The position numbers were made by a program, and so were the translations under genes. A stretch of DNA of 64,000 nt from Blastocystis sp. Blastoise (taxonomy: Eukaryota > Sar > Bigyra > Opalinata > Blastocystidae): contig JBBPEB010000032.1 of assembly GCA_039096225.1 (NCBI GenBank), positions 124,001 to 188,000 on the forward strand, in the 5' to 3' direction. Positions 1-64,000 of the stretch are shown piece after piece. Under the pieces are notes generated by a model, which worked only from the letters and a program-made list of their open reading frames with translations, made no database searches and had not been told where the DNA came from. Within the stretch, counting starts at the first letter, position 1. Every line of letters starts with the position of its first letter.

Positions 1-98
1 TTTCATGATTATTTTTCATATGAATTCTTCTTTCTGTTTCTAGACTTTTTTTATAAATTGTATTCATTTTCTTTGGAAACATTATATAAAATCTAGAT

Positions 99-1029
99 AT
101 GTCTAAATACGATCAACGTACTACTACCTTCTCTCCTGAAGGTCGTCTTTATCAAGTAGAATATGCTATGGAAGCTATTAACAACGCAGCTACTTGTGTT
201 GGTATCACAACTAAGGATGGTATTATTATCGCTGTTGAAAAGAAAATACCAAGCAAATTATTAGCTAAAACTGAAGAAAGCGAAAAGATCTATGTTTTAG
301 ATGATCATGTCATTTGTGCTGTTGCTGGTTTAACAGCTGATGCAAATATTTTACTTTCTGAAGCTAGAGAAGATGCCCAAGACTATTTATATAAATATCA
401 TCAACATAAACCTGTCGAAGAATTAGTACAAAAAATATGTACCTATAAACATTCTTATACTCAAGTTGGTGGTCTTAGACCATTTGGTGTCTCTTTCTTA
501 TTTGCTGGATGGGATAAACAATACGGATATCAACTTTATAACAGTGATCCTTCTGGTAATTATTTTGGTTGGAAAGCTCATGTCATTGGCGCAAATAATA
601 CAGTATGTATCATTGTCATTTCTTTATGAATCTAATTAATTATATACATATTATTTACTTTTTTATATCTATATTTATTTTTAGATTTTATTTATTTATA
701 TCGATATATATATATGTATATATAGATTGCTAAAGATTTATTAAAGAAAGAATACAAAGAAGATTGTAATCTCGATGAAGGTTTACAATTAGCTACTCGT
801 GTATTATATAAATGTATGGATGCAAATGAATTAAATAGCGATAAAATGGAATTTGCTTCTTTAAGATTGTATATATAAAAATATGTTATTTTTGTATTCG
901 TTTTCATATTTTTATATTTCTTTATATATATATAGAGTAAATAACAAGGTTAAATATCATTTATTCACTACAGAAGAAACAAATGAATTCTTCAAAACTA
1001 TTCCTGCTAATCTTTTAAATAAAGAATAA
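99..1029 (+). CDS. PSMA4: 20S proteasome subunit alpha-3 (PSMA4-type), three exons
   Basis: This gene encodes an alpha-ring subunit of the 20S proteasome, the cytosolic and nuclear protease core. Exons that join in frame are 99-602, 726-868 and 936-1029 and give 246 residues, close to the usual family length. The start has the alpha-subunit signature: a YDQRTTTFSPEGRLYQVEYA segment directly after the initiator, which gates the pore. GVITTKDG-like and GGLRPFGVS segments follow as expected for this family. The RTTTFSPEGRLYQVEYAMEA form fits alpha-3 (PSMA4, yeast Pre9) better than the other six alpha types. Introns are GTATGT...TATAG and GTATAT...TATAG. The stop is TAA and a convergent neighbour begins about 300 bases on. 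Assignment to the alpha family is secure; the alpha-3 paralog call is nearly so. Confidence 0.96.
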
Positions 1030-1324
1030 TAAATATTTTGCTTATTTTAAATTTTTTTAATATTTCTTTTCAACATATTATTTTTCGATATTTGTTTTGT
1101 TTTTTTTTTAATTTTTAACATAAATATATATATTCTCTATTATTTTTTTTATGAAAACAATGAATCATAATCATCAATAGTAATATTATTTATAGGAAAA
1201 AGATATATATATATATAAGAAAAGCTCTACAAAGTTCTTCAGTAAATCCCAATAAATATTAATATAAATACATTAAATATGAAAGATATAGATAAAACAT
1301 ATAATATTAAAAAAGAAAAAAAAG
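1030..1324. other. Short convergent intergenic spacer
   Basis: This A+T-rich spacer lies between the 3' ends of the proteasome gene and the mS23 gene. It holds poly-T and AT-dinucleotide tracts. No reading frame or RNA gene was recognised. Confidence 0.6.
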
Positions 1325-2643
1325 TTATAATTTTGGTTCATCAACATGTTGATTTATAATAGTTTGAAGACGTCGTTGTAAATCACCTTGAGGACTATAT
1401 ATATATATAGAGTATTTAGAAAGATTATTATAGATGTAAATATAAATTATTGATATAAAAAGATAGTTATATATAAGATAGATAATAATAATAGATATAA
1501 TCAAAAGATAATATAAAATAGATAATAATAATATAAACAAAAGATAATATATAAGAGAAATATAAACGCTACTCAATTATAGGAGAAAATGTAAAAAAAT
1601 ACTAATATATATATATATATATGAAAAAAATCTCAAATTTATATAGTAATAAAAGTATATAATATAATATATATATACGCAGTTTTCTTATAGTCTTCAA
1701 TAACTCTAGTTAATTGTATACCAATATCAAGTCGATCTCTCTCTTCTATCCATCTTTCTGCAAGACTAGGTAAGGGTTTCTCCTATATATATATATATAA
1801 TAGATAAAAATAAAGAAAATATATATGGAAATAAACTAATAATCATATTTTTTATATCATAAAGAACATATATCATATATAATTAAAAAGTTTAATAATA
1901 ATAATAATAATAATATATAACAAACATACAGGTTTTGTTTCTGTTTTACTTGTTGTTTCATTTGTATTTAAAACTGTGTTCTCCATAGAAGCTATATTAT
2001 TATCTTTAATTCCTTCTTCTGTAACAGGATTTTCTTCTTTTGGAACTGGTTTTGGAGTTAATTTACCACTTAAAATATCCATTTCTCTTAAAAACTCTTT
2101 TTCTACTTTTTGAAAAGCTTCTTTTTCAGATAAACCTTCATTCATCAATTTAATCTGCTTTTTTACAAAACGAGATGCTATCACTTGTGAAGATTGAGCA
2201 TATTGATTAGTAAAATCTTCAAAATGATAAGGATACTTTTTCATAAAAAACCTATTTATATCATATAATTTAAATATAATTATTAAAAAGTATCAACCGC
2301 TAATATAAATTATAATACAAGAAAAAATAATAATTTATGAACAATTCGATCCATAATACAAATCTTATTAAATAAAGATGCTCCTTATTAACAAAGAATA
2401 AGAATAAATTCATGAATACATACTTCATTAAACGTCTAGGTTCGACATCGAGTTCTCTAAGACTACCTTTTACTCTATACATAGTAAGAGGTGGATTTAA
2501 ACGAAGTGGATCATAAAATGCAGGCTATAAAAAATGAATTTATGTAAAATCTATAGTATATAACATACTCTTTGAGTAATGAACCCTGTCTTTAATTGAA
2601 GTTGAGTTAATCTGAAAACACCACCAATATTAGGAACCTTCAT
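1325..2643 (-). CDS. MRPS23: Mitochondrial small-subunit ribosomal protein mS23
   Basis: This is a component of the small subunit of the mitochondrial ribosome. Five exons on the minus strand join in frame: 2643-2569, 2524-2424, 2251-1930, 1782-1679 and 1394-1325, giving 223 residues. The N-terminus has the family pattern of a short hydrophobic start, a GFITQRPAFYDPLRLNPP segment that matches the KEKPLWFDVY...FPP block of mS23/Rsm25, then an RVKGS segment. A later FVKKQIKLMNEGLSEKEAF helix matches the FVEKY...LGETDEEKLF region of animal mS23. A charged Pro/Glu/Thr-rich linker and a basic C-terminal helix follow. All introns are GTAT...TATAG. The start codon is the first ATG before the conserved block. 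It is divergently paired with the bromodomain gene. The identification rests on family pattern recall and is probable rather than certain. Confidence 0.78.
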
Positions 2644-3018
2644 CTTGAATTTTTCTTTTTTTATATATATAAATATATCAAGAATAATCACAACAAAAGA
2701 GGTGTATAAAATAAAAAACAACTTTTTTGTTACTCATTTCTACTTTTGTAAATTATCAAGAATATATTGGAATTAACACTACAAAAAACAAAATAATCAA
2801 AATATATTATAAATACTAGTCAGCCCCAACAAGACATACTCTGGATTATTTTCAGTTTCTTTGATTAAAATAAAGTTATTTTCAAATTTTGAGTATAAAC
2901 AATTGATATTATCATGAATACAAATTATTTAATAAGAACTACCTATTTCTTCAATCTTATTTAGTTATTCTTTCTATTTTCATAAGTTTACATTTTAAAT
3001 CTGAAATTATAAAAGAAA
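2644..3018. promoter_or_regulatory. Divergent promoter region of mS23 and the bromodomain gene
   Basis: These 375 bases separate two start codons that point away from each other, so the stretch must contain both promoters. It is A+T-rich. No motif could be assigned with confidence. Confidence 0.5.
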
Positions 3019-6161
<3,143 letters not shown>

Positions 6162-7200
6162 TTTTATTTATATAGAATTGAATCATAACAATAATCATTG
6201 TTCTATTGTATATAATAGAACAAATTTTTTTCAATTTTTTCTTTTTAAATTGTTCTTTTATTATTTCATGCTATTTATATTAAATAATCATTATTAATAG
6301 TATTCTTATAATTATTTAAATAATTATTAACATATATATATTTTTTATTAGCACTCAACATTTCTATTAGTGTATATATATAATAATAGTAAGCTAAAAT
6401 TTATTGTATTATAAATATTCGTAATAAAACAAATAAATTCTATTGACTCATTTGATTATAAAAACATGATATTCTTTTTATTAACATGAATTACTGTTTT
6501 CAAATTCGTCATAAAAACATGAAACAAACACCATTTATAAAATTTGTACAAGTTTTTATATATATGAAAAAAAATGTCACCGATTTATTGTGATAATACA
6601 TTTAAATAAGCATTAGATAAAATATTTCATAAAAATATCCATAGTGATAATATTTATATATATATATACTAATATAAAAGTATTAATAAACTATTAAATA
6701 AATAATATCAAAAAAGAATGAATCGTTCAAAAAGATTATGTTTATATATAAATTAATTAAAAACAATGAATGCATTAATATATGTTATATTATATATGTA
6801 TAAATTTACAAAAAGTAATTATAATATAACAAAACTTGCAAAATAAGAGTTAATATAGAAACAATAATTTTAAGTACATAAATAGTATATAATAAGAGAG
6901 AATAAAAACATTACAAAATAAATATAAAAATGAAATAGGTGATATAATAAAGAATGAATATATATATATAAGTAGTAAAAAAAAGTATTTAATTATGATA
7001 TATAAATAACAATTTATATATACATAGTCACCAGAAAAGTACAAAATAGATTGTGTTCATAAAATAAAATCAAAATTTATAAGTATATATACAAAAATAA
7101 ATATATATGTATATATATAAAACAGGTATATATAAAGAACGTGAAAAAAGATAAAAAATAAAATATAGTCATAAGAATGATCACATGCTTGTGAGTATCT
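6162..7200. other. Convergent intergenic region, about 1 kb
   Basis: This lies between the 3' ends of the bromodomain gene and the mannosidase gene. It is extremely A+T-rich with AT-dinucleotide runs and poly-A or poly-T tracts. Reading frames here are short and have simple composition. Nothing is recognisable as a gene. Confidence 0.6.
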
Positions 7201-11683
<4,483 letters not shown>

Positions 11684-12509
11684 TCTTTTATTGTCTGTTC
11701 TCAAAAAAAGCAGCAAAGAAAAAAGAATTGAATGTGTATGAAAATGACAAGAATTTTTTACGGAAATGATGATAAGATATTCGCGGTAATCTTTATTTGT
11801 TTCCTCATTTTTTATCATTACTCGAATCTGCCGTCATTATGTTTAGTGCTGAAAGTTTTTATATATGTCTCTAGTCTATGGAGGATAAATGCAATAATAT
11901 ATAGAAGTTGGTCTAATTATCTCTTTGAAATCAAGTGATGATATATATAAGACAAGGCGACTAATCAAAACTTTTCTATGTAATTTATATATAGTCATAA
12001 GTTAGAGTGTTAGTATGTATCAAGATGATGATGAATATTATTTGAGAAAATATATTAATAGTAAATTTAGAAGACATTTTGAATAATGATGACATTTTCG
12101 AGAAGTGAGTATTATACATACTTTTTACATATAAATACTACAGTGAAAAAAATAATAAAAAAACAATAACAAGAGAATATTTTCATATAAACAATATTAA
12201 TAAAAAAAGAGAAGTGAAAGAAAAAATAACGTTTGATGAAATAATATATTATATATAAATTGAAAATGAATTCATGATGTCCATAAGGAAAATATTAATA
12301 TTGAAATAGAAATGATAAGAAAAAAGATGAAAAATAAAGAAATGAAAAAACAAATAGAAAAAGAAGGGATAAAAATGGATTACTTATTTGATAACATAAT
12401 AATAGAATAAATGAAATAAAATTATGTTAGGTTCTATAAAGAGGGTAATGAATGATGAAAAATTATATAGAAATTATAAAAGGAAAGAAAAGAAAGGGAA
12501 AATATTTAA
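11684..12509. other. Intergenic region upstream of the mannosidase gene
   Basis: Two minus-strand genes lie in tandem here. The part next to 11683 should hold the mannosidase promoter and the far part the 3' flank of the WD40 gene. There is a 23-codon frame at 12013 and other short frames, none convincing. No RNA gene was seen. Confidence 0.5.
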
Positions 12510-15500
12510 TTAACATATTTTATTGTTTTTTTCAAGAGGAATAGGATGTCTATAGAAGAAGAGAATATAAAGAATAGAAATAGTTATAATAAATGTATTA
12601 TTATTATATTATATTTATTATTATTATTATATTTATTATTATTATTATACTTTATTATTATTATATATATATACCTGACAGTAGATTCTAGAATGCCTAC
12701 AGTACCATGTTCAGTACCATATACAAGGCCGTCAATTCGTGGACTCCAAATAGCAACATTCGTATCATACATCATTCGAAAACGTTCACACTATAAATAG
12801 AAGTATAATGTATAGAATATAAAACAAATAGAACACTATGTGTATTGTTTATAAATAAAATGATAATACTTATAACTCTATAATATATGAATGAAAAATA
12901 AAATGATAATACTTATAATTTTATAAATATATGAATGAAAAATAACACATAATAATTATAATTTTATAAATATATGAATAAATAAAATTATTATAATAAA
13001 ATCGATATAAAAATAAGCAAATAGATTTACCATGATTTTCCAATCAGCAATTCTATATATACGAATAAATGGTGCAGGCATAACTGTAGGACAAGATACA
13101 GTTTTACTATATATGGAGAAAATAATTATATAATATTATTATTAAAATGGTTATAAAGCAGTTATAATGATTATTATTAATATTTTCAAAGAAATAATAA
13201 TTATATCACAATAATTATAAAAATGATATTATAAATAAATACTCTTTTTGTGTTCCTAGTAATAAATAGTCATTTGAAGTACTGATAAATAATGACGGAA
13301 TAGCTATAGAATCTATAATCACAATAGTATAATATTTATAATTGTTACATATATACTTTATAAAAATTACAATATGATTATTATTATGATATAATAAGAA
13401 AATAGAACAGTTTATAATTATAATAATAAATATAAATGCTACTAATAAACTGTATTTACAATAATTCTAATATATATATATATATACCACTTAAATAATG
13501 TTCATCAAGAATAGTTCCAAAATTATGTTGTTCTAAAGAAAGAATAACAATTTTAGTTTTTGCATTTGTAGCTACTTCTTGATTATACATTATACTTTGT
13601 TGTTGATTATTATAATTTCTATTTAAAGGAGGAAGAGAATTTATGGAGGGAATAGATCCATGATGGCGGGAAGAAGCAAAAGTTGGCGGGGTCGTTGGGG
13701 GGGTCATATTCTTCCTCTTAAACATACGAGAAATATTAACTATATATAATATATATAGTAGCTAATGTATATATAAAGGAAATAATATAATAAATGTATT
13801 TATTATATATATATATAATAATCCTATAATATACAAAACTCAAGAAATGTTTTTTTTCTATTACCATTTTCTGCATCCAATTCATTATTATTATTGTTAT
13901 TGTTGTTGTCATTATTGTCATTATTATTATTATTGTTGTCATTATTATTATTATTATTATTATTATTTGATGGTTTTCTAGAGTTTATTGTTTTTGAAGC
14001 ATAATTAACGGAGTTATTAAGAGAATAAGAGGGAGGAGTGACATTAACCGATATTCGAGAAGATACACCAGTAGTAGTAGTAGCAGCAGTAGCAGAAGGA
14101 GGGGTAATAATAGGAGTAGAAAAAGAATTAATATTTGGAGGAGGAGGAAGGTTAAAAGGAGGAGTATTATTATTATCATTATCATTTCCATTATTATTAA
14201 CCAAATTATTATTATTATTCTTATTAATCAAATTATTATTATTATTATTATTATTATTAATAGTTGGAGGAGGTGTGACAGGAGAGACTGTAGGTGTTAA
14301 TACACGAGGTGTCATTGACATAGATATAGTAGAAGAAGAAGTAGAAGAAGAATACTGTCTCGTACTTCCAGCTCCAGGAGAACGCGGGCGTATACTATTG
14401 GAATTCGTGGAATTAATGATATGATTGGATGTAATGGAAGGAGTAGGAGTAATAGAATTCCTATAAATGTAGCCAGTTTGAGGGGTCGCTGCTGTATAGA
14501 GAATGGGTGTTTGTGCATCGACAGAAGAAGAAGGAGTAGCATCGCTATATATATAGATATATATTAGTACTAATATATATAAGAATATAGTGAATAAGTA
14601 TATATTTAATAATAACAATATAGTGAATAATAATATGTATAAGAATAAAAGATATAAGAAAATATACTGTAATAATAATAATAACATAGAGAATAAAAAG
14701 AAATAATAGAAGAATAAAAATACTATATATATATAAATATATACACGATGAAGATAACTTTGGTTGAATCATTTGAGATTGCAATCCCTCTGTCGTTAAA
14801 TAATTTACAGTTCGTCATTAACAGCTGCATATCGGAAAGAGTCATATTCTTGATATCCTGTATATATATATATATATTATAAATAATATAGTACAAACAA
14901 TTGTAAATATATATATACAATAGAAAAGCTATGTAATGATAATTTAATATGAGATGTCTGAACTGGAGATTTTTGAAGACCTATATATATAATATATAAC
15001 ATATACTATATAATAAATAATATATATATATACAACATAGTATTTTAGTTCCATTAGCATATAAAGAAGTGAATCGAATGACATAGGGAACAAATTTAGC
15101 AATCATGACGGGTGTAGACGACTTCTATATAGATAGATATAGATATAGATATAGATATAGATATAGATATAGATATATAGAGATAGATATAGATATAGAT
15201 ATAGAGATAGATATAGATATAGATATAGATATAGAGATAGATAGAGATAGACAGAGATAGATAGAGATAGATATGGAAATAGAAATAGAAATAGGAAGAG
15301 ATAGAGATAAAAATAGAGGAAGATATAGAGATATAAATAGAGATATAAAATAGAGATATAAATAAATATATTTATAGATATTTATAGATAGAGAAAAAGA
15401 TATAGAGATAAATATTTTTTGATAGATATAGATATAGAGATAGATATTTATAAATAGATACAGACAGAGAAAGAAGAAAAAGATAAATAATTAAACAAGA

Positions 15501-16496
15501 ATAGATATATAAAAAGATAGAGAAAGACATTTATAAAAAAGAAAATGTGAAAAAAAAATAAACAATAATAACATATTGTTATAGAAATGTTAAATAATTT
15601 TATTATAATAATAGAACTACATAAATATGGTACAAAGAAATATATATATATATATATATATTTACTTTGTACCACCAGGCAAATAAATAGCAATTACATG
15701 ATATTAATACACATTCTTCACTATATATATAAACATCAGCAACTATAATAGATAAGTAAGCAATATATATTTTATAGATATTTCAACAAATATCAACAAT
15801 ATTAAAATCCATAAATAGTTCATCACAACAATAATATAATATAATATATATATATATACGTAGGATGAAATTCAACACAAACAACAGGTTTTTCTCTATC
15901 TGCAGTTGTTCTATATAATATTTTACCTTTTTTCCAATTCCATATAATAACACTGGAAGTTAAATCGCCAGATACCAAAATATCAGGATCCGTTTTTGAA
16001 AACTTTACGCACCAGGGAGTTCGCACGTGACCTGTTAACACCTAAAATTGCATACATAACATTATATATTCATAATATTTTTTTATATATATTTTTTCAT
16101 AATTTAAACAATATTCAATAATTATAAAATTTAAATAATACAAACATATATACTCGATGTATAGTTCCATCTGGAAAACTGATTATTCGAATTGTATGAT
16201 CTCCATGTGACGAAGCAAACCAACGACTATAATTATGAAATAAAAATATATAGCAGAATAATTAAATTGTCCATAACAAGTAATGTACATACCCATCAGG
16301 AGAGAAATCGATAGCAATTGTTGTTCGAACAAATTGTGGTTGACTAAATTTGACTTGCCTTTCTGTAAACTATATATAAAATATATAAATCAAAATGTAA
16401 TAAATGAAAGCATACTTCTTGAACACAACGACTTTCACAAAAACTTTGAATATACTCTTTCTCGTTTGGAAACGATACATTTTCTTTAGATAGCAT
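12510..16496 (-). CDS. AMBRA1-like WD40-repeat protein
   Basis: This is a predicted WD40 scaffold related to AMBRA1/DCAF3. In animals AMBRA1 works with CUL4-DDB1 ubiquitin ligase and in autophagy. ATG 16496 opens an exon leading to IDFSPDGRWFASSHGDHTIR and then LTGHVRTPWCVKFSKTDPDI, SGDLTSSVIIWNWKKGK and a VCVEFHPT block. The GHxRTPWCVxF stretch is the AMBRA1 hallmark. After a second blade-like segment (about 15115-14760) comes a long low-complexity exon (about 14560-13870), rich in Pro/Thr/Ser and then Asn. The C-terminal exons return to structured sequence, with YLLLGTQKE, FRMMYDTNVAIWSPRIDG and GTEHGTVGILEST resembling a closing WD blade. The last exon reads HPIPLEKNNKIC then TAA. This is the usual AMBRA1 plan of WD40 split by a long disordered insert. 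Function is inferred from family only. Confidence 0.75.
13870..14260 (-). repeat. Asn-coding trinucleotide repeats within an exon
   Basis: Runs of AAT and AAC on the coding strand give poly-Asn stretches in the disordered middle of the AMBRA1-like protein. This is the opposite strand sense from the intronic TTA tracts. Confidence 0.85.
15124..15445. repeat. GATATA-type hexanucleotide satellite in an intron
   Basis: Roughly 300 bases of GATATA/GATAGA hexamers decay into degenerate copies. They occupy the large intron between the LFAWWYK exon and the SSTPVMIAKF exon of the AMBRA1-like gene. Confidence 0.85.
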
Positions 16497-17204
16497 AGAT
16501 CAATGATAAAAGAATCATACTGTATTTCCTATTAAATAATAGTTTGGTAATACTCGTGGCTGCCCTAAAAACAGTGATATATTACTTCTCTATTAAATGT
16601 GTACTGTTCTCTATGATACATATTCAATATGACTTGAATAAAATGTGAAGAAGAACGAAAGATCCGCTGAAAACAATCAAATATTAAAAAAATTATAAAC
16701 TGAGAAAGATTTAAAAAACACGTTGATTCTGTGGAATTCCCATAATTTTGTTTTATTCTTGCTTTGTAGTTTTTCGTGTTTGAATACCTTTTACAATAAA
16801 CAATAGCAGACATAAAGAACATATTCATATAGGGAACACTTGCTTTGTTCATAATCTTTCAGATTATCTTAGATCTACGTCATTTGTTGTCAAATGTTAA
16901 AGATATGATTATGATAAATGAAATACGTTAATAATAAAATGTTTCCAATATGGGCTACATTCATGAAAACAGTTTCGGAACATTTAATATATCTGTTTTT
17001 TATTAAATAAACACAATTGTCTTCAAGTTATGTTATACTATTTCATTATAAAAAGAAATATTTTCTTTGTTGCATAAAAATCGAAAATAAAATAAAATAA
17101 ACGCATCAATAACTTAAAATACCCCATAAAACAATTAATAAATTGAATAAATAGTAAAAAAAAAAACATAAAATTTGATAATTCAAATATAATGATTATA
17201 AATA
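16497..17204 (-). other. Ambiguous region, possible short gene at 16565-16852
   Basis: A minus-strand frame from ATG 16852 to TAG 16565 would encode 95 residues. Base composition is more balanced than in nearby spacers. Part of it reads well in the +1-shifted frame (a KTKLWEFHRINRIFRSSS-like join if GTGTTT...TTTCAG at about 16719-16678 is an intron). Neither reading matches a family I know, and I could not build a consistent model to the start. The rest of the stretch is A+T-rich 3' flank of Der and promoter of the WD40 gene. Confidence 0.25.
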
Positions 17205-20200
17205 TTACTCTCTTGGTTCACTAGCTCTTATATATATACGGATTGGAATACCATTATATCCAAATTCCTGACGAAGGCCTGTTTCCAAATAACTATATAT
17301 ATAGTTAAAAATTGAAGTACATAAAATATGTATAGTTTTATATGTGTATTTATTATATATATATGTAAATATACCGAATATAAGTGTCACTAACAGAGTT
17401 TCTATTACTAAAAACCACAAATGTTGGAGGTCTTGTCTTGATTTGAGTTATATACCTATAGAATTATATATATATAAATAATATTTGTTATATAATAAAA
17501 TGATATATAATTCTAATTCTTAATAATTTAAAATATAATACTATTTTTCTTATATGTATATATATACTTTAATTTAACTTCTCTCCCGTTATCTCTTGGA
17601 GGTGTTTGTCGTTGAACAGCATCCCTTAGCCATCTATTCAGGATTCCCGTGGAAATACGGGTTCTCCATTTCATAAATTGATCTATAGAGACATCAAAGA
17701 AACTATCTATTCCGACTCCTGTTAATCCTGATAATAATAATGTAGGAGAACGACCGATCTATATATATATATATATATATATATTAATTATTATTAATAA
17801 TAAATGTAATCATAAATATAATAAAATAATAATAGTTGTTTTCCTAATAAATATAATAATAAATATATATTATATAATTAACAAATATTATTTTTAAAAA
17901 ATGCTAAAAAAGCGAATGAATATACTAATAAAAATTTGAATTTACATATAAATATATTTAATAGTATACTATAAGAATATACTTGAGGTAAAAACTTATA
18001 TATATATTGAATAAGTGCCTTCTTAACAGCCGAAGGGTCTGAAAATAAGTCAGCCTTGTTTAAGCAAACAAATAATGCTTTGCCTTCATCTATAGCCTAT
18101 AATATTATATATATAAGTAAAATAAGCAAAGTATAATATATATAATAGTATACATGTATTTATAGTAAAACATAAAATATAGAAAAATAAATAAATATAT
18201 AATTCATCAAAGTATATATATTTATATGATTGTATCCAATAGATAATAATAATATAGTATATATATATACTTTATTTGCGAAAGTAAGTTCTTCTCTAGT
18301 CAGTTGTTTCTCTCCATCTAATAATAAGCACACTACATTACTTAACGAGATAGATTTATAGGTATTCCAAATAGATAATGAATTAGCTGTCTTTTCACCA
18401 TGATAAGCATTCTTCTGAATACCTATATATATAAGTAATATAAATAATAATAATAATTTATATATATATATACCTGCTGTATCTACTAATTTTATATTTC
18501 TACCTTTATATTGAATATGTTCAATAACACTATCTCTTGTCAATCCTATATATAATATGTTATTAATTATATATAGTATACAATTAATATTATATATTAT
18601 ATAATATATAATATATAATATGTATAAGAAGACCATAGTTATATATATAAATACCAGGTAGTTCTCCTGTAATAAAACGTTCTTTTCCAATTAATTTATT
18701 TAGAAGCGTCGACTTCCCGCTATTTGGACGTCCAATAATACATAAAGAAAGTTCCTCGTCATCCTATGTATATATATATATAAGGATAATGAAGATACTC
18801 TTATAAATATATAATATATAATACTATATATATAAAAGATAAAAGAAAAAAATACTGATTCTATTTTAATAAATATATATTTATTTAATGATTAATTATT
18901 AGAAAACAATAAATATTATATAATAATAGATAAGATATATGTTTATATATACAAGACATGGCTTTCTAGTTAATATATCTATTGATTTATATCCTTGTTG
19001 AGTATATATATCATTTGACGAAAGACTTACTTCGTCATCGACTGGATTCATATTTATCTCCTTTTCAGCCTGTTTCAGAACCTCCTCAAGGGATTTATCC
19101 GTTTCATTATTCTATAGAATATATATATATATATAGAATTTGAATTATTTATTAAAGTGAATTATAATAATAATAAAATAAACTTTGTATATAAAATATT
19201 TATATACAATTAGTTTTGTTTCTTGGGATAAAATATCAAAAATATCTAACATTCCTTCACCTATATATAATATAGAATATATATAGAATTCCTTAGAATA
19301 TACCATGTTCCGCAGAAATGCCAATAGGAGCACCAAAACCAAGGGAATAGACGTCTTTTAAGATATATTCAAAATTAGAAGAATTTACAATATAATTGCC
19401 TTCGCACTATATATATATATATTAGATAAGAAAATAGTATAATTCTTGTATAGGATAAGAGAAATAGAATCGTAATATTAGAATAAGTATATATACTTAT
19501 AAAGTACAATAAAAAAAATGTACAAATAATTATAGAATTATGTATATATATATACTTTATTCAAAACAACTTGAACTTTGAAATTATTATGTTTCATCGA
19601 AGATCTCAGCCATCTGAAGAAATAAGAACAGAAATAAGATCAAATAATATTCAATATATATAAGTATATACAAACAAAAATATATATAAGTTGCAATAAA
19701 AACTATTTAAATAGTAAATACAAAAAGTCATAAACCATTATATATATATATTTTACCTTGCAATATCTTTATCCTGTGGAGTAACTCCTTCTCGAATATC
19801 CAATAAGAATAGAATTATATTACTTTCAAGTAACGCTTGCGAAGTCTGGAAATTAATTGCAGATTCAATACTATAGAGTATAATAAGTATAATAATAAAT
19901 ATAGGAAGAAGAATAATAAGGATAAAAATAAGTATAATGATAGCATAATAGTAGTACTAAACATAATATTAAACATAATAAACATAATATTAAACATAAT
20001 AAACTAATAATAAACATAATAAACACAACAATAAACATAATAATAAATAGTATAAACATTATAATAAACATTATAAACATAATAAATATAATAATATATT
20101 ATGAATATTATAAACCTAATAATATATACGATCCTTCTTTAGGTTGCATCCACACACCACCTGTATCTATTAAATGAAATTCTAAGCCAGATATACGTCC

Positions 20201-20723
20201 CTATAAAAATATATTTATGAAAATAGAATAGACAGAATTTTAAAAAATAAAAAAGACGAAAAAACATACTTCACCTTCTCTTCTATCTCGTGTTGTATTC
20301 ATTTCTTTACATACAATAGCATCACGACTTTGTGATAATCTATTGAAAAGAGCTGATTTACCCACATTAGTACGACCAACAAGACAAACAGTTAATTTGT
20401 TAGACAAATTATTGATTGAATCATTATTCTTTTTATTCTTATGAACTCTACATTTTATATAAAGAAAAATTAAATATATGTACATACTCAACTATTTTAT
20501 ATTTATCCAAATCACTAGAATACATTCTGAAAAACGCATTTGTTTGCATAAAAGGCAACATTCTCAATGTTTGCAATGTTCTCACACCTTTTTCTGCAAT
20601 CATAGATTTGTTAATCGAATAACCCAATTGACGTGAGAACACATTTCGACAAATAGAAGGTGCTCCTCTACTTGACATCACTTTCCTAGCACCTTTTATA
20701 TATAATCTACTTGCAATATTCAT
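17205..20723 (-). CDS. der: Der/EngA double-domain GTPase, probably mitochondrial
   Basis: In bacteria Der helps assemble the large ribosomal subunit. Eukaryotic copies act in mitochondria or plastids. The start at 20723 ([20 protein letters not shown]) gives a basic, Ser/Arg-rich leader with no acidic residue for about 30 positions, typical of organelle import. G domain 1 has [12 protein letters not shown] (P loop), DTGG, and LNK split by an intron from CEGN. A linker with acidic residues follows. G domain 2 has [26 protein letters not shown] and LNKAD. The KH-like C-terminal domain ends in a GIPIRIYIR-type block, then TAA. About ten introns of GTATAT...TATAG type interrupt it. Bacterial contamination is excluded by the introns. 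Two P loops in tandem make the Der assignment firm; location is inferred from the leader. Confidence 0.93.
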
Positions 20724-21759
20724 CAATAATGTATTTAACTAAGAAATAAAACAACAAACATAAAAAATAAAACAATTTGGTATTTTCCATTTTATTTTTA
20801 AATTAACAAATTTTTATTTATAGAACGCTTTAAAATTACTTTTTAAATATCTTTTATATTTAGTATATTACGAAATTAATAATAACTATTGTTTTTTACA
20901 AATACTAACAATAATATATAAATTATGTGGATTCAATTAGCTACATTTTCATAATATTATTCAAAATATGCATGATAGAGACTATAAGTAAGATAAAACA
21001 AAACTAACTATTGATTCTTGTGCTTTCGTATCACATTCCATTTCATGATGTAAAAAGAACTCTTTGAAAAACATTATCGACAAATATACAATATCCTTGA
21101 TAGCATAAATAAAGCATATCCAGTAAAATAGGGCACCGTCGACAAACAATTTTAAAAATACATAATCATAAATATTGATTATAATATCTTCACAAAATAA
21201 AAAAAAAGTATTGTGATTAATTTACAGTATCAAAAAAGTCATTCTTCACTGATAATCTTGAATGAGTCCATTTTATTCGTACACATTTAATATATCAACC
21301 ACAATAACCTATTCAAATACTAGTTTGCTTTTAAATGTCCTTTTAATCATATAAGAATAAAAAGTTATTGATTGACTTAAAGTTTTATTTGGTTCTTATA
21401 ATAAATAGAGTCACTTTAGTATATGAACATCATTTTCTGACATATTCTATATCATCAGTATATATATGTGAAGAAAGTTGTAAAAAAAGATGACATGCTC
21501 ATCAATTTGTTCATAAGGAAAACGAGTATATTTCTGTCCTTTCATTTTTTTACCGTCTTCTTGACGCTTCTTTTGAAGAAGATGCAAAACCTGGATGATT
21601 GGTGTTCCGTTATGACGAAACGGCCATCATTATCAGAGAAACAAATACAATTCTATTGTTTCTAACCATTCATTGAGTTTCCCTGAAAAAAACAACTTGG
21701 ACTACATTGCTTTTTGGAATGATAAAAATATTATTCTATATATATATATTTTTATACAT
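20724..21759. promoter_or_regulatory. Divergent promoter region of Der and giant surface protein 1
   Basis: About 1 kb lies between two divergent start codons. The part near 21540-21620 is less A+T-rich and contains an inverted repeat CTTCTT-TTG-AAGAAG (about 21570-21584). A short open frame at 21468-21665 has no family resemblance. I see no RNA gene. Confidence 0.5.
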
Positions 21760-24700
21760 ATGACACTTGTTATGAATAGGTTCATATATTTCTTACTCTT
21801 ATTATCCATTTGCTTTGCTTGTCAAATTGGTGAAATTGAAATTACAGTCCGTAAATACTATGTAATGTATAGTGATGAAGAAAGCTGGGAATTATGGAGA
21901 GGAAATCCTACTGATGGTGTTATGATAGCTTCCTATGAAGCTTCTAGTGACGATGATGACACACTTCGACTTGATACGCTTTGTACTACATCTGGATTAC
22001 ATACTCTTGTTCTAAAGGATACATTTGGAGATGGATGGGGCTATGATGGATACGATGCTTATATCTATGTTGATATTGCTGGATTTACTATTTTTGAAGC
22101 TAGTCTGCCCTATGATGATTCTGATAATACTTATGAAAGACCATTCCCATTCACAGGTACATATACATATTATATATATATATGTTTCAACAATAAGTCT
22201 TCTTCTTTCATTTTTATTCCATTTTTACTTTCTTATATATTATTGTTCATGATATATATATATTCTCTTTCTAAAATAATATACTTTAATATCGTTATAA
22301 AAATGACTAATTATATTAAATCCTTATTATACAAATACATTTTTTGATTCTTTTTTTTTCTCTAGTTGAGTTAGATATACTTCCTAGTGTAACATGGAAA
22401 TATACAGATGCTATTCAGAGTAATGAATCCTGGAAGTCTGTTTCTTTTGATGATTCTCAGTGGTCTTCTGCTGCTTCAAATTCGATGCCTGTATTCACGT
22501 CAACAGTTCGTTATTATCGTTTCCAATCAAATATAATCAACTTAGAAACGATTAACACATTCTTATACAGTTTAAAAACAAATCAAGCTTTTGTTTTTTA
22601 TGTTCAAGGTGTAGAAGTATATAGATATGGTTTACCTATAGGTACTATAACCTCAACAACTCTTCCTAATGCCGAATTATCCAATGAAATCACGAATAAA
22701 GTCATGTCTATCTTCAAATATATTCTTCCTACATCAGGTAATTATCAAATAGCTATAGAAGTTCATATTAATACTGCTTCTATTGCATCTCCTGATGTTT
22801 TCTCTTTCTGTGGAAAGATTGTTGCTGCTACTAGTATTGGTCAATGTACACATAATATTATATTATCAAACAATTCTACTGTTATTGAAGATCCTGTAAG
22901 TACAGATACTTATGATGGTGAAGGTGCTGCATTTGATAATAATTTAGAACTTGCTTATTCTCAAAATGCTAATTCACAAGCAGTTCTTACTTATTTCTTT
23001 CCTACTGGTTATTCTCATTATTTCAATAGTTATTCTATAACCACTTCTGATGAAAATCAATATGGATTTCCTAAAAGTTGGTCTTTATATGCTACTCAAG
23101 ATGGTACTAATTGGATTCTATTAGATTTCCAAACAAATTATGAATTTCATACTACTGAAGAAACAGCTACGTTCTCTTTAGGTAGTAATACTCTATCTTA
23201 TATAGGTATTCGATTAAATATTACTGCTTCTTCTGATGATATTACTCTTGCTGTTGCTGAAGTTCAACTCTATCAATGTAATAAAGCTTATATAGCCCCT
23301 GGTATTAGTTATAATCCTAGTTCTGTCACTTTCTTTTCTATTATTGATACAATTAGTCTCTATCCTGCTAGTAGTGGCTATCATCATTTCACTATTACTC
23401 CTCCTCTACCTTCAGGTCTTTCTATGAATGATTTTGGTGTCATTTCAGGTATGTCTATGAATGTATTTTCTCAAGTATATACTATTTCGGCTGTTCCTTT
23501 TACTAGTAGTGAAAGTTATACTACTACTCTTACTCTTAATTTTGTAAAATGTGCTTCTCCTGATTTTGTTCAAGTAAGACTTCGTAAAATCAATGGCTAT
23601 TATTCCTATGAAGAAAGAGCTATTTTATATAATGAAGATGGCTCTATTCTTTATACAATGCCTAAAATGGATGGTGAAAATTGGGAACATATTATGTGTA
23701 TTCCTTCTCAATCTATTACTGTTATAACTAGTGATACATCCTCTGATGGATGGGATTCAGGGAGTTATTTATATATTGATGCTTATAACTCTAGAAATGA
23801 ATATACTGTTATGAGTAGAATATTAGATTTCTCTGGTGTCTCCACAACTTATAAAGTTAATCTTAAACATATTATTAGTCCCTCGTCTACTTCTTGGAAA
23901 TACTTACAAGGATCCTTACCTGAAAACTGGTATGCTATTACTGAACCTATAGGCATGACTACTTATTCTACTACTACTCCTACTACTACTACAAGTCCTA
24001 TTTGGATATTCCGTCATTCATTTACTCTCTCTCAAAAAACTGAATTCTCTTCTTGTACGCTTCAAGTATTTGCACGTGCTGGATTTATTATGTATCTTAA
24101 CGGCCAAGAAATGTATCGTAAGAATCTTCCTATGGGTATACTATCTACATCAACAACACCTACTGGTGGTGAATCTAATCCTGTTTTCTTTACTGTCAAT
24201 TATCCTTTAGATTCTCTTCTTATTGGAACAAATATCCTTGCTATTGGTATTATTAATATTGCTAATAATAATCCTACAACAATGGATTTTGATGCTACTT
24301 TAATCTTAGATTATCCTAATAGAATGGGTCGTATGTGGGATATAGAGATTTCTGATGAACCTAGTAATTATGATGTTGATAATCTTATTGATTTTGATTC
24401 TAATACTATTTGGAGTAGTACTCCTGTAGGTAGTAATACTATTTCTGTCACTTTATCTTTTACTAACTTCCGTTCTGAATTTATTAATAAATACTGCTTA
24501 GTTTCCTCTCATTTTGAAAGCCGTTATGATCCTTCTGATTGGGGTCTCTTCGGAAGTGATGGAGATCTTACGAAATGGACAATAATATCTAATGTAACAA
24601 ATGCTTATTTTTCAGGAAGAGAACAAGAACGTTGTTTTTATTTACCTGATAATAAGAATAGTTATAGTATCTATCGTTTTTATTTCACAGAAAGTGCAGA

Positions 24701-26876
24701 TATGTCAACAACTGTCAAATATTACTTAGCAGATATTATTCTCTCTAATGAAGATATTGATAGTATTGTTATACCTCCTCTTGCTTATAATATCACTTCT
24801 GCTAAATCTTATGTTGGTATTCCTTTTGTTGAAATTACTCCTAATAGTCCTCTTTATGGTAATTATCGTATTTCTCCTCCTCTTGATGCTCCTTTAGAAC
24901 TTGATACTTCTACTGGTTCTATTCGTGGTACACCTAAGAAATATGTTGCTCCTACTGTTTATACTATTACAGCAAAAGATCCTAAAGGAAATGAATCGTC
25001 TACAACAATTACTTTAAGTGTTGTATATTGTATTACACCTAATGTCTTATTTACAATCAAAGTTCATTCAAATAATTATGGTAATGAAATGAGTTATTTC
25101 ATAAAGAATTCTAATGGAACCATTATTCATCAACACGATAAATTCACAGATTATCAAGATAGTTATTTCCCTTTCTGCCAACCTATTGGTATTTATTTTA
25201 TTACTATGAAAGATAGTTCTAGAGATGGTTGGAATGGTGGTTATATAAAAGTATATCTTGAAGATAATACTGAAATATTATCCGGTACTTTAGATAGTAG
25301 AGAAGCTGAAGCAACAATGAATCTTTCTGTTGGATATGTTATTTCTCCTGTAAAGACAGAATGGACTTATTATGATTCAAATACTTCTCCTTCTTCTGGT
25401 TGGAATACAATATCTTTTGATGATTCTCATTGGACAAAGAATATTCCAGAAATGATGAATAATGCTCAAGGTATAACCCAATATTATAGAAAAACATTTA
25501 TTATTGATAATGTTAACTTATATTCTGCATTAGCTTTTGATATTAAAACTAAATATGGTGCTATTGTTTATATTAATGGTGAAGAAGTATATAGATATAA
25601 TGTTCCTAAAGGTATTGTTACTGAATCTACTTCTTGTATTAAAATATCTCCTGAAATTGTGACTGTAGGTACTTCTGTTTCTTTATCTTTTGGACCTCTT
25701 GTTCAAAGTCAAAATATATTTGCTATTGAAATACATAGAACTTTACTTACTTCTACGTATCCTATGGAATTTGATGCTAGTGTTATGTTATTAGCAGATA
25801 ATAGTTATCGTATTGTTGATGGTATGGCTTCTAGTAGTTTTGATACTACTACAGAAGGTATAAATAAATTATTTGATAATACTTTAGGTAGTTTATTTGT
25901 TGCTGGTCCTGAATGCGTTGATACTACTGTTACTTGGACATATAATAATAATCGTAAAGAATATATCTCTTCTTATGCTCTTGCTACTGGTTATAATTGT
26001 AATAAGAGACATCCTTCTGGTTGGAATATTGAAGGTTCTAATGATAATGGTATTACTTGGTATACTTTAGATACTCAACATAAAATAATGTGGACTCAAT
26101 ATAAACAACGTCGTGTTTTTGATTTCTATAATACTCGTGCTTTTAATGCATATAGAATGGTCGTCACAGAATGTTCTAATCAACCTATAGCTTTTTATGG
26201 TTCTGAAGAAACTAATTGTGATACTTTTGGAGGAAAAGCTGGATTTCAATTAGGTGAATTAAGTTTCTATTCAAAACGTATTGAAAGTTCTTGTCCTGAA
26301 ATAGATGGATTCCATGGTGCTCTTAATGGTTCTTATGGATTTAAAGATTGTTCTCCTTATTATGCAGGTAGAATAGAAGCTTTATGTACTAATGGTACTT
26401 ATACAAATCCAAAAGAAATATGTAATTTATTGAAACCTCAAGGTATAGAATATCCTTCTAATGTTATTTCTGTAATACAAGGAGAATATTTCCAATTTAT
26501 TCCTAAAGTTCTAGCTGCTAATTATACTTGTGAATTAAATGATAATATTCCTCATGGCGTTACTTTTAATAGTGAAACTGGTGGTTTTAGTGGTGCTACT
26601 CAAGCTGTTTTCTCTGCTATGACAATTGGTGTTACTTGTAAGAATAGTAAAGGATCTTTTACAAAAGAAATATCTATTATATCAAATGAAAAAGTAGGTA
26701 TTCCTTATTGGGGTTGGATTATTATTGGTGTTCTTGTATTAATTATTGTTGCTATTGTTCTTTTCTGTATTATTAATAGATTGAAATCAAAGAAGAACAG
26801 AGGTCATAGTAAGTTACCCAATAAAATAAAGTCTGCTACAAAATCTACTAAAGATACGAAAGCTGTGAAGATCTAA
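21760..26876 (+). CDS. Giant type I surface protein 1 (DGW / jelly-roll / F5-8C-like / Ig modules)
   Basis: This is a predicted cell-surface receptor or adhesin of about 1635 residues. There are two exons, 21760-22156 and 22366-26876, joined by GTACAT...CTCTAG. ATG 21760 or the in-frame ATG 21772 precedes a signal peptide (FIYFLLLLSICFAC). The ectodomain repeats one block three times: a DGW module (KDTFGDGWGYDGYDAYIYVD; DTSSDGWDSGSYLYID; DSSRDGWNGGYIKVYL), a jelly-roll with WxY...SFDDSxW and YiNGxEvyR motifs as seen in bacterial galactose-binding-like domains, a discoidin-like module (HPSGWNIEGSNDNGITWYTL), and a He_PIG-type putative Ig fold. A Cys-rich segment and a last Ig fold precede one membrane helix (GWIIIGVLVLIIVAIVLFCI) and a Lys-rich tail of about 33 residues. 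Many NxT/NxS sites are present. Ligand unknown. Confidence 0.85.
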
Positions 26877-27374
26877 ACGGTTTCAAATCATTCTTTTATA
26901 TATAAATTAGTTATCTATAATTATATATTATTAATAATTTACATGAGTTCTCGTTTTTTATAAATAATATATAAATATATTTTTAAATATAAATAATAAA
27001 TATACATAATTTACTAAATAAATCTTATCTATAATCTTATTTACTAGTTGATCACGTATTTTTAAATTCATCCAAATATGGTTTTCTTTACTGAAATACT
27101 TTCTTATGTTTATTATTTGTTTTGTTTAATGATATTATTTCTTATAGTTGATGATTTAAAGTAATTTTATTCTTTTCAATAAACTATATATAGTTAATAC
27201 TGTATAAAGAAAGATATAATCATTTTAATAATAATTAGATTATTTTTACGATATATATATATATATGTAGTATACATTTTTATATATATATAAAATAATA
27301 ATGACGGTAACTATGAAACAATAATAGTAGAAAGTGAAATTAATTTGAAAAATAAATTTTTATAATTGAACATA
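26877..27374. other. Convergent intergenic region
   Basis: This is the 3' flank of giant protein 1 and of the ABCF gene. It is A+T-rich with TA runs. No feature was recognised. Confidence 0.6.
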
Positions 27375-28681
27375 TTATATTTTTTTAGATTTCTCTATTT
27401 TTAATGCATATTTTTTATAATCATTAAATGATTTATTCCAATGTAATAAATGGCCATCTGGTTCAATAACATATAAATCTTTACACACATTTTCAACAAG
27501 GTACTATATATATATATTCATAGAAAACAGTATTATACTATAGTTATATATAAAAATAGAATAATGGACAGATTGTATGTATATAATTAGATATATAAAT
27601 ATACTTGATCATGTGTAAATATATGAATATAATAATAATATATATATACTTGATCATGTGTGACAAGAATGACTGCTCCTTGGAATTCCTTTAATAGCGT
27701 TGATAATGCTTCAATACTCTCTATATCAAGATGATTCGTTGGTTCATCTAATATATATATATGTGGTTGTTGATAAGCTATTGTGGCTAATACAACACGA
27801 CTCTTCTGACCACCACTTAATGTACCCATAGGCTATAGATATATGTGAGGGATTATTAACGAATATGGGGGATTATTAACGAATATGGGGGATTGTGGAG
27901 AATTATGAGTATTTATGAATAAAGAAAAGAAGAGAAAAGCAAATGATAACAATATTTATATATTTTTAGGAACAAATATATAAATAGATATATATATATA
28001 TATATAGGTTTTGTAGAGAGATTTCCTGTGATTCCGTAACCACCGAGAAACTGTCTCATTTCTGTTTCTTTCTTTGAAGGATCTAATTATATAATAAGTA
28101 TATATATAAAGGATATATATAAAGTGTATATATAATAGTATATAATATTATAGTATATAATATAATAGCTAATATAATAGTATATAATATAATAGTATAT
28201 AATATAATAGTATATAATATAATAGTATATAATATAATAGTATATAATATAATAGTATATAATATAATAGTATATAATATAATAGTATAGAATATAATAG
28301 TTAATATAATAGTATATAATAGAATATAAATATACTCTGCACATATGTGTTAACGCAGATATGTTAAGATTTAACGTCTCTACGTGATGTTGTGTGAAAT
28401 AACCAATGCGAAGATTATGCCATCTATATACTTCTCCCTATATATATATAATAAAAATGATAAATAGCAGCTTTAACTAATGAAAAAACATATGATTATA
28501 TATATTTAATAATGTTATACTATATAATAATAATAATAATAATAATATATATATACCTTATTGGGTTGTAGATGTCCCATAAGTAGATTTATAAGTGTAC
28601 TTTTTCCTATTCCATTTGGTCCCAATATACTGATTTTATCCTTAAAATCGATAGTTAGAGTAATATCCTTCAGGAGATAAC

Positions 28682-28712
<31 letters not shown>

Positions 28713-28794
28713 AGTAGTAGTTGTTGCTGTTGTAGTAATAGTAGGAGATGGATAAGAGAAAGAAATAGCATCTAATTTTATTAGTGATCCGTTA

Positions 28795-28846
<52 letters not shown>

Positions 28847-30403
28847 AATAATAATATTAACACTATAAAATAAAAATTAAAATAACTATATATACGCTCA
28901 TTCTTGGACATTCAGGGCACGTGAATTTGATTGGTGCTGGTTCCTGTTCAATGAGGGATGCAGCCGTTCGTTTGCCGTTAACCCAACCCCCATAATTACC
29001 GTTAATAGATCCAACACGCATCGACTATCATTATATAATATAATGATTATATTATATATTATTATATACTATTATATACTATTATATACTATAATATACT
29101 ATTATATATTATTATATATTATCATATAATATATATTATATTATATTATTCCCCCTATATATATATATACTTCCATTCCCCAATCAGAAGCCTTCTGACA
29201 TCCCCATTTTTTCCCGTCGGGATTCTTCTCGAACCCCATTCGATTCATCTTCTTCGTACGCGATTTCACGAGATTTCCAATACCACCAGTGGTCTAGAAG
29301 GGAAGAAAGATATTCATAATAATATAATAATAATATATAATATAAATATATAATATATAATATATAATATAAATATATACATCTTTCTTCGCCTTTTCTT
29401 GGAGCTTCTGAATTTGATCTTTCACGTGATCTCGTTTCTCATCAAGAGTTGTCTATATATACATATACATATAATAGTATAATATATAAAATATATATAC
29501 TTGCAATTGTTCTATCATTTTTCGCTTATCTTCTTTTGCCTTTATATATTCATAATAAATAAATATAGTTTTTATATTATACATAATATTTTAAATATAT
29601 ACCTTTATATATTCATCATAATTACCTGCCCAGTAACGTAGTTCTTTATGTGTGAATTCTATGATTTCTTGAGAAATACTATTTAAGAAAGAACGATCGT
29701 GAGATACGACTACTACTGTTCCTGTATACTCCTGTATATATTGTTCTAGCCATAACACGGCCTATAAAGATATTACGAAATAGTAAAGAATACATATATA
29801 TATAATAAACAAAGGAAATGAAATAATATATAAAATTGTTTAAAAAATCAATAATAGTGATGGTAATAATAATAATAATTATTATTATATATATATATAC
29901 TTGTAAATCTAAATGATTGGTTGGTTCATCAAGTAATAAAATATCCGGTTTTATAAACAGCGCACATGCTAATGCCACACGCATTCTCCATCCACCTGAT
30001 AATTCATTTGTTTTCATATATAATTTATCTCCAATAAACCCTAATCCCTCCAAAATACTTTTGGCGCGTCCCTCAGCCCCCTCAACGTCAATAATATCCC
30101 TCCTTTCTCCTAACGTCTGCAAACGGCTCACTATTCTTTTGGTCTCTTCAGGAGAAATAATGGGGGATTCTAACTGCGTCATCAATGACGCTTCTTCTTG
30201 AATTAATTCTGTACGTTCCACGTCACTCTCAATAACACTATTTAACACTGTGTTCTCCGTACCATCAATTTCTTGTTTCACGTGTAAAACCAATAAATAA
30301 TCAGGAAATCCCTTAATAGCACAACTAGCCATTCTTCGTAATAGTGTCGTTTTCCCCACTCCATTTCGACCAATCAAACCATAGTGGTAACCTTCATGAA
30401 GTC

Positions 30404-30444
<41 letters not shown>

Positions 30445-31657
30445 TATATAATAAATACATATATATATGTATATATATACCTAAGACAAGCATTTTCTAA
30501 TAAAGATTCTCCCTTAATAGAAATATCAATTGCTTTTATATCTATATTCTTACTACGACCTATATGTATAAAGAGATATAGACAAGAAAATATCTAATAT
30601 ATATACCCAATAAAATATATATATATATATATACCTGTTGGTCCTCTTCCTCGTTCTCGAATAATTGTTTGGTCGCTAACTTCATGATCTTCCCACTCTA
30701 TCTATATATATATATATGTATATATATATATAATATAATATAATATAATATAATATAATATAATATAATATAATATAATATAATTCAATATAAATAATAT
30801 AATAATAATAATATAAATAATAATATATATATATATATACCTTCCAATCTTGTTCTTCAACTTGTTTAACTTCATTGATTTCTTTCTCTATATATAATAT
30901 ATAAATACATAAAATATACAATAATATACTTTGATTTATATTATTAATAACAGTGTTTTTTGAGGTTACGATAATTGGATCTTTCATAATAACTCCTTCC
31001 GATAACTCCTGGATCTTCGTATCTTTCTTATGACCTATATGTATATAATAATAATAATACTCTATGTATAACATTGATAAATCAATATAGACATAATATA
31101 TTAACAATAAAAATACTTTTAATATCATTATTTACTGATTCTAATATATTATTCATAAGATCATTAATACGATCTCTATCTATTATTTCTATCATATCAA
31201 ATAGAGGCACTATATACAAGAAATATATATAAACTATAGAATACCCTCTACAAGAAATATATATAAACTATAAAATATCCTCTAGAACATATATACTAAG
31301 AATCTTTGAAAGAGAATCAAGAGTAATAATATCGTCATAATTATTAAAATCCTTAAACACTTTTGTTATATATTCCTTCACGGATGGATCAATAGAACCT
31401 AAATATGGTTTTAAAAAGTCTATTGCTTTTCTCTTATGATTCTCTTCGGGATTAGAATCAGTTGCTGTTTCAACATTATTTGATTTCTGTTGTGCTAATT
31501 CGCTTAAATACTTTGCACGACTCATACATTCTCTTACACTCTTCCCAGAAACTACTTTGGAAATACACTTCCAACGCTCACGTCTTTCCATTGTTGAAGG
31601 ATATGCTCTCATAGCATCATCAAGAGCTTGTTGTTGTTCAACTGTCCAATTATCCAT
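27375..31657 (-). CDS. ABCF-family ATPase with N-terminal SANT/Myb-like domain
   Basis: This is a soluble twin-ATPase protein of the ABCF group, whose members act on ribosomes or translation. There is no membrane domain. From ATG 31657 the first exon encodes a SANT-like helix set ([42 protein letters not shown]) close to the SANT repeats of the ribosome-associated J protein DNAJC2/Zuotin. A charged linker follows. NBD1 has [39 protein letters not shown] and SHDRSFLN. An ABCF arm/linker of long helices follows. NBD2 has [40 protein letters not shown] and THDQ. The stop is TAA at 27375. Phases are compatible at every junction I checked, including the one that links SANT to the linker (A then GTCATAAG). 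The fusion therefore looks real, pending transcript data. Confidence 0.88.
27851..27890. repeat. 20-bp perfect direct repeat
   Basis: Two adjacent copies of GATTATTAACGAATATGGGG lie in an ABCF intron. A truncated third copy (GATT) follows. Confidence 0.9.
28130..28325. repeat. 15-bp minisatellite in an ABCF intron
   Basis: About a dozen copies of a TATAATATAATAGTA unit fill the intron between the exon ending THMCR and the exon starting DPSKKE (minus strand). Confidence 0.85.
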
Positions 31658-33214
31658 ATTTACAGATTAAATAGAATAAATAATAATTATGTAATGTGTA
31701 TGATAAAAAAATTGGATTAATACTGAATTCTTTTTAATATGATAATATTTATGGTTAAAAATAAATTTTCAGAGAAATTATCAGATTATTCGTGGAATAT
31801 TAAAAGAGTTGAGATAATATTCAGCAAAAAGGAGATCTCTAAATTCTCTAAAAACATAAATGTTTTGATCTTTAAAAAAACGTTTATATATCGACTATCC
31901 ATTAGAGTTTTCAAAGAATTCATGGTTTAAATACCTTAAGTAACCAAACAATCATAAGATATAGTAGGAATATAACTAAATTAAATACTGTATGAGTACT
32001 ATAGCATAAAATATACAGATCATCATACCAAGATAGATTGCTGATTATATGTATTTTTCAAATAAATTGTATTTCATGAAACAGGGAAGAACAATGAACA
32101 TATGCAAAACTGGTACTTAAATATTATATATATATTATATATATATATCAAAAAACAAAATAATAATGAAATGTAAAAAAAAGACAAAAATTTAAAAAAA
32201 AAGAAAATATTAGATATGATAAGCAAATAGTTAATGATTTTTAAAAAATAAATATATAAAAAAATAAAAACAAACAAAGAAAATCATAGGAAAAGACTCC
32301 TTATAAAATAGTTAATTAAATGTTAAAATAAATGAATTTTAATATATATATATTATGTACATATAAACAAAACTCAATATTATAAATAAAAACAAAAGTA
32401 TGATCTAATTAGAATAAAAAGAAAATATAAAAAGTCATAAATATAAATATATATAGTAAAGAAACATTGAAGCGAAAAGATGCGAAGAAATGAATAAACC
32501 TTAACAAAAAGAAAAATAAAAGTAATGTTAACATCAATATATAGGAATATATATATTAATGGATGACAATTAAAAAGATGAAAAAAAAAGTTAAGAAAAA
32601 AAAATTGAATAAAAAAGACAACGATAAAAAGATAAAAATAATAAAAAAATAGTATGAAATATTTATATATAAAGAACTTATAAAGACAAGCATATAAAAA
32701 CAAAGAATATATATTTATATATATAATAAAATAAATTAAAAAGTTAGATAAAAAATGAAAATATAAGTACAAAAGAGTTTAATAAGTAAATATAGTTCTA
32801 TACATATATATAAATAATATAATTCTTATAAATAATGTGATAATGTGAACGTACAGAGGTATACTATACATATATTATAGGACACTTCACAGAAGAAAAA
32901 TGAAAGAAAATATGAAAATAAATAATATATATGAAAATGATTTTGGATAAAAAAAAATTTTAATGATAAAATTTTAAAAAAGAAAGATGATAACCCGTAC
33001 AAATATAATTAATATTAAGTAGATTTTTCAAATATAATATATTAAAATTATTTATAAAGTAAAAGCTATATATATTGAAATCTGTTAATAATAATATATA
33101 TTTATAAATGGAATAGAAAAAGAAGAAAAAAAAATGAAAATGAAAATTTATATTTAAAAAAATATAACAATATATATAAATATAGAAAATAAGTTTAAAA
33201 AATAATAATATAAA
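31658..33214. other. Long A+T-rich intergenic region, 1.56 kb
   Basis: This separates the ABCF start from the 3' end of giant surface protein 2, both on the minus strand. The first few hundred bases should hold the ABCF promoter. The rest is A-rich on the plus strand with no credible frame or RNA gene. Confidence 0.6.
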
Positions 33215-36200
33215 TTAAACAGAATTAGTATTAATTTGCTTAAATTCAATATTACTATAAGTAGAACGACTTGTTGATTCATTCGAATGTGATTTCAGTC
33301 GATTTAAGAATGACTTAATATGTTTATTACTTGTGTTTTCTTCAATTAATGATTTAGTTAACATAGATTGTTTATTTGAATCAAATATATATAAAGAATT
33401 AGAATGAAAACGAGAATGTTTATGATGTAAACATTTAGAATTAAATAAATAACATACTATTAAAGTAATTACTATAATACATAGAAAACAACCACTTAGA
33501 AGTAACCATAAATAACGAAAACCATGGTTATCATTAGAATTATTCGTATATTCAATTATATATACATTATCTTCTTCTATATCAAGTATACATATAATAA
33601 AATATTTATCTATTTTCTTTAATGAATTTTCTAATGTAGTTTGTATTGTTTCTAATATAGGAATATATAGAGACGAAGAATTGGATGGAAGTTCAATACG
33701 TAATAGAAAAGAAACAGAAGATGATGTAATTATAGCAGCTTGTGTTAATGTTCTATTCACAACAATAATAGAGTCTTCTTGTAAAGAAAAAGAAGACAAT
33801 TCTTTATATAATATATTATACATGAAAAATAAATATTTTGGAGAAAATGATGACATTTGAATATTCTTTAAAGTCATGGGAATATATACATATACACTGC
33901 CTTCAGGTGGAATACCCACGGGAGACCCTGTTAAACATTGTGAATTATTAACAGGAGACCATTCAATAATATCTTGATCAATAGTACAAGCTCTGGATTG
34001 ATATGAATTCGACGTATTATTACAATATAAATAAGAAACATCACCTACTTTAGTTATAGGCCAGATACCATCGGATCTACATGTGGGAATAATCACGGTT
34101 ATATTAAGATATATAGAAGTATTATGATCTGGATTAGAAGCAGTAATCATATATAAACCTGAAGAGATAGAAGATAATAATGAAGAGGAAGATGATGAAG
34201 AAGAAGAAGATGATAATGATGAAGAAGAAGAAGATAATAATGAAGAGGAAGATAATAATGATGAAGAAGAAGATGATGATGATGATTCTATTATTTTATG
34301 AGCATTTCTATTACTTATAATACTATTATTATCCTTCATGATTATAGAATTCTCATTTGGTTTATATTCAGGATCATCATCCTGTACAATAGGAGTTCCA
34401 GTAATAATTCCCGTGGTTTTATTAAAAAATAAGCCTTCAGGTAAAGAAGGTTGAATAGACCAGGAAGCGATATAATACTCTGTAACTGGTATTATCGGAG
34501 ATATAGACACATAAGAATAAAATATATAATCTGAATATGGATAATAAACAATAGGTTGTTTATATATACATAAATCAATCACTTCTTCCCATTTTGGAGG
34601 GATTGAATTCGTACAATGGCGGGAACGAGATCCCTCTAAATTAGGATCTAAACATAATTGTGTTTCTGTGTTCCCCTTGCTGACTCCTTTCCATAAACCC
34701 TCAGGTTCACAACGAATATCTAATATTTCAATAGCAATACTTCCAGCTTCTTTTCTTGTTTCTTGATTAATATATATATTATATATAATAGTCGGAAGAT
34801 TAATTTGAGGAGTACCATATATAGTTCCTGTCTTTTGATCTAAAAACATTCCCTTGGGAAATGATGGTATAGACTCAAAATAATTACATTTTCCATCACA
34901 GGTAGGAGTAAGAGGTTCTATAGGAGAATTAATATCAAGAGATAGATGAGTAATAGGGTATAGAACATGAGGAGGAATAGGAGAACAAAGAGAAAATATA
35001 TCACCCCAACGAACAGGATTCTCATAACAAAAACGATATATAGCACCAATTGTATTAGTATCATTACAAGGTAATTGAAGAAATGTATTTACGGGTGTTA
35101 ATATCCAATCTCCATCAGTATCACAATATACATCGACTACAGAAAGAGTAATAGATCTAGATACACTATTATAAAAATTAGATGCAGTAATAGTATAAAC
35201 AATAGAAGATGAATTATGGGAAGGACTTCCAAGAATTGTTCCTTTATTAAAGAATAATCCATCAGGTAACTCAAGATCAATTGTCCATTTATCGATGATT
35301 CCCGTGGTTATTGGAGATATTTCTTGAAAATGATGAACTCCAAATGTATAAATTGAGAATGGATAAATAAGAGTAATGGTATAATTCATATAAGTACATA
35401 AATCTATAGGATCAAACCAAAAAGGTTTATTATCAACAATAATACAATCTCTGTACTGTGTTCCAGTTTCTAACGGATCACAACTCAATACACTTGTAGT
35501 ATTCACTAATGTTAATGGCCAATATCCTTCTGGTGGACAATATAATGGAATATCTGTTCCAGTTATAGTAATAGTAATAGAAGTAGATAGAGTACCTAAG
35601 GGATTGACAGCATGTATTTTATATACTGTAGAATCTTGAGAAAATAATGGAACTCCCGCGATTATTCCCGTGAATCTTTGGATAGTGATTCCTTCTGGTA
35701 AACGAGGTTCTGAAGTGAAAATATAATCAGAATAATTAAGAGAAGGAATAAGAAAAGGAATAAGTGGTTCTAAAGATTGATTTACTTTATAATTATAAGA
35801 AGTATAATTATAATAGAATAGAGACGGAGCTTGAGAAGCACAATAAGATTCTATTGGTGAAAGAAGAATACCATAATGACACAAACGTCGTCGATGTCCT
35901 ATTTGATTATATAAACATGGTAAAAAGGAATATTGTCCTTCAGGAGAAATAGGCCAACCATCTTCTGTTTTTGAACATAATTGACCAACTGGTTTATACT
36001 CTAATTTAAATTCTGATAATTGATAAGGTTGATTCTTACAGAATTCTATAGAAGAAGTATCAATATTTTTATTCACACATTGAATAGTAATAAAACGGAA
36101 CGAATGATAATTCTTTGTTGGATAGATTGAGTATTGTTTTTGTTCATTATATGAAGTATAGAGTTGATCTAATTGAAAAGACAATGTGTCCCATTGTTCG

Positions 36201-39200
36201 TCATCATTCGAAGCTTCTAGAATATATCCTGAAGGTGTTCTTTCCGTACAATTTCTACTGTTAAAGATTGAGTAAGATGTTGGATATCGTCGATCATAAG
36301 AAGAATCGAAAGAATAGATAAATGAACTAAAATAACAAGAATTCATTTCCCAATTAGTTGAAAGATCATTATCAATAATATAGGATAAACTATCATTTAT
36401 AGTTGTATTAGAATCGGAATAAATAGATCCTTTTGTTAATATATTTTGTTCATTATTTAATGGAACAATAATAGCCGAGAAATATATATACACCGTAGAA
36501 GATTGTGAAAGAGATAGTATAGAAGAAGATGATGAAGATGATGATAATAATAATGATGATAAAGATGAAGATGAAGATGATGATAATAATGAAGATGATA
36601 ATAATAATTGTGAATGTGATAATAAATTCAATGATACTTTATTATATGTTTCAAAAGGTTCATTACCACAAGGTAATAATTCTAAAAATGAAATACAATT
36701 TAATCCATTATTTACGATTTCATTATAAAATTCAAAAGATATATAAATAATAGCATATTTCTTTTTATGATTTCTATAGAGTAAGCATGTAGATTCTGTT
36801 ATATTTCCTTCAGGAATATTAATTCGATTAATTTCATTTCCATTTAAATAAAGAATAATTCCACCAATATAAGTCACTTCAACAAAAAATCCGGAATAAT
36901 CTTCAACAGATGGTATATATATAATTGTACGAAAATAATGAATATGTCCTTTAGAAAGTGGAAAAAAATAATCTCGTGATTTCAGCCAATCAGAATCATT
37001 ATAATTGACTAATGTCCAATCAGGAAACACAGGTGAGATATCATTTTCATTCAGTTGGTAACTCCAAACTAAAGAACTATCATCTGTTTCTCTTTCGATA
37101 TGAAATGATATTATATAAGGTCGTTGATCTATAGAAGTGCTTATATCTGTATAAGATTCCATAATTGTATGATTATTTGATAATAAAAATATAGTTGTAT
37201 CTTTATCTCCCCATCCTTTCCTCTTATTATCTTCTAAAGCAATAAGATAATCTCCAGGAGGAATGCAATATCCTTTATGAATCACACTAGGAGCATAAAT
37301 ATCACTAATAATATCTATATATCGTGATGTATCATTCTTAGTATATAAATATAATGATTTTGATATAGAATCACTGTTCTTTCGATTCGTTATATAGATA
37401 AAGAATGGAGTATTTGGTATAGAACAAATAGTAACAGAAATAAGGAGTGTTGTATTATAATAGACATCATCATCTCCTAAAGCTTGTATTGTTAACATCA
37501 CTTGAGGAATATATATAGCAGGACTACCATAAATATTACCACTATTACTATCTATATATAATCCTTCAGGTAATACTCCTTCTTCTATAGAGAAGAATGA
37601 ATATCCTGAAGACGCCGTTACCCGCGGGAATTGGAGATCTCGATAACTAATAACAGAAGAAGGAGTGTATTTAAGGGGACTCATAGTTGTATTTTTATTT
37701 CTATAGGAATTCATTTCAATTTCATGGATTTGTATATATTGTTGACTAACAGTATTATCACTCACAAAAATATCGTCACGAAAATCACGGTAAAATATAA
37801 ATTTATACATATTATAAGCTTCTGTATGAGGCATAGTATAAAAACATCGTTTTTGAAGTCGATCTTCCCATTGAATATTTGTATAATTACCTAGAAATAT
37901 ACAATGTTCTTTATTTATACATCCAAAGAAAGACCATGATGTAGGATCACACTCAGTAGAATCACGACTACTTGTTAAACAAAATGTATGAATATATTCA
38001 TAACGAAGAGGATTCTCATAATATAAATACATATCTACAGAAGTATCGATAGATTCCAGTGGTAAAGAAAAGGATGTATTATTAGAAGATGAAAGAATTT
38101 GAAAAGAATTTCTTGTTGAAAAAGTATATAGAGTATTATTATTATTATGTTTATTATTATTATTATTATTAATATTATTAATATTATTAATATTATTAAT
38201 ATTATTATCATTATCATACATTTCTTCAGTTTTTGTTTTTCTCGATGAATCTTTGAATTCATATCTCCAATATGTTTTATATACTAAATCAACAAGATAA
38301 TTTCCTATATGAATATTATCATTATCAGCAATAACGGACATATCCCAACATCGATTATTATGTATACTATCTTTAATTAAACGAGCAGTAAAAGAAGTAG
38401 ATAAAGAAGTAGGTAATGATAATGGATTTATTATAGAAGCAAAAGCTATTATATTGGCTCCTTTAATTAAATAACTACTTGATATAACTACATCTCTACC
38501 TGAGAATGTAGTCATTGATGAAGTAGAAGTAGTATTATAATCAACAAAATCATCTTCAATAAATGTTTTATAGACTACTTTATTATTTATATAAAGAATA
38601 AATGAATAGGATGAATAGATTCGAAATAAGATACTATCATATTGTTTTACATAAGGAATATTAATTGTTACACGATAGAATTGTACAGATGTTTGAAGAA
38701 GAGGAGGAGGAGTAGTAGAAAAACAGGAAGTCCATGGATCATTCTTTATATCAGGTATATAATCATTTGTATACCAATTAGAAGGCATACTAGATTCTCT
38801 ATTTAATAAACATAATACTAAAGAACTTCTATATGGAATTATATATTGAAAATTTAATGGCATATCTAATTCTGTTCCTGTATCTAATAATACTCGATTT
38901 AATGTATAATTCTCATAACTATTTGATAAAGAGATAGTCAAGGAACTCTTAGAAGACCACCCTTGTTGAAGTTCTGTATATAATACTAAAAAATAATTAT
39001 CATAAAAAAAAGTATGATCTAAAGAATAAGGTGTATTTGTAATAGTATCATGATATTCTAATACAATTTCTTTATTACTATTCAGAATATAGAAATGTTC
39101 ATAGCTAGAAGAATATGAATTTGATGTTTTTAAAAATGTTACAGACATAGTATTAGAATACGTACATATACTTGTATTAATATATATAGATATAGATTCA

Positions 39201-40946
39201 ATTTGAGAATAAGTATTTGTAGCACTAATAACAATAATTCCATTCCAAGGAATAGAAAAGAAGCCAGTTATAGTTCCAGTTTGTTCAGATAATGTTAGAT
39301 TTGAAGGTAATATTAATGGATAAGTATTAATAAAATGAGTATATCCAGAAGAAGTAGGAGGTATAAATAGATTATCATTAACACATAAATTAAATACATT
39401 ACTACTATATAATAATTGAGATCGAATAATATTTGAATTACCATAGAGAATTATATTACATATTTGAGTTTCATTATTTTCATTATAAGTGGATACAACT
39501 TGAAATCGTATTTGATGATAAGCTTTCGTATTTGAATATACAGGAAACACTTGTTTTTGTTTACGTCCTGTAAATTGTTTTAATTGTAGAATCATAATGA
39601 GTTCCCACTGATTATTTATTTGACTACCATATAATGCTATTTCTTTAGGATCATTTCGTTGAAAAGCAAAGCCACTAACAATCTCGATTTCATTAAACCA
39701 TTCATAATAATTCTCTTCAAATGTATATATAAATGAGCAATCCGTGTTTTTACATGTCCATTGAGTACGTAGATTATTGTCTACTACATGATCTGGAATA
39801 TCACTACCAACAGAAGATCCAGAAGTAATTCCACCGTGAATAAGACGAGGTATATGTTGACCATATAAAGGTAATATAAAGAAATCAAATTGATCATCCA
39901 TTATTTGATGTAATTGACTAGGGTGGACTTCTATAGCTATACATATACTATTATTATTATGTATCCATTGTAAAGTTTGTAAGGTATAATAATGATAGGA
40001 ATAAGTAATATCTTCAGTAGTAGCATAAGTATTAGGAGCTATAATAACATTATTTAAATATCGTTTTACTAATTCAACACCATTTATATATATAACATAA
40101 CCTTCTCTTGCATGTATACCTAGTTGAAGAACTGGATATAATGAAGAATCAAAGAGAAATGGAGAAGAATAACGGTAATACTTAGTATGCCCTAAAGATT
40201 GAGGAAATAATCCTGGGAAATAAGAAGACCAACGAGTATCATCAAAAGACATCGATTTCCAATCATTATTATATTGTGGACTACTTGTATACTGCCAAGT
40301 AGAATTCTTATATATAGAAAATTGAGCTATAGAAAAATCAAATAAAACTCTATTGAAATAGCAAGTATTTTTTAGAGACATGCAGATAAAATAAATAAAA
40401 AGGATATAAATAATATGTATAATATTTTTAAAAAAACTTATAATAATTGTAAAAAAAATAAACTATATTAAAAATAAATTACTATTAAATGCCCATAAGT
40501 AGGATGCACCAATATCAAGTCTATCTTTTATAATTCTTATTTTATCTATGTCTACATAGAAAATTGACTCTGGAGACCATCCTTGAGAAAGTCTAAAAAA
40601 AAGAAGATGAATGATTTATATAAATATATCAAATAACTTACGAATCATATCCACCAATAGTATATAAGTCTCTAGATACACATACTGTATAGCTTAGAGT
40701 AGATAGATCATTATTTAAACCACTCAAAGAAATGATAACATCTTGATCAATAGACGTACTTCTGAATAAAGTTAATCTTTCTTTGTATGACTCTTTTCCA
40801 TACGTCCTTGTTATGTTTAATAATATTTGATCACTTGGACACTGACTCTTTACCAAAATTGCATATAAACCTATAATAAAATATTGAATACTATGCAAGA
40901 GATTCATACAAATTTCGATAAAGAATAAAATGGAGTAAGTCACCAT
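33215..40946 (-). CDS. Giant type I surface protein 2, paralog of protein 1
   Basis: This is a predicted surface receptor or adhesin of about 2508 residues. Exons are 40946-40642, 40592-40483 and 40326-33215. The apparent start near 40381 falls inside the second intron. The N-terminus is hydrophobic (signal peptide, about residues 14-34), then a degenerate DGW module that reads DSLSQGWS across the first splice. Blocks of jelly-roll (MSFDDTRWSS, YINGVELVKR), discoidin-like and putative-Ig modules repeat about three times, as in protein 1. The second half adds five Cys-rich repeats with a CxxxGxW...C...R.C...W...C pattern alternating with Ig-like modules, and a poly-Ser tract near 34160-34290. 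One membrane helix (YLWLLLSGCFLCIIVITLIV) and a tail of about 75 residues end the protein. The shared module order with protein 1 shows common origin. Confidence 0.84.
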
Positions 40947-41776
40947 TCTCCAAGAGAAAGCAATAAAGATTAAACAAAAATGAATATCGACAAGAGAAAA
41001 TACTCATTTGGGGCTCATTTGCTCATTATTTAAAGTTCCAGAATTGACGGAGAAAATCCTCATTTTCCCATCAAAAAAAAGAAAAAAACACAAATTTAAC
41101 GAATTTATTCAACATTATTGGACACTATTATTTAGGGAAAAAATGATTGGTTGCTATTTTTGAATTTTTCTTTACGACTATTCACGGGTATTTAGAAAAT
41201 AATACAAGTAAATTGACAGATTCCCATAAAGATAGATTTTTTTTAACAACTAGTTTATTTTGTTTTTTTTTCCTATAAACACGTTTTCTTTAATGATTCA
41301 TGCTCCTAAGTTCCATTAGAGTTATCAAGGAATGATCGTATATCGATCATTGTCTATATTATGTAATATTTATACAAATTTTGTAGAACTGCTTTTCAAA
41401 ATGTACATATCTATCTGATTAATATTGAATATCTTATATAGCAATGCTGTTGACGATGGGAAGATTATATTAGCGACAAAGAAAAGCGATTTTTATGAAA
41501 ATTTGGTCAACACTAAACAAATATTTAAATTTCTAAGATCAAAGATTCTTAAACAGATCAAATTATATATATAGATATCCAAATATACATATATATAAAA
41601 CAGAGAGTCCTTTTTTTAAAAAGTAACACAAGAAAACACAAAACTGTACGAAGGCAAAAGACGACAAAATGAAAAAGAAGAAAATAAAGTATTAAAATAA
41701 AAAAAAATGATTCTTTATTTATTGATATTAGACCCTACAAGTAATATGAGTATGTTTTGAAACAAGATACATATGT
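40947..41776. promoter_or_regulatory. Upstream region of giant surface protein 2
   Basis: This lies between the giant-2 start and the 3' end of the KAR5/GEX1 gene, both on the minus strand. Composition is less extreme than in other spacers near 40990-41230. On the minus strand it has CCAAT-type boxes near 41120-41155. No gene was seen. Confidence 0.4.
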
Positions 41777-43509
41777 TTATTCAGCATATCCAGGAATCGA
41801 AATGTCCAGTTCATTATATGTGTCTATCTGTTCAGAGTGTGTTTTATAAAACTCGTTTGTATCTTCTAAGAGAGTTTCAAACATTTCTGGTGTTTCAATA
41901 TCACATAATACATTATGTATAATTAAAATAAAGGAAATCAATTGTTTATGATAGATTCAGTTGAAAATAATAATTTTTAAATATTTGAATTAATGGAATC
42001 AAAAAGAGATATATGAAATAATATATATATATAATTATATAAAAGGATATAATTTATTCGATTTCGTTTACGTAAATGATATTTATGAACACCAAAATAA
42101 GTTAATAAAGACTATATATATAGAAATAGTATATATGTATATTGTGAAAGAGTAAAGAGAAAAATAATATGTGATTATTATTGAATAATTTTATATTCTA
42201 TATATTATATTAAAAAAGAGTATACTAATATTATTATTATAAAAGTATCTATGATTATGTATATATATATACACTTTGATTGTCTTCGCATTCACTATCT
42301 TCTATAAACATATACTTTTGTTCCTCAACGTTATAATCACTATCCTCACTATCTTCAAAATCTTCACTATTTCTACTTAATAGAGGCATCACAAGATCTT
42401 TTGTGTTTTGTATATATCTATCCATATCACAACTCTTCATCTTCTTATACTATATATATATAGTAGAATTATAGAGAGAATCATAAGAATCATAATTCAT
42501 TAAAAAAAAATAGTGATATATATAAAAAAATAATTTAAAATGAAAGTATATACAATATCATTTATAGATATACTATTCACATATATAAGAAATAATATTT
42601 AAATATATATATATTTATATACCATTCGTTCCACAAGTGTATATGTTTCCTCTTCTGTATCTTTATACATAAATATAGTTTTAATTAAATAAAGTAGACT
42701 TCCTAAAACTGATGTTTTCTGTATAGTATTATTAAGCATTTGAATATATTCGACAGAAAAGAATGGAGACAGTAATAAGGATATTATAAATTGAATGAAA
42801 ACAGTTGTTATTATAGTTAATAACAAACCCGGTCTAGCTTCACTTGTCTAGATTATATATATATAAAGAAATTAGAAATATAACAGTATAAAAAAAACAA
42901 AAAGTATTCAATAATAATAATAAATATAATAATATAATAATTATAAACATAAATATACTAAATATAATAAAACACAATAATAAACATAATCATAATAAAT
43001 ATACTCTTTGAAAGTTAGTAGCTATACAAGCAATGCATCCCCAAAAGCAGAGCATAATAATAGATTTCAAATCATTAAATGTCAGTAATAATTCTTCTTG
43101 AATTTTTTCTAAATAAGAAAGTTGTTTCTGAATCCATCCTAAAACTGACTGAAGCATGCTGAAATGCTCGTCAGCACGTTCTTTCACATCGTCAAACGAG
43201 TATTTCATATCATCCTTTATATATGTATATATATATTAATATTATTTATTCATAATAGTAATCAATATATGATCTTTTCAAATGTATATTATATATTCTA
43301 TAATACTAGGATTATAACTTTATATATATATACATTTAGTTTTCCTACATTATCATTAGTATCTTTTGCACTTTGAGCAATAGCTTTTGTTTTTATTAGC
43401 GACTCTTCTTGACGTTGTAATACTTTTGTTTGCACATTCACTGCTAGAGACCTATAGAGACATTCTATCTATTCTATTATAATACGAATAACTATTGTTT
43501 ATGATAATA

Positions 43510-43541
<32 letters not shown>

Positions 43542-44425
43542 TTAATAATATATATATTATTATACACAGTAGATGAAGCTTCATAAGTAACAGATTGAAG
43601 ATTCTTCAAATTCTGCTCTTCTAAATCTTGCCATAACTATATATATAGTTATTAATGAATATTATATATATTATATATAATTATTAATTAATATTATATA
43701 TTATATATAATTATTAATTAATATTACACATATTCTATAATAATAACAAATATAATTATTAATTAATATTACACATATTCTATAATAATTACAAATATAA
43801 TTATTAATTAATATTACACATATTCTATAATAATAACAACTATAATTATTAATTAATATTACACATATTCTATAATAACAAATACTATACATATATACTT
43901 CAGATTGTCGATAAAAACATATATTATCTGTTTGATGAACAAACATTGTATACACCATAAAATAATCTGGAGATAAAAGAGCTGTACATTCATGAATATC
44001 CTCTGCAGTACATATTTGTTGTGGATAATCTATACTATTCATTGTATAAAAATTAAAAGACAAAAAAAAATACTAATATCACGAAAATGACAATTCATTA
44101 CATTAAATGCAAATTTATCTTTAACACCACTATCCATACTCCCACATGCTGTTTCCATTTCCTGAAATGTTCTCTATATATTCATATTTTTCATCAACAA
44201 AAATAAATCAAACATACACTCCAACAATCAGGAAATCGACTTGATTTACTATATCCTTTCCACAGAATAAAGTCTTCTTCACCTTTTTTAATTTGTTCTT
44301 CATAGGATTTCTTCGATAAATTTCCTTTACCTAATGAAGTGATTATTATTCATTGTTTTGAATATAGAAATACCAAGAACAAGAATAATAAATTCTATTA
44401 AAACAACAAAATACAAAAAATACAT
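41777..44425 (-). CDS. KAR5/GEX1/Brambleberry-type nuclear fusion protein
   Basis: KAR5-family proteins sit in the nuclear envelope or ER and are needed for fusion of nuclei after gametes fuse. ATG 44425 gives a signal peptide (MYFLYFVVLIEFIILVLG). The luminal domain then has the family's Cys pattern: FPDCW, METACGSM, MNCHFRD, QICTAEDIHECTALL and a TDNICFYRQSE end. This matches the CW...C..M...NCH...C...C...YLEFF...NSICHQLQ order of plant GEX1. A long coiled coil follows (LWQDLEEQNLKNLQ through LLLTFNDLKSI), then membrane segments around IIMLCFWGCIACI and LLLTIITTVFIQFII with a SEARPGLLL link like the family's ARP block. An acidic tail ends it. About ten exons join in frame. The last exon (ending 41777) is linked through an inferred GTAAAC...CACCAG intron and is the weakest part. 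Confidence 0.82.
43696..43885. repeat. 45-bp tandem repeat, four copies, in a KAR5/GEX1 intron
   Basis: The unit starts AATATTACACATATTCTATA and recurs four times with one to three differences per copy. It lies between the RQSE exon and the LWQDLEEQ exon. The region just left of it shows a further degenerate half copy. Confidence 0.88.
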
Positions 44426-44886
44426 ATTACTTTTCGTTTAAAATAGAAAAATATATTTTCCGAAATAAAAAAACAAAAAAAAAGTCAAAGTTATCAAAAC
44501 TGAATTGAATTAAAAGTATCTGAATTACTTTCAGAAATTTCTCTTTTCAAAAATATATATATATTATTCTTAATTTTAAAAGCATGAACAAAACAAAATA
44601 ATTTCAAAAAATAATAACTAAGTACACACAAGTGACGATTATAGATATAATATATATATGAGTATTTATGTTTATTATTAAATAAAAAATATTTTAAATA
44701 TTTTAAATATAATAAATTAAAAAGAACCACATTAGTAAAAAAGAAATCGAAAATATATAATGAATAATAGAATTAATTTGAGCAAAGAGTACAAAATAAA
44801 AAGCAAAAAAATATATAATTTTCCTTTTTAAATTTTTTAATAATAATGAATTAAAAAAAAGTCAAAAGAAATCAAAAAGATTTATT
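44426..44886. other. Intergenic region between KAR5/GEX1 and GRP94
   Basis: This holds the KAR5/GEX1 promoter on one side and the GRP94 3' flank on the other. It is A+T-rich. No feature was recognised. Confidence 0.55.
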
Positions 44887-47078
44887 TTATAAATCTTCTT
44901 CTTCTTCTTCCTTTTCTTCATTACGATTTTCTCTATCTCTCTTTAAAGATTCTTGGAATTCTTCTTCACTCATTTGTTCAGCATTAGAACTATCGAAATG
45001 TATTTCTTGACCTTCTTGAGCCTTAGGAGCTTCAGGAGTTTCAGGAGCTTCAGGAGCAGCAGTAGTAGTTTCTTCTTCTTCTTCATCTTTAGTAACTTCA
45101 ATTTCAGGAGCTAAATCAAGACTATCAATATTCATACCCTTTTGCATCATAGAATAAACACGTTTAGCAAAAGCTTCAGGTTCAGTAATCATAAAGCCAG
45201 AATTCATTAAAGAACTATCAAATAATAAATTAGCAAAAGCTTTAGCAGTTTCATCTTCAGCATCAGCCTTAACCATATTATTAAGTTCAATAATAATAGG
45301 ATGTCTAGGATTAATTTCAAGAATCTTCTTAGCTTGCATATATTTAGCTCTTTCAGGATTTTGAAGAGCTTGAGATTTCATAATTCTTTCCATAGTAGCA
45401 GAATAACCCCATTTAGTAGTAGAGAGAACAGCAGGAGCAGATTCTAATCTTTCAGAAACTTCAACCTTTTCAACTTTATCACCAAGAAGTTCTTTCATCC
45501 ATTTAGTTAAATCTTCAAACATAGATTTATATTGTTTAGTTCTTTCTTTAGCTTCATCAGCTTCATCACCAAATTCAACACCTTCCTTAGTAATATCTTG
45601 AAGAGTCTTACCATCAAATTCCTTTAAGTTTTGAACAACATATTCATCAATAGGATCAGTGAAATATAAAACTTCAACATCTTTCTTTTCGAATTTTTCT
45701 AAGAAAAGATTATTCTTAAGATTTTCAAGATCTTCACCAGAAACGAAATAAATTTGTTTTTGCCAATCTTTCATATTCTTAACATATTGTTCAAGAGAAA
45801 TCCATTTATCATCAGATTTAGTAGATTTATAACGAAGAAGTTTAGAAAGTTTATTTCTATTAGCAGAATCTTCAATAACACCAATCTTAATATTCTTACC
45901 AAATTGTTCCCAGAAATCTTTATAATCAGTCTTTTCTTTTTCTTCAGTTTCAGTAGTTTCTTCTTCTTTAGTTTCTTCAACTTCAGGTTCAGTAGCTTCT
46001 TCAGTTTCTTCCTTTTCTTCTTCTTCAGGTTCATCTTCACTAGCAAGTTTCTTAATCATTTCAATAGCTTTACGAACAAGTTTCTTACCCATAACCTTAA
46101 GAACCTTATCTTGTTGTAATTGTTCACGAGAAACATTAAGAGGAAGATCATCAGAATCAACAACACCAACTAAGAAATTAAGATATCTAGGAATTAAATC
46201 TTCAAAGTTATCTTGAATAAGTACCTTACGAACATAAAGACGAATATTAGAAATCTTTTTACTATAGAAATCATCATAAAGATCAGAAGGAGCTTTAGAA
46301 GGTAAATAAAGAATAGCTCTGAAATCAATTTCACCTTCAGCCTTAAAGTGAATCCAAGTTAAAGGATCTTCTTCACCACCTTTATTAAGAGTTTTATAGA
46401 AATTCTTATATTCATCATCAGAAATTTCAGATTTATCACGAGACCAAATAGCTTTTTGTTTATTCATTTGTTCCCAACTCCAAACAGTCTTTTCTTCAGT
46501 TCTAGTCTTAGGTTTTTCATTTTCTTGTTTATTTTCTTCTTGATCTTCAGCATTAACTTCTTCAATATCTTCACCTTCAAAAACATCTTCTTCCTCTTCT
46601 TCTTCTTCAATAGGAACTTCAACAGTTTCAGTATGACTCTTATAAAGATAAATAGGGAAAGTAATAAATTCAGAGAATCTCTTAATAAGTTCTTCTAATT
46701 TAGCTTGATCTAAATATTCTTTAGCATCATCCTTAAGATAAAGAGTAATTTCAGAACCATGAGTAAGAGTATTACCACGAGGATCTTCACCTACAGTAAA
46801 AGTACCATCAGCACTAGATTCCCAAACATGTCTATATAAAAATATAATATTAAATATTCATATTATTTATATATTTTTTAAATATAAATATTATTATAAA
46901 TCAGTTCTCAAAGATGTCATCAATAAAATCAGACATACGCTCGAATATTATCCTCATATAATAATAATAAAATAATAATAATAATAAATAAAATAATAAA
47001 ATAATAAGATTCAGGTCTCAAAGATGTCATCAATAAATCAGACATACGCTCGATTGTTTCCACATATTCAAAAATAAA

Positions 47079-47143
<65 letters not shown>

Positions 47144-48119
47144 TAATAAAAATAATAAAAATAATAAAAATAATAAAAATAATAATAATAAAAATAATAA
47201 TAATAAAAATAATAATAATAAAAATAATAATAATAAAAATAATAATAATAAAAATAATAATAATAAAAATAATAATAATAAAAATAATAATAATAAAAAT
47301 AATAATAATAAAAATAATAATAATAAAAATAATAATAATAAAAATAATAATAATAAAAATAATAATAATAAAAATCAGACTGCGCTAAGGCTGTCAACAG
47401 TATAAATGTTCATGTTAAAAAGGCCATAAACAAATCATCAAGTTATTTTTTTATTTATTATTTTTAATATTAAAATATATTATATATATATATATAATTA
47501 TATACTGATCACTATCAACAGTCTTAGAAACAACACGAACCTTATCAGAAACAAGATAAACAGCATAGAAACCAACACCAAATTGACCAATTAAGTTAAG
47601 ATCAGCACCTTGAGCTAATTGTTCAACGAAATGAGTAGTACCAGATTTAGCAACAGTACCAAGATGTTCAATTAAATCTTGTTTAGACATACCAATACCC
47701 TTATCAGCAATAGTAAGTGTACCCTCAGCTTCATCAAAAGAAATACGAATATCAAGTTCATCCTTATTTTCACCTTCTAAAATACTAGAATCAGTTAAAG
47801 ATAAGAATCTAATCTTATCAATAGCATCAGAAGCATTAGAAATAAGTTCACGAAGGAAAACATCTTTATTTTGATATAAAGAGTTAATAAGAATATCCAT
47901 TAAACGGTTAACTTCAGCTTGGAATTCAAAAGTTTCAGGATTCTTCATAGTTTCTTGTTCTTTTTCAGTAGTTTCAGTTTCAGTAGTAGCCTTGAAATCA
48001 GCAGCTTCTTCAGCATTAACTTCAGATTCAACTTCTTCAGCTCTTACAGGAACAAAAGCTGGGAAGCCTAAGCAAATAATAGCAACAATAGCAAATATAA
48101 AACTAGCTCTAACTTTCAT
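44887..48119 (-). CDS. HSP90B1: ER Hsp90 chaperone (GRP94/endoplasmin)
   Basis: This is an ATP-dependent chaperone of the ER lumen. Exons 48119-47506 and 46831-44887 give 852 residues. The signal peptide is [21 protein letters not shown]. The N-terminal ATPase has [37 protein letters not shown] and [15 protein letters not shown]. The acidic charged linker precedes the middle domain ([43 protein letters not shown]). The C-terminal dimer domain ends in an acidic run and EEDL. The chain lacks a canonical KDEL or HDEL, so ER retention by that route is not obvious. The single 674-nt intron splits the ATPase domain after DSDQ, is longer than most in the window, and holds C/D-like elements. Heat-shock-like dyads lie upstream. 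Confidence 0.96.
46897..46962 (-). ncRNA. Candidate intronic box C/D snoRNA, copy 1
   Basis: Reading the sense (minus) strand of the GRP94 intron: a C-like box ATGAGGA (46957-46951), then CTGA (D', 46932-46929), TGATGA (C', 46922-46917) and CTGA (D, 46904-46901). TTATTATA and TATAATAA flank the two ends and could form a terminal stem. The spacer before D, CATCTTTGAGAA, is complementary over ten bases to the conserved TCTCAAAGAT of the 18S rRNA 5' region. Box order and spacing fit a C/D snoRNA, but A+T bias makes boxes and stem easy to find by chance. Confidence 0.45.
47006..47072 (-). ncRNA. Candidate intronic box C/D snoRNA, copy 2
   Basis: This is a second copy of the same element about 110 bases upstream in the transcript. 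It has ATGTGGA (C-like, 47065-47059), CTGA (D', 47041-47038), TGATGA (C', 47032-47027) and CTGA (D, 47014-47011). The core of about 40 bases is nearly identical to copy 1 while flanks differ. The guide next to D, ATCTTTGAGAC, is complementary to the 11-base 18S stretch GTCTCAAAGAT. By the D+5 rule the predicted target is the second C of GTCTC. Confidence 0.5.
47070..47375 (-). repeat. 15-bp AT-rich minisatellite inside the GRP94 intron
   Basis: TAA repeats on the plus strand pass into about fifteen copies of an AAAAATAATAATAAT unit. The array separates the two kinds of C/D-like element. On the sense strand it is T-rich, like the other intronic tracts. Confidence 0.9.
47370..47446 (-). ncRNA. 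Candidate intronic box C/D snoRNA, unrelated sequence
   Basis: This lies nearest the donor end of the GRP94 intron. On the sense strand TGATGA (47440-47435) begins and CTGA (47378-47375) ends a block of 66 bases. That block is much less A+T-rich than its surroundings, with a GACAGCCTTAGCGCAGT segment directly before the D box. Size and box placement fit a C/D snoRNA. No rRNA target was recognised from memory. Confidence 0.42.
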
Positions 48120-48322
48120 TTTACAAAGTCAAAAATAAAATAATTTTGTTTAAAGTTTAAGATGAAATTAAAAAATTGTACAAAAGAAAAAGGGAGCTTC
48201 AAATAAGGTCATTTACTATTATTTGTATCCTTATTGAACTTCTGTTTTTCGTTTATTTTTTATAAAATAGGGTCAGTTTCGTTTTTATACCTGATTCTTC
48301 CATGATTATTTTAGAGTATCTA

Positions 48323-48452
48323 GAAAGTTCTTTCTCTTTTCATCATTTTATTTAGAAACTTCCGTTGACTTCTCCCTTTTCATCCAAATCTTTGGCTTTT
48401 TATTCTTTCATACACAGACTGATTTCCTCTTAATTTTTAACATTTTCTAGAA
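48323..48452 (-). promoter_or_regulatory. Heat-shock-element-like dyads upstream of GRP94
   Basis: Three dyads of the nGAAnnTTCn type or its inverse lie 200-335 bases upstream of the GRP94 start: GAAAGTTC (48323-48330), GAAACTTC (48355-48362) and TTCTAGAA (48445-48452). This is the pattern bound by HSF trimers. The match is by consensus only. The N/S-rich gene is too far away (1.4 kb) to be the likely user. Confidence 0.45.
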
Positions 48453-49847
48453 AACTTCCAGTTTTCATCACTTTTCTTCTTTATTTTACTAACATTTTCA
48501 TTCATTTTTTTATATGTTTTTATTCTCATATAATTTAAAATTGTATATATTCTTTTATTTATATAATAACTAAGCTTATACAAAAATATATATATATTGG
48601 ATTAACCTAAACTATCATGTTTTTGCGCTATTTGTATAAATTATTATCAAACTCATTTATTCTATATATAGAAGATATGCTTTTTATATATTCATTTTGA
48701 TATTCACAAACTATTTTCATTTTAACATATCACTTATTTAATTTTATATTTAAAATATTAGGTAGAATCATATAAACATTATTTATATTATAGTATTATC
48801 ATTGTAAAATATATATATATAAGAAGAAATACAATAATTTATAAAAAAAGAAGAGAATAATACATTTTATTTATATATATATTTTATGGTGACTCTGTTT
48901 TATTTATTAAATATATTATTAAATCCATTTAATAATTATAATACATGATCTATCATTATTTTATTTATTCATATAAAGGTAAATAGAAAAATACAGGAAC
49001 AGAGAAGCTTTATTATTATTCAATAGTTCATAATTAAATTTAAAAAATACTAAAAATATATATATTCTATTAAATTCTCAAAAAAAAATAATAAAAATTG
49101 CATTAAAACTTTTTCGTTTTTATATCTTCATATCTAAGAATAAAATAAATCAAAATAATTTATTTTTTACGTTATTTATCAATCCCAATTCACAAATAGA
49201 TACTTTATATGGGATAACAAATTGAAAATAATCAGTCATTTTTTTCTTTTGTAAAAAAAGTATTCTATAAGTTATTATTATATACACCAACGTTTCTATG
49301 AAATACTGAATAATTTTTCAATAATAAAATAATTATTCTGAGTTTCATTCAATAAATATGTTTACTCATTAACAAATTAAATGCATAAATATCTATTTAT
49401 ATCTTATTTAAAACAATTTAATTACAATTTTATTATAAAACAAGAGTTTGTAGAGGGGTCTCACTTCAATTGAGACTTCAATTCTATTTTTATATTCTTA
49501 TATATAAATAAATCATCAAAATAAAAGTAACAATTTATTAATTAACCTTCTATTATAACATTTGAAAACAAATTTCTAGTTTATCTTATTAAAATATTTA
49601 TATCAGTGAATTACTATTAACATAGACTCTAGAAAATCTTAACTACACTTATAGTTTTTGTGTATTCTATCAGGAAAGAAAAAAGTGAAAGCAAAAGAAT
49701 TTCCACCAGTTTTCTTACAAATTTGACTGTAATTATTCGATTTTCCCGTATTAATTGTTCAAATTAAAAAATTTATTTATTATTTGTCTATTGTCATATA
49801 AGTCTTTATATCCTTGATATATTTCATTAATCAAGTTAAACATAAAA
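48453..49847. other. Remaining divergent spacer between GRP94 and the N/S-rich gene
   Basis: About 1.4 kb of A+T-rich DNA must include the promoter of the gene that starts at 49848. No reading frame of note and no RNA gene were seen. Confidence 0.5.
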
Positions 49848-51285
49848 ATGTCTGATCCCTCCTGGTCTAATTATAATAGTTGGGATGAATCTAAGTCAAA
49901 AGATGACTTTGTATATATTTATTTCTCATTAATTATTTTGATAGAATGATCATAAATACAATGGAAGTTCTGAATCAATGAATAACCATTCATCTTCTCA
50001 TTTTAATCACCATTCAAATTCAAATACATCTTCTGAGAGACATAATGATTCATCATATTATAAGTAAATAGTGAATACTATAGATACATTACATATTGAT
50101 TAATTAATATACATATAAATCTTTGTATAGGAAAGATAATCGTCAAAGTTATAGCGATTCTCGATCTCATTCTAATGGAAGCCATCATTCAGATTATCAT
50201 TCTTCTGGATATAATCATAATAACAATTATAACAGCAGTGACTCGTATTCAAGTATATTCTATAGTTTTTTTAAAAATTATTCTGAATATATTATTTTAT
50301 TGTATAGTTATGAATTATGAGTTTATATTCATTTATATATATATACATAGGTAAACGACGATATCCTTCAAATAAATATTCTGATTATTCTCATCAGAAT
50401 CATGAATCTTATTCATCTACTTCATATATTTCTGATAGTCATAATAGAGATTATAAATATACTTCTACTCAATCTTCCTCTACTATAACTAGTCCACGAA
50501 GTATATCAAGTCATGGTTCAAAATATTCAAAAACAAATTCATTTCATTCTCATTCACCTTATTCTTCAAAATCTTATTATAGTAATAGTAATAATATACA
50601 TACAAAGAATGATATATATTCAAAAGACTATTCAAAAAATAATACATATTCAAAAGATAGTGTAAAGAATAATAATTATCATAATAATAATGTTAGTAAT
50701 TATGATGAATATCCGGATTCAAATCATAAACAATATTATTCCTATCAAAATAAAAATAATTCATATACAGTAACTAATAATAGTAATGGTGTTATAAATG
50801 ATGATAATAAGAGTAATAATTATTCGAATAATAATAGTTATATTAAAAATAATAATTATTCGAATAATAATGATATGAATAGTAATAATAGTAATAATAG
50901 GATAGAACAACATTCTTCTTCTTCATTATATGATTCTGAAAATATGATACAAAGAGACTCTTCTATGGACCTAGTGTCTATTTCCAATAGTAATCCTCAA
51001 AAGAAAGAAACAAAAGATACTTTTGTGAATACGAATTCTCCCTATACTAGTCATTCTACAAATAATATGTATAATGATAAATTCTCAGAAGAAAATTCAA
51101 CAAGGAATACTACCGATCTATCTAGTCATAATTCATATATTATTAATAATAATAATAAACATGATGTAGATGAAAAGAATTATGATCATTCAAATATTAG
51201 TTATAATAATAATAATAATAATATGGTTAATAATAATAATAATTTGGTTAATAATAATTTGGTTAATAATAATAATAATAATTTG

Positions 51286-51319
<34 letters not shown>

Positions 51320-52416
51320 GTCCTATTGATTTACCTATGAGTCCTTCTACTAGAAATAATAAATCACCTCCTGTTTCAACTATTATATCTAATACTGTTA
51401 CTTCTACGTCTTCTCTATCTATTTCTACTTCGAATGATGATGATAATACCAATTATTCAAAATTTGTAGGTGCTCCTAATCGATATTATACGAAATATAA
51501 TAGTTCAAGTAATCTATCTCGCATGAATTCTTCTTCAACTACTATAAATTCTTCGACTAATCTATCTTCAAGATCTTCAGACTCTGTATATTCAAATGAT
51601 ACACATAATCCTTCATCTAATCAACACATTCCTTCTTTTCTATCTCAAGAAATATTGAATTCAACAACTTCTGCTTCTTCTTCTTCTTCTTCTTCTTCAA
51701 ATCCACTTTTTCCAAAAAATACATTTTCTTCCTCTTCCTCTGGTCCTTCATTTAATTCTGTCAAATATCATCCATATAATAAACTAACTCGATCCTTTTC
51801 TTCAAATCGATATTATCCCTCTTATCCTATTGTCTTACCTCTCTCCGATGAATTCGTATATATACTGTTTTATATATCTTTTTTATTATTAGTATTTATA
51901 ATATTTATAATATTTATAATATTTATAATATTTATAATATTTATAACTTAATACTATTTATAATATTATTAATATATAACTTAATACTATTTATAATATT
52001 TATAACTGAATACTATTTTTATTATTTATAATATTTACAAATTTATATATTAATACTATTTATAAATAAATATACTATATACTATATATTATAACGTTTT
52101 CTATCTAATTTACTATATTTAGAAATCCTATTTGGATGGATTATCTATGGTATCAAAATATGTATTGAATTCTACATTGTCGTCAATGAATATAGAGTAT
52201 CATCAGAGTCTATATGACGTTCTTAACGGATCAGATAATTTTATTGAAAAAGAAGAAGAACGATTTCAATTATTTCGTGATGAAGTTGCTAAAGAATTTA
52301 AAGATATTGAAGATAATAAAATAGAAATTACTATTGATTTTGAAAAAGAGAGGAAAGAAAAAGAAAAACTAAAAGAAAAAGAGAAAGAACGAAAAACGAG
52401 GAAACAACGAAACTAA
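49848..52416 (+). CDS. Asn/Ser/Tyr-rich low-complexity protein with charged C-terminus
   Basis: Not recognised. From ATG 49848 exons join in frame through GTATAT...GATAG, GTAAAT...TATAG, GTATAT...CATAG and a last intron (about 51858-52123). The N-terminal part (MSDPSWSNYNSW) and the large central exon (about 50351-51857) are almost all Ser, Asn, Tyr, His and Thr, with YSKD/YSNNN repeats and poly-Asn, so they are probably disordered. The last exon is different: LDGLSMVSKYVLNSTLSSMN and FIEKEEERFQLFRDEVAKEF suggest helices, ending in a Lys/Glu run with KERKTRKQRN. Prion-like composition with a basic tail could suit an RNA-binding or scaffold protein, but that is speculation. Confidence 0.7.
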
Positions 52417-52838
52417 TTCCTTTTTCATCCACTTCTTTCTTATATAATTAAATCTTTTTTTATCTCTATTCCTTTTTCTTCTTTTTTATGCTATTTTCAT
52501 TTTTATTATTTTTTTGATGTTATTTTTCTTAGTTTTCTGTTTATTTTCATAAATTATTTAATGATTACTTTTGAAATTATTATGTTTTTCTTTTATATTC
52601 TTATGAATCATTTTATTATTAATATAAAAAAAAATTGATAATATTTACAAATAGTCATATATAATACAAAACAAAGTAATATAGCAAGTAAAAACAATAT
52701 ATAATAATCATATACTATATATAATTCAAATATTAAAAAAATATACTAATATAGTAGACTCATGATAAAGTGTAAAAAAAAACAAATCCTATATACATAA
52801 TGAAAAACAAAAAGATAAATATTTTATTAACTATTTAT
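52417..52838. other. Convergent intergenic region
   Basis: This is the shared 3' flank of the N/S-rich gene and PEN-2. It is T-rich then A-rich. Nothing was recognised. Confidence 0.6.
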
Positions 52839-53208
52839 TTATGCCCAACCAATTCCATCAGGATAAACAAGATGGAAGTTATTCAACCAAGATATTGTTG
52901 GATAACCAAGTTGAAAGAAAAGATTCCAACCAATAAAAACTACAGTCCATGCAATAAATCCCCATAAAGAATACATAAAATCTATAAAAAGTAATTGTTA
53001 AAGATATAGAAATGAAAAATAAGGAGTAAAATCATATACATTTATGAAGTTGTTTTCCATTCTTGTTAGGATTCTTATAAGAATCACGGAAAACAATGAT
53101 ATTGAAAAACCATACTAATGGAAGACAGAAACATCCAATAATAAACATTCTTCTAGCTACTTGAAGTTCCTCATCAGAAACATCTTGCTTATACACTTTC
53201 TGAGCCAT
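52839..53208 (-). CDS. PSENEN: Gamma-secretase subunit PEN-2
   Basis: PEN-2 is the small membrane subunit that triggers maturation of presenilin in gamma-secretase. ATG 53208 opens exon 1 (53208-53040), joined through GTATAT...TATAG to exon 2 (52981-52839), giving 103 residues against 101 in human. Conserved features are visible: SDEELQVARRMFIIGCFCLP, then LPLVWFFNI (matching FLPFLWLVNI), a hydrophilic loop with PNKNGKQLHKYFMYS, and the GFIAWTVVFIGWNLFFQ hydrophobic stretch (matching GFLFWVIVLTSWITIFQ). Length and segment order agree along the whole protein. Presenilin, nicastrin and APH-1 are not in this window. Confidence 0.93.
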
Positions 53209-53680
53209 CTAAATCAATGATACTATAATAAACTAGTGAATCAAACAGTATATCTAGAATAAAACAATTTTTCTGTGTTTTAAGAACTGACTCTTCATTT
53301 TCACGATTTTTTCTATTTCTGTTCTTCTAAAACGAAATTATCTTTTGTTTATAAATTTCTTTAAATAATATTACGGGATATACATAAATGGATAGTAATT
53401 GAATATTAAAATATCCTGATTTATAAATATTAAATAAATGTTTCTTGATGTTCGCAAATCATACAAATAAATAAACAAATAAAGTGTAGTTGGCACAAAT
53501 CAGCTATTTTTAAAGGAAATATAACACTAATATATATATAAATATATAATATAATTACGATAGAAAGGTTTAGATAAAAAGATGTGAATGGTTTTATAGA
53601 AAACGACCAAAAAGAAAAATCATAGAAAAATAAATAATTTTTTTAAATAATATAAATTTCTATATTCTATACAGTAAAGT
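53209..53680. other. Intergenic region between PEN-2 and the acyltransferase gene
   Basis: The part next to 53208 is the likely PEN-2 promoter. The remainder is the 3' flank of the acyltransferase. No feature was recognised. Confidence 0.5.
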
Positions 53681-54047
53681 TTAGAAATGTCTAAAGTAAT
53701 AGACAATACTGAAAATAGCAATGAATATAGAAAAGACAATGATTCTAGCTTTAGAATTAACAGGATAATAATGAGTATCTTCAATCGTTCTTCCAGGAAG
53801 AGGGTAACCAGTATAAACATAATTATTTGCATCATCTTTTTTAGCTTCTAATTCAGTTTCCACTTCATCCCAAATCTTATGAACAGCATCAAACCATTCT
53901 TCTTTAGTACCATAATCATGAGGCATTAAAACTTTAGAAGTATTACTAATTAAATTAGTACCAAATTGAAACTTTAATTCTTTTTCATTTAATAATACTT
54001 CCTATAGAGAGAAAAGTAATAGAAATAACTATTGTAATAGACTAATA

Positions 54048-54089
<42 letters not shown>

Positions 54090-54933
54090 TAAAATAAAAT
54101 AATAATAAAATAATAAAATAACAACCCATAAAAATACTTTATTAGCAGTAAGTAGTATTTGAACGGGTACATTCATATTATAAGCTACTTCTAAAACACC
54201 TGTCTTTAACTTTAATGTACCTTTACCAACAAATCTATGACCTTCAGGATATACTACACAACCATCTTGTTCTCTATATATAGTATAATAAATAATATAT
54301 ATAAAATAATATTAAAAAAATATATAAAATAATATTAAACAAAAATTATAATAAATATATATATATATATAATAAATAATATATATAAAATAATAAATAA
54401 AATATATATATATAAATATACCTAGTTTTCCAGTGTTCTTCAAAGAAATGAGTTAACCATTCACGACTAATACCTCGTTTTCTATGGAAGAACCAAACAA
54501 AGTTATTCATCCAAGCAACAAAAGCAGGTCCAGGAACACCTACAATTACCATTAATCTAGATAAATAACTAGCGCCACCAACAGCAACACTAAATAAACC
54601 ATTTAGTTAAAATAATATATAATCAAATAATAATCAAGACATATTTATGTGTATATATGCTAAAAAATAAAGTAAAATTCACAATACATACCTATCAACA
54701 AAGAAATCAGCCCAAGAACGATGATTACATAAGAACATAACTTTTCCTTTAGCAATTTCAGGAGCACCTTTAATTAAATGCTCTTTAGCACCCAAAATAT
54801 CAGTTAAATGAATGCAAAGGTAATAAACATTACCCTTTCCTACAATGCAAGTATAGAAACCATATAAGAAGCAATATATGTTAATGCATAAGACAACAAC
54901 AACTGTCTTCAAGCATTCAAATATCTCCACCAT
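53681..54933 (-). CDS. PlsC-type lysophospholipid/lysophosphatidate acyltransferase
   Basis: This is a predicted membrane enzyme that transfers an acyl group from acyl-CoA to a lysophospholipid in the ER. ATG 54933 (MVEIFECLK) is preferred. An in-frame ATG at 54978 would add 15 residues. The hydrophobic N-terminus is followed by motif I, FLCNHRSWADFF (NHX4D), in exon 1. FHRKRGISREWL is the motif II region, and VVYPEGHRF is motif III (EGxR type). A VPVQIL stretch fits motif IV. The C-terminus (IIVFSIFIAIFSIVYYF) is a second membrane helix. Four exons join in frame. One donor is the atypical GTTGTT near 54125. The LCLAT/LPGAT branch is likely, but acceptor specificity cannot be read. Confidence 0.85.
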
Positions 54934-55825
54934 TTTCAATTGAATAAAAAGAAATATAAAATTGTTCTGTTTTTTCATAAGTTAGTGAAGAACAGCTTCG
55001 AATTCGATTATAGAAATGGCTCAGTGTTTAAAAAGTATGCTTTTTTTATGGAAAAATATGTTTTTTCAATAAAAAGAACAAAAGAACCAGGATTGATTCA
55101 TTCTAAAAGAAATAAGAGTCAACGACGTCGTTTCTCAAAATTATGATGTCATCAATTCAATTAGGAATACGTCTTTATATATGTAATAGAAACACTTTGA
55201 ATACTTGGTAATCATTGGTGTATCTTATTATCTTTATGTTGTAACATATTTAAATTATTATAATATTAGATATTTTAACCATCATTTAATGGTATTAATT
55301 ATATGATTAGATTTTTAAATGTTCTATATTAAAAAAAAGAAAAATAAAAACTGATGATTGCATTATACATATAAAAAGAGCGATACAAGTTCTTTAGTCA
55401 GTTGTCAATAAATTTGAATTTTGATTGACCAAAAATTACTGATCATATCTTGTAGTTCTCTTTTAGATTTATATTTATAAATACTTGAATTACTCCTAAA
55501 AGATTTGATTAGTGAATGAACGGGTCGGTTCCATGAAGATATTACTTATTGGTTCATCCAATAGTATGTCACAATTGAATTCTATATTTGTGTCTAAAAT
55601 AATCTTGATTATCAGTTTTCTTAAGAAAAAAGAAAATAATCGTAAATTTTTGTAACATTTTTTTTTCTTCATTTGGGATAATCGTAAATATCAAGTGAAT
55701 TTATGCGTCATTCATGATGCACTCGGTGTCTTCGGCATGTTTATATATTTTTTTGGGTATTATATTTAAACTTGAACGTTGTCTTTGTCTGATTATTAGC
55801 TTTATATAGTTAGTAATTGTTCAAA
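54934..55825. promoter_or_regulatory. Divergent promoter of the acyltransferase and bZIP genes
   Basis: About 890 bases lie between divergent starts, with fairly balanced composition for this genome. Palindromic elements are ACGACGTCGT (55122-55131, perfect, with the ACGT core of CRE-type bZIP sites), TGATGTCATCA (55144-55154, near-perfect) and ATTGG-TTCAT-CCAAT (55548-55562, inverted CCAAT boxes). The roles are inferred from consensus alone. Confidence 0.5.
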
Positions 55826-58902
<3,077 letters not shown>

Positions 58903-59456
58903 TAGAAAATGTGTACCAATTTTTGAAAACCATAAAAAAAAATTAAATTCTTGCTTTGTTATTTCTTTGTTTTATAGTATTTACTAACTATTTTCAATTT
59001 GCTAGTGCTTATTGTTGTATATTTGCTAAATACTAATTATTTCTTTTACAAATAACAGTTTTATTGTTTTAAATGATTTTTCAAACTAATTACTCAGATT
59101 TTATACTTGATCTTATAAACGTAGTATAAAAATTATATTGATTTTGTTATATCCACTAAAAACAAGTATTCTCACATAAATTATTATTCAAATAACATTA
59201 CTGTTGCTTTCAACAAACAAAAAAATGCTGTTAACTATATAATGTAGTTCTATATACAATCAGCTAATCCTACTCCCTACAACATTTACCTATTCTCCTA
59301 TTTCTCAAGAAATTGTTTAAAAAAATAAAACACTTAAAAATTCACGATTTTATTGTCTTTAGTATTAGCCAATAAAATATGTTGTTTATTCTTTCTTTTG
59401 ATTGACATTTATTTTTGTATGAAATAAGCATAGAATTGGAAGTCCAATTAAATACT
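58903..59456. other. 3' flank of the bZIP gene
   Basis: About 550 bases with T-rich tracts. No frame or RNA gene was recognised. Confidence 0.55.
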
Positions 59457-59612
59457 TTATTTCCATTTCTTTTTGAGTTGATTGGATAAATATGTCAAAC
59501 GTGACTCGTCATCCATTATCCCAGGAACTACCACAACCTTCAACAAATCCTCCATAATTCTGAGAATTCCCATGAGAATAATTAATGTCAAGAAAAAAAA
59601 TAAAAAAATCAT
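59457..59612 (-). CDS. Possible 51-residue single-pass membrane protein
   Basis: Not recognised. ATG 59612 to TAA 59457 is an uninterrupted frame with a hydrophobic N-terminus (MIFLFFLTLIILMGILRI), then VVVVPGIMDDESRLTYLS and a basic end (NQLKKKWK). A membrane segment followed by a charged tail is a sensible small-protein layout. Base composition here is clearly less A+T-rich than the flanks. There is no homology evidence and the frame is short, so it may be chance. Confidence 0.35.
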   Translation of the reverse strand: MIFLFFFLTLIILMGILRIMEDLLKVVVVPGIMDDESRLTYLSNQLKKKWK

Positions 59613-60057
59613 CGCCAAATAGGTTGTCTCTCGGCTTTAAAGCCTTTTTCTAGAATTCCAATAAAGTCGGAGAATCGCGGTATTCTTAACAAAACGTCCA
59701 TAGAAAATGATGTCTGCATCTCTTTTTAACAAAATTTCTATAGTGAAAATCTATGAATAATTACGGTTTTATTTTTTCTTGACATTTATTTTTTTGACCA
59801 TACAATAGACCTTTCATTCTTAAAAAAGTTTACACACTTTTGATAAACATTATCATTTTACCAATTGCACAATGAAGTATAAGTATGTATTTTCCTATCT
59901 ATAGTCAATAATTACTGTCATTTTTTCTTGAACGCATGTTCAGAAGTGACTCATGTTCAATTTTGTGGATTTGTCTACAAGTCGCTTTTTTTAATTCTAT
60001 TGATGCTGTGTAGAACAAACAGACATCTATCTACATTTAATTAAATGATTCTCAACC
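59613..60057 (+). promoter_or_regulatory. Upstream region of RPL26
   Basis: This contains TGACTCA (59947-59953), the AP-1/GCN4-type bZIP site, about 105 bases before the RPL26 start. A TTTTTAACAAAA-like motif occurs twice near 59690 and 59730. No TATA position could be fixed in such A+T-rich DNA. Confidence 0.35.
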
Positions 60058-60645
60058 ATGTTTCTGTATAACAATTCTGTTTCCTCTCATCCCCGTAAGC
60101 AACGTAAGGCTCACTTCACTGCTCCTTCTCATATTCGTCGTATCAGAATGAGCGCTCCTTTATCTAAGGCTCTTCGTGAAAAGTACAACGTTCGTTCCAA
60201 TTATTCTACACATATTTTTTTATTTTTTAATCATTAATATTTATATTATTGCTATAACTAATTATTTCTATATTTCTTTTTTCTATTATGATGTCATTTT
60301 ATAAATATTTGATAATCAAAATAATTAAATAATTATTTATATAAATTTATTATTATCAACGTTCGTTCCATGCCTGTCCGTAAAGGTGATAAGGTCATGA
60401 TTGTCCGTGGTGATAAGGCCAAGACTGAAGGAACTGTTACTGAATGTTACAGAAAGAAGTACGTTCTCCACATCCAAGGTGTTACTCGTGATAAGGCCAA
60501 TGGTGCTTCCGTCAACGTTGGTATTCAAGCTTCTAATGTCGTTATTACTGATCTTAAGCTCGATAGATCTAGAAAGATCATTCTCGAACGTAAGAATCGT
60601 TCTAACAAGACCACTAAGGATGCTGCTATGGCTTCTTTAGATTAA
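60058..60645 (+). CDS. RPL26: Cytosolic large-subunit ribosomal protein L26 (uL24), interrupted by an atypical insert
   Basis: uL24 binds 23S/28S rRNA near the exit tunnel and is added early in 60S assembly. Start ATG 60058 gives [20 protein letters not shown], then [17 protein letters not shown]. The second part, [20 protein letters not shown] (KOW motif), [20 protein letters not shown] and [19 protein letters not shown], is the rest of the protein. With one copy of the 14-bp repeat and the spacer removed (171 nt) the product is 138 residues and aligns without gaps to eukaryotic L26 (YNVRS-MP). The insert carries in-frame stops and no AG, so ordinary splicing cannot remove it. The second half also has its own ATG at 60370. 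Identification is certain; how the mRNA is made is not. Confidence 0.93.
60186..60370 (+). other. Non-canonical intron or insertion in RPL26 with 14-bp direct repeats
   Basis: CAACGTTCGTTCCA occurs at 60186-60199 and again at 60357-60370. Between them lie 157 bases of A+T-rich DNA with no AG dinucleotide anywhere. Removal of one repeat plus spacer restores the conserved YNVRSMP reading. Possible cuts include GTTCGT...CAAC (GT-AC). None is GT-AG, GC-AG or AT-AC with known consensus. Confidence 0.85.
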
Positions 60646-61236
60646 GTTGCTTAATATAGAATTGGTAAAAGGACGTGTTATTTATTGTTTCGTTACTATC
60701 TTTTATTATTAAAGTACTTTTATATATTCGTTAACTATTATAAATTAAATATTAAACAAATATTATATAGAATTATGAATGACTTATAATATTTTTATTA
60801 TTATTATTTTAAAATGTTTTATCAAGAAATATCGATATTATTTAAAAGAATATTTTATAATATTACATCGAGGTAACTATTAAAAACTTGGAGTATCTTA
60901 CGAAATATGATAATTAACAAAAATGGGTGTGCATTTAGTTTTAATTTAAAATATAGAATATCAACTTATATTCTTTAGATCACTAATCAATGAATACAAA
61001 TAGAATATAGAATATATTATGATATCTTCTTCATTAAAAGAGTTCTTTAATACAAAAATTACATAATTATAAAAGAAAAGAAAATTTGTGAGATAAAGAA
61101 TTAATTCCCCGTGGAAACTTCGTGTTTTTAAAGATTTTTCAACTTAATACGACAGAAATACAGAACTTGCCAGAATTGCCACAACTTTATTATTTTTTAT
61201 TCTTTTTCTTTAGCATTGATTCATATATAATTAATC
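60646..61236. other. Intergenic region between RPL26 and the GT49 gene
   Basis: This is the 3' flank of RPL26 and the promoter of the glycosyltransferase gene. The last 150 bases are less A+T-rich. Nothing was recognised. Confidence 0.5.
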
Positions 61237-62878
<1,642 letters not shown>

Positions 62879-63558
62879 TCTTATTATTATTTTTTTTAAA
62901 TATAGAAACAGAATATATACTCTACTTTCTATCCACTTTTATTTTTATTATTGTATATTTTTATATTTATATATCAATTTTTTACACATTTTTATATTCT
63001 ATTTATATTCTATTTATTTTTCTATGTACACTTTTTTCTCTTGTTTACATGAATTTATTATGTATATATCTATAAATCTATATATTCATATATACTATAT
63101 ATATTCATAATAAAAAAATATTTATTTATAATCATTATTTTTCTTAACTTTAATATATAATATTATTATCTATTTGTGCTATTCATATTTCACTTTTCTA
63201 TTTCTTTCTATTTTATTTTTCTATTATTTAATATTGTTTATACTTTTTTTTTGTCTTCTTTAATTTATTTTAAACAGACTATATTGTGCAGAGTTTCATA
63301 TATATACACTATTTTAACTATTTATATACATATTAGTTATTTTACAAATAGAAATGAACTTGATTTTTTCAATTATCCTAAATTTATTTATAAAACTCAT
63401 TATTTAAAAAGAATACTAGTTTTAAAATAAAATAACACTTTTATATATCAGTTAAAGAAAAGCCCAAAACAGACATTTCCTTTATTTTGAAAAACTGAAA
63501 TTTTTAAATTTTTTAAAAATATATTCATATTAATCATTCTTCTTGTTTTAGTTTGAAT
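62879..63558. other. Intergenic region between GT49 and the kinase gene
   Basis: About 680 bases, T-rich on the plus strand. No convincing frame or RNA gene. Confidence 0.6.
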
Positions 63559-64000
63559 ATGGAAAAAGGAAGTATTCTCGAGGTCAATAACAAAGAGTAC
63601 ATAATACTAAAAAGCATAAGTAGTGGGTATGTTACACAATTTTTATTTTCTATCTATGTAGTGCTCAAGGAATTGTATATAAAGCAAAGCAGAATTTCGG
63701 AGAGAATGAAATTGTTGCAATTAAACGTTATAATGTACGTGGTAAAGAATTTAATGCAGAAGTACAAGCTCTAGATGTATTAAATAGTCCATATATAGTG
63801 AAAATGCTAGATCATGATGAAGATAATGTATTATATATTTCATTTTCTTATATACATTATTTAGATTGTACTAGAATATCTTGAAGGCGAGTCATTAAAA
63901 CAAATTATGGCACGAGATGATACAGTTCTATCGTGCTATGATATACCCTCGATTATGGCTTGTGTTGTATGCGCCTTATTAGAATTACAGAAAAATTTCA
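63559..64000 (+). CDS. Protein kinase, N-terminal part, cut by the window end
   Basis: ATG 63559 opens an exon ending in ILKSISSG, joined through GTATGT...TGTAG to a second exon that completes the Gly-rich loop (SSGAQGIVYKAKQ). Next come the VAIKRY Lys that orients ATP, the alpha-C Glu in FNAEVQALDVL and SPYIVKMLDHDED. The third exon starts IVLEYLEGESLKQIM (hinge). The catalytic loop lies beyond 64000. The pattern is a Ser/Thr kinase of the CMGC, STE or NEK type. Subfamily cannot be decided from this part. Confidence 0.88.

Follow-up and report, generated by a model that had tools for sequence, protein, structure and literature searches.

The window analysed here, a 64,000-nt stretch of the Blastocystis sp. 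Blastoise assembly, contains an RPL26 gene whose coding sequence is split by an insert that lies between direct repeats and holds no AG dinucleotide. The question that it raises is how the two coding halves come to be joined, and whether the assembled letters at the ends of the insert are those of the cell. The features of the gene are the following (window coordinates):

59872..59882, + strand: exon 1, ATGAAGTATAA, an M-K-Y-N start followed by a GTATGT donor; homologs start with MKFN, MKYN, MKLN or similar.
59883..60071, + strand: intron 1, 189 nt, with a GTATGT donor, a 3′ end reading TATAA and not AG, and a 6-nt repeat, GTATAA; no GT-AG register.
60072..60199, + strand: exon 2, with the left 14-nt repeat copy at its end, placed from sequence, homologs and inference; letters of exon 3 may lie over the donor in its final nucleotides, the exact cut not being fixed.
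60186..60199, + strand: left copy of the repeat CAACGTTCGTTCCA, from direct reading and repeat search.
60200..60356, + strand: AT-rich 157-nt spacer, the interior of intron 2; no AG, and no close copy found in the genome.
60357..60370, + strand: right copy of the repeat CAACGTTCGTTCCA, from direct reading and repeat search; judging from paralog pairs, probably mostly exon 2 letters lying over the 3′ end of the intron.
60369..60645, + strand: exon 3 to the stop codon TAA; the exon start is uncertain within the repeat.

The split RPL26 gene

The sequence-only reading had described an exact 14-bp repeat with copies 171 nt apart, enclosing an AG-less spacer of 157 nt, and this proved correct letter by letter. 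The two copies of CAACGTTCGTTCCA were recovered by direct reading and by repeat search, and the spacer between them is composed of 86 T, 56 A, 11 C and 4 G. Together, one repeat copy and the spacer form a 171-nt unit that splits RPL26 at the codons for YNVRS. Removal of this unit had been said to restore a conserved junction; the resulting 13-residue join does fit the conserved uL24 sequence, and the joined RPL26 protein (uL24) matches Pfam PF16906 (E = 4.5e-37). None of the 15 possible cuts of intron 2, as assembled, gives GT-AG; one register is GT-AC and none is AT-AC. A scan of the whole window with Rfam returned nothing at gathering scores.

The lack of AG in the spacer is by itself unremarkable and constitutes weak evidence: G occurs only four times in the spacer, and 17% of 20 000 shuffles of it were also AG-less (P about 0.17); AG was likewise absent from 59 of 254 stretches of the window with similar G content. 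The 14-nt repeat does mean something: it sits at a junction of conserved sequence and was the longest match in both scans for repeats at coding gaps (one of 264 kb, the other of 264 kb plus 25 kb). These scans gave 10 matches in 264 kb and 44 in 289 kb, the latter against 7 and 8 with shifted frames. Apart from RPL26, the matches listed, judged by eye rather than worked out one by one, seemed to be repeats that arose by chance in genes whose introns are ordinary.

A second AG-less junction, missed by the sequence-only reading, lies upstream in the same gene (ATGAAGTATAA / 59883-60071 / CAATTCTG). Here ATGAAGTATAA codes for MKY and part of N, matching the conserved start of RPL26, and the next exon begins at 60072, after TATAA. 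The best reading of intron 1 is that it is another ordinary intron with ends overwritten in the assembly. The 33.3-Mb assembly yielded one RPL26 locus; a second intact copy, which had been proposed as something to look for, was not found in it, and RPL26 presumably works because only this locus was found. Relatives that are 67–71% identical to the joined protein are 136-aa proteins, some of them on contigs of up to 305 kb, which suggests that RPL26 is uninterrupted at this place in those organisms, the prediction route of the proteins not being stated.

Elsewhere in the window, two very long open frames with He_PIG putative Ig domains occupy 22320-26876 (+ strand, 1518 aa) and 33215-40462 (− strand, 2415 aa). 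Long microsatellite tracts of TTA or TTATT type were seen at 4015-4634, 47008-47405 and 56098-56779; the second lies between two exons of an HSP90 gene, and several chaperonin introns also carry such tracts.

Junctions of ribosomal protein and control genes

Single-protein and family searches supplied RPL8, RPL10 and RPS23 (two copies each), RPL30, RPL7A, RPL3, RPS12, SNU13 and NHP2. The L7Ae family itself came from a search; RPL30, RPL7A, RPS12, SNU13 and NHP2 are named after what we take to be the corresponding human proteins. Nine chaperonin genes (CCT/Cpn60 family) formed the control set. At each junction the joined exon sequence was set by protein conservation, read by hand, and every register was then listed; an automatic intron caller forces GT-AG and was therefore not used for the counts. 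The ribosomal protein sample comprised 31 junctions in nine gene copies from six families, with one junction counted for RPL7A. Intron 1 of RPL3 (two copies) looks AG-less but can be read in two ways, and the counts exclude it. The chaperonin sample consisted of 49 joins, not all introns of the nine genes, of which 48 were located; the last join of L033 is GT-AG in an automatic scan.

No GT-AG register exists at 19 of the 31 ribosomal protein junctions, and each of these 19 carries a direct repeat of 2–15 nt. By gene, the junctions without GT-AG number 2/2 in RPL26, 5/10 in RPL8, 5/10 in RPL10, 6/6 in RPS23, 1/2 in RPL30 and 0/1 in RPL7A. When junctions are counted by intron position, paralog copies not being independent, 12 of 18 positions are affected. 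The sequence-only reading had proposed a search for other genes with repeat-flanked, AG-less inserts; they occur in five of the six families counted (the single RPL7A junction being the exception), in two cases with a canonical paralog. Among the chaperonins, one junction in 48 was found to lack GT-AG (47/48 canonical), versus 19 of 31 in the ribosomal protein genes (Fisher P = 2e-9, computed with 1/49). The odd junctions are thus concentrated in ribosomal protein genes. Repeats of at least 5 nt are present at 15 of 31 ribosomal protein junctions versus 1 of 48 chaperonin junctions. The repeat measures 15 nt in one RPS23 copy (TGAAAAGATTGGTGT), 9 nt in RPL30 and in one RPL10 copy, and 8 nt in RPL8; at five of the 19 it is only 2 nt long, a length also common in chaperonin introns.

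In the contrast of 19/31 with 1/48, transcript abundance is assumed from the class of gene. The defect also reaches one junction of SNU13: SNU13 and NHP2, non-ribosomal members of the L7Ae family, lack GT-AG at one of six junctions. EF1A, beta-tubulin and actin were included as non-ribosomal controls with abundant transcripts, but their matched parts are free of introns, which leaves abundance inseparable from the ribosomal protein class here. Outside the ribosomal proteins, two junctions without a GT-AG register were seen, one in a chaperonin (L038, on contig C34, KDHFAK/LAV) and one in SNU13 intron 2 (L050); at both, the initial letter of the following exon seems to stand where the donor G should be. 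The L038 junction was not recognised in the repeat scans, only later. Of 30 single-intron chaperonin gaps, an automatic scan marked 13 as odd, in most cases through a stop filter that extended into later introns; on visual inspection, L038 was genuine, L037 (family positions 329/323) was ambiguous and not counted, and the others were GT-AG.

The letters standing in place of GT or AG can equal those of the partner exon at all 19 odd ribosomal protein junctions (repeat of at least 2 nt, five of only 2 nt). Eleven of the 19, including RPL26 intron 1, retain a GTAT donor, and two retain AG. The 3′ ends of introns are affected more than the 5′ ends, in gene orientation and on both strands; overwritten donors occur at RPL10 intron 4, RPL8 intron 2 and SNU13 intron 2, and some odd junctions have no register that starts with GT or ends with AG. 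One register of RPL8 intron 2 is AT-AC. Canonical introns are found within the same genes (RPL8 introns 1 and 3, RPL10 introns 1 and 5, RPL30 intron 2). Paralogs are alike in the absence of GT-AG at RPL8 introns 2 and 4, RPL10 introns 3 and 4 and RPS23 introns 1 and 3; at RPS23 intron 2 the two copies are affected differently while the protein junction is the same.

Runs of A were also noted at transcript ends. Runs of 5 to 8 A precede a poly(A)-type motif 3′ of the stop codon at L043, L044, L045, L048 and L041, the last being an RPL3 copy in which the run was noticed by eye. Twelve genes were given to an A-run test and ten had the motif; the test did not include RPL3 or the RPS23 copy L046, whose locus was too short. 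Runs of at least five A just before the motif, which was chosen after the 3′ ends had been seen, occurred in 4 of the 10 genes versus 23 of 1006 background sites. With four stricter, overlapping poly(A) motifs the background was 1/27, 1/29, 0/17 and 1/14 (3/87 in total). RPL26 was negative in this test, and at least the RPS23 and RPL7A motif matches are doubtful. Poly(A) tails copied into the assembly would leave such runs, and so could a natural A-rich signal.

Origin of the odd intron ends

Two odd introns have an unaffected paralog, and in both pairs the unaffected copy is GT-AG and ends in TAG; RPL26 has no paralog. In RPL10 intron 2 the last letters are CTATAG in L045; in L044, whose upstream exon ends CGTTG, they are CTGTTG, and one further base differs between the two introns. 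For RPL8 intron 5 the end reads TAAATAG in L043 but TAAAAAA in L042, where CAAAAA closes the upstream exon. From these pairs it appears that the ends of exons were copied onto the ends of introns. Polishing with spliced reads was imitated by a toy model (match +1, mismatch −4, end bonus 5, majority vote), which was run on these two testable introns only and which, starting from the canonical copy, needed exactly two rounds in each pair to reach the odd end that is observed. Worked by hand, RPS23 intron 1 and RPL26 intron 1 stop earlier than the model, and RPL8 intron 2 and RPL26 intron 2 need more rounds; since some introns need fewer rounds and some more, the actual procedure was not as simple as the toy model.

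Several of these genes exist as two similar copies on separate contigs: RPL3 (C3, C2), RPL8 (C29, C7), RPL10 (C2, C33), RPS23 (C14, C16), EF1A (C8, C25) and NHP2 (C7, C29), with RPL8 and NHP2 being neighbours on both C7 and C29. The near-identical RPL10 intron 3 paralogs L044 and L045 differ by 35 nt near the 3′ end, beside the odd end. Equal-scoring ribosomal-protein-like pairs were also seen between C9 and C12 (C9:15524-16120 with C12:2909-3505, and C9:986-1198 with C12:17831-18043), within the first 18 kb or so and in opposite orientation; they perhaps represent a shared duplicated region or organelle-type ribosomal genes.

The RPL26 insert is very probably an ordinary spliceosomal intron whose ends were overwritten in the assembly by the adjoining exon ends, by way of RNA-derived reads. 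Such overwriting would create a direct repeat and remove both GT and AG. We infer that RNA-derived reads were the cause and that the cellular DNA has GT-AG here. The most likely step is consensus building or polishing with spliced-RNA reads, or the use of DNA reads contaminated with cDNA: reads crossing a junction would be placed on one exon, their short overhang would lie over the intron end and out-vote the genomic letters, and every round of polishing would lengthen the overwritten tract. Genes with expectedly abundant transcripts, such as those of ribosomal proteins, would be affected and chaperonins largely spared. The 3′ bias would suit reads that share their 3′ ends and differ at their 5′ ends, that is, long RNA or oligo-dT cDNA reads. 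An artefact is favoured because real copying should destroy the splice sites of essential genes, yet the exons are conserved and there is no second RPL26 locus. Against it, simple short-read polishing predicts symmetric ends, which 5′-truncated long RNA or cDNA reads do not, and the pattern also touches a single junction each in the chaperonins and in SNU13. The sequence-only reading had listed an assembly artefact among its options; a faulty assembly is supported for the intron ends, and not for the insert as a whole, since the intron is probably real.

The available account of Blastocystis subtype 1 gives 98.3% of annotated introns as U2-type GT-AG and 346 introns as U12-type, typically AT-AC (PMC5608401). 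Like U2-type introns of Blastocystis, the RPL26 insert is AT-rich and lies between conserved coding halves, 11 of the 19 odd junctions have a GTAT donor and the canonical paralogs end in TAG (2/2); unlike them, intron 2 as assembled has no GT-AG register and carries a 14-nt direct repeat. U2-type GT-AG is the likely origin of the intron before overwriting and not the class of the assembled letters. Nonconventional introns of euglenids have repeats at their ends. They share with the odd junctions variable, non-canonical borders, as far as these are described in PMC4770533. In euglenid introns an RNA structure brings the ends together; the RPL26 insert has no significant one (folding z-score 0.29, with 110 of 200 shuffles folding at least as well). 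Its repeats are consistent with copies of the neighbouring exon ends, and other odd introns have canonical paralogs; the euglenid-like intron considered by the sequence-only reading is not supported. Consensus errors from polishing with RNA reads place exon letters in intron ends. The present pattern may resemble them in falling mostly on genes expected to have abundant transcripts and in the A-runs at some transcript ends; some tracts here exceed in length and asymmetry what simple short-read polishing would give.

A real class of repeat-flanked introns, in which the 3′ site would be a copy of the upstream exon end and not AG and removal would depend on a modified spliceosome or some other system, agrees with the spread over 12 of 18 positions and five of six families, with the GTAT donor at 11 of 19 junctions and with the RPL8, RPL10 and RPS23 paralogs that are alike in lacking GT-AG. 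AG-independent, repeat-guided removal would then have to operate in the most expressed genes beside GT-AG introns in the same transcripts, which we consider unlikely: canonical introns stand in the same genes, near-identical paralog introns differ at their ends by TAG-type versus exon letters, the repeats vary from 2 to 15 nt and share no constant sequence, the ends of the RPL26 insert are not brought together by a stable structure, some junctions have no register with either a GT start or an AG end, and the A-runs before poly(A)-type motifs are left unexplained. The DNA itself would have changed if truncated reverse transcripts of abundant mRNAs had recombined with the genes and converted the last intron letters to exon. 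This would strike abundant transcripts, and cDNAs cut short would act mainly at 3′ intron ends, as observed; we nevertheless judge it very unlikely, as it should make introns of essential genes unspliceable (no second RPL26 locus was found), does not explain the overwritten donors of RPL10 intron 4, RPL8 intron 2 and SNU13 intron 2, and is accompanied by no long conversion tract in four aligned paralog intron pairs.

The sequence-only reading had also raised an insertion with a target-site duplication, a GT-AC intron and split translation. A recent insertion, by a mobile element or as break-repair filler, with a 14-bp target-site duplication would account for the perfection of the repeat, and the 136-aa proteins of homologs suggest no intron at this place. 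The spacer has no near-identical copy elsewhere in the genome, the other matches being AT-rich and 69–76% identical (very common words skipped), and the same copying of exon ends, with other repeat lengths, recurs at introns of four other ribosomal protein families, which makes an insertion highly improbable; similar junctions in RPL8, RPL10, RPS23 and RPL30 rule out a unique de novo insert. U12-type introns do exist in Blastocystis, and a GT-AC register in RPL26 intron 2 and an AT-AC register in RPL8 intron 2 could be read in favour of a U12-type or GT-AC intron. This is extremely improbable given that RPL26 intron 2 has neither an AT-AC nor a GT-AG register, that the U12 donor and branch-site consensus were not seen in it by eye, and that the repeats go unexplained. 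Split translation, or ribosome bypassing over the insert, could draw on the ATG at 60370-60372 that begins the second half; there is no other sign of it in the sequence, splicing is favoured by a pattern that recurs at many introns and retains a GTAT donor in 11 of 19, and the probability of split translation seems to us close to negligible.

Public gene models and consequences

Two public gene models are damaged at these junctions. The protein closest to the joined RPL26 is the public model of this gene from Blastocystis sp. Blastoise itself, which starts MFLYNN and is without the conserved SMPVRKG (seven residues), a shape that would be expected if a GT-AG intron had been forced through the region. 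The public RPS23 model on C14 gains two residues and is without GCLNFVDENDE (eleven residues) at two odd junctions; a 98%-identical RPS23 protein from another source (a 625-nt contig) is gap-free over all 145 residues of the joined exons. Among the papers listed in literature searches, none was by its title about the Blastocystis sp. Blastoise genome or about such an error.

If overwriting in the assembly is the true explanation, a public 34-contig genome contains splice-junction errors in highly conserved genes, and these have passed into gene models. Surveys of non-canonical introns, of intron gain or of ribosomal protein phylogeny that draw on this assembly could be misled. Direct repeats at the ends of ribosomal protein introns, together with A-runs at poly(A) sites, are suggested as a diagnostic for other assemblies. 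If, on the other hand, the DNA truly reads as assembled, Blastocystis would possess a new form of intron removal.
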